Assembly: GCA_001466705.2 (NCBI GenBank)
Contig: LATX02000133.1
Coordinates: forward strand, 930,001 to 994,000
Direction: 5' to 3'
DNA: 64,000 nt
From: Moniliophthora roreri
Taxonomy: Eukaryota; Basidiomycota; Agaricomycetes; Agaricales; Marasmiaceae
Position 1 is the stretch's first letter, and each line of letters opens with the position of its first letter. Of this stretch, positions 1-64,000 are shown one piece after another. A program made the position numbers and the translations under genes. The notes under the pieces are model-generated. The model saw nothing but the letters and a program-made list of their open reading frames with translations. It made no database searches and had not been told where the DNA came from.

Positions 1-380
1 CGTCAAGTATGAGTCCTGGCTCGAAGAGTTACTGCCTCAGAATGATTGCTGCAACATATTCACGCGGAAACTTAATTATGGAGCGGATACTCGAACCTAA
101 AGGAATGGGGTAGGCTCCACGGTGAGTACATGCCTTCGACATCACTGGCACCTGTAATGTGCATCCTGATCAGCATATGTACTCAATGATGAGATGTCTG
201 TACTGGAACACTAGGCCATCATGATATGTAGAAACCGACAAGATGAGGTTGCGATGATTAGCCTACATAAAGGCGCTCCTGACGTGCACTTTTTCCGCAC
301 ACCATCTTCCTCTTCCCGTGGGGCCTGAACTGGGTACGGGATTCTAGGACCTGTTTTCACGAAGGGAAAGTTGTACAATC

Positions 381-1650
381 ATGGCTTCTTTTCTCCTGGA
401 TACTTTGCATACGCTCGTTACTGCGCGATATATCACCAGTGAGGAACCTGCTTCTTACCTGTTACTCTTACTCATCAAGATATTTAGTCGCGTCGCTTGT
501 CTGTCTCGTCTACGACCACATTCAGACTCTGCATATCGAGTTCAAGAACGTCTGGACCAATAAACAACATAAAAATTGGTACAAGCTATCGTTCGTCGTA
601 AATCGCTATCTCTCGGAAGCAGTGGTAGCCTATGTCGTATATGGCACGTGCTTTCCAAGTACTCTGATCAAGTTCTCATTCCTCCCATTTGGTGCAATAT
701 ATAGTTCTTAGCGGCCGAGGCTCAAGTCTAGACAATGCGGTAAGTGTTTATTCGACGTCCCCGTCATGCCACCATACTGATGTGAAACTTTCGCAAGGCG
801 TACGTCTACACAAGTTGTTTCCGAAAAAACCTCTGACAAAATCTCTCTTCAAGATGTCGACGATTTGTTTGGGTATTCACTATAATAGCTACCGTAGTCG
901 TTGCGGCGTCGCAATGTAAGTGTCCTGTGCTCATTAACTGGCAGGAAGGACGCCTCATTATCTCCAGTCTTCATCAACCTCCGAGTGTATCGAACTTGGG
1001 AAACTCGGAAACATATGACCATTATTCTCACTGGCGGATCTGCCATATTCATTTCTGGTGTTGCTGTTTTAGCGGTACTTGCTGCCATTGAGGTTCAACG
1101 TCAGTGAATTCTGCCCCGTCTGTCAACCCAACTTTCTAACGCCGACTTCATCATAGCCGTCACGTTCTTCATACCGATATTCTCTGTTTGTACCTTTTTC
1201 AAGATACCAATCAAGTTGCAAGTCCTTTTAGGAATTCTGGTATGCTCGTCTTCTTGATAAAACTCATGGAGTTGACGTGGCATCTGTCAGGCATCATTCG
1301 ACTTCTTTTTAATTATTCTCGCGGTTTATAATGCCCTCGATCGCCCTCATAAAACCAACTCGGAAGTGATCGACTCCCTTCATCTTGATGGCGCGAAACT
1401 GTTTGTGGTGCGTATATCCAATACAACCTCCATATGACAGCTCACTTGTTAACCGTCTTTGACGTCCACAGCTGCTTTTTGGCAAGTCTCTGGCATCTTT
1501 CATATATATTCATTTTCGTTGCTTATAAGGCGTTGATAGCTTTAAGGCTCGCCAGCATGGTTGTGTCAATCATTGGCAGTGTAAGTCTGGCAGTGGCCCC
1601 AAAACTTCCATGCACTAACATCTGGTGGTTTGGCATGTTCTAGCCTGCTG
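381..1650 (+). pseudogene. DUF6533-type membrane protein gene, decayed or incompletely resolved
   Basis: The conceptual protein has the hallmarks of the basidiomycete DUF6533 multi-pass membrane family. Around 490-620 there is a hydrophobic stretch followed by YDHIQTL, an acidic/aromatic segment and NRYL, which is the family core. Around 960-1105 FINLRVYRTW is followed by a hydrophobic helix and AAIEV. Around 1320-1410 a segment with DRPHKTNS and HLDGAKLF resembles the family's late cytosolic loop. The likely start is the ATG at 381. Several GT-AG introns can be proposed, but I could not join the first two exons in frame, and stops fall where further coding would be expected near 715-735 and 1250. 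The family has no established enzymatic role. A shorter, more degraded copy of its 5' part lies at about 5881-6250. It is either a pseudogene or a fast-diverging gene with an exon structure I could not solve. Confidence 0.55.
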
Positions 1651-2235
1651 AATGTTTTTCAGTCATGTGGTGAGTCGATCAATATCCAGTCATGATGCAG
1701 TGTTCACACGTCGTTATCACAAGTCTGGTCTTTGCCTTAAATTCGATCATCGTTTCACGAATGCATCTACGGCTGGAGGGTCTACGATTCTTGACCATTG
1801 GGTTTGGAAAATCATTCTTGGACTTTTGAATACTTATGAATTAAATCTTGTATCTAATTTAGACTAGTAGCTAATTATTATCGTGCACACCCGAGTTATA
1901 CTAGGATACCTACTCGTTAGGCGCCGATCGGCGCTAAACCACCGAAGATAGTTTCCCGGACGGACGTGTTCCACCAACCGGGAAGTCGTCTTTGAATCAT
2001 ATGCAATAGGTACGAATGAAGGTGCGTATGCCGGACTCGGGATATCGACGACAGAACTTCGCGGACAGGTTTTTACAGCCTTTACGGCGTCTAAACACCT
2101 GGCGCTGGAACAAGTCTGCAAGGCTGTATATCACAAGGCGCATAGCATAGAGTCCAAATATAATAATCTGTACATTGATGGGAGACGTCAAGACAGCCCG
2201 GTGATTACAAGTTTAATAATAATACAGGCACTATT
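1651..2235. other. No supported gene; contains a 14-bp perfect palindrome
   Basis: Sequence between the DUF6533 relic and the 3' end of the vWA gene. The first 200 bases may still hold the degraded 3' end of the DUF6533 gene. A perfect palindrome GCGCCGATCGGCGC sits at 1921-1934. Nothing else is recognisable on either strand. Confidence 0.4.
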
Positions 2236-3133
2236 CTAGTAATTCAAACGTTCATTTCTGAAACCTTGATTGTCCACTCTCCGGTTGATGGCACCCAACA
2301 GAGCCTTGACAACATCTAAAGATACGCCTTCCTTTGAAGGAGTAGTATCCACCATGGTCCTAACGCGACGTGAGAGTTAGTACGAGCTGTCGAGTTCAAA
2401 AAGGATTATTTACCCGAACATCATTCTCCTTTTTCAAATTATCGTCAAGAAACGTGAGAAACCTTCTTGCACTCTCGTCATTACCGACTTGTAAGAATTG
2501 TATTCCAACTTGAGTGAGACGTGCGTTGAGGGCATCAAGCTTTCTTGCGAATTCTAGGATAACGGTCTTCGTCTGATTCTCCGGTTCCGGATCGGCTGGT
2601 GGACGAGTAAAAGAGTCAGTAAGGATGAGAGACGACCACCAAGAAACGTACTCGGAGCGCCATCTGTGATGAACAGGAACATGACTGGTTTGATGATCTT
2701 ATCCGTTTCGTATCGGGTGACATAGGAACTCAATAACTCTCTGAGTTTGCGTCCCAATGGCGTACCGCTGGAGCGTGAAACGCTGCTAAAGATTTCTTGA
2801 ACCTGCGAGATACTCTTGAAATACAGATGAATGTAACGAAACCAGAAGGATAATGAGAAAGCTACCGTGAGCGAGCGAAAAACCTTGTCATTGTTCAGGA
2901 AGTGTAGATCGACTCCATCCTCGTCGTACTTTGCTGCTAGTGGAGCCAGCACATAGAGCGCCTCTTCAACCTGCAAGATGTCAGTCACATAGAACAGACA
3001 TTCCAAATGCAGCAAAGACCTGTTTCCACCTTGAGCCTCCCATCGACCGAGAATCGTCCAGAACGATCACGGTATCGTAGTTCTTCAGCTGCAGCAGAAG
3101 ATCTTCTGTTACTCTGGGGAAACTGACGCCCAT
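2236..3133 (-). CDS. von Willebrand factor A (vWA) domain protein, probable 1-base frameshift at last exon
   Basis: Five exons on the minus strand: 3133-3020, 2970-2866, 2802-2652, 2595-2414 and 2359-2236. Exon 1 gives the beta-strand DTVIVLDDSRSM, which contains the MIDAS metal-binding motif DxSxS. Exon 2 gives DEDGVDLHFLNN, exon 3 SSGTPLGRKLRELL and FITDGAP, and exon 4 TQVGIQFLQVGND, all in the order of the fungal vWA family of about 230-260 residues. vWA folds bind protein partners through a divalent metal; the partner here is unknown. The exons total 676 bases, not a multiple of three. The family pattern D-x-R-D-M-V-D-T-T-P can be read across the last junction only if one C at about 2357 is ignored (GAC-C-ATG). 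The gene is therefore either a recent pseudogene, wrongly spliced by me, or carries a sequencing error. The start at 3133 is the first ATG in frame; a longer N-terminus on an upstream exon is possible. Confidence 0.75.
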
Positions 3134-3870
3134 TTGTTATGAAAGAAATGTATGATTGATTCTAGATGGAGGAGCCAGCCCAGTAGGATGTTTTGAAAGA
3201 CGGGCCGCCGTACAGCCGTGATGTTGTGCTTCTGAGTCGAAAGGCTATGTCGCCTTGGTGCCCTTATACTGTTGATAAATCCTGTAGATAGTGGAGAGTG
3301 GATATGGTGTTGATAGAAACGCTGTCCTTGCCGAACAGCTCAGAGACCAACAGGACAAGAGAGTCGTGGGAACGCGAGAAACACCTCAGATAAGATGAGA
3401 CCGCTTTTACTCTTCGTCATCACTCCAATGCTCCCAAGTTTGCCGCAAGTCCCCGCAGGTCCTCACTCACAGGTCAACAGGAACTTGGAGATGAAAGAAA
3501 AAATGGAAGTCTGTGAGTGGCCCGGACCGTTGATCCCGTGCAGTACGTGACCAGGCTTTCCGACAGAGTCTGCAACTGCGAGAACGTGCAAGCTCAACCT
3601 CATGACCGTCGCTACCCAGCGCTTTTCTTCCCAATCAATCATCGCACGTGTTACGAGACGAAAGTTGTGGTCTGATAGATGTCGATAGATCATTTTGTTT
3701 GGCTCGTCGCTCTCATTGTTTTGCAAACCGGAAACGAACTCGTAATTGTCATCGGATCCTGATGGCCTACTGCGGCTAGTATCATCATATCAAGAGATGA
3801 TACCACACGGCTCGCTTAAGTACTCCAGCGGCGTGAGACTGGTTGAAGAAGCTCTCCTTTCCTATTTACC
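3134..3870. promoter_or_regulatory. Divergent intergenic region between vWA gene and phosphoesterase copy 1
   Basis: No supported gene. The last 250 bases before 3871 resemble the region just upstream of the second phosphoesterase (about 6270-6416), including a shared stretch around 3630-3655 and a shared GATACCAC near 3797-3806. This indicates that the promoter was duplicated with the gene. The divergent arrangement means the region must also hold the vWA promoter. An open frame on the minus strand (3463-3726) has no recognisable features. Confidence 0.4.
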
Positions 3871-5608
3871 ATGAGGGTCCTTGCCTTATTCGCTTTCGGA
3901 CTAGGATTAGGGAGCAGTAGGGCATATCCAATTCCTCGTACGTTTCGACCTCCTAATCATTGTCTGTTACGATCTAATACTCATTCCGACAGAACGTTCA
4001 TTGCGATGCGAACTCAACCCATACCCCACCAAACCCAAGCTGACATTTCGGGCTGACGGTACCTTCAAAATCACCGTCTTTTCTGATCTTCACTATGGCG
4101 AAAACCCCTGGGATAGTTGGGGCCCTGAACAAGATGCCAACAGCACGCGACTGATGAAGACTGTGCTCCCGGATGAGAAGCCTGACTATGTGTGGGTGCT
4201 GTGCCAGAAATAGGTTTATTGGGCTGAAGATCTATAAAGAGTGCTGAATGGTGACTTGATCACGGGAGAGAGTACGTTACTGCTTCTTCGTACTGCTACT
4301 TCATCGAAGATGATTGACACATACTGAGCAGACACTTTTCGAGAGAACTCAACCACGCTTATTGATGAAATCGTTGGGCCACTGAATGATGCAAAAGTGC
4401 CATTTTCGTCAACACATGGGGTGCGTTCCGGAATACTTGTCTTACGTTTGACCTTACGTCAAAGTTGCAGAACCATGACAATAATCCCAATATCACACAT
4501 ATGGAAGAAATTGAACGCGAACAGAAAGTCGCTCCGCTGAGTTACACTCGCGCAGCGCCCAAGGGTGTCGGAGGGGCTGGTGGACCGGGCAATTATTGGG
4601 TACCAGTCAGTGAAATATTTTAATCGCTTCCGTGGACTCCGAGGCTGACTATTGCCTAGGTATACGCCACCTCAGAAGGTTCAGTGCCTACTGCCACGTT
4701 CTCATCGCATCTCCACTAATCATTCCGTAGACCTCGAACCCGCACTGATCCTATGGTTTTTCGATTCTCGAGGTTATTTCCATGCACATCCGTTCTGACC
4801 GCTTTGACTGAGGGTTGTAAAAGGTGGTTTCTCGCCGGGTGCCAATTCGGTAGCGGTGCCAGATTGGGTGGACGAATCTGTCGCCGAATGGATCAGTACG
4901 GAGACCGCTGCCATGAACGCTGCTTGGGGTCCAGCGGAAAACAGAGGGGCCTTGGCTTTTGTTCACATTCCACCGTAGGTACCTAGATGCTTGTTAATCA
5001 CTTGGCTGACGACACCATTCTCTAGGCATCTTATCACTGACGTGCAAACCAACCTGGACCCGGTCGCGAACCCTGGCCTCAATGGTACCGTATATCTTTA
5101 TGGCTGGTCGCCTCCATATCTCTTTGACATTGGCATCCCACATTCCTATAGCCGATGAACTCGACGGTATCGGTTCTGTGCAAGCGACGTTCACAGAAGG
5201 CAATAGCGGGAAGGACGATGCGTTTTGGAAAGCACTCAATGAAAATGTAAAGAACCTCCATGCGGTCTTTTCCGGACATGGTACGCACCTTTGCTGGTGG
5301 TAGCTCGCCATGACTTGTACTAACCTTTGTAGATCATGGCGATGAATGGTGTGCTCGAGAACCCGTGAGGGACGTGATATTCTGCTTCGGCAAGCACTCA
5401 GGGTAGGTTAATTGTCCCACTTCGCGTTTTCACATGTCTTGACGGCGATATTGATAGGTACGGTGGATATGGTCAACCGGAGTGGGGGTATGGTGTCCGA
5501 AATGTATTATTCAGTTCGCCCGACCCAAAGCAGGGAGTAGAGACGTGGATAAGACTGGAGCAGGGTGAAACCAGGGCAAGGATAATACTGGACAGTAACT
5601 ATTCTTAA
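3871..5608 (+). CDS. Secreted calcineurin-like metallophosphoesterase, tandem copy 1
   Basis: Twelve exons: 3871-3937, 3993-4191, 4240-4271, 4332-4420, 4471-4605, 4660-4678, 4731-4772, 4824-4974, 5026-5084, 5152-5280, 5333-5402 and 5458-5608. They total 1143 bases (380 residues) with every junction in phase. Residues 1-19 form a signal peptide (MRVLALFAFGLGLGSSRA). The dimetal site of the calcineurin-like family is complete: SDLHYG (DxH), NGDLITGEN (GD), THGNHDN (GNHD), FVHIPPH and SGHDHGDEW (GHxH). The closest family I can name is the fungal Dcr2/purple-acid-phosphatase-like group that hydrolyses phosphomonoesters. The true substrate is unknown, and the signal peptide points to secretion or the vacuole. 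The exon 4 acceptor lies further downstream than in copy 2 but keeps the frame. It pairs with the copy at 6417-8197, which has the same intron positions. Confidence 0.93.
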
Positions 5609-5880
5609 AGCTCAGATGTGCACTTATGTGCACGTTGAGCTCGAGGTCGAAGCCTGCCACTCTACCAGACTCTCAAACCCCAACGCGTCTCCATTGGTAC
5701 CTCATTCGATTCTCTGTCCGCGTCCGTTGAAATGCTTTCACTTCTAACACGTAGTTTCAGACATTCTAGCCTCGGAAACGGGAGAGTGGCGTAGATATCA
5801 ATGGATACTACTTCCCATCCCCCTGTCTATGTACACGAAGATGAATGCAGCGCTGTTTTATCGGGCAATGGATGAGGAAC
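5609..5880. other. Short intergenic stretch, nothing recognised
   Basis: 3' flank of phosphoesterase copy 1. It resembles the 3' flank of copy 2 (8198-8500), for example GGTACCTCA followed by TTCTCTG at about 5696 and 8319, so the duplicated block extends past the stop codon. Confidence 0.45.
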
Positions 5881-6250
5881 ATCACTTCACGGGCTCTAGG
5901 TTTGACCTAGGAGCCAAGGGCTTGTTTTCACAAAGGAAAGTCGTATAGTCGTGGCTTCTGCACTTCTGGATACTTCGGATGTGCTCTCTACTGCATGTAT
6001 ATCACTAGTGAGGATCTGCTCGTTACTTTTGCTCTTTACTCATGGATGTATTCAGTCGTGCCGCTTGGTCTGTCTCGCCAACCGACCACGTTCAGATCTA
6101 GCAAATATCGGGTTCAAGGACGTCTAGACTGACAGATAACATAGAAACCGATGCAAGTTATCGTTTGCTATGAATCACTGTCTCGGCCATACGTCGCACA
6201 TGATTTCTGGGTCCATTCTTTCCGAAGAGCACTTTGGGTTACCATTCGAT
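5881..6250 (+). pseudogene. 5' fragment of DUF6533-type gene, second relic
   Basis: Nucleotide-level similarity to about 325-640: both contain a stretch ending TTTTCACRAAGG-AAAG, then GGCTTCT, then CTTCTGGATACTT, then AGTGAGGA. The frame is broken and the ATG is GTG here. Its position upstream of the second phosphoesterase mirrors the first copy, which shows that the tandem duplication included part of the DUF6533 gene and that the vWA gene was lost or never included in the second unit. Confidence 0.55.
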
Positions 6251-6259
6251 GCGGCTGAT

Positions 6260-6416
6260 TGATGTATATGCCTGACCGTTCATCGTCATCACCGCCCACT
6301 TGTCGAGTGCTTCTCTCCCCAATCAATCATCGCACGTTTACCATGCGTACATATAAAGGGATGATACCACTCGGCAGTGAAGAATCGGTTGAAGAGGCTC
6401 TTTTTTTCTATCTACC
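6260..6416 (+). promoter_or_regulatory. Duplicated promoter region of phosphoesterase copy 2
   Basis: Shares blocks with about 3600-3870: a CCCAATCAATCATCGCACG block, GGGATGATACCAC, GGTTGAAGA and a pyrimidine stretch immediately before the ATG. The shared blocks are candidates for conserved control elements. A TATA-like ACATATAAAG lies at about 6349-6358. Confidence 0.4.
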
Positions 6417-8197
6417 ATGAGGATCCTTGTCTTACTCGCTATTGCACTAGGACTGGGGAATAGCAGGGCATATCCAACTCGTACGTTTCAGTTTTCGCAA
6501 TCATAGTCTGCACGATCTAATAACCTTCATTCCAACAGAACGTTCATTACAAGATGAACTCAACCCATACCCCACCAAGCCCAAGCTGACATTTGGAGCC
6601 GACGGTACCTTCAAAGTCACCGTCTTTTCTGACCTCCATTTTGGCGAAAATCCCTGGGATACTTGGGGCCCTGAGCATGATGCCAACAGTGTGAAGCTGA
6701 TGAAGAGCGTGCTCCAGGATGAGAAGCCTGATTATGCGTAAGTGCTGTGTCCAGAAATGAATTCATTGGGGGCTAAAGATCCATAAAGAGTGTTGAATGG
6801 TGACCTGATTACGGGAGAAAGTACGTTGTTGCTTCCCTGAGGCTTGTGCTACTACACCATATCCAACGTGATCATGATTGACAGATACCTTCCGAGAGAA
6901 TTCGACCACGCTTATTGATGAAATCGTTGGGCCGCTTAATGATGCAAAAGTGCCTTTCTCGTCAACACATGGGGTGCGTTCCAAGAAATGCATTTCGTAT
7001 GTCTTAACGTTGTCTAACGTTAAAAATTGGCAGAATCACGACAATAGTCATAACATCACACATATGGAAGAGATTGAACGAGAACAGAAAGTCGCCCCGC
7101 TTAGTTACACTCGTGCAGCTCCTGAGGGTGTTGGAGGGACTGGCGGACCGGGCAATTATTGGGTACCAGTTAGTGAAACTTTTTCATCACGTTCATGAAC
7201 TTTGAAGCTGACTACTCATCGCTCATAGGTATACGCGACCTCGGAAGGTTTAGCGGCCTACTGTCACGTCCTCATCGTATCTCTACTAACCGCTCCTGTA
7301 GATCTCGAACCCGCACTGATCCTATGGTTTTTCGACTCCCGAGGTTATTTCCATTCACTTGCGTTATGGCCGCTTTGACTGGGCGTTGTAAAAGGTGGTT
7401 TCGAACCGGGTCCTGATTCATCAGGCGTACCGGATTGGGTAGATGAATCTGTCGCCGAATGGACCAGTACGGAGACTGCTGCTATGAACGCTGCTTGGGG
7501 TCCAGCGGAAAACAGGGGAGCTTTGGCCTTTGTTCATATTCCACCGTAAGTACTTGGATGTTTGGTGATTCTTGAAACCCCTTGACTGACGATTCCATTC
7601 CTTACTTATCATAGGCATCTTATCATTGACGTACAAAACAAGTTGGACCCTGCCAAGAACCCTGGGCTTAATGGTACCGTATATCTGCTAGTCGCCTTCA
7701 TATCTCTTTGACATTGACACCCCGCGCTCCTATAGCTGATGAACTCGGTAGAGGCTCTGTACAAGCAACGTCGGAAGGTGATAGCAGGAAGGACGATGCT
7801 TTTTGGAAAGCACTTAATGAAAATGTAAAGAACCTTCATGCGGTCTTTTCCGGACATGGTATGTACCTTTGCTGGGCATAGCTCGTCCTATCTTATACTA
7901 ACGGACACCTCTGCTATAGATCATGGCGATGAATGGTGCGCTCGAGAACCCGTAAGGGATGTGATCTTCTGCTTCGGCAAGCATTCAGGGTGTGTTTACT
8001 GTCCAGCTTTGCGTCCGTACATGCATGTTGATGGTGATTCTGACAGGTACGGCGGATATACCCAGCCAGACTGGGAGTATGGTGTCCGAAATGTATTATT
8101 CAGTTCGCCGGACCCGAGGAAGGGAGTAGAGACGTGGATAAGACTGGAGCAGGGTGAAACTAGGGCAAGGATAATATTGGACAGTAACTATTCTTAA
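6417..8197 (+). CDS. Secreted calcineurin-like metallophosphoesterase, tandem copy 2
   Basis: Twelve exons: 6417-6480, 6539-6737, 6789-6820, 6885-6973, 7034-7168, 7229-7247, 7302-7343, 7395-7545, 7615-7673, 7736-7858, 7920-7989 and 8047-8197. They total 1134 bases (377 residues), all in phase. The signal peptide is MRILVLLAIALGLGNSRA. Metal ligands SDLHFG, NGDLITGEN, HGNHDN, FVHIPPH and SGHDHGDEW are all present, and the C-terminus WIRLEQGETRARI matches copy 1. Amino-acid differences from copy 1 are scattered (for example FHFGEN against HYGEN, and a 2-residue length difference near DELGRGS/DELDGIGS). Intron positions are the same. Both copies keep open frames and full active sites, so both are probably functional and the duplication is not very recent. 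Confidence 0.93.
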
Positions 8198-8747
8198 AAC
8201 TTGGGTGTCCGCCTGCGTGCGCGTGTTGAGCTTGAGGTTAGAGTGTTGCCGATCAACCCGACCACCTTCGAAATTTGACAAGAATGAGATTACTGCACGG
8301 TCCGACGCATCGCCTTTGGTACCTCAGGTCTTCTCTGCTCGCGTCTGTTGAACGCGAGGATGATCATGATCCCCTGCTTCTGCTTCTGCTTCTGATACGT
8401 ATTTCCAGATGCTGCCCTCGGAAGCGCGGTGCAGATATCGGTGGCTAGTATTTCCCATCTCCCTGTATATAGTACGCGAATATGAACCCAGCCCTATTCG
8501 AAAATAGATGGAGATCAGTTAACATTACTCCACGCAGTCCAGGTTTGGCTTGGGTCGGGCTGGACCGGGGGCACATGTGATGAAATTTCAGTTTTGGCTG
8601 TCGGACCTAGCGGTTGGCGTGAGGCTTGGAAGGTGGTCCGGTGAATTGCTAGAAATAAGTACAGCTCCCCAAAAAAAAAAAGGTTCATTCACCTTCCAGG
8701 CTTCAAGGACCCAACAACAATTTTTATTCGGAGTTAATTCGACTGTG
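8198..8747. other. Intergenic region upstream of the UBL gene
   Basis: 3' flank of phosphoesterase copy 2 followed by the likely promoter and 5' UTR of the UBL gene. An in-frame extension upstream of 8748 exists, but it crosses an A-run at 8671-8681 and has no family similarity, so I treat it as leader. Nothing else is recognised. Confidence 0.4.
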
Positions 8748-9525
8748 ATGGATGCCGATCGCTCCCACATTCTTGACTTCTCCCACCACATAACATCGAG
8801 CACACGACGTCCCGCGACCTCTCCAGGTCTCCGCTCGACCGGGAATAATATCACTTTCTTCTTTGATTCTCCACCAATACCAGGAGACAGCGATTATACA
8901 GGCGACGACCTCGTTCCATCAACGTCAACAGAGACAGGACAACGGCAAGTGACCCGGGACCGTGAGGCACCCTCTTTATCACGCACGCCGTCAGAAGCTC
9001 GCCTTTACGCCCCGAGTCACAACTTTCACCCAGGAGGATACAGCGTTTCCACGTCTGCAAGGACTTCTTATACCCGCGTCGATCTTACCGAAATGGAGAA
9101 CGAAACGACGACTCCTAATCGGGCTGGTGATGACGGAATATCTGGAAATGTCGTCGGGGAAGAGCAGAGACAACAGGATCGGTCGGGGCAGCGGGGGCAG
9201 GAACAGCAAGGGGGACACAACACGGATGAGCAGGCTCAGAACACTAGTCCCACTCCGATACCCCAGACACCTCAGGTTTCGTTATGCTTCTTGCTAATTT
9301 CCGGAAAACGGAGAGTTATGTCTTTTGACCCGGAAACTACAGTGGGCAGAGTGAAAGAGTTGGTATGGAATGCGTGGCCTTCAGGTGAGTCTTCGACATT
9401 GCTGTTTTGTCTTTCTTTTACCGACCAACTGCGCGCAGATTGGCAGGATGAACAGCCACCTACTCCGTGGCACCTGCGAATACTTCATCTAGGCAAGATT
9501 CTACAGGATGATGACACACTGAAAG
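8748..9525 (+). CDS. UBL3/MUB-type ubiquitin-like domain protein, 3' end lost at contig gap
   Basis: Exons 8748-9384 and 9439-9525. The start was chosen at ATG 8748 (MDADRSHILDF). Residues 1 to about 165 are low-complexity and rich in S/T/P/Q/G. The ubiquitin-like fold follows: LLISGKRRVMSFDPETTVGR, then VKELVWNAWPS, then after the intron DWQDEQPP, then LRILHLGKILQDDDTL. This matches the membrane-anchored ubiquitin-fold (UBL3/Dsc3-like) pattern, which is normally followed by a short tail and a C-terminal lipidation Cys motif or membrane anchors. The next intron begins at 9526. The last exon(s) are not visible because a contig join lies at 9689. A stretch at about 9703-9717 could encode VVHLS, typical of the domain's last strand, but I could not place it in frame. 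The role is presumably membrane trafficking or ER-associated ubiquitin ligase function, by family. Confidence 0.83.
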
Positions 9526-10589
9526 GTTAGGTTCAAGATTCCATACGGGCACTGAGCCGGTTTCTCTCGCTCATGACCGACGGGAAGGCTAGCGTTTATC
9601 GGGGGTTAGTGGGGCAGAGCCAGGCGGAGCCTTTCACCGGCCAATAGTAATTTTCATCCCTGACCGGCTAGCCTTCACAGGCCCCCCCNCCACAAGCCGC
9701 TAGTACGTTGTTCATCTCAGTTAGCTATTGAATTCCCAACACGTCACAAAAAAAAAAACACAAAACACACAAAAACATAACTGACTCTACTGTACTCAAC
9801 GGATCACTAGCACTGGCTCGGAATCATACTCATGCTATGAGGTATGCAAGGATCTGCCTTTCTTTTTTCTCCTGAATGGAAGCTACTAAGCCGTCGGCGA
9901 ACAGTATACGAACCCCTCTGCCGATCGTTGGTTCCTTGCTCCCCCCCCAGCCCCGCGTCCGTCCCTCATCAGAGAATGTCCTTTCATCAGCTTGCGCTCA
10001 TGAATCATGAATCAGAAAACAAATCCATCTATCCATCAAAGGAAGAAGAATGTTTCTTTCTTACACACACACACACACACGCACGCACGCACAAAAGATT
10101 GCCTGGTATGCCGTTGCGCATATACAATGTATATTGTATCGCACAGACTCCATCAAGGATATGATTTCAAGAGATCAGATATCAAGGATCCTCAAACGTC
10201 GGGTCAAGAGTCAAGAACGAACCCAAACGCGATGGCATGTCAAGTAAAAAGGCCTTATTCACTGTCTATCTGCGCTTGCCCCTGTTCTCTCGATAATGAT
10301 GACGCCACTATGCTTGATCAAAATATCTCTCTCTCTCTCGCTCTCCGCAATCTCCAGGATCAAAAAAAAAGGATTAACAAAAAAGGCCTGGACTTTCCTG
10401 TGCTTTGGGAAAACGAAGAAAAAAAAAAAAAAAGCCGTTATCTGCGTGAGTTTGATTTGAAATTTTGCAGTGTTTCCAGTCAGTGCAGTGCTCGCACCTC
10501 TTAACCTTTTCCCTCCTCCGCCTCCGCCTCCGCCTACAGCCTACGTTCCAACGGATCAAAAACCAAACAAACCCGCGTGGTCCCTGAAA
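9526..10589. other. Contig join and low-complexity region, no gene seen
   Basis: Holds the join at 9689, A-rich and C-rich runs, a CA/CACG microsatellite and an A-run near 10420-10433. A hexamer run of three CCTCCG copies lies near 10516-10535. Open frames here are products of the simple repeats. The missing end of the UBL gene may partly lie here. Confidence 0.4.
10062..10093. repeat. CA / CACG microsatellite
   Basis: Uninterrupted alternating CA units that turn into three GCAC units. It is directly visible in the sequence. Confidence 0.9.
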
Positions 10590-10722
10590 CTCGTGGTACA
10601 CCACCAAAGTGGTCAGATGTCGGTTTGACCTCAGAACGAGAGGTTGAGGGACATCGTGCTGGGACCTCGGAGGACCTCGATTTGAGCGCGTCAGAGGTCT
10701 GGAACTCTGGGCACGAGAAGTC
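10590..10722 (+). repeat. Direct repeat, copy 1, ending at contig join
   Basis: About 130 bases starting GGTACACCACCAAAGTGGTC and ending GGGCACGAGAAGTC at the join at 10723. The second copy at 10989-11121 is nearly identical. The first contig ends exactly where the copies share sequence, so this is probably where assembly broke on the repeat. Confidence 0.8.
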
Positions 10723-10988
10723 NGCGACGCGCTTGCCATTTGATATCCAAAGAAGCTTTCACCCAGGAGGGCGCTTCCTTGTTCAATGTAACGTAAGGAA
10801 TTGGCGTTTCCGCTGAGGCCGGGCCATTCCGGGGCCGTTCGAATACTGTACCATTTCGATCATTCCGACAGGCACCGTGACTGTGACACATGACAGGTTT
10901 GACGAAATTTGGACACCGACAACACTCGATGTGACCTGTGACCCGGTAAAAGTTTCGACACAGGCGAAACCAAGCGCGAGCAATGTGT

Positions 10989-11121
10989 GCTACACCACCA
11001 AAGTGGTCAGATGTCGGTTTGACCTCATAGCGAGAGGTTGAGGGACATCGTGCTGGGACCTCGGAGGACCTCGATTTGAGCGCGTCAGAGGTCTGGAACT
11101 CTGGGCACGAGAAGTCGCATG
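10989..11121 (+). repeat. Direct repeat, copy 2
   Basis: Matches 10590-10722 with a few differences (for example CTCATAGCGAG against CTCAGAACGAG). It continues without a break into the left flank of the PIF/Harbinger element. Confidence 0.8.
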
Positions 11122-11190
11122 GCATGACTGCAAAACTGAGCGCGCCTCAGAATATAAGCGGCGGCCCCAGCCAATAGCCTCCAACGGCAC

Positions 11191-11239
11191 CATAAGAATC
11201 CGAAATTTTTGATTCCCGCTTTTCGCATCTCGGGAACTG
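11191..11239 (+). repeat. PIF/Harbinger left TIR (first copy)
   Basis: Begins CATAAGAATCCGAAATTTTT. Its reverse complement matches 22495-22543 at 45 of 49 positions. All four differences are CpG in the left TIR against TpG or CpA in the right TIR. The same TIR recurs at 12288-12336 after the join at 12203. Confidence 0.8.
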
Positions 11240-11339
11240 CTTTTCGCATTTCGGGAACTGCCGACACGTGTTCTCACACTGTGTTCCCATGATTGTCGTA
11301 GATTTCTGATTGATTAATACGATTTCTTCCCTTTCTTCG

Positions 11340-12202
11340 ATGGCGGAGTCGCTCACACCAGGTGATTTGGCTAAGATTTATGCTTCAGCAGCCAGTGTCA
11401 CCTACTATGCAACTTTGGCTGCTAGTTTATATGCATCTGAGGCATATAAAAAGCAACCTTATCACAACTCTGCTCTAACTGGTTTCCAATGGGTTCAGGA
11501 GCTGATTAATGGCAATCCACGGCGCATTTACACTGAATTGGGGGTCCGACTTCATGTATACCTAGCTCTTGTCATAACCCTTCGATCCATGGGATATATT
11601 GACTCAAGTCACAGTTGAGGAGCAACTTGCAATCTTTCTCTACATGTGTGTCACTGGGTTGAGTGTATGCTATGTAGGGGAACACTTTCAGAGATCAAAC
11701 AAAACTATAGCCCAGTGAGTAGCCTATTTTATCTTCAATAGGCTAGGCTTATAGATTTAGCTATTTCTGTGAAATGTGTGAGGCATTGGCAGGCCCACAG
11801 TTTTACAATCGATATGTTTCCTTGCCATCTGCAAATGATCCACCATATCTTGTTCATAATCCAAAATTCTGGCCTTTCTTTCAGGGCTGCATTGGTGCTC
11901 TTAATGGGTCCCATATTGCTTCAAATCCACCTGCAGAGGACCGTTCAAACTCCCATAACCACAAAGGCTATGTCTCACAGAACATACTTGCTGCATGTTC
12001 CTTCCTTCTGCGATTCCTCTATATCTTAACTGGATGGGAAGGCTCTGTCACAGACAGCTTTCTCTATTCAGATGCCCATGTCACAGATCTTTATGTACCT
12101 GAAGGGTTGCTACTACCTTGGTGATGTGGGATTTGCTGTATGCAAAACTGTCTTGACTCCATATCATGGTGTCCATTATCACCTTGCAGAATGGGGGAGA
12201 GC
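11340..12202 (+). pseudogene. PIF/Harbinger DDE transposase, copy 1, truncated at contig join
   Basis: Starts MAESLTPGDL at 11340. It runs through GYIDSSH, where a one-base shift is needed to reach VEEQLAIFLYMC. An intron near 11716-11759 follows, then YFCEMCEAL, NPKFWPFFQGCIGALNGSHI, GWEGSVTDSFLYSDAH and YYLGDVGF. The first catalytic Asp of the DDE_Tnp_4 family (GA-x-D-G-T/S-H) is Asn here (GALNGSH). The copy stops at 12202. By family it would cut and paste Harbinger elements; here it is inactive as written. Confidence 0.8.
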
Positions 12203-12287
12203 NACGAGAAGTCGCATGGCATGACTGCAAAACTGAGCGCGCCTCAGAATATAAGCGGCGGCCCCAGCCAATAGCCTCCAACGGCAC

Positions 12288-12336
12288 CATAAGAATCCGA
12301 AATTTTTGATTCCCGCTTTTCGCATCTCGGGAACTG
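12288..12336 (+). repeat. PIF/Harbinger left TIR (second, redundant copy)
   Basis: Identical to 11191-11239 and set in the same flanking sequence, so it is most likely the same locus represented twice. Confidence 0.75.
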
Positions 12337-12436
12337 CTTTTCGCATTTCGGGAACTGCCGACACGTGTTCTCACACTGTGTTCCCATGATTGTCGTAGAT
12401 TTCTGATTGATTAATACGATTTCTTCCCTTTCTTCG

Positions 12437-13768
12437 ATGGCGGAGTCGCTCACACCAGGTGATTTGGCTAAGATTTATGCTTCAGCAGCCAGTGTCACCT
12501 ACTATGCAACTTTGGCTGCTAGTTTATATGCATCTGAGGCATATAAAAAGCAACCTTATCACAACTCTGCTCTAACTGGTTTCCAATGGGTTCAGGAGCT
12601 GATTAATGGCAATCCACGGCGCATTTACACTGAATTGGGGGTCCGACTTCATGTATACCTAGCTCTTGTCATAACCCTTCGATCCATGGGATATATTGAC
12701 TCAAGTCACAGTTGAGGAGCAACTTGCAATCTTTCTCTACATGTGTGTCACTGGGTTGAGTGTATGCTATGTAGGGGAACACTTTCAGAGATCAAACAAA
12801 ACTATAGCCCAGTGAGTAGCCTATTTTATCTTCAATAGGCTAGGCTTATAGATTTAGCTATTTCTGTGAAATGTGTGAGGCATTGGCAGGCCCACAGTTT
12901 TACAATCAATATGTTTCCTTGCCATCTGCAAATTGATCCACCATCACCATATCTTGTTCATAATCCAAAATTCTGGCCTTTCTTTCAGAGCTGCATTGGT
13001 GCTCTTGATAGGTCCCATATTGCTTTCAATCCACCTGCAGAGGACTGTTCAAACTCCATGTAACCACAAAGGCTATGTCTCACAGAACATACTTGCTGCA
13101 TGTTCCTTCCTTCTGCAATTCCTCTATGTCTTGACTGGATGGGAAGGCTCTGTCACAGACAGCTTTCTCTATTCAGATGCCCATGTCACAGATTTTCATG
13201 TACCTGAAGGTTGCTACTACCTTGGTGATGTGGGATTTGCTGTATGCAAAACTGTCTTGACTCCATATCATGGTGTCCATTATCACCTTGCAGAATGGGG
13301 GAGAGCCAGCCAGAGGTGAGTAATGAAGTCTATCTCTTACTAAAGATATTCTTATACAAGTTTAGACCAAAGACAAAGGAGGAGCTATTCAACCTTCACC
13401 ATGCTCAAGCACATAATGTTATTGAGCACATTTTTGGAGTTATCAAGCAGCGGTGGAGAATTCTTGTTCTTCCATCTCAGTTTGACATGAAACTCCAGGC
13501 AAAGATACCTGCTGCATTAGCTGCTCTGCACAACTTCATCCTGGAGACAGACAATGAAAACTTTATCTCTGACTTTCAAGCAGATAAAGATGCTATTGAT
13601 CCAGCTCCAGGAGCTCATGTTGATGCAGAAGATGCTCCTGCAAGCCATCCACATGGGAACCTAGCCTCAGGGAGTGTTACAGACAGAGAGTATCAGGCAG
13701 CATTGGCACAACATGATAGAATTGCAGATGCAATGTGGCAACAGTACCAGAAGATTCTGTATACATGA
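12437..13768 (+). pseudogene. PIF/Harbinger DDE transposase, copy 2, frameshifted
   Basis: Same 5' part as copy 1, including the one-base shift before VEEQLAIFL. The first catalytic Asp is kept (GALDRSHI), but two extra bases near 13059 shift the frame after CSNSM. The 3' exon after an intron at about 13315-13363 reads FRPKTKEELFNLHHAQAHN then VIEHIFGVIKQRW, which contains the third acidic residue of the triad. A tail of about 80 residues ends at 13768. Differences from copy 1 are mostly transitions and small indels, as expected between alleles or old duplicates. Confidence 0.82.
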
Positions 13769-14861
13769 AGTAGTGAAGAAGCAGAAGAGTACCTATATGA
13801 GGATGATGAAATATTACAAAATGATAATCAGGATGCAGGTGAAGAAGTAGAAGGGGATGGGGAAATAGAGTAGATACTTGAAATAAGTATTAAAGGAATG
13901 TCCATTAAATGAATGTGAAGGTTATAATGATAGTTATATAAGCATATCAAAGGGAAGCTCCTCCTCAGGAAGCTCTAGCTGAGTTGCAACCCATGCCTTC
14001 CTCTTTGGGGAACCATGGTCAGCATAAACAAGGTAGGCATCAGCTTTAACAGTAGACTCAAGATGTCCACCCAGTTTCATCTGGTTGCAAAGTGATAGCC
14101 AGCTTTCCTCCTTGTCTGCTGCAATTGCCATAGCTTTGCTTCTACAAACAGGGCTTGGATCCACCTTAGGCTCAAGATGAGCCAATAATGCACCAAAGAC
14201 CTGGCCAAACTCAGTTACAGCATTACCAATAGCTTGAAGGCCATCAGCAGGTGTAACCTTTGCTCACTTCACTGAATTGAAGACAGAGCTGTCTGCAGAG
14301 CACTTCTGTGATATAGGCTTGCAAGCAGGAGTCTCTGTGGCTGCTGTCTGATTGGAGACATTTAGCAATTTTAACCTGAAAAGCAAATGTAACTCACAGG
14401 TTCAACTTCTGGTTGAGAAGTAGAAGCAGAAGCAGTTATCTCTTGAGCCTGTAATTATTTGAATAGGAATAATCAGTAATTTCAATATAAAGAGTAAATG
14501 TGACTTACAGATTCAACTGGTGGTTAAGAAGTGGATCTAGACACAGCTATATCCTGATCCATCTGCAACTCATCCCAATCAGGACTTCCATTCTGCTGTA
14601 GTACACTAGCATGATCTCCAGGACTGGAGGCCACAGTAGGATCATTACCACTGGTAGTAGGTGCAGGAGGTAGAGGCAATGGATCTGGTATAGCATTGCT
14701 AGCCAGAGGTGCAGAGGAAGAGGATGGTTGGCCAGAAATGATAATCCTAGTAGTCCCAGAGATTGCAGAGTAACGATGGTCTCCCTTCTGCTTATCTGGA
14801 ACAAGCTTCAACACATCATTATAAATCTCCCATCCTCATGTCCTAAATAGGGCACACTCTT

Positions 14862-15245
14862 TGTTACGCGAGTCCTTCGCTGTCAACACTAAGTTCAAGT
14901 TTGAGCTTTGAAGGACTTGATTCTTGAAGTCAATTAGATTTGATGAATTGACTTAAGATAGAGTTTAAATGATCAGACAAGGTTATGATAAGGTTTAACC
15001 AGGTCAAGCTGGAGAAGCTTGTCAACCGGTTAAGTGTATTTATAGAAAATAGACTCTAACTATGACTAAGTACTCAGAACTAATAATAGCTACTATGAGT
15101 AAGCACAGTGAATCTTGGTAAGTAAAAGGAAACTGAGAGAAGTATTGGTAATGAAAAAGAATACAAGACTAAGCAAGATAACGAGAAATGGAATAAAAGT
15201 ACATTAGGTGCCCTACTAGTCCTCGGAGTTCTCGTGTTTGTAACA
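14862..15245 (-). repeat. Element A 3' LTR (minus sense)
   Basis: 384 bases, TGTTACGCGAG to TTTGTAACA. On the minus strand TATAAATA lies near the R start, with an AGCTTGACCT motif about 33 bases downstream. It is flanked on the inside by the polypurine tract complement. Confidence 0.93.
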
Positions 15246-15260
15246 TTAGCCCCTGTTTTG
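15246..15260 (-). promoter_or_regulatory. Element A polypurine tract
   Basis: Directly inside the 3' LTR the minus strand reads AAAACAGGGGCTAA, the expected primer for plus-strand synthesis. Element B has AACAGGGGGGTAG at the same position. Confidence 0.7.
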
Positions 15261-15411
15261 GTTCGAAGTTCCAGCTTCGAATACGGTTGCTCCATTGACA
15301 TACCTCACCGGTAAGAACATCCTCTCCTCTCCATCGTCGGTAGTGAGCGTGATGGGTTCCCTGTTGTCAGTGATGCGAACGATGGTGTAGACAGGTGGAG
15401 CTTCTTTGTTT

Positions 15412-16536
15412 TCAGTAGAAATGGGGCTCGTCAGTGAAATTGGAGAGGGTGGACGAATCAGCGTAGTCCTCCTCAAAGCCATCAAGAGTTGGATGACTCC
15501 GAACAGACCTTGCGATAAAAATTTGTTCGCTTCGTTGTAGTCGTGGGCAATGTTCAGAGAGATGGTGAGGTTGGTATGTGTCGCAGACTGAACACTGGTA
15601 GTCTCGACAGTCCTGTGTATGGTGACCCTGCTTACCGCATTGATCGCATTGATGAATTCAGGGATGGATATCAGACTGGGTGCTGAGGATGACGGTGGAC
15701 TTTCTGGTTCAGTTGTTGCGGCGTTGGCATTGTTTTCGGGGAGGGACAGTTCGTTCGGGGGTGACGGGACGGAGAGTCCAGGAGGAGGTATCCCAGGGGT
15801 CAGCTGGGGCGTTCCAATCCCTGGTGGTCCAGGTGTTCTTGGGGTCGCTGTTTTCTGGGATGGTAAAAGGAATACAAGGGGGTGGGGTAGGGGTTCTGTC
15901 GAGTTCGGCTCTGGTGACGGGGATCTGTTTGACCTCGGGGCTGAACTGGACTCTGAGCTGGATATTTCGGGGGATGGGTTCTGGGGGCGCTGACGCTCTG
16001 GTTGCGGTGGAGGGGACGGGGGAAGATCTGGGCTCGGGACTCGGAGATGATTCTAGTTGATCGAACCTGTCTGTATTGAAACGGTAGATCTGGATGGGGG
16101 CGGACGTGGCTCGGGAATTCTCGACGAGCTCATAGTCCTCGAGGGCCTCTGTGGGAGATCGAGGAGGATATTCCAGTCTGCCTGTGGGAGATGTCTCTCT
16201 CCTGCAGGCGGTGGCGTAATCTGATTGGGAAAAGGGATGAGGGGGAAAGATTTCTGGGGCGCAAATCATCAGTACCGTCAACTGTCCTGGGATGGTGAAT
16301 CCCAACGCGGCTATGTCGACGGCGAGTTTGTTGAGCTGGAGGTTGGCAGCGGTCATCAATTGATCAAAATGTTGGTATTGTCTTTGAACGAATTGGTAAT
16401 CCCCGAGGAGATGGTTGACGAAGGGGGTATCTCGAGCGGCTGAGATGATTCTTTCCCTATAGGTGGTGTTGTTGAGGAGGTAGAGGAGTTGGGCTGCGGT
16501 GGGGCGGAGGTTGTCGTAGGTGAATGATTGAGACAT
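15412..16536 (-). pseudogene. Element A ORF3 downstream of pol, with C-terminal tandem zinc knuckles
   Basis: Starts at ATG 16536, overlapping the last 181 bases of pol in another frame. It is open for 275 residues (QLLYLLNNTTYRER and a P/T/S-rich middle) to a TGA at 15711-15709. The same frame continues past that TGA and a second one at 15661-15659 into a double zinc knuckle at 15648-15547, and ends at 15414-15412. First knuckle CDQCGKQGHHTQDC (CX2CX4HX4C), four residues, second CSVCDTYQPHHLSEHC (CX2CX6HX4C). Element B has an ORF in the same place with the same spacing, so this is a conserved coding unit. By analogy with nucleocapsid it may bind nucleic acid; the function is unknown. Confidence 0.7.
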
Positions 16537-19500
16537 TTCAATATGAGTGCTTTGGTGAGGATTTTCCTAAGCTTGTTGGCCTTTTTATAGTCTGCTAGTG
16601 TCTCTTTGGCATGTTCGAAGTCTTCTTCCCACAGCCATTCATTCTCCGCCGAGGGATATCCCTTCCAGGATACTAGAAACCTTTGAGGTTTCCTTTTTGG
16701 GGTATGTCCGATGATCGCCTCTATCTTGTGTTCCTCTTGTCCTTCTATCAGATCAGGCGGTGGTTTTAGAAAGTTCCTTCTGTGGACTTTGTTTTGTTTG
16801 TATGGGGATAAGAGAGATGCGTGGAAAACAGGGTGAACTTTCCATTGTTCTGGTAGGGTCAGTTTGTACGTCACTGGTCCTAATACTGACTCGATCTTGA
16901 AAGGTCCTTCCCTTTTTGGTGCCAACTTCTTCGATGGATATCCAAAGTTGAGGTTTTTTCCTTCTAACCACACCTTCTGTCCTACCATAAATGGGGTAAA
17001 TGATTGCTTGATTGCTCCTTCCATCTTCCTCCTTGCTAACTCCATAAGAGAATATGTTTCTTCTCGGAGTTTCTTTAGCTCCGACAGCCTCATTTCCACC
17101 GATGGGACCATTGTTTTCGTAAAGGCTGTTGGAAGAGGTCTCGGATTGTATCCCATCATTAGATAGAATGGGGATCTCTTCATAGTAGAGTGTGTTCTGT
17201 TATTGTGTGCGAACTCGGCAAAAGGGAGAAGTTCCGCCCACTTGTCTTGTTGTCTGGAACAGAACAATCGAAGGAAGACTTCTAACTCCTGATTGACCCT
17301 TTCAGATTCTCTGTCTGTCTGTGGATGGAATGCGGTACTCATCATGTGTTTTACTCCTAACTGTTTTCCTAGCTCTTGGAAGACTTTTGCGGCGAATCGG
17401 GGATCTCTATCAGAGATAATTTTGTTGGGTAGTCCGAATCTTTTGTATACATTGTTGAGGAGTAATGTCGCCGTTTGTTCTGCATCGATGGTTTTGTTAC
17501 ATGGTGTGAAAATTACCCCCTTAGTAGAGGAGTGGTCCACCACGACTAAGACAGTATTGTAACCTCTCAATTCTGGCAGGTCTGTGATCAAATCCATCAT
17601 GATTTTGGAGAATGGTAACACATCTTTTTCCCCTTCAATTGGTAGTAATGGAGGTTTATTCAGATTAGTGATCCCTTTGCTTTCTTGGCATTTTGCGCAA
17701 CCATCGACAAACATCTTGACGAATTTAGCCATTCCTGGCCACCAGTAATCTCGAGAAACTTGTTCTAGAGTGTTGAATTGTCCTGGATGTCCGATTCCTT
17801 TTGCTTCATGTATTGTCTTTACGATTTCACGTTGTAGATTTCCTTTGTTCGGAACGTAGCATCTATTTTTGTAAAAAAGGAGCCCATCACGAGTTGTCCA
17901 GTCTTCCAATGCCGACTTGATTGGTGGTGGTCCTTCTTTCAGAATCGTCCTCATTGCATCATCGTATAAAGTTTCTCCTTTCAGGTTTTCTATTAAGTCG
18001 TTTTGTAGTTTGACGTCTACAGCTCTGAGGAAGAACTTATCTGGGAACATGACGACATTGTCATTGTCATTTTCGTTGTCATCAATGTGATCTGATCTTC
18101 TAGAAAGAGCGTCTGATTGTGTCATTTTGGTCCCGGGTGTATGGATTAATTGGAGGTCGAATTGTGAGAGAAATAAACTCCATCTGGCTTGTCTTTGGTT
18201 TAATTTTTGTGCCGTCTTGAAGAACATGAGGTTTTTGTGATCGGATAGGATAGTGATCGGATGTTTTCCTCCCATAAGGTAATGTCGCCACAATTCAAGG
18301 GCTCTAACAATACTAAAGAGTTCTCGATCGTATATTTCGTAATTCCTTTCTGTCGGTGTGAGAGAGTGGGAGATATAGCCGCATGGATGCCATTCTCCAT
18401 CTGTCCCTTGTTGTCTAAGAACCGCTCCCGTTGCCCATTTCGATGCGTCACATTCTATCAAGAAGGGTTTTTCAGTATCAGGCATGATCAGCACTGGTTC
18501 GGAGAGAAACTTCCGCTTTAGTGCGTCAAATGCAGTTTGACATTCTTTGGTCCATTCGAACTTCTTGTCTTTCTTTGTTAGTTCGTTTAACGGCCTAGCG
18601 AGTTCCGAGAATCGTCCAATAAATTTTCGATAGAAGTTTCCGAATCCTAGGAATGATCGGACTCCTCTGACCGTCGTGGGTGGTTTCCAATCTCGTATTC
18701 CGGCTAGTTTGATAGGGTCCATTCCAATATATCCCGGTACGATGATCATTCCTAAAAAGTCTATCTCCATAACATTAAACTTGCACTTCTCTGGTTTTAG
18801 GAACAAGTCGTGGAGTCTGAGTCGTTTTAGAACTTTAATCGTTCATTTTCGATGGGTTTCCAGATCCAAAGAAAATATCAAGATGTCATCCATGTAAATG
18901 ACTATCCAACCTTCCTCAATGTAATCAGCGAAGATATCGTCCATAAACGACTGGAACATAGCTGGAGAATTGGATAGTCCAAAGAACATCACCATTGGTT
19001 CGAAAAGTCCTTTGTTTGTCTTGAAAGCGGCTTTCCATTGGTCTCCATTTTTGATTCTGATATTGTTGTAACCGTTTCGTAAATCCAGTTTGGTAAAGTA
19101 TTGTGCTCCTTTTAGTTTGTCAATAAGATCCGAGACTAGCGGTAAGGGGTATGCGTTTTTGATTGTCGCCTTGTTTAGTTCTCGATAATCTTGACATGGT
19201 CTAAAGGCTCCTTTTTCCTTTTTTGATACAAAGAAGAAAGGTGAAGCCATCGGAGATTTCGAGGGTCGGATGTAGCCTTTTCGGAGATTGTCAGTTAGGA
19301 ACTCGTTCTGTAGTTGTTGTTCTATCAGAGATAGGGGGTAGACTTTGCAGTTTAAAGTTTCCACCCCAGGTTTGAGGTCTATGGCGTGGTCATAAGGTCT
19401 AGATTCTGGAAATCTTTCTGACGCGTGTTTTTCGAATTGTTGTTTGTAATCGATGAGGAAGTCTGGAATTAATTCTTCAATAGGTTTCTTTTCTTCTGTC

Positions 19501-20042
19501 TTCTGATTGTGTTCCAGTGTTTGGGAAATGGAGGTTTTTGCTCGTATGAGAACTTCCGCCGGGGTATGGTCTAATACTCCTTTGAAGCGTCTAATGTCGA
19601 GTTTCCTTCTCAGTGGAAATTTGATTTCTCCGTTTCTCCAGTTAATCTGAGGATTATAATGTCGTAACCATGGCATTCCGAGGATGAGTTGTTCACCTCC
19701 TAATCCAGATACCATGAGATCTTCTGTCATCTTTTTATCTCCAATAAAGAAGGTTGTTTGGGCCGTGTGTGTTACATATGCTGAAGTATTCAGAGTTCCA
19801 TCTATGTTGAGAACTTTTATCCTTTTTTCTAATTTGGTTAAGGGAAGACATAACTTTCGGGCCATTACTCGGCTGATAAAATTCCCTTCTGCTCCTGAAT
19901 CTAGGAGTGCTAATTTTTCAACAATTTGTTCTCCAGTATAGAGTGCCAGCGGAATATGCATAGAATTTCGTTCCATCGCAGCTGATACAGTTACACTAGA
20001 GATACAAATTGGCGGGGGAGACGTCGAGCTCAACCGCCGCAC
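16356..20042 (-). pseudogene. Element A Pol: protease, RT, RNase H, integrase, chromodomain; one TGA
   Basis: Open from 20042 to 16356 except for one TGA at 18845-18843. Domains in order: aspartic protease ALLDSGAEGNFI; reverse transcriptase with [24 protein letters not shown] and YMDDILIF; RNase H with FLIECDASKWATG and LSDHKNLMFF; integrase HHCC zinc region GHPGQFNTLEQ to CAKCQESK; DDE core with MDLITDLP and HPQTDRESERVNQELEVFL; chromodomain QRFLVSWKGYPSAENEWLWE. The TGA sits in HRK-stop-TIKVLKRL, where element B has Trp ([12 protein letters not shown]), so a Trp codon became a stop. Chromodomains in this group direct insertion to marked chromatin. Confidence 0.93.
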
Positions 20043-21151
20043 TAAAAACCCCCTCCTTCCATGAGGTCTAAGATCTGGGTTTGTTCTTCTTCAGAGAAGT
20101 CTCGGTAGATGGCACGAATTTTATGATACACATCTTCTGGGGTAGACTTCTTCAGATTTTCTTTCTTCTGTTCATTCCTCGGCTTCTCTTGACAATTCTT
20201 CGCAATGTGTCCTGGTTTGCTACATTTATAGCATAGTCCCTTTCGGCGATATTCTTGTGCTTCTTCGTCAGAGATCCGATTTACCTTTGTTTCGGTTTTA
20301 GGTGGCTTCTTTGACCTTTCTCCTCCGGTGATGGCTATCATGGTAAGCCAGGCATTGTTGTATTTCCTGGCCCTGTTGTACCATTTGTCGATAGTATCTG
20401 GTTGGTCGGGCTGCATCAAACATGATTTGAGAAGGGCAGGATGAAGTCCAGCGAGGAAGTGATCAATAAGAGCTCTGTTCTCATATTCGGTATCTGCGGC
20501 GAGGAGACGGAATTCTGTGATATATTCGTCCACATGTTTCTTGTTTTGTTTGAGAAGCTTCATCTTTAACCTGGTGTCGGTTCCAATGTCTAGGGGTCGA
20601 AACGCCTTTTTGAAATCTGTCAAGAATTCTTCCCATGTCGTTACGTGAGTCTGATCCTCTGGTTTGGTATCAGATGGTTCTGCTTCCTTCTCCCGAAGTT
20701 CTTTCTTGTATTCATCTGTCTTGGCTTTCATCCAATTTGCGGCTTGTCCTTCTTTCATATACGACAGGGTGAATAATATTTTGTCTTTGTCGTTAGGGTA
20801 GAGGGTTTCATTAGCCATAAGGTATAAGTCTACTTCCGTAAGGAAGGTACTAGCCTTGGCTGGGCTTCCATCGTAGTGGTTTGGTACTGCCACCTTGTTC
20901 TCTTTCTTTTTCTCTCCATTCGTTAACGTCCTTAAGGCGGAAATTAAATCCTGAAGCGACGCGGAGGTCTGCTGAGTAGTCATGGGGTCTGATGGAGGAG
21001 AGGAGGAAGGTGACGTGGTTATGATTGGGGTTTCTGGTCTGTCGGTTTCTGATGGCCTGTTCATAAACGACGGCTGGTTCAGGGTTTCGGAAGAGCAGGT
21101 CTGAATTTCCATATCTGTAGTCGGGGAGTTCGTCTGTTCCTGAGAAGGCAC
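20042..21151 (-). CDS. Element A Gag
   Basis: 369 residues. An S/T/P-rich N-terminus is followed by a retrotransposon capsid region (about residues 85-260, with KASTFLTEVDLYL and WEEFLTDFKKAF) and a CCHC zinc knuckle CYKCSKPGHIAKNC near residue 315. It forms the particle shell and binds element RNA. It ends MEGGGF-stop, with the stop lying inside a -1 slippery context. The frame is intact. Confidence 0.93.
   Translation of the reverse strand: MPSQEQTNSPTTDMEIQTCSSETLNQPSFMNRPSETDRPETPIITTSPSSSPPSDPMTTQQTSASLQDLISALRTLTNGEKKKENKVAVPNHYDGSPAKASTFLTEVDLYLMANETLYPNDKDKILFTLSYMKEGQAANWMKAKTDEYKKELREKEAEPSDTKPEDQTHVTTWEEFLTDFKKAFRPLDIGTDTRLKMKLLKQNKKHVDEYITEFRLLAADTEYENRALIDHFLAGLHPALLKSCLMQPDQPDTIDKWYNRARKYNNAWLTMIAITGGERSKKPPKTETKVNRISDEEAQEYRRKGLCYKCSKPGHIAKNCQEKPRNEQKKENLKKSTPEDVYHKIRAIYRDFSEEEQTQILDLMEGGGF
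20043..20052 (-). promoter_or_regulatory. Element A -1 ribosomal frameshift site at gag stop
   Basis: In gag frame the minus strand reads GGG-GGT-TTT-TAG. G-GGT-TTT fits the X-XXY-YYZ heptamer for -1 slippage, one codon before the TAG at 20044-20042. After slipping, the ribosome enters the pol frame at TTA-GTG-CGG. The pol ORF has no ATG near its start, which supports frameshift expression of Gag-Pol. I cannot judge a downstream RNA structure by eye. Confidence 0.7.
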
Positions 21152-21485
21152 TTGTGACTGATGGGAAGAGTCTGGGGTCGATATTCTCCTTGTCTGGTCT
21201 GACAGCTCAAAGCCTGTCGCGAAGTCAATTGTTTGTCTGGTCCTGGACCTGGTTCTGGGTGTTCTGGTTGTCCGTTGTTGGATCTCTTCTCTTGCCTCCT
21301 CTTGGGCAATTAATTCTAGTCTTTGAATTCTTTGCTCGAATGTGAGCTCAGTTTCTGGAGTAACAAGAAGAAAGGCTCTCCTCTGTTGTTCTCATTCAGC
21401 TAATTCTGGATCTTCGGCCGTGGTTCGCCGATGTCTAGACGTGATGTCTTCGTTGGGTGCCTTAACCTAGAAAGGTTGGCAGGAT

Positions 21486-21496
21486 CAGCTTGACCT
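21486..21496 (-). promoter_or_regulatory. Element A putative self-priming primer-binding site
   Basis: Two bases inside the 5' LTR the minus strand reads AGGTCAAGCTG. This is the exact 11-base reverse complement of CAGCTTGACCT at 21648-21638, 33 bases downstream of the TATA box, where the transcript should start. Tf1-type elements prime minus-strand DNA with the first 11 or so bases of their own RNA (established for Tf1). No tRNA-like TGG start is seen at this position. Confidence 0.65.
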
Positions 21497-21498
21497 AA

Positions 21499-21882
21499 TG
21501 TTACGGGAGTCCTTCGCTGTCAACACTAAGTTCAAGTTTGAGCTTTGAAGGACTTGATTCTTGAAGTCAATTAGATTTGATGAATTGACTTAAGATAGAG
21601 TTTAAATGATCAGACAAGGTTATGATAAGGTTTAACCAGGTCAAGCTGGAGAAGCTTGTCAACCGGTTAAGTGTATTTATAGAAAATAGACTCTAACTAT
21701 GACTAAGTACTCAGAACTAATAATAGCTACTATGAGTAAGCACAGTGAATCTTGGTAAGTAAAAGGAAACTGAGAGAAGTATTGGTAATGAAAAAGAATA
21801 CAAGACTAAGCAAGATAACGAGAAATGGAATAAAAGTACATTAGGTGCCCTACTAGTCCTCGGAGTTCTCGTGTTTGTAACA
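21499..21882 (-). repeat. Element A 5' LTR (minus sense)
   Basis: 384 bases, TGTTACGGGAG to TTTGTAACA, one mismatch to the other LTR. TATAAATA reads on the minus strand at 21681-21674, and the inferred RNA 5' end CAGCTTGACCT at 21648-21638. Confidence 0.93.
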
Positions 21883-22494
21883 CTCTTTCTTTGTTGCAAC
21901 AATACTCTTCCAGACCTGTAACTCTTCAGGTGTTGTCATATTGGCACCATGCTCATCATCCCAATGACCACCTGAACGTGTCCTCAAGTACTCAACAGCA
22001 GCAAAAATTGCAAGTAGCTAGCAGAATGACTATTAGCAACTATAGAAGATATTGAGAACTATTACACACATCTTTGATTTTCTTTGCAACTCCTCCCTTC
22101 TTCTTCAAACCACCAGCAACAACATGATCATTCAGATACTGTGTAAGCTCCTCAATCACTGCAGGCTTGAACTTGTGGGTATCCTATACTGCTCCAAGAT
22201 GAGGAATGAGGAAATCACAGATTGCAATGACATCATGGATGCAATAGAACACATTTGCAGTTGTCGAGACATCATTATGTGGGATGTAGACTGGGGGGAT
22301 GTGCTGAGAAATGCCCTTGCACTCACTGTAGCTGAGTCCACAGCCTTTAGTTTGCTTCTGGTCCTGAGGCTTGTCTTTGTTGTCATTGGGTGGCTGCTGG
22401 GCCATGTATGGAAGTCAGAGGAATGGGGAAATCACAAGAACAAATGGGGAGATGATGAGAAGAAGCATGCTGGCTGCTGACAAAGGCTGTCCAG

Positions 22495-22543
22495 CAGTTC
22501 CTGAGATGCAAAAAGTGGGAATCAAAAATTTCAGATTCTTATG
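22495..22543 (-). repeat. PIF/Harbinger right TIR
   Basis: Ends TTCAGATTCTTATG. It is the inverted partner of 11191-11239, with CpG sites decayed to TpG/CpA. Confidence 0.8.
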
Positions 22544-23339
22544 TGAACAGGCTCTAAGTCTTCTGCTTCAACAGTTTTGTACCCTCTCTTACTGATATTT
22601 GCCAGTGTTTGATTTTTAGATGTGGCATAAAAGACGATTGACTTTAAGGCACTTTTTCTTTCTAACCCTATGTTCTCTCTCTCTAACTTTTGAACTTCAG
22701 CAATTTTTTCCTCTAAGTTCCTGGATTCTGTTCATAGTAAGTCAATACATCCCATCTCATCTCATTGTCACTAACTTACATGAGCAGATCTCTGCTGCAA
22801 CTTCAAGCTAGAAGTGTTGCAAAGTAAGTAAGTCTTGAACTGTTCACTCATAAAGGGCAACTTACTGACATAGTATTGCTGCAGGTAATTGTCGTCATAT
22901 ACAGTCTTAAATTTGAGGGGACTTATAGTAGCTTAGGCCCACCATGTTGTACTCTGTAGTCTAGATTCATTAATGACATATGTGTTTGCCACACTTAAAA
23001 ATTGGAATGATTTAAAAGCAAAAGGATTAGTGGCATGGAATAGAAACTGTAAAAAGGTGAGCCATAATGCAAGCTGTGATGGCATTGCTACCCATGCAGA
23101 ATCCTGATTGAACCTGGAGTCTTGTAGGAGGTCAACAAATCAATTTTTCGACATCTTCTGAGGTCAAGCATTGGTGAGTGGGGGAGATCACATGACATCA
23201 GCCCTATGACCTCGTGAGGAGGTCAGGACACATTGGTAGTGTAGTACTCACTTAAATATCCAGAATATTTAGCCTACACAAAGCAGATAGTATTATACAA
23301 TAAGTAGACCAGCATTGTACTGAAGCTCTTAGTTGCCAA
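22544..23339. other. CpG-poor sequence between Harbinger and KDZ relics, nothing recognised
   Basis: No coding motif identified. It is almost free of CpG, like the other repeat-derived parts. Short repeats of GAGGTCA occur at about 23128-23225 and could be part of a KDZ element terminus, but I could not pair them. Confidence 0.35.
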
Positions 23340-24936
23340 TCAAATGGGTCTTTTTTTGCAACTCAATGTGCACCATGTCGATATACTCTCAAGGATGAGC
23401 CATCTCTTGACCTCTCCATGTTAGTGGCAATCAATGGCAACAACACAATGAAGCAAGTGGATGAGTCATTCAAGTTTGGATCTGCTCGAGAAGACTCATG
23501 GCAGATACCTGATCCTTGGTGGGTTGAGGCCGATAAGGTAGACAAATTTAAAGATGAGGTTGTGAATTCTCAGAAAAAGGTATGTACACCTATTTGTTGA
23601 TGTGATCTACAGTGAACTAGACATTCTACTATTCGGAAAGGGAAGGTTGAGCAGTCCATCAAGTATTGTACAAGTCTCCAATGCCATATATCCTGACCTC
23701 AAAGCAGAAAATGAAGACAATGGAGGCATTGCATGGTTGAACAAACATGAAACCCAAGAGTTACAAGCATGTGATGACACTTGTGTGGATCAGTGGAGGG
23801 CTGCAGGGCCTGAATCCAAAAAGATGTTTTCTTTCTTTGCTGTCTCTGGTATTTTTCTTGCAGTCTGTTGTCATGGGCACCTCTTGGCTATTTGTGATAT
23901 GCAAAGGAGCGGTGAATTGTGGGTCAATCTTTTGTTGTTATTGAACTTTCTGGCTAAATTATTGACAGGATGAAGTATCCCTTGGCAATTATCAACAAGC
24001 TTATGGATGAGTTTGGCCTTGATCTGTGTGTAGCATATGACATAATGTGCACTTTCTTCAAGACCATGCTCCAAAGTCAATGGCTTGGGCAAAAGGTCAA
24101 GAAAATGCACTTGAAAGGAGTCATACCAGTGTTTTATAGCCATGCTCATAACTGGAAGTGTCAGCTATCCTGGCATCTGCAATACTATAAGAGCATTGGT
24201 ATGGAAGACTTTGAAGAGTGCAAACAGACTTTCTCATGTTTGAACAATCTAGACTCAATTACCCAGCTAGCTACTAGCTTCTATTGCCACCAAACAGTCA
24301 TTGAGCATTTCAACTTCAATAATCAAGACAAGCATGCAGGTGCCAGTCAGTTCATTTCATCTATCAGATGTACTGCCAAGCCAGCCAGTTGCTTATGGAA
24401 GAGGAGCCAGTGTATCAGGCTGCTCTTGAGAGCTACAGGATGTCACCTGCTTCATGTGAAGCCCTTCTAATCAGCAAACACAATCACTTTGAGAACTGAA
24501 ACTTTCCAGAGCCTCCTGAAATGTCACATGCTATTGAGTATGCAGAGTTGTTGGAGAAGTTCTGGGCAGCAAAGTGAGCTCTTATCAATAGGCAATTGCT
24601 TTCTCATTATGACTTTCTATCAGGAATGTGTCAGATACTGTGCATGAGGAGTACCTGACCATGATGAAAAATCCTTCTGGCTACTCACAGTCTCAGTACA
24701 CCTATATTGATACTTGGAACCACACATCATTCCAGAAGTTTGAAATTGCACAAGAGGCCTTGCTTTGGTTTGAGGACAAGCACCCTCATGAATGCTGGAC
24801 CAAGCAATCAAAAGAGTATAGAGATGTGCAGGAACACCAGCTCAATTGCAAGTATCTATATGCTCTGGAGAACCTCAAATGAGTTGTCATGCAGTGGCAT
24901 TTTGAACTTATGAAGCTCAACAGGAGTGATATTGGT
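23340..24936 (+). pseudogene. KDZ-type (Kyakuja-Dileera-Zisupton) transposase relic
   Basis: Plus-strand pieces in family order: DEPSLDLSMLVAINGNN near 23395-23440, CDDTCVDQWRAAGPESKKM near 23770-23825, then GIFLAVCCHGHLL. After an intron at about 23923-23969 come MKYPLAIINKL, AYDIMCTFFK, VFYSHAHNWKCQLSWH and KSIGMEDFEECKQTFSCLN. The C-terminal part near 24628-24882 includes YIDTWNHTSFQKFEIAQEAL. These match the CxC2-associated KDZ transposases common in Agaricomycetes. The frame is broken in several places and CpG is nearly absent, so this is an old inactive copy. About 280 further bases to 25220 have no recognisable content. Confidence 0.75.
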
Positions 24937-25636
24937 GCATAACCATCACATCAGTGAAATTATAACTCATATATTGTGATCAGGATACAAGCAGTGTGAA
25001 CAGATCACACAAGCCTTGTGTGCTTGTTCAGAAGTGATCTGAAAGGCCCTTGACAAGTACAATTCCATTGCCCAACAGATGAGGCCAAGGAAATAAATAC
25101 TATTATGGAACAAACTCATTGAGATGGTCACTATTGCTGAATAGGCATAGATCAGCATTTTTGTAACTCAACACACCACTCATATTAATGTCTCTGTTTG
25201 TTCCAACCATCATGTCCTGCTAATTTGTCTAAGATATGACCAGTGGAAAACTACCCAAAAGATAACCTCCAAAAGTCTAACTCAGTTTGTTGTGCAAGTG
25301 TGGATTGGCATAATCAGAGTTGCTGCACTTAGAATGCCAACAAAACTCTTAGCTAAGTAAATTCTCTCTTATCAAAGTGTTCTACTTCAAAGTGTTCACC
25401 TCCAAAGGAGTGTAGATAGGTTTAAACTGGGTTTATTTCACAAACACACACAAAACACAAAGAACATGGTGCACTAAAGCACAAACACAAGAGCTACAGT
25501 TCTGTACAAAGATTTGATAGCTGATATAGTCTGACCCTACAGAGTTCAAGACTTCTTTAAGACAACTACAGCACTCAGCATACTGGAAAAGGTTCTAGAC
25601 CAATTTCTACAAAGAGCTCAGCACAGGCATGCCTCT

Positions 25637-26061
25637 TATTATGTTACTTGCTCAGCAACGTCACTACTACCTCAATGAGAGACCCAGTCGAGATAGAGCC
25701 AAGTTCAAGTTAGAGTTCGTTCAACTGATGTTGAAGTTCAGAGGTCCTTCGTTTGTTGCTTCAAACACAAGTTAAGATTAACTAGGTCAAGCTAGAGTTC
25801 CTGTCTCTGCTTGAGCCTTTAAATAAGTACAACTGATCTTGTAACTACTATATTGGTATATAGCAAAGAAGTCAGTGAATGTTAATAAATAGCGATTTGA
25901 TCAGCATATAAGTAATACAAAGGAAATGGGGAAGGGAACTGGAAAGGTGTATGAGTCCAATGTAGAGGGAAGCATAGAATGAGAAGGAAATGGGAACTGG
26001 GAATGTGTAATAAGTCTGAGGGTAATAAGAAGCATATAGTGACAAGAAGAAAAATGTAACA
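25637..26061 (-). repeat. Solo LTR of element B family
   Basis: 425 bases matching the element B LTR (32464-32887). It starts TATTATGTTACTTG (canonical TG mutated to TA) and ends GTAACA. Flanks CCTCT and CCCCT are a 5-bp duplication with one change. The empty site is visible in R copy 2 near 38695-38705. Confidence 0.75.
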
Positions 26062-26595
26062 CCCCTTGCTAAGACTCTAAGTGTGTCACAACCTGATACC
26101 CAACACAGGCCAAACTCCAAGTGCCCAAGGCTCCTTCTTGGTGTAAAGTGTCTTTTAGAAAAGTGCTATTATGCACTCAAGATGTTACTCTTATCTCTTA
26201 CAATGCAAGTTCATTATCAGATGTCTATCTCTCTGGAGTCACTCAGGACCAATCTCTAGGGCCTGAAGTGAGGAAGCAAAACTGGAATGGCACACAAATT
26301 TATACACCAAACAAACTCTTCATGTATTCACAATCAGAGGGGGCAGAGTTACTTGAGTATATACACATATCTAGCTGTCTTTATATATGATTCACAGAAT
26401 ATATCTACAGAAAATTAGAAATAATGTTCAATAATTCAGAAAATAGTAAACGAGTGACAGAGATGCTAAAAGAGGGAATATGCAGATGTCATGGAGTCTG
26501 GCCACTAGGGTATCTGACCATATCTGCACAGGTATCTTTGTCTCCAGGTGTTCTGGACTCTATAATTTGTATTTTCTCTTTTCTAAGGCAGGTAT

Positions 26596-26961
26596 TGTTA
26601 CATTACTTGTGCAGCAATGCTACTACTACCTCGACAAGGGACCGAGTCAAGATAGAACCAAGTCCAAGTTTGAGTTCATTCAACTGATGTTGAAGTTCAG
26701 AGATCCTTCGTTCATTGCTTCAGACACAAGTTAATATTAACTAGGTCAAGCTAGAGTTCCTATCTCTGCTTGAGCACTTAAATAGGTACAACAGATCTTG
26801 TAATTACTATATCAGTATATAGTGAAGAAGTCAGTGAATGTCAATAAATAGCGGTTTGGTTGGCATATGAGTAATACAAGAGAGAAGGGAAGGGGAACTA
26901 GGAAGGTGTAATAAGTCCAAGGTAATGAGAAGCATGTAATAATGAGAAGAAAAACATAACA
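26596..26961 (-). repeat. Element B 3' LTR
   Basis: 366 bases, TGTTACATTACTTG to AAACATAACA. It lacks about 58 bases present in the other LTR, between two GTGTA repeats. Inside it follows CTACCCCCCTGTTAAGG, the complement of a polypurine tract. Confidence 0.85.
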
Positions 26962-27095
26962 CTACCCCCCTGTTAAGGTCTAGATTCCAGCTCTAGACAC
27001 CTAAGATTCTCCATCGCCATATAACTCTGTGTCATATTCTTGTGACTCATCAGGAGTCAGGCCAACCATCTCCTCTTCCTCCATAGCTGGTTGTG

Positions 27096-28158
27096 CTAAC
27101 GACACCTCTGGCTGCTATCCTTCCGCCATTCTGGTCTNAGCACCACTATCTGGACCAGCCCTTCCATGTGAAAGTTGTGAAGACCATCTCTGGACTGTAC
27201 ACCCTGCAGTGATATGTCCAGGCACATAGTGGAGGCATTGCTTACAAAAGTAGCTTGGGCAGTTTCTGGGGAGATGGCAGTCCAGTTCACACACAAGGCA
27301 GAGGTGCAATCTATCCATGTCTCTACTGGCATCAGCAGTGGCAATCTGTTGTTCTGTTGGTGTTTGATGGGCATTTTGAGTGCAGATGGGTGCAGGGATG
27401 GAGGGAGTTTGTTCTCTTCCTCTTTCTCTCCTTCCCTGGCTGCCACACCTTCCTTGACGTGAGGAGAGAACTGTATTGCAGAGATTGTTGATGAGAGTGT
27501 CAAGTCTGGAGACTCTTTGGAGAGTGTGTTCGATTTTTGGTTTAACATCAGGATTGGGAGTGGGTTCAGGATAAAGGAGGGCATAGTTGGGAGCAGGTTT
27601 GGTGGTTGTGTCAGTGGGGGAAGAGAGTCTGTCTCAGAGGAAAGGTCTGGGATACCCATTCCCATCAGTTCATCATCTGAGTCTGTCGACAAGACTGAAA
27701 GAATTGGGGTCAGGATATTCGGAAGCTGCTCAGGGATCTGCAGGAGGAGGCATGGATAGATGTGGATGAACGGGGAATGTAGATGGTACAGTAACAGGTC
27801 CTTCCAAACCTATTCCATGGTTGCAAGCAAAGAGGACCTGATTAGTGATTTCCAGGTTGCAACTTTCAGTGATTTTTGTGAGTAAGTTGTGTTGGGCCCA
27901 TAGGAAAAAGAGGCTTTTGAATGTGGGTTCCAGTCAGTTGTCAGGATTAGCTGCATCTCTGAGCTGTTGGTCGTATTGTCGGGAGTTGAAGAGGTGGAGG
28001 AGTTGATAGGGGTTTGGAAAGAGGCCATGGTGATAGGTGATGTTCTCACCATATCTTCCTTCCCCAGCCTCTGTAGGAGTAGGACTCAGAATTCCTTGTG
28101 GCTGGTGGCCAGCAGAAGAGCCAGAAGCAGAAGCAGAAGTAGATGCATTGGTAGACAT
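27096..28158 (-). pseudogene. Element B ORF3 relic with tandem zinc knuckles
   Basis: The N-terminal piece 28158-27934 reads PYQLLHLFNSRQYDQQLRD, alignable with QLLYLLNNTTYRER of element A ORF3. After stops and shifts, the C-terminal piece carries CLVCELDCHLPRNC, four residues, CKQCLHYVPGHITAGC at 27300-27199. This has exactly the same Cys/His spacing as element A (CX2CX4HX4C-X4-CX2CX6HX4C). A second copy of the zinc-knuckle part is at 37543-37442. Confidence 0.65.
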
Positions 28159-28900
28159 GTTATGGAGTGGGGATGGGGTCTTTGGGAGTCAACCAATTCT
28201 TCTTTATATAATCTTTGTAGAGATCCAAACAGTTGATCATTCCTTCAGTATCAATCCATCAGTTATGAGAAGAATTGTATCTGGTGTACGATACAAGGAA
28301 TTCTCTGGGTTGCTTCTTCAGTCTATGTCCAACGATGGCATCTACTTTGTATTCTTTGAACGCTTCGATCAAATCAGGTGGTGGCTCCATAAAGCTTGGT
28401 CCATGTGCTGCTGTCTGTTTGTATGGGGATAATAATGCAGTGTGGAACACCAGGTGTATTTTCCATTGGTGGGAGGGAGAGTTCCAACCTATATGTTATA
28501 GGTCCCATTACTTCAGTAATTGAGAAGGGTCCTTCCTGTTTAGGGGCAAGCTTCTTGGAGGGGTATCTGATGATCAGGTTTTTTACTTCAAGCCATACCT
28601 TCTGTCCAACTTTGAAAGTGTCTACCTTCTGTTTCTCTCTTCTTATCATCTGCTGTCTTGCTAATTCCAATAGACTTGCTGTCTCTTTGTGCACTCTCTT
28701 TAACTCCACTAGTCTCTCTTCTACTGATGGAATATTTGTCCTTGTAAACACTGTGAGAAGCGGCCTTGGGTGATATCCCATCATCATAAAGAAGAGGGAT
28801 TTCTTGAAGCGTCGAATGAGTCCTGTTATTGTGGGTGAATTCTGCTAGAGGTAGGAACTCCTTCCAATGGGTTTGTTCCTTCACACAGAAGATTTGGAGA

Positions 28901-29383
28901 CACTACGTACAAGGTGTTCTTTTAACATGATTTCCATGCTGAGAAAACATTAAATTTTCTCTGGTTGAAAATGCTCAGAAAATGCTGATAAGATAAGATA
29001 AAAATTTCAAATCTTCTATTGTAGGAAAGTCAGAGAAAACACCTGGAAAACACTAGAAAAATGGTAGGAAAAATGGTAGGAAAATCATATGGAAACACTA
29101 TATCTTACAGCAGTTTTTAGATAGTTTTCATATAATTTTCCTCTTGTATTTAACCTGTTTTTCTTGGTATAAAATTCAAAATTTCATATCTATTTTCTGA
29201 ATGTTTTCTTACTATTTTATAAGGCAGAAAATCTAGTATATTTGTAATTAGAAAACTAAAGGATAATTTTATAATTCTATTGTTATAAAATTATTAAAAA
29301 ACACAGACTTTTCTGGAAATTAAAATACAGAATATGCTTGCTGTTTTCAGTGTGTGATGATAGCTTGAAACTAATAGAATTTT
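28901..29383 (+). mobile_element. CACTA-type element, internally shortened copy, cut by contig join
   Basis: Begins CACTACGTACAAGGTG after the flank AGA. It lacks roughly 190 bases of the interior present in the 747-bp copies and ends at the join at 29384. It occupies the same pol position as the two complete copies. Confidence 0.65.
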
Positions 29384-29501
29384 NTCATAAAGAAGAGGGA
29401 TTTCTTGAAGCATCAAATGAGTCCTGTTATTGTGGGTGAATTCTGCTAGAGGTAGGAACTCCTTCCAATGGGTTTGTTCCTTCACACAGAAGATTTGGAG
29501 A

Positions 29502-30248
29502 CACTACGTACAAGGTGTTCTTTTAACATGGTTTTCTGATTGAGAAAACACTTAATCTTCTTGCAAAGAGAATTCTTATAAAACTATATATAAATTCTAA
29601 ATTTCAATTGTGTCCTCTCAATAAGAATATGTCTGGAGAATACTAAATTTTCAGCAGCAAAAGATATACAATTTTCAAATTCTGAGAATTGATAGATAAT
29701 ACAATATATTAGAATAATTTCCATACTGAGAAAACATTAAATTTTCCCTGGTTGAAAATGCTCAGAAAATGCTGATAAGATAAGATAAAAATTCCACATT
29801 TTCTATTGTGGGAAAATCAGAGAAAACACTAGGAAAACACTAGGAAAATGGTAGAAAAATCATGTGGAAACACTATATTTTAAAGCAGTTCTTAGATAGT
29901 TTTCATTTAGTTTTCCTTGTGTATTTAACATGTTTTCTTTGATATAAAATTCAAAATCTTATATTTATTTTCTGAATGTTTTCTCACTATTTTATAAGGC
30001 AGAAAATTTAGTATATTTGTAATTAGAAAATTAAAGAATAATTTTATAATTTCATTATTATCAAATTATTAAAAAACACTGACTCTTCTGGAAATTAAAA
30101 TCCAGAGTATGCTTGCTGTTTTCAATATGTGATGATAGCTTGAAACCAATAGGATTTTCTGAGTGTTGTCTGAAAGTGAATATATAGCAGTATTCTGAGT
30201 GTATTTCCTTTGTATTAATAGCATGAAAAGAACACCTTGTATGTAGTG
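29502..30248 (+). mobile_element. Non-autonomous CACTA (EnSpm/CMC)-type element, 747 bp
   Basis: Starts CACTACGTACAAGGTGTTC and ends with the inverse, AACACCTTGTATGTAGTG. AGA flanks each side (3-bp duplication). CACTA termini and a 3-bp duplication are the hallmarks of the CACTA superfamily. The interior is A/T-rich with no ORF. It interrupts the integrase codons between EIKVYL and QIFCVKEQ of element B. Confidence 0.75.
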
Positions 30249-31767
30249 AGATAGACTTTGATTTCTTGGTTTACTCTCTCAGTCTCTCTGTCTGTTTGTG
30301 GGTGGAAGGCTGTGCNGGAATTCTCTGTCAGTTTAATTGGCTGAATTGGGGTTCTCGTTGGGTGAGTATTGATCTTCATCTGTTGACATGGAACACACCT
30401 GTCGATGAAGCTTCGAACAAACTTCACCATTCTGGGCCACCAGAAGTCACATTGAACCTGTTCTAGTGTATTCCATTGCCCTCGGTGTCCTACTCCTGGT
30501 ACTTTGTGGATTATGCAGATGATGGAATGTTGTAGTTCGGTGTCATTCGGTACATAGACTCGCCCTTGAAAGAACAGTAACTCATCCTTGATTTCCCAGT
30601 CAGATAGAGCAGACTTGATTGGTGGCATGCCTTGGTGTAGTAATGTCTCCAAGGCTGATTTGAAGAAATTGTCCAGGCCCAATTGTTCCTTAATTTCTGC
30701 TCCCAGTTCCAAATTTACACCTCTGATAAACAGTCATTCTGGTAGAAGTATCACATTGTCATTATTGTTTTCTTCTTCGTCACATTCATTCGTCCTTCTT
30801 GACAACACATCTGCTTGTGTCATATTCTTTCCTGGCATATGAAGCAGTGCAAGATTGAATTCTGATAGAAACAAACTCCATCTTGCTTGTCTTCGGTTAA
30901 GTTTTTGGGCTATTCAGAAATATGTAAGGTTCTTGTGATCTGATAGGATGACAACCTTGTGTTTTCCTCCCATCAAGTAGTGTCACCATTCTGTAAGTGC
31001 TCAGATGATTGCTAATAACTCCCTATCATATATTTTATAATTCTGTTCCATAGTGGAAAGGGACTTCAACAGGTAACCACATGGGTGCCATTCCCTGTCT
31101 TCTCCCTGTTGTCACAGCACTGCTCCTGTGGCCCACTTCAAGGCATCTGCTTTGATTATAAACAGTTTGTCTGTATCCGGCATTATCAGTACTGGCTCTG
31201 AAAGGAACTTCCTTTTCAGAAGTTCGAATGACGCCTGGCATTCTAGGGTCCAGTCAAATTTTCATAGCTTCTTTGTGAGGTTGTGGAGGGGTTTGGCTAT
31301 ATGAGAATATCTTCCTATGAACTTTCAATAGAAATTCCTGAACCCTAAGAAACTTTGTACTCCTTTGACAGTTCGAGGTGCTTCCCAATCTGCTATTCCG
31401 GCAAGTTTGATGGGGTCCATGGCTACATATCCAGGCTGGATGACCATTCCTAAGAAGACTATCTCTTTGACATCAAATTCACATTTCTCCAGTTTTAGGT
31501 ATAAATCGTGCTTCTGAATTCTCTCCAACAGCTTTTTAGTCCATTTGTGATGTCCATTTGGGTCCCTTGAGAAGATAAGAATGTTGTCCATGTACACCAT
31601 GCACCATCCTTTGTCTATGAAATCAGAAAGTATGTTGTTCATAAACACTTGAAATGTGGCTGGTGAATTGCTAAGACCAAAGAACATTGTGGTAGGTTCG
31701 AAAAGATCTCAATTCATCTTAAAGGTGGCTTTCCATTGATCCCCATCTTTGATTTGAACATTGTTGT

Positions 31768-32129
31768 TGTCAGAAGTTTGTATTCTGGTTTCATTTGTCT
31801 ACTTGTTACTCTTTGATTTACCCCCTTTATTTATCATTCATCATACCTACCATCGACAGATATACATAAACTCTTACCTACTATTGACAGATACATATAA
31901 AACCCACAAGATACATCTCCATTTTACTCTTTCCTTTGTACTTACCTTATATATCTACTCCTTTGTCTCTATTCTGTATATATACAACTAGTATATACTA
32001 CAAATCCTCAGTTCAGTTCTATCCTCTCTTCACTTAGTGTGAACCTTTGCTACCACTGCTCAAAGACATCTGTTGTCTTCTCACAAGTGCTCTCACACTT
32101 GTATCACCCAGGAATCACTGCTGCTAATA
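31768..32129. mobile_element. 362-bp insertion in element B RT, possible solo LTR
   Basis: Interrupts the RT coding sequence. GTTGT occurs immediately before (31763-31767) and after (32130-32134). It starts TGTCAGAAG and ends CTGCTAATA, is A/T-rich and contains TATATATAC near 31977. The size, 5-bp duplication and TG start fit a solo LTR, although the end is TA rather than CA. Confidence 0.5.
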
Positions 32130-32463
32130 GTTGTAGCCATTCCAGAGGTCCAATTTGCTGAAGATTGTTGCTCCTTTTAGCTTATCCAATAACTCGGACA
32201 CCAATAGTAATGGGTAAGCATTCTTAATTGTCCCTTTGTTGAGTTCTTGATAGTCCTGGGTCAGTCATAGGGCGCCCTTCTCCTTCTTGGCTACAAAGAA
32301 GAAGAGTGATGCTATTGGTGATTTTGACTTCCTAATATATCCTTTTTGTAGGTTCTCCAGGAATTTGTCCTGTTCCTGCTGTTCTGTCTTCAGGGGTGCC
32401 GTTGTCCTTCCTGTGTTTGATGCCTAAACCTCAGGAGGTCAGCAATCGATCAGCTTGACCTTG

Positions 32464-32887
32464 TGTTATGTTACTTGCATAGCAACACTACTACTACCTC
32501 GACAAGGGACCAAGTCAAGATTGAACTTCAACATCAGTTGAACAAACTCAAACTTGAACTTGGTTCTGGGATCCTTCGTTCATTGCTTCAGACACAAGTT
32601 AATATTAACTAGGTCAAGCTAGATTTTCTATCTCTGCTTGAGCACTTAAATAGGTACAACAGATCTTGTAATTACTATATCAGTATATAGTGAAGAAGTC
32701 AGTGAATGTCAATAAATAGCGGTTTGGTTGGCATATGAGTAATACAAGAGAGAAGGGAAGGGGAACTAGGAAGGTGTACTTGTCTGATGTAGAGAGAAGC
32801 ATAGAATGAGAGGAAAAAGGGGACTGGGAATGTGTAATAAGTCCAAGGTAATGAGAAGCATGTAATAATGAGAAGAAAAATGTAACA
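32464..32887 (-). repeat. Element B 5' LTR with internal 45-bp inversion
   Basis: 424 bases, TGTTATGTTACTTG to AATGTAACA. Segment 32522-32566 is the reverse complement of the corresponding segment 26655-26699 of the other LTR. Just inside, 32451-32460 reads GGTCAAGCTG on the minus strand, complementary (with one possible G-U pair) to the LTR motif TAGCTTGACC near 32621-32612. Confidence 0.85.
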
Positions 32888-33698
32888 GGTATCTACAAGC
32901 AGATGGCTGTATCCATTCTGTTTCTTACAGCATTTCCTTTTCTAGTATCTGCACATTGGTAGCAGTCTAGATGCCAAAGTTTCCAAGGTCAGAACTCACT
33001 GTTACTGTTCCTATCTCCTTTGACAATGCACACTTGGTCTTAATTGAGACTTATTACACATTAGATATTCTTTGTATGTCTTGTTGTATCTGTCTGTAGG
33101 TAGTGGATGTCCTTTGGAAGTGATTTCCTCCTTTTCAAGATGGCTTTATACCTAGTTAGTTTATTTTGTATTGTTTCACTGCCTTTGAACTCTTTATTAA
33201 GAGATTGTCTGCTTTGACTTTGATCTGTATATTGACTTCAGAGGATAATTGTTCTTTGATCATTCCTGTTCTAAGTCATCTTTCTGTTTTGATGTCTCCT
33301 CTAAGTACCTCTGTACTGTTTGACTGCATGTTGCACTTTGCAGATGTCATAGAAAGTTAAAATAGAAATTAAAATCCCATTGATAGCACTTTTGAGAGCT
33401 TGGTTAACTAGCCAATGTGTTCATTGGGCCATAGTTAGGTTCCCTACAGGTTTCAGGAGTGATCCACTTTGGATCTGATACATAGATAAGTCAGAAAGTA
33501 CAGCTTAGACACCTCTGTATAGCATATCATATAGCTCTTTGTACTTTCCAATTCACTATAGCTTCTCTAAGGCAATGACTAGCAGACTGGGCTCACTCTA
33601 GTCCTTATTACCCATTATCTCATGTTATATTAAAGTGTTCTGATTTAAAAGTAATATAAAATAAATAAAATTGAGTCTTTTCTAGGTTTGCCATATTN

Positions 33699-36058
33699 GC
33701 TGTCTCTTTGTGCACTCTCTTTAACTCCACTAGTCTCTCTTCTACTGATGGAATATTTGTCCTTGTAAACACTGTGAGAAGCGGCCTTGGGTGATATCCC
33801 ATCATCATAAAGAAGAGGGATTTCTTGAGCGTCGAATGAGTCCTGTTATTGTGGGTGAATTCTGCTAGAGGTAGGAACTCCTTCCAATGGGTTTGTTCCT
33901 TCACACAGAAGATTTGGAGACACTACGTACAAGGTGTTCTTTTAACATGGTTTTCTGATTGAGAAAACACTTAATCTTCTTGCAAAGAGAATTCTTATAA
34001 AACTATATATAAATTCTAAATTTCAATTGTGTCCTCTCAATAAGAATATGTCTGGAGAATACTAAATTTTCAGCAGCAAAAGATATACAATTTTCAAATT
34101 CTGAGAATTGATAGATAATACAATATATTAGAATAATTTCCATACTGAGAAAACATTAAATTTTCCCTGGTTGAAAATGCTCAGAAAATGCTGATAAGAT
34201 AAGATAAAAATTCCACATTTTCTATTGTGGGAAAATCAGAGAAAACACTAGGAAAACACTAGGAAAATGGTAGAAAAATCATGTGGAAACACTATATTTT
34301 AAAGCAGTTCTTAGATAGTTTTCATTTAGTTTTCCTTGTGTATTTAACATGTTTTCTTTGATATAAAATTCAAAATCTTATATTTATTTTCTGAATGTTT
34401 TCTCACTATTTTATAAGGCAGAAAATTTAGTATATTTGTAATTAGAAAATTAAAGAATAATTTTATAATTTCATTATTATCAAATTATTAAAAAACACTG
34501 ACTCTTCTGGAAATTAAAATCCAGAGTATGCTTGCTGTTTTCAATATGTGATGATAGCTTGAAACCAATAGGATTTTCTGAGTGTTGTCTGAAAGTGAAT
34601 ATATAGCAGTATTCTGAGTGTATTTCCTTTGTATTAATAGCATGAAAAGAACACCTTGTATGTAGTGAGATAGACTTTGATTTCTTGGTTTACTCTCTCG
34701 GTCTCTCTGTCTGTTTGTAGGTGGAAGGCTGTGCTCATTGAATGTTTTATGGACAGCTGTTTTCCCATTTCCTGGAAGACTTCTGCTGCAAATCAGAGGT
34801 CTCAATCCGAAATAATGTAATCAGGGAGTCCGAATCTCCTATACAATTGTTGAATTAATATCTCTGCGACCCCTGGTGCATCAATCATCATGCATGGAGT
34901 AAAAATTACCCCCTTCATAGATGAGTGGTCCACCACGACCAAAATGCAATTAAAACCATCGCTCTCTGGGAGGTCAGTAATGAGATCCATGGTGCAGACC
35001 TGGAATGGAAAGGAATTCTCTGTCGGTTTAATTGGCTGAATCGGGGTTCTCGTTGGGTGAGTATTGATCTTCATCTGTTGACATGGAACACACCTGTCAA
35101 TGAAGCTTCAAACAAACTTCACTATTCTGGGCCACCAGAAGTCACATTGAACCTGTTCTAGTGTATTCCATTGCTCTGGGTGTCCTACTCCTGGTACTTT
35201 GTGGATCATGCAGATGATGGAATGTTGTAGTTCAGTGTCATTCGGTACATAGACTCGCCCTTGAAAGAACAGTAACTCATCCTTGATTTCCCAGTCAGAT
35301 AGAGCAGACTTGATTGGTGGCATGCCTTGGTGTAGTAATGTCTCCAAGGCTGATTTGAAGAAATTGTCCAGGCCCAATTGTTCCTTAATTTCTGCTCCCA
35401 GTTCCAAATTTACACCTCTGATAAACAGTCATTCTGGTAGAAGTATCACATTGTCATTATTGTTTTCTTCTTCGTCACATTCATTCGTCCTTCTTGACAA
35501 CACATCTGCTTGTGTCATATTCTTTCCTGGCATATGAAGCAGTGCAAGATTGAATTCTGATAGAAACAAACTCCATCTTGCTTGTCTTCGGTTAAGTTTT
35601 TGGGCTATTCAGAAATATGTAAGGTTCTTGTGATCTGATAGGATGACAACCTTGTGTTTTCCTCCCATCAAGTAGTGTCACCATTCTGTAAGTGCTCAGA
35701 TGATTGCTAATAACTCCCTATCATATATTTTATAATTCTGTTCCATAGTGGAAAGGGACTTCAACAGGTAACCACATGGGTGCCATTCCCTGTCTTCTCC
35801 CTGTTGTCACAGCACTGCTCCTGTGGCCCACTTCAAGGCATCTGCTTTGATTATAAACAGTTTGTCTGTATCCGGCATTATCAGTACTGGCTCTGAAAGG
35901 AACTTCCTTTTCAGAAGTTCGAATGACGCCTGGCATTCTAGGGTCCAGTCAAATTTTCATAGCTTCTTTGTGAGGTTGTGGAGGGGTTTGGCTATATGAG
36001 AATATCTTCCTATGAACTTTCAATAGAAATTCCTGAACCCTAAGAAACTTTGTACTCC
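33699..36058 (-). pseudogene. Second representation of element B pol (redundant contig)
   Basis: Overlaps 28676-30315 and 30317-31377 and supplies the segment missing at the join at 30316 (34734-35010). That segment encodes MDLITDLPESDGFN, VVDHSSMKGVIFTPC and RFGLPDYIISD of the integrase core. Differences are few. It is best explained as the other haplotype or an unmerged overlap rather than a third insertion. Confidence 0.7.
33921..34667 (+). mobile_element. Non-autonomous CACTA-type element, redundant copy
   Basis: 747 bp, the same termini, the same AGA flanks and the same insertion point as 29502-30248. I saw no difference between the two in the stretches I compared. Confidence 0.75.
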
Positions 36059-36059
36059 N

Positions 36060-37042
36060 TTACTTGCACAGCAACACTACTACTACCTCGACAAGGGACC
36101 AAGTCAAGATTGAACTTCAACATCAGTTGAACAAACTCAAACTTGAACTTGGTTCTGGGATCCTTTGTTCATTGCTTCAGACACAAGTTAATATTAACTA
36201 GATCAAGCTAGATTTCCTATCTCTGCTTGAGCACTTAAATAGGTACAACCGATCTTGTAATTACTATATCAGTATATAGTGAAGAAGTGTTACAAACTTT
36301 CTAACAGACACTTTTTCTTCTCTTGCTTTTCTCTGTATTACCATTCCGGGCAAGTTAACGCCCGACCTTATGCTTCTTCTTAACATCTGGACTCCTCCAC
36401 ATCCCCAGTTCCCTTTTTTGTATTCCTCGATATTTATGACGCTATCATGACTTCATTTTGTTCTATCTGTTTCTATCTCCTTCCGATGACATCGCTTATG
36501 ATGTCAAGTTCCTTATTTATAACTTCATTGACATTCTACCACATTCTATCGCTTTCTACTTGTTTAACAAACAACGATGTCGATCTAGCAGTTTGTATCC
36601 AAATGAGTAGCTACAAAGGATGTATAAGTAGATAGTTTTCTAGGTCTAAGCTCTTCAGCTTGACCTAGTTTAATCAAACTTGTGTTTAGCCAACGAACGA
36701 ACTTCTGAACTCTAGCTTTTCTTAAGCTAGGTCTCAAACTTGAACTTAACTCCTTCGGGAAGGGAATCTTTCTTTCTTGTCGAAGTTAACTCCGCACCAC
36801 TATGTCAAGTGGTGTTGAGTTGTTGTCGTTGCTGTGCAAGTAACGTAACAAGAAGTCAGTGAATGTCAATAAATAGCGGTTTGGTTGGCATATGAGTAAT
36901 ACAAGAGAGAAGGAAAGGGGAACTAGGAAGGTGTACTTGTCTGATGTAGAGGGAAGCATGGAATGAGAGGAAAAAGGAGACTGGGAATGTGTAATAAGTC
37001 CAAGGTAATGAGAAGCATGTAATAATGAGAAGAAAAACATAA
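36060..37042 (-). repeat. Element B-family 3' LTR interrupted by another LTR
   Basis: LTR pieces 36060-36287 and 36851-37042, with the 45-base segment in the inverted orientation (36111-36155) as in 32464-32887. The inside edge again shows CTACCCCCCTGTTAAGG. Its outer end is lost at the join at 36059. Confidence 0.8.
36288..36850 (+). mobile_element. Solo LTR of a third related family (C), opposite orientation, nested in an LTR
   Basis: 563 bases, TGTTACAAACTTTC to AGTAACGTAACA, with duplication AGAAG at 36283-36287 and 36851-36855. On the plus strand TATAAGTA is followed 33 bases later by CAGCTTGACCT, the same layout as in element A. CpG is retained, in contrast to the surrounding LTR, so it is younger. 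Confidence 0.85.
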
Positions 37043-37582
37043 CACTACCCCCCTGTTAAGGTCTAGATTCCAGCTCTAGACACCTAAGATTCTCCATCGC
37101 CATATAACTCTGTGTCATATTCTTGTGACTCATCAGGAGTCAGGCCAACCATCTCCTCTTCCTCCATAGCTGGTTGTGCTAACGACACCTCTGGCTGCTA
37201 TCCTTCCGCCATTCTGGTCTCGACCCCTTTCTTCAAGTCTATTAACCTCACCTTTTTTGGGTTTACCTCTATAAACATGAACTCCCTGTGTTTCTGTTCT
37301 GTATTGACAACGAAGGTGCAATCATCGTTCTCTGTTATGATTGTTGTACCCGTCATCATAATAATCATTATAGTCTGACAAAGCACCACTATCTGGACCA
37401 GCCCTTCCATGCGAAAGTTGTGAAGACCATCTCTGGACTGTACACCCTGCAGTGATATGTCCAGGCACATAGTGGAGGCATTGCTTACAAAAGTAGCTTG
37501 GGCAGTTTCTGGGGAGATGGCAGTCCAGTTCACACACAAGGCAGAGGTGCAATCTATCCATGTCTCTACTGGCATCAGCAGT
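37043..37582 (-). pseudogene. Element B ORF3 3' part, second representation
   Basis: Matches 26962-27320 and includes about 165 bases (37221-37382) that are absent at the join at 27138. The double zinc knuckle lies at 37543-37442, followed by a Y/D-rich tail. The other frame is also open and ends TRMAEG. It ends at the join at 37583. Confidence 0.65.
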
Positions 37583-37583
37583 N

Positions 37584-38286
37584 TAACAGCACACATCACA
37601 AAATAAAAATCACAGTTGAGTACTACTTCTATTTTGCCATCTTCTCACCAGTTTTGCTGTAACACATTATCATAAAGGTGGTCCTGTTAGGGCACTACCT
37701 AGTATAAGACATAACCTTAGAGGCCTGTTAAAGTGATAGAGCATGAGCAGGTAGAGTTCAATAGCAAAATATAAGATAAAATTACAGCAACATGGCATGA
37801 TATGTGCAGCCATACTCTGGGTATGGGATTAAGAAATGATAATAGGTCAGTAAAACCAATGTTAAGTAGGTTATAAGAAACCCACAGTATATAAGAAATA
37901 AGTGCATAGCTGGGTGAGAATGAGGTGAATTGAAGTGAAGCTTAACAGAATTGGTCATGTAGTTGTGGAAATGGGTAATTATAGTAGAAAACAAGCAAAA
38001 TAGACAATTATAAGCAAAATGGATGATCATTCATTTCCACTTATGATCTTCCATGATCACTAGTTGGGGTCTGTTTTCTGCCATTATCAAGGCCAAAATG
38101 GATGGTAATGTATTTTAATCATAATACTCTATTTTGGCTTATTATTCTACATGCTCATTAGGTGTTTGATTTGCTGATGTCATCCTTCACAACCTTCACT
38201 GCTTTAACAAATTCCCAATCCAGTTTATAGTGTGTGGTGTCTGAATTCATGCTTTATAGACCCATTTCCACCAGGTTTTGAGTTGT
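37584..38286. other. CpG-poor sequence, nothing recognised
   Basis: No coding or structural signal that I can support. It lies between the join at 37583 and R copy 2. Confidence 0.35.
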
Positions 38287-40036
38287 TAATTTGTCTAAGA
38301 TAAGACTAGTGGAAAACTACCCAAAAGATAACCTCCAAAAGTCTAACTCAGGTTGTTTTGCAAGTGTGAATCAATGTAATCAGAGTTGCCACACTTAGAA
38401 TGCCAACAAAACTCTTAGCTAGATTGATTTTCTCTTATTGAAGCAATCTACTCCAAAGTGTTCACCTCCAGAGGAGTATATATGGGTTTAAAAAGAGTTT
38501 ATATCCAAACACACAAACACACACACAAGAACACAGTGCACAAAACACAAAACACAAGAGCTACAGTCCCACCAAAAGACTCAGTAGCCAATATAGTCTG
38601 ACTCTATGGAGTTCAAGACTTCTTTAAGATAACTACAGTACACAGTGTACTGGAAAAGGTCCTAGACCAGTTTCTACAAAGAGCTTAATCACAGGCCCAA
38701 TTTCTTTGTTAAGACTCTAAGTGTGTCACAACCTGATACCCAACACAGGCCACACTCTAAAAGCCACCAGAACTTTTAGTGTAAAGTTATCTCTTAGAAA
38801 AGTGCTACAAGGCACTCAAGATGTTATTTCTTGTCTCTTATGACACAAGTTTGTTATCAGATTTCTATCTCTCTGGAGTCACTCAGAACCAATCTTCAGG
38901 GCCTGAAGTAAGGAAGCAAAACTGGAATGGCACACACAATTATACACCAAACAAACTCATCATGTATTCACAATCAGAGGGGGCAGAGTTACTTGAGTAT
39001 ATATGAATATCTAGCTGTCCTTATATACAATCCACAGAATATATCTACAGAAAATTAGAAACAATGTCTGATAATTCAAGAAATAATAAACAAGTGACTG
39101 AGATGCTAAAGGAAAGAATATTCAGATGTCATAGAGTCTGGCCACTAGAGTATCCAACCATATCTGTATGGGTATCTACATCTCCAGGTGTTCTGGACTC
39201 TATAATTTGTATTTTCGCTTTTCTAAGTCAAGTATCTACAAGCAGATGAGTGTATCCTGTCCCATTTTCATATAGCATTTTCCCTTTCTAGCATCTGCAC
39301 ATTAACAGAGGCCTAGATGCCAAAGTTCTCAAGGTCAGAACACACTGTTACTGTTCCTATCTCCTTTGATAATGCATACTTGGTCTTAGTTAGGACTCCT
39401 TATGCATTAGATATTCTTTGTATGTCTTGTTGTGTCTGTCTATTAAGTCACTTCAGTCCTAAGAAAGTAGTCTTCTAGCTTCTGAGGTTACTTCATACTT
39501 AATTATGTTATTTCATATGTTTTCACTGCCTCTGAACTCTTTCTTAAGAGATTGTCTGCTTTGACTTTGATCTGTATATTGACTTCAGAGGATAATTGTT
39601 CTTTGATTATTCCTGTTCTAAGTTGTCTTTCTGTTTTAATGTTTCTTTTGAGTACCTCTGTACTATCTGACTGCATGTTGCACTTTGCAGATGTCATAGA
39701 AAGTTAAAATAAGACCCTATTAATAGCACTTTGAGAGCTTGGTTAACTAGCCAATGCATTCATTGTGCTCTAGTTAGGTTCTCTATAGGTTTCAGGAGTA
39801 ATCTGCTTTGGATCTGATACATAGATAAGTCAGAAAGTACAGCTTAGAGACCTCTGTATAGCATGTCATATAGCTCTTTATACTTCCCAATGCACTATAG
39901 CTTCTCTAAGGCAATGACTAGCAGACTGGGCTCACTCTAGTCCTTATTACCCACTATCTTGTGTCATATTAAAGTGTTCTGATTCAAAAGTAATGTAAAA
40001 TGAATAAAATTGGGTCTTTTCTAGGTTTGCCATATT
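38287..40036. repeat. Repeat unit R, copy 2, without insertions
   Basis: About 1.75 kb alignable with the three pieces of R copy 1. It gives the empty sites of the solo LTR and of element B (AAGTATCTACAAGC near 39231 against GGTAT duplicated around element B). No ORF of known family. Confidence 0.8.
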
Positions 40037-40453
40037 ATCAGAACAATTTGCAGTGCATGTCAAATCACTGAAATTTCACTGCCCAAGGTAAGCATCAAAA
40101 TTTTTGCCTGTATGGCATCAGCTAACAACAACTAGGATGAAACAAAGATCAGCTTGAGAACCAAAACTTTGGAATGTCCCAATGCATAGAAAAAGCCTCA
40201 AAATTCTGTTGCTCATGGTGAGTACTAATGTCTTGTCTCTCCAGCAACCAGTGACCTCTTCCTAATGCAGGGAACAATACAATGATATTCAGCTTGAGGC
40301 CTGAAATTATGGAGGATGCTGACTGAGATAAGGAGAATGAACAAAATTATGACAGCTCAGGTGAGGGACAAAATTTTGCAGGAATGGAGCATTTGCAGGA
40401 GAGTAGCTAACAAAATAACAGACCTCAAGCCCACACTGTAAGTGTAAATAAAA
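40037..40453. other. Unique-looking A/T-rich sequence, nothing recognised
   Basis: No gene or repeat recognised up to the join at 40454. Confidence 0.3.
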
Positions 40454-40457
40454 NTTG

Positions 40458-42188
40458 TCGGGGATTCCAATCTGGCTCATTTAGTGCCAGCCTGGGCACC
40501 GTTTTTTACAAGCAATTCTAATCAGACTTAACCATTGAAAAGGACCTACAGAGATGAATGTATATGGGCACTCTAGCAACAAACACATTCCATTCTGACC
40601 CAGGCTCTGGATAGTGCACAAGCATCTTGGCATTGCGCTCAAATTGTATCTGTGCCATACACCCTGTACTAGCAATGCTGACAGAAGCTTGAGGGCTTCG
40701 ATCATTCTATTCAGTCACTCCTCATGTTCGGTGTGTGTGAATTAATTAAGATTAAATGACTAGAAACTCACTCTGCAATCCGTTGTGACAGCCATTTTCT
40801 CTGTCGAAGCAGGTATGCATAGTCAATCCGATATCCACTATGTAGCTCTGTAACATCCATCTATGAGGTGAATGCCCTATAAGCTGTTCCTAAAAAGTGA
40901 TAATTCTTCAGCAATTCAAGAGATAATCAGGATATGGTACCTGAATTAGACTTGCCATGAACTCATGATAACCAATTCAAGACCTTCAACCTTTTGTCCA
41001 CTCAACCCTTGTAGGGATAATGGCTGATGTCAGCGCATACAATGTGATATGTATCAGGTGCAGCAAAAACGACAGAGAAGTCGTTGCGCATTCTCTCCTG
41101 ATGATGACACCTTTGTGTCCCAAGTATCACAACTGATAAGATGCCAGGAACAGGCTTTACCTGGCATTGGATCAGACCAATTTCACACTGGAAATGGGCG
41201 CACCTCCTCGCACCTCTCTTCTGCCCTCCACCACACCTCTCTCATCTAGTCTCTGGCCTCTTCAAGTCCCATGAAAAATTTTCAAGTGCCCCATGTGTCG
41301 TCTGCCAGTGATCACTTCTGGCAACAGTGACTCATCACCGGTCCCTCAACTTCAACCATCAATCTGGTGACCATTTGTCATCGTACCTGTATCCATCATC
41401 ATCATTCCCGCCATCCTGGACGTCAGCTGGTCACCAGTCCCTTACTGCTGGTCTTAGCAACTCATGTGACTCTTCACTGGTTCTGCCATGTCAAGCATTG
41501 TTCCCACAGCCTTCATTGTCATTCTGAATGCCCTCATTGTTGCCCAGAGTAGCCGTTGTTGTTGTCATAGAGAAGAATCTCAGGTGAGTCTTAATATTGT
41601 GAAAGGATTCTCAATACTAACATTTTGTTTATAGATGTCAATAGTTATCAACTATATCACTAACCAGTATCAAGAAAGTTTTCATTTTGACTTGACGACT
41701 GTCCCAAACCTGTCAGAAGGAGGGCAGAGAGCATGCTATCCTTAAGCCTCAAGACAGTCTGCTGTTCTTCCCCTCACAAGTCCTGATATACTCCACCTTC
41801 TATCCTTATGAACAATGTCTTCACCCCATTCTTGTGCATCCCTTGTGTCACATGAATACTCGAAGCCCGGGAATATGTGACTTCAAACATGAGGGATGTA
41901 TGGTTTGGTCCAATGTTGCTCCAGGCTTACTGATTGGGACAAGTAGCTTGTTGGGCTGGATGAAGAGTCAGGGAGGGGATGCAATATTTGCTTGGAGATA
42001 TAAATATAGTGAGTGTCACAGTCTTTGGTTGAAAGCCATACTCTGCTCTGAATCTTAAGTCTACCATTCACTTACTCTCATCCAGATTGCATGTTTTCAA
42101 CATTCCTGGGGACTCTCTGGCTCCAAATGACTCCAAACCTATTGTCTCTGTCATTCCACATGCATAGAAACCTTGGTGTCAAGTCAGA
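40458..42188 (+). repeat. Unclassified 1.7 kb repeat, copy 1
   Basis: Matches 42196-43926 over its whole length, with differences mainly transitions. A plus-strand start encodes GDSNLAHLVPAWAPFF, and intron-like GTGAGT/TAG borders occur near 41584-41633, so it may descend from a spliced gene or transposon. I cannot assign a family. It starts and ends at contig joins. Confidence 0.6.
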
Positions 42189-42195
42189 NGTCTTT

Positions 42196-43926
42196 GTTGG
42201 AGATTCCAATCTGGCTCATTTAGCGCCAGCCTGGGCACCGTTTTTTACAAGCAATTCTAATCAGACTTAACCATCAAAAAGAACCTACAGAGATGAATGT
42301 ATATGGGCACTCTAGCAACAAACACGTTCCATTCCGACCCAGGCTCTGGATAGTGCACAAGCATCTTGGCGTTGAGCTCGAATTGTATCTGTGCCATACA
42401 CCCTGTACCGGCAATGCTGACAGAAGCTTGAGGGCTTCGATTATTCTATTCAGTCACTCCTCATGTTCGGTGTGTGTGAATTAATTAAGATTAAATGACT
42501 AGAAACTCACTCTGCAATGCGTTGTGACAGCCATTTTCTCTGTCAAAGCAGGTATGCATAGTCAATCCAATATCCACTATGTAGCTCTGTAACATCCATC
42601 TATGAGGTGAATGCCCTATAAGCTGTTCCTAAAAAGTGATAATTCTTCAGCAATTCAAGGGATAATCAGGATATGGTACCCAAATTAGACTTGCCATAAA
42701 CTCACAATGACCAATTCGAGACCTTCAACCTTTTGTCCACTCGACCCTTGTATGGATAATGGCTGATGTTGGCACATACAATGTGATATGTATCAGGTGC
42801 AGCAAAAACGACAGAGAAGTTGTTGTGCATTCTCTCCTGATGATGACACCTTTGTGTCCCAGGTATCACAACTGATAAGATGCCAGGAATGGGCTTTACC
42901 TGGTGTCGGATCAGACCAATTTCACACCGGAAATGGGCGCACCTCCTCACACCTCTCTTCTGCCCTCCACCGCACCTCTCTCACCTAGTCTCTGGCCTCT
43001 TCAAGTCCCATGAAAAATTTTCAAGTGCCCCATGTGTTGTCTGCCAGTGATCACTTCCAGCAACAGTGACTCATCACCAGTCCCTCAACTTCAACTATCA
43101 ATCTGGTGACCATTTGTCATTGTACCTGTATCCATTGTCATCATTCCTGCCATTCTGGATGTCAGCTGGTCGCCGGTCCCTTACTGCTGGTCTCAGCGAC
43201 TCATGTGACTCTTCACTGGTTCTGCCACATCAAGCATTGCTCCCACAGCCTTCATTGTCATTCCGAATGCCCTCGTTGTTGCCCAGAGTAGCCGTTGTCG
43301 TTGTTGTAGAGAAGAATCTCAGGTGAGTCTTAATATTGTGAAAGGATTCTCGATGCTAACATTTTGTCTATAGATGTCAATAGTTATCAACTATATCACT
43401 AACCAGTATCAAGAAAGTTTTCATTTTGACTTGACGACTGTCCCAAACCTGTCAGGAGGAGGGCAGAGAGCATGCTATCCTTGAGCCTCAAGACAGTCCG
43501 CTGTTCTTCCTCTCACAAGTTCTGATATATCCTGCCTTCTATCCTTATGAACAACATCTTCACCCCATTCTTGTGCATCCCTTGTGTCACATGAATACTC
43601 AAAGCCCAGGAATATATGACTTCAAACATGAGGGATGTACGGTTTGGTCCAATGTTGCTCCAGGCTTACTGATCGGGACAAGTAGCTTGTTGGGCTGGAT
43701 GAAGAGTCAGGGAGGGGATGCAATATTTGCTTGGAGATATAAATATGGTGAGTGTCACAGTCTTTGGTTGAAAGCCATACTCTGCTCTGAATCTTAAGTC
43801 TACCATTCACTTACCCTCATCCAGATTGCATGTTTCCAACATTCCTGGGGACTCTCTGGCTCCAAATGACTCCAAACCTATTGTCCCTGTTGTTCCACAT
43901 GTATAGAAACCTTGGCGTCAAGTCAG
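42196..43926 (+). repeat. Unclassified 1.7 kb repeat, copy 2
   Basis: Second copy of 40458-42188, continuing into unique sequence. Part of it (about 42840-43390) recurs inverted at 45755-46257, and about 42505-42630 resembles 56519-56640. Confidence 0.6.
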
Positions 43927-44831
43927 AAATAACATTTCCGATCAAATCTCTAGGGCTACAGTATACTGAGAGGCACTCCTGGTACTTCAGGCTTGCACCG
44001 AATGCACTGTGGCCTATACTGAATTGAGGACCACCTTAATCTGCGTTATCTCACAGGCTCGCCATTGTTTTCCCAGCCACACAACAAAACGATGCCATCT
44101 TTCATTTGTGGCTGAATAGCTGTGATAGCTAAAGAGATGGGGCGTTGTCAGCAATGAAAATCAAGGTACAGGTCAAGTTTTAGTTGTACCACACAACAAG
44201 CACTTGCACTTTTCTTAGATGCTTATTGTTTGAAAGGACTACTCTACTTATTTTCTCAGATTTTGATAGTCCGCAATGTATTTTTGTTATTATTGAATGA
44301 CAATACTAGAATTGCAGTTGTAGAAAATTGTCTTGGGAAACAGAGGTGTGAGGTATGGTTTTCAGCTGGTTCAAATTGTCTGTCCTTTACATGGTATTAC
44401 TGGTCCCTTTGGTCTTGGGATTTCAGTAATGTTCAAAGGAAACCATATAGAGCAGAGAAAGAAGTTACAGGGGGTCTGGTTCAAAAGTTCACCATAGGAT
44501 GTTGATTTGAGTCGAAGATTATTTATGATCAATATGTGGTCATGCATCAATATCTGTCTCAGACAGAATCTCAACCTGAACCACCAAATTCCCCAAGTCT
44601 GTCCACTCTCAGAAGCTTCAGAAACTCATTAAATATTGTAAATGATATTTATTCACCTGATTTTTGACCACAGACCCATAGGGGAATTGATAAACGTTGG
44701 AAATCCCAAAAAGGTGGTGAGTTTCTCAGCTTTTTGTGACTTTCGACTCAACTCACAGGTTCTCTACAGGAGATAATGCTAAGATGTTTGCTAAATATAC
44801 TCCTCAGTGATATTGGAGTGCTTCTGGATCA
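43927..44831. other. No supported gene
   Basis: CpG-poor sequence with short open frames and no recognisable motif. Confidence 0.3.
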
Positions 44832-45754
44832 GCATATTGAATAGAATAATGGCATTGAATGTTACAGGAAACCAATGAACTGTCAGAAGGGGTGAGTTTC
44901 TCAGATCTTTGGAGTGAATTGGGCTGTTGCATCTCTTCTATTAGATACCGAGACATCTGCAGCACTTAATATACAAATATATTAATGGTTAATACATATA
45001 TACACCCTTCTGAAGGTGGTAGGTTAGTTAATACCCTCACAATAAGGTCAAAATCAAGAAGACAGAGAACCAGCACTTATCAGGTGCTAGGGACTTACAC
45101 CAAACATGGTTTCCACACTCCGGTTTGAGACAGAGGGACACGACTGAGAGTACACATGTATAGATTATTGAGTAAACAGGATTAAATACATGTGTGGGTG
45201 ACCACAGGTGTATTTGACATTGTACAATACAATATACTGTATTCTAGTTCTGGTGCATAGAGAGCAGGATAGTCGCACTCACCATGCACAAAACAAGAAA
45301 GCTGTATCAAGATAAGTAGCAGAGATGAGCCTGATGCCACCAATGCCAGGAGAGGGACTGCCATCAAAATATCAGAGGACGCTGGGAGTGACCCAATTAG
45401 ATAATGGGTGATGTTGAAGGCAGACTCGGCATCAGAGAATGAGGCCACAGGATGATAGTGGATATGAAATGCCTCCCATAAAGTGATCCAACATCCAATA
45501 TATATGTGCACTGTCTCCTAGTCCTCACTATTTCAGTCACTTGTCAAGTGTTCCCGCAACTCCCAATAACTACTCGCTCCTGGATGCTGCCCTCCTGATG
45601 GGCATAGTGGAACCATCATGTAGAATTATAAAAGTGAAGAGGGGCAATAGGAAGGGGAAGACTATGAAAACATCTTGGACTCGAGAGCTTGATTAATGTT
45701 GCAGTTGCAGAGACACAGTGCGGCAGTAGATAACATTAATTTGAATCTAGAGAC

Positions 45755-46257
45755 AAAACGTTAGCATTGAGAATCCTTTCACAATATTAAGACACACCTG
45801 AGATTCTTCTCTACGACAACGACAACGGCTACTCTGGGCAACGACGAGGGCATTCAGAACGACAATGAAGGCTGTGGGAGCAATGCTTGACGTGGCAGAA
45901 CCGGTGAAGAGTCACATGAGTTGCTGAGACCAGCAGTAAGGGACCGGTGACCAGCTGATGTCCAGGATGGCAGGAACGACGACGATAGATACAGGTACGA
46001 TGACAAACAGTCACCAGATTGATGGTTGAAGTTGAGGGACCGGTGATGAGTCACTGTCACTGGAAGTGATCACTGGCAGACAACACATGGGGCACTTGAA
46101 AATTTTTCATGGGACTTGAAGAGGCCAGAGACTAGGTGAGAGAGGTGCGAGGAGGTGTGCCCATTTCCGGTGTGAAATCGGTCTGATCCGATGCCAGGTA
46201 AAGCCTGTTCCTGGCGTCTTATCAGTTGTGATACCTGGGACACAAAGGTGATGATGA
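45755..46257 (-). repeat. Inverted copy of part of the 1.7 kb repeat
   Basis: The reverse complement aligns with about 42840-43390, including TTAATATTGTGAAAGGATTC and the stretch around the CCCATGAAAAATTTTCAAGT block. It is more divergent from both plus-strand copies than they are from each other. Confidence 0.7.
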
Positions 46258-46592
46258 GACTCGGATACACGTATATTTTTGTCTTCCTGTGGTCAGATGA
46301 GCGTTATGCACCAATATCGGAGACTCTCTTGTCCCAGCGCACTGGCCCACAAGATTCCGAAACATGCATGAGATCCGGATACCAAGGAAATCATAGATGC
46401 TGATGACTAGTTTGAGCATTATAGCATTTCCAAGGTTCGGTGCAAGAGCCGGAGGAATAAAAAGGTTCTGTGCACCTTCACTGTAGCTTGTTCTGCGGAT
46501 CCATTCACACCAAATATGTCGTGCACTTGGGTATGGCAGATGATGTGGCTCGTCGCAGGGGACAAACTTTAGAAGTCACAGAGGTACCCTCT

Positions 46593-46672
46593 GGCTCAAG
46601 GGGGCCGCAAAAAATTTTTTTAGTACACGATAATGATTTTTTTTTAAGGACGGCTGGAGAGAACCAACTGAC
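46593..46672 (-). repeat. SINE-like repeat, copy a
   Basis: GGCTCAAG, A/T-run, TTTTTTTTTAAGGAC, then GAGAACCAACTGACTGACC. Member of the family described at 50078-50170. Duplicated at 48959-49038 by the contig overlap. Confidence 0.45.
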
Positions 46673-46762
46673 TGACCTATTATGTATATTACTATAATAG
46701 AAAAGTGTCACATGTTCAGAAAAACATACGAGTACGCTACGTGGCAACCCCCAACCAAACTA

Positions 46763-47196
46763 TTACTGTACTCGCTGTCTCTTCGATGCCTTGCATGGTT
46801 CACAGATAAAATTGCAGTTAGGGTACACTTCTCCAACGCAGTCCATATGAAACTGTGAAGACTGTGAGTTCCAATCCGATATCACTGGAAACAAACATAG
46901 CACTCACGTATTTTGTCTCACAGCTATTCCTTCTGCAGATAATGACTCTGAGGCTATCATCGGCAGCATCCTCAGGTGTTATAACAATCCCGCAAAGACA
47001 TTCCTGCAACAGCAAGTCAATTTTTCAGGTTCTTTGCTGTATTGAGCAAGTGGGTGGTGAGTATTGGCCTCAGGTACACTGGCAGGTAACTGAAGGATAC
47101 GAGTGCGAAGTTTTTCAAGGATATCAGTGTGGTGGCTTTGGGTAGTCTCGATAGTGGCAACCAATGATGTGGGGGGTGGCGACATAGATTGGGGTT
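46763..47196 (-). pseudogene. 3' part of PHD-finger gene, redundant copy cut at contig join
   Basis: Same as 49129-49562 at the 2366-base offset, containing the PHD finger exons. The 5' exons are missing because the contig ends at 47196. It probably represents the same gene rather than a paralogue. Confidence 0.75.
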
Positions 47197-48232
47197 NGCA
47201 TATTGAATAGAATAATGGCATTGAATGTTACAGGAAACCAATGAACTGTCAGAAGGGGTGAGTTTCTCAGATCTTTGGAGTGAATTGGGCTGTTGCATCT
47301 CTTCTATTAGATACCGAGACATCTGCAGCACTTAATATACAAATATATTAATGGTTAATACATATATACACCCTTCTGAAGGTGGTAGGTTAGTTAATAC
47401 CCTCACAATAAGGTCAAAATCAAGAAGACAGAGAACCAGCACTTATCAGGTGCTAGGGACTTACACCAAACATGGTTTCCACACTCCGGTTTGAGACAGA
47501 GGGACACGACTGAGAGTACACATGTATAGATTATTGAGTAAACAGGATTAAATACATGTGTGGGTGACCACAGGTGTATTTGACATTGTACAATACAATA
47601 TACTGTATTCTAGTTCTGGTGCATAGAGAGCAGGATAGTCGCACTCACCATGCACAAAACAAGAAAGCTGTATCAAGATAAGTAGCAGAGATGAGCCTGA
47701 TGCCACCAATGCCAGGAGAGGGACTGCCATCAAAATATCAGAGGACGCTGGGAGTGACCCAATTAGATAATGGGTGATGTTGAAGGCAGACTCGGCATCA
47801 GAGAATGAGGCCACAGGATGATAGTGGATATGAAATGCCTCCCATAAAGTGATCCAACATCCAATATATATGTGCACTGTCTCCTAGTCCTCACTATTTC
47901 AGTCACTTGTCAAGTGTTCCCGCAACTCCCAATAACTACTCGCTCCTGGATGCTGCCCTCCTGATGGGCATAGTGGAACCATCATGTAGAATTATAAAAG
48001 TGAAGAGGGGCAATAGGAAGGGGAAGACTATGAAAACATCTTGGACTCGAGAGCTTGATTAATGTTGCAGTTGCAGAGACACAGTGCGGCAGTAGATAAC
48101 ATTAATTTGAATCTAGAGACAAAACGTTAGCATTGAGAATCCTTTCACAATATTAAGACACACCTGAGATTCTTCTCTACGACAACGACAACGGCTACTC
48201 TGGGCAACGACGAGGGCATTCAGAACGACAAT

Positions 48233-48287
48233 CTTCCGACACCCTCGTTACGAACTGCACCGTCTTGGCCACTTCTCAGTGTACTCA
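48233..48287. other. 55-base segment that is the non-reversed complement of the duplicate copy
   Basis: Position by position, bases 48233-48287 are the Watson-Crick complement of 45867-45921 in the same order (GAAGGCTGTGGG becomes CTTCCGACACCC). Sequence before (ending GACAAT) and after (TGCTGAGACC) is identical in the two copies. The version at 45867 is the ancestral one, because its reverse complement matches the plus-strand relatives near 41460-41520 and 43200-43260. Confidence 0.9.
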
Positions 48288-48958
48288 TGCTGAGACCAGC
48301 AGTAAGGGACCGGTGACCAGCTGATGTCCAGGATGGCAGGAACGACGACGATAGATACAGGTACGATGACAAACAGTCACCAGATTGATGGTTGAAGTTG
48401 AGGGACCGGTGATGAGTCACTGTCACTGGAAGTGATCACTGGCAGACAACACATGGGGCACTTGAAAATTTTTCATGGGACTTGAAGAGGCCAGAGACTA
48501 GGTGAGAGAGGTGCGAGGAGGTGTGCCCATTTCCGGTGTGAAATCGGTCTGATCCGATGCCAGGTAAAGCCTGTTCCTGGCGTCTTATCAGTTGTGATAC
48601 CTGGGACACAAAGGTGATGATGAGACTCGGATACACGTATATTTTTGTCTTCCTGTGGTCAGATGAGCGTTATGCACCAATATCGGAGACTCTCTTGTCC
48701 CAGCGCACTGGCCCACAAGATTCCGAAACATGCATGAGATCCGGATACCAAGGAAATCATAGATGCTGATGACTAGTTTGAGCATTATAGCATTTCCAAG
48801 GTTCGGTGCAAGAGCCGGAGGAATAAAAAGGTTCTGTGCACCTTCACTGTAGCTTGTTCTGCGGATCCATTCACACCAAATATGTCGTGCACTTGGGTAT
48901 GGCAGATGATGTGGCTCGTCGCAGGGGACAAACTTTAGAAGTCACAGAGGTACCCTCT

Positions 48959-49038
48959 GGCTCAAGGGGGCCGCAAAAAATTTTTTTAGTACACGATAAT
49001 GATTTTTTTTTAAGGACGGCTGGAGAGAACCAACTGAC
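48959..49038 (-). repeat. SINE-like repeat, copy a (redundant)
   Basis: Same sequence as 46593-46672 within the 2.36 kb duplicate. Confidence 0.45.
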
Positions 49039-49128
49039 TGACCTATTATGTATATTACTATAATAGAAAAGTGTCACATGTTCAGAAAAACATACGAGTA
49101 CGCTACGTGGCAACCCCCAACCAAACTA

Positions 49129-49924
49129 TTACTGTACTCGCTGTCTCTTCGATGCCTTGCATGGTTCACAGATAAAATTGCAGTTAGGGTACACTTCTCC
49201 AACGCAGTCCATATGAAACTGTGAAGACTGTGAGTTCCAATCCGATATCACTGGAAACAAACATAGCACTCACGTATTTTGTCTCACAGCTATTCCTTCT
49301 GCAGATAATGACTCTGAGGCTATCATCGGCAGCATCCTCAGGTGTTATAACAATCCCGCAAAGACATTCCTGCAACAGCAAGTCAATTTTTCAGGTTCTT
49401 TGCTGTATTGAGCAAGTGGGTGGTGAGTATTGGCCTCAGGTACACTGGCAGGTAACTGAAGGATACGAGTGCGAAGTTTTTCAAGGATATCAGTGTGGTG
49501 GCTTTGGGTAGTCTCGATAGTGGCAACCAATGATGTGGGGGGTGGCGACATAGATTGGGGTTGGGCTGAGCTGGAAGCTGAACCATTCGAGGTGGTCGAT
49601 GGTGTATTGTGTCCTTTTTTCTTCAATGACTGTATTGGTTTGGGTACCTGTACATTAGGCAATACCGAAGCCACTGCCTTAGGTAGAAGGGACAGAATAG
49701 ATTGTTGTTNTAGCTTCATAGCTTCACAGGTAGGTGTCAGATAATGCTTGTTGGCAAAATTGCCTTTACCAGCCTTTCCAACACGTATGTGTTCGTTGCA
49801 ATTGGGGCAGTGAACCTTCCCATCAACTACAGGAATATTTTCAAGCTCCTACATTTGGCATAACTATCAGTCAAGGATTAGACCAGGTCAATAAAAAATT
49901 TACCAGTGGGATGGGTTTGGCCAT
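49129..49924 (-). CDS. Small PHD-finger protein with N-terminal CCHC-like finger
   Basis: Four exons on the minus strand: 49924-49904, 49848-49444 (including the single n at 49710), 49369-49274 and 49218-49129. They total 612 bases (203 residues), in phase throughout. Start MAKPIPLELENIPV. Residues about 20-50 carry HCPNCNEHI, then NFANKHYLTPTC, a C-x2-C...H-x5-C arrangement that may bind zinc. The middle is S/T/P/Q-rich. The C-terminus is a full PHD finger: CLCG, then CRRNSC, FHMDC, and CNFICEPC, giving the Cys4-His-Cys3 order of PHD domains that read histone tails. The exact length of the gap at 49710 is unknown, although the frame is open across it. The local context is repeats, so it could be transposon-associated. 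Confidence 0.72.
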
Positions 49925-50131
49925 GCTGTAAGATGTTGCAAACAAAGCATCACATGGTCTGGGTCCCACAAGTTGAGATAAGTGCCAATTTAGTTTTCCT
50001 TTACTCATAAAAACTCTCTAATAGCTAATTGGGCTGTATTTAGTCCCAAAAAGTACTCTAACATTACAAAAAAAAATTTGGCTCAAAAAAATTTTTAAGG
50101 ACCCCAGGACTGAACCAACCGACCATCATCG
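49925..50131. other. Upstream region of PHD gene
   Basis: Contains the likely promoter of the PHD gene (read on the minus strand) and SINE-like copy b. Nothing else recognised. Confidence 0.35.
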
Positions 50132-50170
50132 TGTTCAGGATCCGCGGCCTGCTACCCTCTTGCTCTGGCT
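50078..50170 (-). repeat. SINE-like repeat, copy b
   Basis: Plus strand: TTGGCTCAAAAAAATTTTTA, AGGACC, then GAACCAACCGACCATC, then GTTC-GGATCC-CGGCCTGC. On the minus strand this ends GGTTGGTTCAGTCC before an A-run, reminiscent of an RNA polymerase III B box followed by an A tail. Copy d (60805-60900) aligns over the whole length. tRNA origin is only suggested. Confidence 0.5.
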
Positions 50171-51110
50171 ATGTATCAGCCACAGTTTTTTCACTGGGTA
50201 CATGTGCCCTCTAGTCTCTATGTCCCCCTGCTTCTCAAGAACAGTAAGCTCACACCCGTGCACAGAAAACTGAGGAAAACCCGAGGCATACTGTTCTTCT
50301 ATTTCATTCAACCCTTTATTCTTCTGCTCTGTAGGACCAAACTTCAGTTTCGAAGCTGCAGTTTACATGGCCACATTCTGATAGTTTCAGGAATCAGCCT
50401 AGCTCAGTAATTGAGTTATTTTGGACAGAATGGCTTTTTTTCTTTTTGTTAGAGCAGTAGTACTGTAGTACTGTGTCCAATGTACAGTAGTATCGTCTAT
50501 CCTGATGGACACTGAAGGCCAATGAGAATTGCAATGAGCATGACCATGGATATCCATACTTACAGAATTTCCTTCTCATTCAACGAGATGTTCCAGCATC
50601 GTCCAAAAGGTGAAGAGGGTCAGAGGGTCACCCGTGTCTGTGTCTGTCAAAAACAAAGAATCAGATTGTCGCTGGAGTTTAGCTGACGACTCTGGCCAAA
50701 CAAAACTCTTCATTCTCCATCATCATCAACTACGACTAACTCGGCATGGCCTAGCCGAAGGAACGGCAATAAAAAGTCTGTTTGCAAGCTTTGGTACCAT
50801 TTGGAGGACACTTGAGAAAAGGAGAGGGAAAAGAGAAGGTGTCTTCATCAAGCGCGTTACCTGTCATTTCTATTGAACACCCGAGTATGAGTAAGTATGG
50901 AAGCTGGGACACCAATTCGGAAGAGTATGTCGTTGACGAAGCTGGAGAGCGAGAAGCCGTTACCGGAATGTGTGGAAATGGGTCAGTTCGGCAGAGCATC
51001 GAATGATTGGACGCTGACGGGGAGTTCAGGCATTGTCAATCTATTCCTATGTGTTTAGTTGGTACTAATGGTGGTTTTATTCCAGATTTAGATAGGTGTA
51101 ATTGGACCAG
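50132..51110. repeat. 0.98 kb direct duplicate, copy 1
   Basis: Offset of 980 bases to 51112-52090, with scattered transitions, many at CpG. The join at 51111 lies exactly between the copies: unmerged overlap or second haplotype. No gene recognised, although open frames exist on both strands. Confidence 0.8.
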
Positions 51111-51111
51111 N

Positions 51112-52090
51112 TGTTCAGGATCCGCGGCCTGCTACCCTCTTGCTCTGGCTATGTATCAGCCACAGTTTTTTCACTGGGTACATGTGCCCTCTAGTCTCTA
51201 TGTCCCCCTGCTTCTCAAGAACAGTAAGCTCACACCCGTGCACAGAAAACTGAGGAAAACCCGAGGCATACTGTTCTTCTATTTCATTCAACCCTTTATT
51301 CTTCTGCTCTGTAGGACCAAACTTCAGTTTCGAAGCTGCAGTTTACATGGCCACATTCTGATAGTTTCAGGAATCAGCCTAGCTCAGTAATTGAGTTATT
51401 TTGGACAGAATGGCTTTTTTTCTTTTTGTTAGAGCAGTAGTACTGTAGTACTGTGTCCAATGTACAGTAGTATCGTCTATCCTGATGGACACTGAAGGCC
51501 AATGAGAATTGCAATGAGCATGACCATGGATATCTGTACTTACAGAATTTCCTTCTCATTCAACGAGACATTCCAGCATCGTCCAAAAGGTGAAGAGGGT
51601 CAGAGGGTCACCCGTGTCCGTGTCTGTCAAAAACAAAGAATCAGATTGTCACTGGAGTTTAGCCAACGACTCCGGCCAAACAAAACTCTTCATTCTCCAC
51701 CATCATCAACTACGACTAACTCAGCATGGCCTAGCCAAAGGAACAGCAATAAAAAGTCTGTTTGCAAGCTTTGGTACCATTTGGAGGACACTCGAGAAAA
51801 GGGGAGGGAAAAGGGAAGGTGTCTTCGTCAAGCACGTTACCTGTCATTTCTATTGAACACCCGAGTATGAGTAAGTATGGAAGCTGGGACACCAATTCGG
51901 AAGAGTATGTCGTTGACGAAGCTGGAGAGCGAGAAGCCGTTACCGGAATGTGTGGAAATGGGTCAGTTCGGCAGAGCATCGAATGATTGGACGCTGACGG
52001 GGAGTTCAGGCATTGTCAATCTATTCCTATGTGTTTAGTTGGTACTAATGGTGGTTTTATTCCAGATTTAGATAGGTGTAATTGGACCAG
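51112..52090. repeat. 0.98 kb direct duplicate, copy 2
   Basis: See 50132-51110. Part of it (about 51740-51900) also resembles 57050-57200, a more distant copy with a CpG-rich, host-like composition. Confidence 0.8.
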
Positions 52091-52128
52091 ATGCCCTAAT
52101 ATTTCCTGAATCTTTTTTCCTAGAACTA

Positions 52129-52239
52129 CTGGGGTATTTCGATTGATTCGGATGGTCACGCATCACAGGGCTCAAAATTTCCGAATATTTTCGGATGGTC
52201 ACAGGTCACAGGCCATCCGAATCAATCGAAATACCCCAG
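52129..52239. mobile_element. 111-bp MITE with 27-bp perfect TIRs and TA duplication
   Basis: CTGGGGTATTTCGATTGATT continues to CGGATGG and is mirrored exactly at the other end (CCATCCG to ATACCCCAG). TA flanks both sides (52127-52128 and 52240-52241), as in Tc1/mariner-type insertions. The centre has a second small inverted motif CCGAATATTTTCGG. Confidence 0.85.
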
Positions 52240-52241
52240 TA

Positions 52242-53179
52242 TCCTCAAGATCTGGCACATGCAGTGGCAGCGGTATACAACCTTGGGAGTCAGAAAGCTC
52301 GACTGAGGACATAACAGGCACCGGTTCGTTCCTGCTATCTCATTCCTATTCGTACTCTAAATCTACTTCAGTACCTAGGCAAGCCCTAGGCGCCTCGGAA
52401 AAGCTCCCTCATCGCGACCACCATTATCAACTGATTTCCAAGTGTCCCACAATTTTTCACACTTCGTCAAACATCTGGATGGGTTCTTTTTTGAGAAGAG
52501 GCGTGTCGATCATAGAGTATGCTTTGAGTCTCGGCTTTTCATTCCAACGCCAAAATGCGCAGGCTGATCAGGAATTGAAGATCGGGATATTTTGCTACAA
52601 GGAGAGTAGTGGAGAGGTCCTACGTGACTTGCAAGGGGGATACCTCGGTGTGCTGTATGCCTCTATCCGTGATAAGAGGAGTAATGACTAGGTGCCTACC
52701 TTTGTCTTTAGGTCTGAATAACAAGGCTCAGGTAGATCTAGCTCTAGCTGTCCAGGATTCATTTTTATGGGCCGCCTTCGAGTCGAATGGCTCTTCATTA
52801 TGAGCCATGAAGAAAATGAAGAGAACGGGTGGGTGTACGGAAGAGAGGGATAAGAGCTTCGAATTTCATGACGGAGAAAGGTCGGGATCTGATTTCGCGT
52901 TACTGATGGCCAGCTAATTCTGGAGTACACGCAGATTACACATCTGTTAAGGCACATAGATACTGGTACTAATATACATACATGAAAAAGTCAAACTATG
53001 TGCTACATATGTGCTTGATATAGAAATTGCTTGCATGCGTAGTCGAATGTGCAAACGAGAGATTCCAGAAATGTGAAAGAACGAACACAGATAAAAGCAA
53101 TGGATGAGATAATAACCTAGAGTCAGATCCGTCCAAAGAACCAACGAAACGAAACGGAAAAAAACAAGTCTAATGCGAT
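52242..53179. other. Host-like sequence without a recognised gene
   Basis: CpG-rich compared with the repeat tracts. An open frame from inside the MITE to 52691 has no recognisable domain. The stretch 52668-52800 resembles 57301-57420 (TAATGACTAGGTGC then GGCCGCCTTCGAGTCGAA). Confidence 0.35.
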
Positions 53180-53719
53180 TTACCAAATCTCATTCTCCTT
53201 CCGATATCCTGATTCCAAACTATCCCCGTCACCCAGATGCCGTTCATGCTCAGGTCGGAGATACAAGGATCCGAGACTCCCGATTCCGCCTGACGACATC
53301 AAAAATTTGTCGTGGCAGGTGGTATCGCGGTAACCGATGTATCCCTCACATGCGCAGGTGATCGTAACGGAACAATAGGGTTCATACGACAAGGTAGAAG
53401 GGTGTTCCTGGTGGTCGTGATCCCCTTGCAGGAGCATGGTCATCTCTGCTGGTGTTGGGAGAATTGACGAGGCAGAGCTATACCTCCGTGCTGGGATAGA
53501 TGTGGGTTCAACTTCAGCTCTGTCTTCGTATCGATGTTGATGTCGGTTTAAAATGGCGCGAAAGTCGCAGTCGGCAGTGTCTCCAGCTCGGCGAAGATAA
53601 GTTCTCCATCTTAGCGGGCTCCCCAAGCCTCTCTCCCCTAAATCTCTGAATCCATAGCTAATCACATCTCGCCCGACCGCATCTGCCGAACGTTCATCGA
53701 CATCGCCCCATCTGCTCAA
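53180..53719 (-). CDS. Hypothetical protein, weak support
   Basis: 179-residue open frame on the minus strand in CpG-rich sequence, low in repeats, continuing open a little further upstream. It has a Cys-containing segment CSVTITCACEGYIGYRDTTC and is otherwise charged. No family recognised and no convincing splice partners found, so it may be the last exon of a host gene or a chance frame. Confidence 0.25.
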   Translation of the reverse strand: MSRWGDVDERSADAVGRDVISYGFRDLGERGLGSPLRWRTYLRRAGDTADCDFRAILNRHQHRYEDRAEVEPTSIPARRYSSASSILPTPAEMTMLLQGDHDHQEHPSTLSYEPYCSVTITCACEGYIGYRDTTCHDKFLMSSGGIGSLGSLYLRPEHERHLGDGDSLESGYRKENEIW

Positions 53720-54249
53720 GATCCTGTAAGGCTGTAACCGCTCTCTCTCGACACCCTCATTGTCGTCTGAGGTTCCAATAGGATGGAGACATCACTGCCC
53801 CCGTGTTCCTCCTTCATCACTGTCAACTCGTTTTCCCAACGAGTGTCAGGAGACGGACATGTCAATGAGCCTCGTTACGCTCCTACTCCCACTTTGACCT
53901 CCGGTTGCCTCTCATAGACTCAGCGCTCAAACCGATTCCTGGTCCCATTTGAAGTCCCATACCTCTGCTCGAAAAACTCGTATCCGAAATCAATAATGGA
54001 TCTTCACCATCCAACGACCTGAAATGTTCGTAGGCCAAGCCAATCCATACCCGAACTTCCAGCGGCGCACTACTACTACGAGGTACGCTCTAGTACCGGT
54101 AAAAAAGAGAACAGAGCCCGAGCTCCCAATTCTGGGTGTCGGATTGGGGCTGAATGATAGAAAAAGAGTTTCGCACCCTCGACGTCTCTTTCTCTGCTTT
54201 GCCGCGTTGAAGGGTATTAGACCGATATCTGACAGCGTGAGGAGTCCGA
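53720..54249. other. No supported gene
   Basis: CpG-rich sequence with short frames only; nothing recognised. Confidence 0.3.
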
Positions 54250-54576
54250 TGAGCTTCTACCTCCATGCGTGTTCACACCGGCTGTAGGTGGTAATGACAT
54301 CGATGGAGCTTGAGAATACAATACACCTCGAAGGCAGAAACATCGTGCCCCTGAACACGAGTTTCGAACACGTCGGGGTTGAAAAGCCAGTGATGACTTC
54401 ATACTCTCCGAGGTAAAACCTTGGGCTGCTGTGTTCTTCTCGGATTCGATCGCTTCGGTAGCAACACCTATGAAAACTACGAAGTTGGCCATGTGGGTTT
54501 GATATCATAATCGCGATATTCTCCTCGTCTCCGGGAAAAGTACCAGGGCCAGGAAGTATCTTGCATAGCTAACTGA
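54250..54576. repeat. Local direct repeat, unit 1
   Basis: GAGCTTCTACCTCCATGCGT to CCGGGAAAAGTACCAGG-CCAGGAAGTAT. Unit 2 at 54592-55206 has the same ends plus an extra insert of roughly 250 bases after the first 30. On the minus strand both encode a similar start (MANFVVFIGVATEA and MTNLVVFVGLATEA), so the unit may come from a small tandemly duplicated gene. Confidence 0.65.
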
Positions 54577-54591
54577 GAATCTCTGGTGCCT

Positions 54592-55206
54592 GCTGAGCTT
54601 CTACCTCCATGCTTGTTCACGCCTTCGCCTAAACGTCGAGGAGACAGACATGGCGAAAAGTCGAATGAGCCTGAAAGCGAAACACTAGAAGGCAGGTCGG
54701 GCCCGACACCCAAACCAAATTTGTACTGTCTCCGATTACCCTCATACAAAATGAGTGCCGGATCGAGTGCGAGTGTACAGGTGGAAGGTGAAGGTGAAGG
54801 TGAAGGTGATGTGGGTATCATCGTAACGTTTGCAGACCGTGAGTTGGAGACGAGGACGCCAAAGTGAATGTAGGAGCGCTGGCTATAGATGATATCGATG
54901 CTGATGGAGGTTGAGAATACGCCTTGAAGACATGCCAAAGACGGCAGTATCGTACCCCCAGTGAAGACGAGGGTCAAACACATCGGGTTGAAAGGCCGGT
55001 GATGGCTTAGTACGTTCTGAGATGAAACTTTTGGCCGTAGGGACAGCAGAGTCTGCTCCTGTGTTCTTCTCGGATTCGTTCGCTTCGGTAGCAAGGCCTA
55101 CGAAAACTACGAGGTTGGTCATGTGGGTTTGATATCATAATCGCGATATTCTCCTTGTCTCCGGGAAAAGTACCAGGCCAGGAAGTATTTTGCTGGCTAA
55201 CTGAGG
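54592..55206. repeat. Local direct repeat, unit 2
   Basis: See 54250-54576. The inserted part holds a GAAGGT hexamer run and an ATG-started frame beginning MSAGSSASVQVEGEGEG. Confidence 0.6.
54782..54811. repeat. Hexamer minisatellite (GAAGGT)n
   Basis: About four tandem GAAGGT units. In one frame it gives an EGEGEG run. Confidence 0.85.
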
Positions 55207-56183
55207 ATCCGCGATGCCCATAGACTTCCAATATGAGCATTCTGACGCGTGCTGGCTGTTGTTTGTCCTCCAAGACAAAATTCTCGTCAACACGACACGA
55301 ACGTCGTTCCCAGAACCCAGTACGCTGATCAGTTGGTACTTGGGAAGCGATCGGCGACGTCGAAAGGTATGTCCTTGCCCGCTTCAATGTCTACGTTCGA
55401 TGACCGCGAGAAAGGTGATAACAAAGGACATGGCATCTCGTTGCGGATGTAAAGGTCGAAGTGGCGACGATGATGGAAGTTAAGAGACGATGGAGGAGTC
55501 GGTGGGGGGACCAGGATGGAAAACGCGACGAGGGCGGTGAGTCGAGTTGGAGAAGGAGTGTGTTTGGGTATATTCTGGCAGCATCGGTTCGTATCAGGTC
55601 CGCTACTAATGAATTGGATTTAGATCATGATAGGGTGAGACAGAGACTAACCTGTGTTAGCAAGGTCTTTTCCAAGTATACTGCAACTGACGCTATGTGT
55701 GTTGGTGACTGAGCAAGAGCAACGACAGATCTAGACGTACGAACCCGAACGTGAAGACCTTCATCTAAAAAAAAAGGCACCATCAGTACGAACCAACGCA
55801 TGGAAAAGCTGAGTAGAATACCTAAATTATTTGTACCGTCACAGCCAATTCGAAAGCCTAGACATCCTAAAACCCCATCTCATCTCACAGGCGCATTCGG
55901 CAACGACTTTTCTGTGTCTAGTGTCACATCGAAATGCTCTTCCGATTTGGTGTAGCAGGAAGCTCGCAATGTTCGGAATCGGGATGGTGAAACACAGGCA
56001 GGCAGGGACGGCTGGAGCTCGGTGCGAAGGTATAAGAGACCCGAATGCACAGAAATTTCGTCCGGATGTATGCATTTGAAATCGAAGGTGAATTCGGCCC
56101 GTTGCCGTTGCGTCCAGCGAGTTTATGTCCTGGGGTTGGGATACGCGACTGGGAGCGAAAAGGGGTTTAACGTTGTACAGGTA
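55207..56183. other. No supported gene
   Basis: CpG-rich, host-like. The long minus-strand frame 56456-55839 runs through a MITE and is probably not a gene. An A-run lies at 55768-55776. Confidence 0.35.
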
Positions 56184-56502
56184 TTCTAGAAAACGTAGGC
56201 CGGATTTTTTCACGCCGCCCTCAGGACCCTTGTTTAGGTGTAAACAATGTGATGTCATTCTTCCCACAACTTCGACCCCAGCTAGTGCCCTCGTTGAAGT
56301 TCCAGGTTGGTTGACACTAGTGTTAGACGACAAGAACTGAGTGGCAGGCGATAGCTCGGAAAAGAAGTGCTCATTCTTTAGCCGATGTTTGAGACACCAC
56401 CGATCTGGCGATCTGACGGCGGCTATGAGCGCTAAGTGGAGTTTGCACCTGAACAAAAATCCTGAGGGCGGCGTGAAAAAATCCGGCCCACGATTTCTAG
56501 AA
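56184..56502. mobile_element. 319-bp MITE with about 45-bp TIRs and TA duplication
   Basis: Left arm TTCTAGAAAACGTAGGCCGG to CACGCCGCCCTCAGGA; the right arm is its inverse from TCCTGAGGGCGGCGTG to TTTCTAGAA with few mismatches. TA at 56182-56183 and 56503-56504. Size and TA duplication suit a Tc1/mariner-related non-autonomous element. Confidence 0.8.
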
Positions 56503-56518
56503 TAGCTGTAAACGAGTA

Positions 56519-56927
56519 CAAACTCACTCTACATCGCATTTGTGATGGCCATTTTCTCTGTCGAAACGGGTATGTGTAGTAAATCCGATATTCGCTATAT
56601 AGCTCTGTAACGTGGTCCATCCATGAGATGAATGCTGTTGCACATTACCTTCTTCTGGTGAGAAATCCGTATATTTCTGTCTTCCGGTGGTCAGCAGTCA
56701 GCTGAACGTTAAGTACTGAAACCGAAGGCACTCTTGTCCCAGCGCACATCATCATAGTACAGCACTGGTACAGCACTGGTACAGCACCAGAGCCCAAAGG
56801 TTCCGCATGCCCTCACCGTGACTCGTTCTGCGGCTGTTAACACCAAATATATCGTGCATAGTGTATATCATGCATTTTGATATGGCGAACGACGTGGCTC
56901 GTCGCGGGACACATACTTTGGAAGTCG
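56519..56927. repeat. Distant copies of repeats found at 42.5 kb and 46.3 kb
   Basis: 56519-56640 resembles 42505-42630 (GGCCATTTTCTCTGTCGAAA, then TAGCTCTGTAAC). 56660-56927 resembles 46268-46583 (CTCTTGTCCCAGCGCAC, then GTGGCTCGTCGC). This copy has more CpG. It ends at the join at 56928. Confidence 0.6.
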
Positions 56928-56928
56928 N

Positions 56929-57420
56929 TTTATCATTAATTTTATCATTGAGCTCAAATTACGATGTCTAACCCTCTTTTTCCTTCAACACCACAATCCC
57001 GTATCCCAACCCTTGGACATTCTCGAAAAACCTCCATGAGCGCGACAGCGATAGAAAGCCTGTTTGCAAGCTTTTGTACCGTTCGAAGGTCGATAAACCT
57101 CACCCGAGAAAGGGAGAAGGGAAAGAGAAGAGATGTAGAGTGGGAAAGGAAGATCTTGTCGAGCGCACTACCTGTTATTTCTATCGAACATCCGAGTGTG
57201 GAAGTTGCAACGCCAATTGGGCGTTTTTAATGAAGCTGAAGAAGCCGTTACCGGATACACTGGTGGACGAAATGGGTTAGTTCAGCCTTTCAGGAGAGTG
57301 GAGTAATGACTAGGTGCGTACCTTTGCCTTTAGGTCTGAACGAGACTGAGGTGGATCCAGCTCTGGCTGTCCGGGGTTTATTCTTGTAGGCCGCCTTCGA
57401 GTCGAACGGCTCTTCATTTG
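56929..57420. repeat. Diverged, shortened copy of the 50.7-52.8 kb region
   Basis: Shares GCCTGTTTGCAAGCTTT, CACTACCTGTTATTTCTATC, GAAGCCGTTACCGGA and the AGTAATGACTAGGTGC to TTCGAGTCGAACGG block with 50770-52800, in the same order but with intervening sequence missing. It may be a segmental duplication of a host gene I cannot identify. Confidence 0.55.
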
Positions 57421-57911
57421 ATGTACAGAAGAGAGGGATAAGAGCTTTGGATTTGATGGTGGAGAAAGGCAGGAGAAAGGTATGTCGGGATCTGATTTCG
57501 CGTTACTGGTGGTCAAGCAGCTGCAGCCATACTAAAACACCGATTTTGGAGTACACGCAGAGTGCACCTCTGTCAAGGATAGAGATAAGCACATTGGGCT
57601 GCTCAAATCGATTTACATGTGACTCGGCCCTTCCTGTTATTCATCCAGGACTCCTGTATGACACTCTTGTATGACGTGAAAATATAGCTTCCTCAGGTAC
57701 ACAACTGAGTTCTATTGATGAAATTGAACTACCGGAGCGCTCAGGACACTTTTATTCGCTTTGGTATCATCGGTGAAAACCTTACCATTCAGCTCATTCA
57801 ACTAACAACATCACCTGTCCCTCTGACTTCTATTAATGGAGTCTCACGAAAACACATTTAAAGAGGTGAAGAAGGTTAGTTTGATAGCAGTAACCCACTC
57901 AAGTGCATATC
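57421..57911 (+). promoter_or_regulatory. Upstream region of the P450 gene
   Basis: No gene. It presumably contains the P450 promoter; ATTTAAAG at 57857-57864 is a possible TATA-like element about 50 bases before the ATG. Nothing else is clear. Confidence 0.35.
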
Positions 57912-60092
57912 ATGTCTATTATCCCTTGGCAAGACGACAACCTCAGTGTACTCGTATTCCTCTTCTTTATCCTATGGCTGTTGCAGAAGATACTGAAAAC
58001 CGGGCGACGTGAACCGTACTTACCTCCTGGTCCACCCACGGTCCCAGTTCTAGGAAACCTCCATGTCTTTCCAACTGAAAACTCTCATATCCGGTGAGAA
58101 ATTCTAACAGCCTTTCACTTTCACCCCGTTCTGATAATGATTATTATGGAACAGGTTCACGGAATGGGCCCAGCAATACGGGGACATCTATTCCCTCAAA
58201 ATCAGCTCTGGCACCGTTATCGTGATCAGTGGGATGGAAGCAGCTTCAGAATTGATGGATAAACGGAGTGCGACCACTGCGGACCGGCCAAAACTTTATA
58301 TGGTCAAGAAGGTCACAAATGACTTACATATGGCAACGTGTCCCTACTGTAAGGGTCACATTCTCTATGTTTGCTATTAGATTGGATGATGACCCTCTCA
58401 AATAGCTGATACATGGCGGACTCTCCGAAAGGCAGCCCATACGATTCTCACACCCGCGGCAGCTGAGAATCATTTACCTATACAGGTCTGTTTTGATCGT
58501 TCCAAGTCAATGTTAAGGTCATTTACCATTTCAAGAACAGCGAGCAGAAGCTACTCAAGTACTGTATGATTTCATTAAGAATCCCGACGACTTCTTCAAC
58601 CACATTGGGCGCTACAGCTATTCGGTCATCATGTCCATCCTATTTGGGAAGCGCTGTCCGCGCTACGAAACACCAGAATCCATAGCCTTTTTTGAAGTTC
58701 ATCGTCTATGGAATCGATGTTTGTCGCCAACGGCAGTTCCGCCAGTGGATCTACTGCCGTTTCTTGATTACATTCCCGAGTCATGGGCATGGTGGAAACA
58801 ACTGGCTTCGAAAACAAGGCAGAAGCAGCGAGCGTTGTATTTTGGGCTTCTTGAGGAGTGTGAAAAGCGGATAAAGAGAGGAGAAGAGAACGGATCATAT
58901 TTGGAGGAAATTTTAATGAAGAAAAGGGACCTAGGATTGGATAGAGAAATGGTTGGGTCAGTGTTGAAAATCCTCCGAGTTCTGATGACTGACTCTTTTC
59001 CCCAGATACCTGGGAGGTGTCCTGCTAGAAGGAGGTTCAGACTCTTCTGCAAACTTCTTGAGATATCTGGTCATGGCACTTATCATATTTCCAGACGTGC
59101 AGCGGAAAGCCCAAGCGGAAATTGACCGAGTGGTAGGCAAAGAGAGAATGCCGACTCTCTCTGATATCAAAGATCTTCCCTACATCCAGGCTTTGATCAA
59201 AGAAGTATGTTTTGATGCAATGTATTCTATGTCATTCCTTGAATGCGTTTGACTATCAGGTCCATCGTTTTCGTCCGGCTACACCCATCATTATGCCGCA
59301 TGCTACATTGGCTGACGAGGAATATCGTGGTTTCGTCTTACCAAAAGGCACCACCATTCTTGCTAACGTCTGTAAGCATGTGTAATGTCTTTTACTCAGC
59401 TAGTTATGCTAATTCTCACGCACAGATGGAATCTATCATAATCCTCGTATGTTTTGAATTACCATTGTTTATCCGTGGACTCATCTCGGTGCGCAGAGCA
59501 CTTCGATGATCCAGAAATGTTCAATCCTGAACGATATCTCTCCCATGAGTTTGGTATCAAGCAAGGGGTGGACGCGTCCTTTTTCCGTGATGATATTGTT
59601 TTCGGATTCGGAAGAGTATGCTCCTGCTCACTTCACTGTTGTTCAAATCGCTGACATGCATTGCAGAGAGTTTGTCCTGGGATCTACGTTGGTCGAGACT
59701 CTTTGGTAATGATTTTGAGCTGAATATTTGATACGAATCTTTACTGAGTCTGCATGATTCCTAGAATCTCAATACGATGAACTTGATTTGGGCTTTTGAC
59801 TTTGCGCCGCTCAAGGATGCTATGGGGAACGAGATACCTGTCAGTATGGATAATTGTGAAAAAAAGGTATTGATGCCTCTGTCGATAGAAACAAAAAATA
59901 CTCAATCGCATTCCGTAGGGTATTGTTCCCGTCCTATCTCCGTTCACATGTCATATCTGCCCGAGAAGCCAGAATGTGGTCAATATCGTTGAACGAGAAT
60001 TCAAAGAGGCGACTGAGACGTTTGTCAAGTTCGAGAGAGATCTTGCACCGGCGGATGAGAAATGGGTTAATGAAGTACGGGGAAGATTATGA
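57912..60092 (+). CDS. Cytochrome P450 monooxygenase, apparent 1-base deletion in exon 2
   Basis: Eleven exons: 57912-58093, 58156-58348, 58406-58485, 58541-58956, 59006-59204, 59260-59371, 59426-59446, 59497-59615, 59667-59705, 59765-59866 and 59919-60092. An N-terminal membrane anchor (VLVFLFFILWLLQKIL) is followed by the hinge PYLPPGPPTVPVLGN. I-helix GGVLLEGGSDSSANF, ExxR as EVHRFRP, PERF-type NPERYL, and haem loop FGFGRRVCPGIYVGRD are all present, so an ER-bound class II monooxygenase of about 545 residues is expected; the substrate is unknown. All introns are in phase, but the exons total 1637 bases, one short. The deficit lies in exon 2 at the A-run 58199-58201 (CTCAAATCAGC), where one more A would restore the family reading. 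It is a sequencing error or a fresh pseudogene. The ATG at 57912 is the first in frame. Confidence 0.9.
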
Positions 60093-60218
60093 TTTTTGAG
60101 ATCTACATATGCTTTATTCAAGTTGTACGGTACTTCTAAAAACATAAAGAATTGTGCTATGTGAAGTCCGATTGCTGGCGTTTGCTGCTTCATTTGCAAT
60201 CACCGCATCAGGGGGGAG

Positions 60219-60290
60219 GAATATTTTTTTTTGTACATGGGGTCGAATTTTTTTTAAGGACCGTCGCGGCGGTGAACCAACCACTGACTA
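60219..60290 (-). repeat. SINE-like repeat, copy c
   Basis: TTTTTTTTAAGGACC then GTGAACCAACCACTGAC; shares the core of copy b. Lies 130 bases after the P450 stop. Redundant copy at 61823-61896. Confidence 0.45.
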
Positions 60291-60804
60291 CCATATACAG
60301 AAGGTAGTTCACATGACATCACCTTTTTGGAAGGCGCTAAGTAGCAAGCGCCTGACTAGCGCTGGTCCTCTTCCCCCTTCGCATTAGCTAGGTTCAGTGA
60401 AGTGTGAGCACAATATACTGAAGTCTGCAGTAGAATGCTTCAAACTGTTTGTAAGGTTCATCTACATTATATTCTAGGTACAGGAGCCCAAGCAAGCAAC
60501 TGCAAATCTCTAGGGATTGATATCTGCTAAGATCTAAGGATAGTATGTGTATCCAGGGTGTAAGTTGGTTCAAGAAGGCATATAATGTAACCCTATTATG
60601 GAGAACTCCCAGTTCCTATACAGCCAAACTACCACAGACTCTTAAAATACCTGTGAGTGAGCCCCAAGGACCATGGGTGAGCAGGAAACTGATCTGGACC
60701 AGCATCCAAAAGGCATATAGGAACAAATTTGAGTCTTTCTGCTACAAAGGTGGTCATAAAAGAACCTTTGGTTACTGAGAAAGTGTTCAAAGTTTGAAAA
60801 AGAA

Positions 60805-60900
60805 TTGGCTCAAGAAAATTTTTTAAGCCAGCCATTGGGCAACCAACCAACCATCCCAGTGTTCTGGAACCATGGCCTGCCTCCCCCCTGCACTGCATAC
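60805..60900 (-). repeat. SINE-like repeat, copy d
   Basis: TTGGCTCAAGAAAATTTTTT, AAGCC, then CAACCAACCAACCATCC, then GTTC-GGAACC-TGGCCTGCC. Colinear with copy b over about 95 bases. Confidence 0.5.
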
Positions 60901-61310
60901 TTGAGCTCAGGTCTCATACTTATTTCCCAGTGCCCAAGCTCAAGACAGGATTCAACTGACCACAGGGTAGACAGTGCCAGTGACTCATCTAATAACAACA
61001 CTCAGTGTACAGTCTGCACAATGCAATTCTACCCTCTTGAAGCAAACCCTGACTCATTCCTCTCTAGGCCTCAATCTATCTCAACACACCTTTGCTGACA
61101 TTCTTGGTCACAATAATGAACTCTTATCCCTTGTCTCCAACCCATAGCAGTGATCATCCTGCTCATGCTAGCATCAGCAAAAACTGGAGAATGGTATAGT
61201 GGGTTAGCAGGGGAAATGACACCCAATATGTGTTGCCTATGAGTCTGGTAGTGTTGTAACTACATATATAAGAGCCCATTACCATACCTTGAGAATACAA
61301 CATGTATCAT

Positions 61311-61475
61311 AACCCCCTATGACCATGAGCAAGGATTATAACTGTGGATATAACCCCAGCCATAACCCAGTTATAATTCCTCATGATAGCAATGGAGGGT
61401 TATAACACTAGGTGTAGCCAGAGTTATAAACAGGGTTATAACCCCTTGTAACTGTCATGATGGGTTATAACCTTG
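61311..61475. repeat. Cluster of the palindrome GGTTATAACC and variants
   Basis: At least seven full or partial GGTTATAACC motifs in about 165 bases (for example GGATTATAAC, CCAGTTATAATTCC, GGGTTATAACAC, GGGTTATAACCCC, GGGTTATAACC), separated by 12-25 bases. Repeated at 62593-62757 by the contig overlap. Confidence 0.7.
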
Positions 61476-61631
61476 CAGAGCCATTCTGAGCAATATAATG
61501 TCTAAATTTTGCTATAAGGCCTTGGGAAAGTACCTGTAAATTTAATTGCTAGGTGTTGCTGTTGACTGTCATTTGAGCATGGTGGAGAAAATCAGACACA
61601 AGGTTGGACACATGGGATCAGAGATTTGGAN

Positions 61632-62253
61632 AAGTTCGAGAGAGATCTTGCGCTGGCGGATAAGAAATGGGTTAATGAAGTACGGGGAAGATTATGATTT
61701 TTGAGATCTACATATGCTTTATTCAAGTTGTACGGTACTTATAAGGACATAAAGAATTGTGCTATGTGAAGTCCGATTGCTGGCGTTTGCTGCTTCATTT
61801 GCAATCACCGCATCAGGGGGGAGGGATATTTTTTTTTGTACATGGGGTCGAATTTTTTTTAAGGACCGTCGCGGCGGTGAACCAACCACTGACTACCATA
61901 TACAGAAGGTAGTTCACATGACATCACCTTTTTGGAAGGCGCTAAGTAGCAAGCGCCTGACTAGCGCTGGTCCTCTTCCCCCTTCGCATTAGCTAGGTTC
62001 AGTGAAGTGTGAGCACAATATACTGAAGTCTGCAGTAGAATGCTTCAAACTGTTTGTAAGGTTCATCTACATTATATTCTAGGTACAGGAGCCCAAGCAA
62101 GCAACTGCAAATCTCTAGGGATTGATATCTGCTAAGATCTAAGGATAGTATGTGTATCCAGGGTGTAAGTTGGTTCAAGAAGGCATATAATGTAACCCTA
62201 TTATGGAGAACTCCCAGTCCTATACAGCCAAACCACCACAAACCCTTAAAATA
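61632..62253. repeat. Redundant contig copying 60027-60648
   Basis: Starts within the last P450 exon (AAGTTCGAGAGAGATCTTGC) and ends at TTAAAATA. Few differences. Both ends are contig joins (61631 and 62254). Confidence 0.85.
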
Positions 62254-62254
62254 N

Positions 62255-62911
62255 TGCCAGTGGCTCATCTAATAATAACACTCAATGTACAGTCTGCACA
62301 ATGCAATTCTACCCTCTTGAAGCAAACCCTGACTCATTCCTCTCTAGGCCTCAATCTATCTCAACACACCTTTGCTGACATTCTTGGTCACAATAATGAA
62401 CTCTTATCCCTTGTCTCCAACCCATAGCAGTGATCATCCTGCTCATGCTAGCATCAGCAAAAACTGGAGAATGGTATAGTGGGTTAGCAGGGGAAATGAC
62501 ACCTGATATGTGTTGCCTATGAGTCTGTTAGTGTTGTAACCACATATATAAGAGCCCATTACCATACCTTGAGAATACAACATGTATCATAACCCCCTAT
62601 GACCATGAGCAAGGATTATAACTGTGGATATAACCCCAGCCATAACCCAGTTATAATTCCTCATGATAGCAATGGAGGGTTATAACACTAGGTGTAGCCA
62701 GAGTTATAAACAGGGTTATAACCCCTTGTAACTGTCATGATGGGTTATAACCTTGCAGAGCCATTCTGAGCAATATAATGTCTAAATTTTGCTATAAGGC
62801 CTTGGGAAAGTACCTGTAAATTTAATTGCTAGGTGTTGCTGTTGACTGTCATTTGAGCATGGTGGAGAAAATCAGACACAAGGTTGGACACATGGGATCA
62901 GAGATTTGGAG
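62255..62911. repeat. Redundant contig start copying 60974-61630
   Basis: Same sequence as the end of the previous large contig, including the GGTTATAACC cluster, then continuing into new sequence at about 62912. Shows that 61630 should be followed directly by 62912. Confidence 0.85.
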
Positions 62912-64000
62912 TATTGGACACAGCCACTGGGCTCCTCAGAGTTGATTGTAAGACATGTCATCACTTTTTTGACTGGCTTTTGCTCACGCTTCAACACCAT
63001 TCAAGTATTCAACACCTCCAATGCCCCTCAACAACAAAAAGACACTCTCACAACTCATGTGTCCAAAACCCTAAACCCTGGCTGGCCCTAAACTGGTCTG
63101 TGCACACTCTCAATTCTCACATAAAGGCAGCTCAAGAATTCCCAACACCCCAACATTCCTTTCTTCCCTTCCACCACCATCTCTCCTTCTTCCTGCCCTT
63201 CCCCTCCTCCTTTCTTCCCCTACACATGCCCTTCTGACTCGATATTCACTTTCTATGATCTACTTGCAATATATTGACACACTGAACATGTCTTTTTGAG
63301 TAAGTATTTCAGCGCTTGTCTTTTTCATTGATGACAACTAATTCTCGTTCTATACATTGTAGAGGCAGCTCAAAACTGGAACTAGCAATTACAATAGTTG
63401 GAACAGAGATGTCAGATAGTACTTAGGCTGACAGGTATGTTCTTGCCCAGCTGGTGGGATTAACGATTCTTATGCTCGATCCAGCCCGACGCCAACATTC
63501 TCCTCACCTATTAAGATCTCAGCACATCAGACATGTACCCATGCCCATGCCCATGTCCCATATTCCAGCATTGTCCTACATCTCTGCTCACTTCACTCTG
63601 GTTCTCTCTGAGTCATGGCCCATGTATTACAATCTGTCATCATCTCAATGTGCCATCTTATCTGGCTCATTGATGCTGTGAATTGTGCTCTTCATCATAT
63701 TTGCACATCCTAGAGGTACAGTCATACCTTGTTTGTCAGAGCGACTTGCACTGACACATCTCAATAGTGCCACTGATGTAAATGACCCTTAGGGTCAGTC
63801 ATTTTATCTGGTAAGTCCATCTCTGAGACTAATATTGACTCAACTGTTGATAGCTACTCTTTTCTGCAGCCTGACTGGGTCTTCTTGACGTTCTCAGTAT
63901 GTGATGCTGCAGGTGGATGCTAGTGATCCATAAGCTGCTGTGCTCATCAGGTTCATTCTCTATCCTTCCCTTCTGGATGAATCAGTATACTAATAATTTC
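62912..64000. other. No supported gene
   Basis: CpG-poor, pyrimidine-rich stretches (63160-63235) and a short CCCATG run near 63538-63558. No domain recognised; open frames are short. Confidence 0.4.

What the first reader, a model, noticed from the sequence alone, without database searches (positions are those of the whole stretch)
48233..48287. 55 bases are the complement of the duplicate copy but not reversed
Within two 2.36 kb copies that otherwise agree everywhere I compared, bases 48233-48287 equal the Watson-Crick complement of 45867-45921 read in the same direction. An inversion, gene conversion or template switch gives a reverse complement, never a parallel complement, so no known recombination or replication process explains it. 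The flanks are intact to the base and the length is unchanged (55 against 55). The 45867 version is ancestral because two plus-strand relatives (near 41.5 and 43.2 kb) agree with it. The likely explanation is a data-handling or deliberate alteration; if real it would be mechanistically new.
Basis: seen in the sequence. Interest (0 to 1): 0.92.

Follow-up and report, generated by a model that had tools for sequence, protein, structure and literature searches.

The report
Computer-made complement in duplicated contig ends
A 55-letter piece of a cacao-fungus genome reads as the letter-by-letter complement of its twin copy, but the twins are very probably one locus listed twice by the assembly, so the oddity is most likely a data-handling alteration and not biology.

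Summary
Window 48233-48287 is the parallel (unreversed) complement of 45867-45921, 55 of 55 bases, inside two copies that agree at the other 2310 of 2365 bases. It is unique: its first 30 bases (up to 3 mismatches) occur once in the 59.4 Mb assembly, the normal form 16 times. The parallel complement of the surrounding 510-base repeat hits only this block.

The 'duplication' looks like an assembly artefact. A single N (47197) lies exactly between the copies. Four relatives run without break across the right border and one across the left. Five of 23 nearby single Ns have flush duplicated flanks, three of them imperfect. So the chromosome probably holds the locus once, and one contig version carries a complemented slice.

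No known DNA transaction makes a parallel complement. Best explanation: a string operation (complement without reverse) on one redundant contig, accidental or deliberate. A SOLiD colour-space slip fits formally, since the copies differ by two colours, but no sister transformations were found. The assembly matches public Moniliophthora roreri 'WG66'. I could not check the deposited record or reads.

The parts
48233..48287 (+). 55-base block, exact parallel complement of 45867-45921
   Evidence: its first 30 bases occur once in the assembly with up to 3 mismatches
45867..45921 (+). normal form of the same stretch in copy 1
   Evidence: first 30 bases at 16 places with up to 3 mismatches
44832..47196 (+). 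copy 1: right end of contig 42190-47196
47197..47197 (.). single N, scaffold join exactly between the copies
47198..49562 (+). copy 2: left 2365 bases of the small contig 47198-49709, read as an unmerged overlap with copy 1
49710..49710 (.). single N closing the small contig that holds copy 2
41108..41641 (-). inverted relative of 45741-46250, carries the normal form
42847..43380 (-). inverted relative of 45741-46250, carries the normal form

Best explanation
It is not a biological change. Two neighbouring contigs overlap by 2365 bases and were put side by side with a single N instead of being merged, so one locus is written twice. In the second writing a slice of 55 letters was complemented but not reversed by a computer step, either an editing or strand-handling mistake or a deliberate insertion of a test anomaly. 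Shown: the exact complement, the N at the junction, the continuity of relatives across both borders, the uniqueness of the block. Inferred: that the chromosome has one copy with the copy-1 sequence, and that the change was made in silico. Whether it was made before or after deposition of the public record is not known.
For: 55 of 55 complement with unchanged flanks and length, the only differences in 2365 bases, so a copy 2 otherwise identical to copy 1 was altered in place. Single N exactly at the junction. Four relatives (C66, C115, C105, C90) continue without break from the base matching 47196/49562 into the sequence after copy 2, and the C78 relative aligns without break across 44832, so neither border is an element border. 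Flush duplicated flanks at 5 of 23 single Ns in 224 kb, one of them 1582 bases at 100%. Block found once in the assembly, and the parallel complement of the 510-base family segment hits nothing else. No other parallel complement in 234,704 held bases, of which 57,748 have a repeat partner that could have shown one. Block 26-mer absent from viral contigs and genome contigs.
Against: The same block is in the assembly copy behind genome search, not only in the window file, so the change is not confined to the window text unless both were altered together. No tool step or log that would make such a change was seen. Of the 5 flush junctions, 3 have copies that differ by 2-5%, so some of those may be separate repeat copies and not redundant overlaps; 18 of 23 Ns show no flush duplicate.
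Confidence: 0.8

Rival explanations
1. Colour-space decoding slip. In SOLiD two-base encoding a sequence and its parallel complement have the same colour string; two wrong colours 55 bases apart, each shifted by the same amount, give exactly this block when decoded.
For:: the two copies differ at only two colours, one at each border. (passages of PMC4569514): each colour string stands for four base sequences, and a misread colour causes a chain of errors. (passages of PMC2909219): an error in colour space propagates when translated.
Against: The same slip should as often give the other two transformations (A<->C with G<->T, A<->G with C<->T); none of 18 or more bases in parallel orientation in 234,704 bases. 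No evidence that this isolate was sequenced by SOLiD: paper searches found nothing on the assembly's methods.
Confidence: 0.1
2. Another fault in assembly, scaffolding or polishing (for example a local patch written with complement but without reverse) in the small contig 47198-49709, present in the original deposit.
For: The block lies in a small contig (2512 bases) between two single Ns, the sort of piece that gap-filling or patching touches.
Against: I know of no program with this fault (recall, not searched by program name). A systematic fault should recur; none found among 57,748 bases with repeat partners or in the 510-base family genome-wide.
Confidence: 0.08
3. Real change in the cell: two true tandem copies, one of which had 55 bases copied with parallel polarity (a 'swinger' exchange A<->T plus C<->G, or 3'-to-5' templating).
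For: The pattern is formally what such a process would leave. Papers by Seligmann and co-workers claim systematic exchanges, A<->T plus C<->G among them, in RNA and DNA (passages of PMC7027195).
Against: The duplicate is probably not genomic. Polymerases and ligases join strands with antiparallel polarity (established knowledge). One isolated case with perfect borders and no other mutation.
Confidence: 0.01

Closest known systems
Unmerged overlapping contig ends in scaffolds (artefactual tandem duplication around a gap)
   Same: Identical flanks on both sides of a gap character, borders at contig ends.
   Different: Such artefacts do not complement a slice of one copy.
SOLiD colour-space translation errors
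   Same: Parallel complement is one of the four readings of a colour string; two colours explain the block.
   Different: No sister transformations seen; platform unknown.
Claimed 'swinger' sequences (systematic nucleotide exchange, A<->T + C<->G)
   Same: Same letter transformation (passages of PMC7027195).
   Different: Those are claims about RNA and mitochondrial or other DNA. Here a short internal block sits in a probably redundant nuclear contig.
Short inversion
   Same: Local, length preserved.
   Different: An inversion gives the reverse complement; here the order is kept.

Membership tests
Unmerged contig overlap | gap character exactly between the two copies | tested here: met
   single N at 47197 between 44832-47196 and 47198-49562
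Unmerged contig overlap | related loci continue across both copy borders without a second copy | tested here: met
   right border: C66, C115, C105, C90 (best candidates only); left border: one relative, C78
Unmerged contig overlap | read depth of the two copies together equals one locus | not testable with these tools
   no reads held
SOLiD colour-space slip | copies differ only by colours at the block borders | tested here: met
   two of the 74 compared colours differ
SOLiD colour-space slip | other two transformations also present in the assembly | tested here: not met
   0 parallel matches of 18 or more bases for either in 234,704 bases, limited to 57,748 bases with a partner
SOLiD colour-space slip | SOLiD data used for this assembly | not testable with these tools
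   no methods paper found
Inversion | reverse complement of the original | tested here: not met
   same-direction complement 55 of 55
Swinger exchange in vivo | present in independent reads or isolates | not testable with these tools
   no reads; no second isolate's DNA held

The most novel reading that the evidence does not exclude
A cell process copied 55 bases with parallel strand polarity into one of two true tandem copies. This would be the first cleanly bounded nuclear example of parallel-complement DNA.
Probability: 0.01. Interest if true: 0.97.

Novelty: not a real feature. Interest (0 to 1): 0.12.

Why it matters
As biology it very probably does not exist. As a warning it is useful: tandem 'duplicates' split by a single N in scaffolds should be read as contig overlaps before an evolutionary story is told, and a parallel complement is a clean marker of string handling or of colour-space decoding. 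If reads confirmed it, it would contradict the antiparallel rule for templated DNA synthesis.

Tried and rejected
Chance: rejected (55 of 55). Inversion or template switch: rejected, order not reversed. Foreign sequence: the block's 26-mer has no exact match in viral contigs or genome contigs (those collections do not hold this fungus, and the tool says records of the window's own genome may be left out). Natural variant in other family copies: eight of nine aligned copies carry the normal form and only copy 2 departs; the block's 30-mer occurs once in the assembly (the tool's backward-read control found 7 forward and 9 reverse, which is the normal family itself). Public protein that would show what the deposited record says here: the 71-codon minus frame across the block found no candidate, so this stayed open. 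Other transformations: A<->C,G<->T and A<->G,C<->T gave no parallel match of 18 or more bases; antiparallel ones gave 3 and 1 matches of 19 bases, taken as chance. Rfam: no match in the window. Tandem Repeats Finder: none in 38000-53000 with periods up to 500. Literature on colour space: the first search returned image-processing papers, the second the two SOLiD papers used. Other searches used. Papers: PMC10468315, PMC4076250, PMC4569514, PMC7027195, PMC2909219, passages only; the other listed papers, search listing only. The passages of PMC10468315 describe other M. roreri assemblies (11 to 21 contigs), not this one.

Full report
What is there. Bases 48233-48287 equal the complement of 45867-45921 read in the same direction at 55 of 55 positions, with identical flanks. 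The copies are 44832-47196 and 47198-49562; over 2365 aligned bases those 55 are the only differences. It is the only parallel complement of 20 or more bases in the window. The block is also an exact 55-base parallel complement of a third copy at C72:1030643, but its flanks match copy 1 to the base, so it looks like an in-place change of copy 2's own letters.

Which copy is original. Nine family members were aligned: eight agree with copy 1 here and only copy 2 departs. The first 30 bases of the block occur once in the 59.4 Mb assembly with up to 3 mismatches, the normal form 16 times on both strands. The parallel complement of the 510-base family segment finds only the block (the tool scores best candidates only).

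Why the duplicate is probably not real. The window has 17 isolated Ns, and one, 47197, lies exactly between the copies. Sequence matching the end of copy 1 runs straight on, in C66, C115, C105 and C90, into sequence matching what follows copy 2 (the query ends at the base before the query begins, and so do the hits). The C78 relative aligns without a break across 44832. Neither border is therefore an element border; both are contig ends. In 224 kb around, all 23 Ns are single and 5 have flush or nearly flush duplicated flanks: 1582 bases at 100%, 1104 at 98%, 1734 at 95% (offset by 4 bases), 979 at 98%, and this one. Against: three of those five are imperfect, with mainly transition differences where they were counted without gaps, so they may be separate repeat copies, and 18 of 23 Ns have no flush duplicate. 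The SSPACE-LongRead paper says that contigs with a negative gap are merged if an overlap is found and that N marks a positive gap (passages). That unmerged negative gaps get one N is my recall, and which scaffolder was used here is unknown.

What made the block. A parallel complement needs a strand to be inserted or copied with the wrong polarity, which no known polymerase, ligase or recombination path does (established knowledge). In text it takes one mistake: complement without reverse. The one sequencing route that fits is two-base colour encoding, where a sequence and its parallel complement share one colour string; the copies differ by two colours, one at each border (encoding in the passages of PMC4569514). 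That route predicts two sister transformations as often, and none was seen in 234,704 bases, 57,748 of which have a repeat partner. I therefore put a one-off in-silico alteration first (0.8), colour space second (0.1), another assembly fault third (0.08), and a cellular process last (0.01).

Where it comes from. A protein named WG66_011933 of Moniliophthora roreri is listed on a contig of 1,062,295 bases, the exact length of contig C72, and matches C72 at 100% over residues 164-406. The Gypsy polyprotein frame is 89% identical to a M. roreri MCA 2997 protein. The assembly copy behind the tools holds the block too, so I cannot say whether it is in the deposited record or was added later. The public protein search across the block found nothing, and no methods paper for this assembly was found.

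Prior claims. Papers by Seligmann and co-workers describe 'swinger' exchanges, including A<->T with C<->G, in RNA and DNA (passages of PMC7027195). The letter rule is the same, but nothing here supports membership: no reads, no second isolate, and a duplicate that is probably redundant.

Noticed in passing
window 40455-42188 / 42194-43927 and 50132-51110 / 51112-52090: Neighbouring repeat copies across single Ns differ almost only by transitions (89 transitions to 3 transversions; 18 to 0), 63 of 89 and 15 of 18 in CpG/TpG/CpA context against about 21% of sites. This looks like CpG deamination or a RIP-like process in repeats.
   Followed up: partly
C72:845473 (outside the window): 1582 bases on both sides of a single N are 100% identical, another likely unmerged contig overlap that inflates the assembly.
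   Followed up: partly
window 16356-21391, minus strand: Ty3/Gypsy chromodomain retrotransposon with gag, protease, RT, RNase H and integrase domains in three overlapping or adjoining frames; the last frame is 89% identical to a M. roreri MCA 2997 protein.
   Followed up: partly
window 41108-41641, 42847-43380 (minus) and 45741-46250 (plus); C72:1027998/1030512; C78:116862/121220: A repeat family occurs as facing inverted pairs about 2.2 to 4.4 kb apart at several places, perhaps parts of a larger element; not identified.
   Followed up: no
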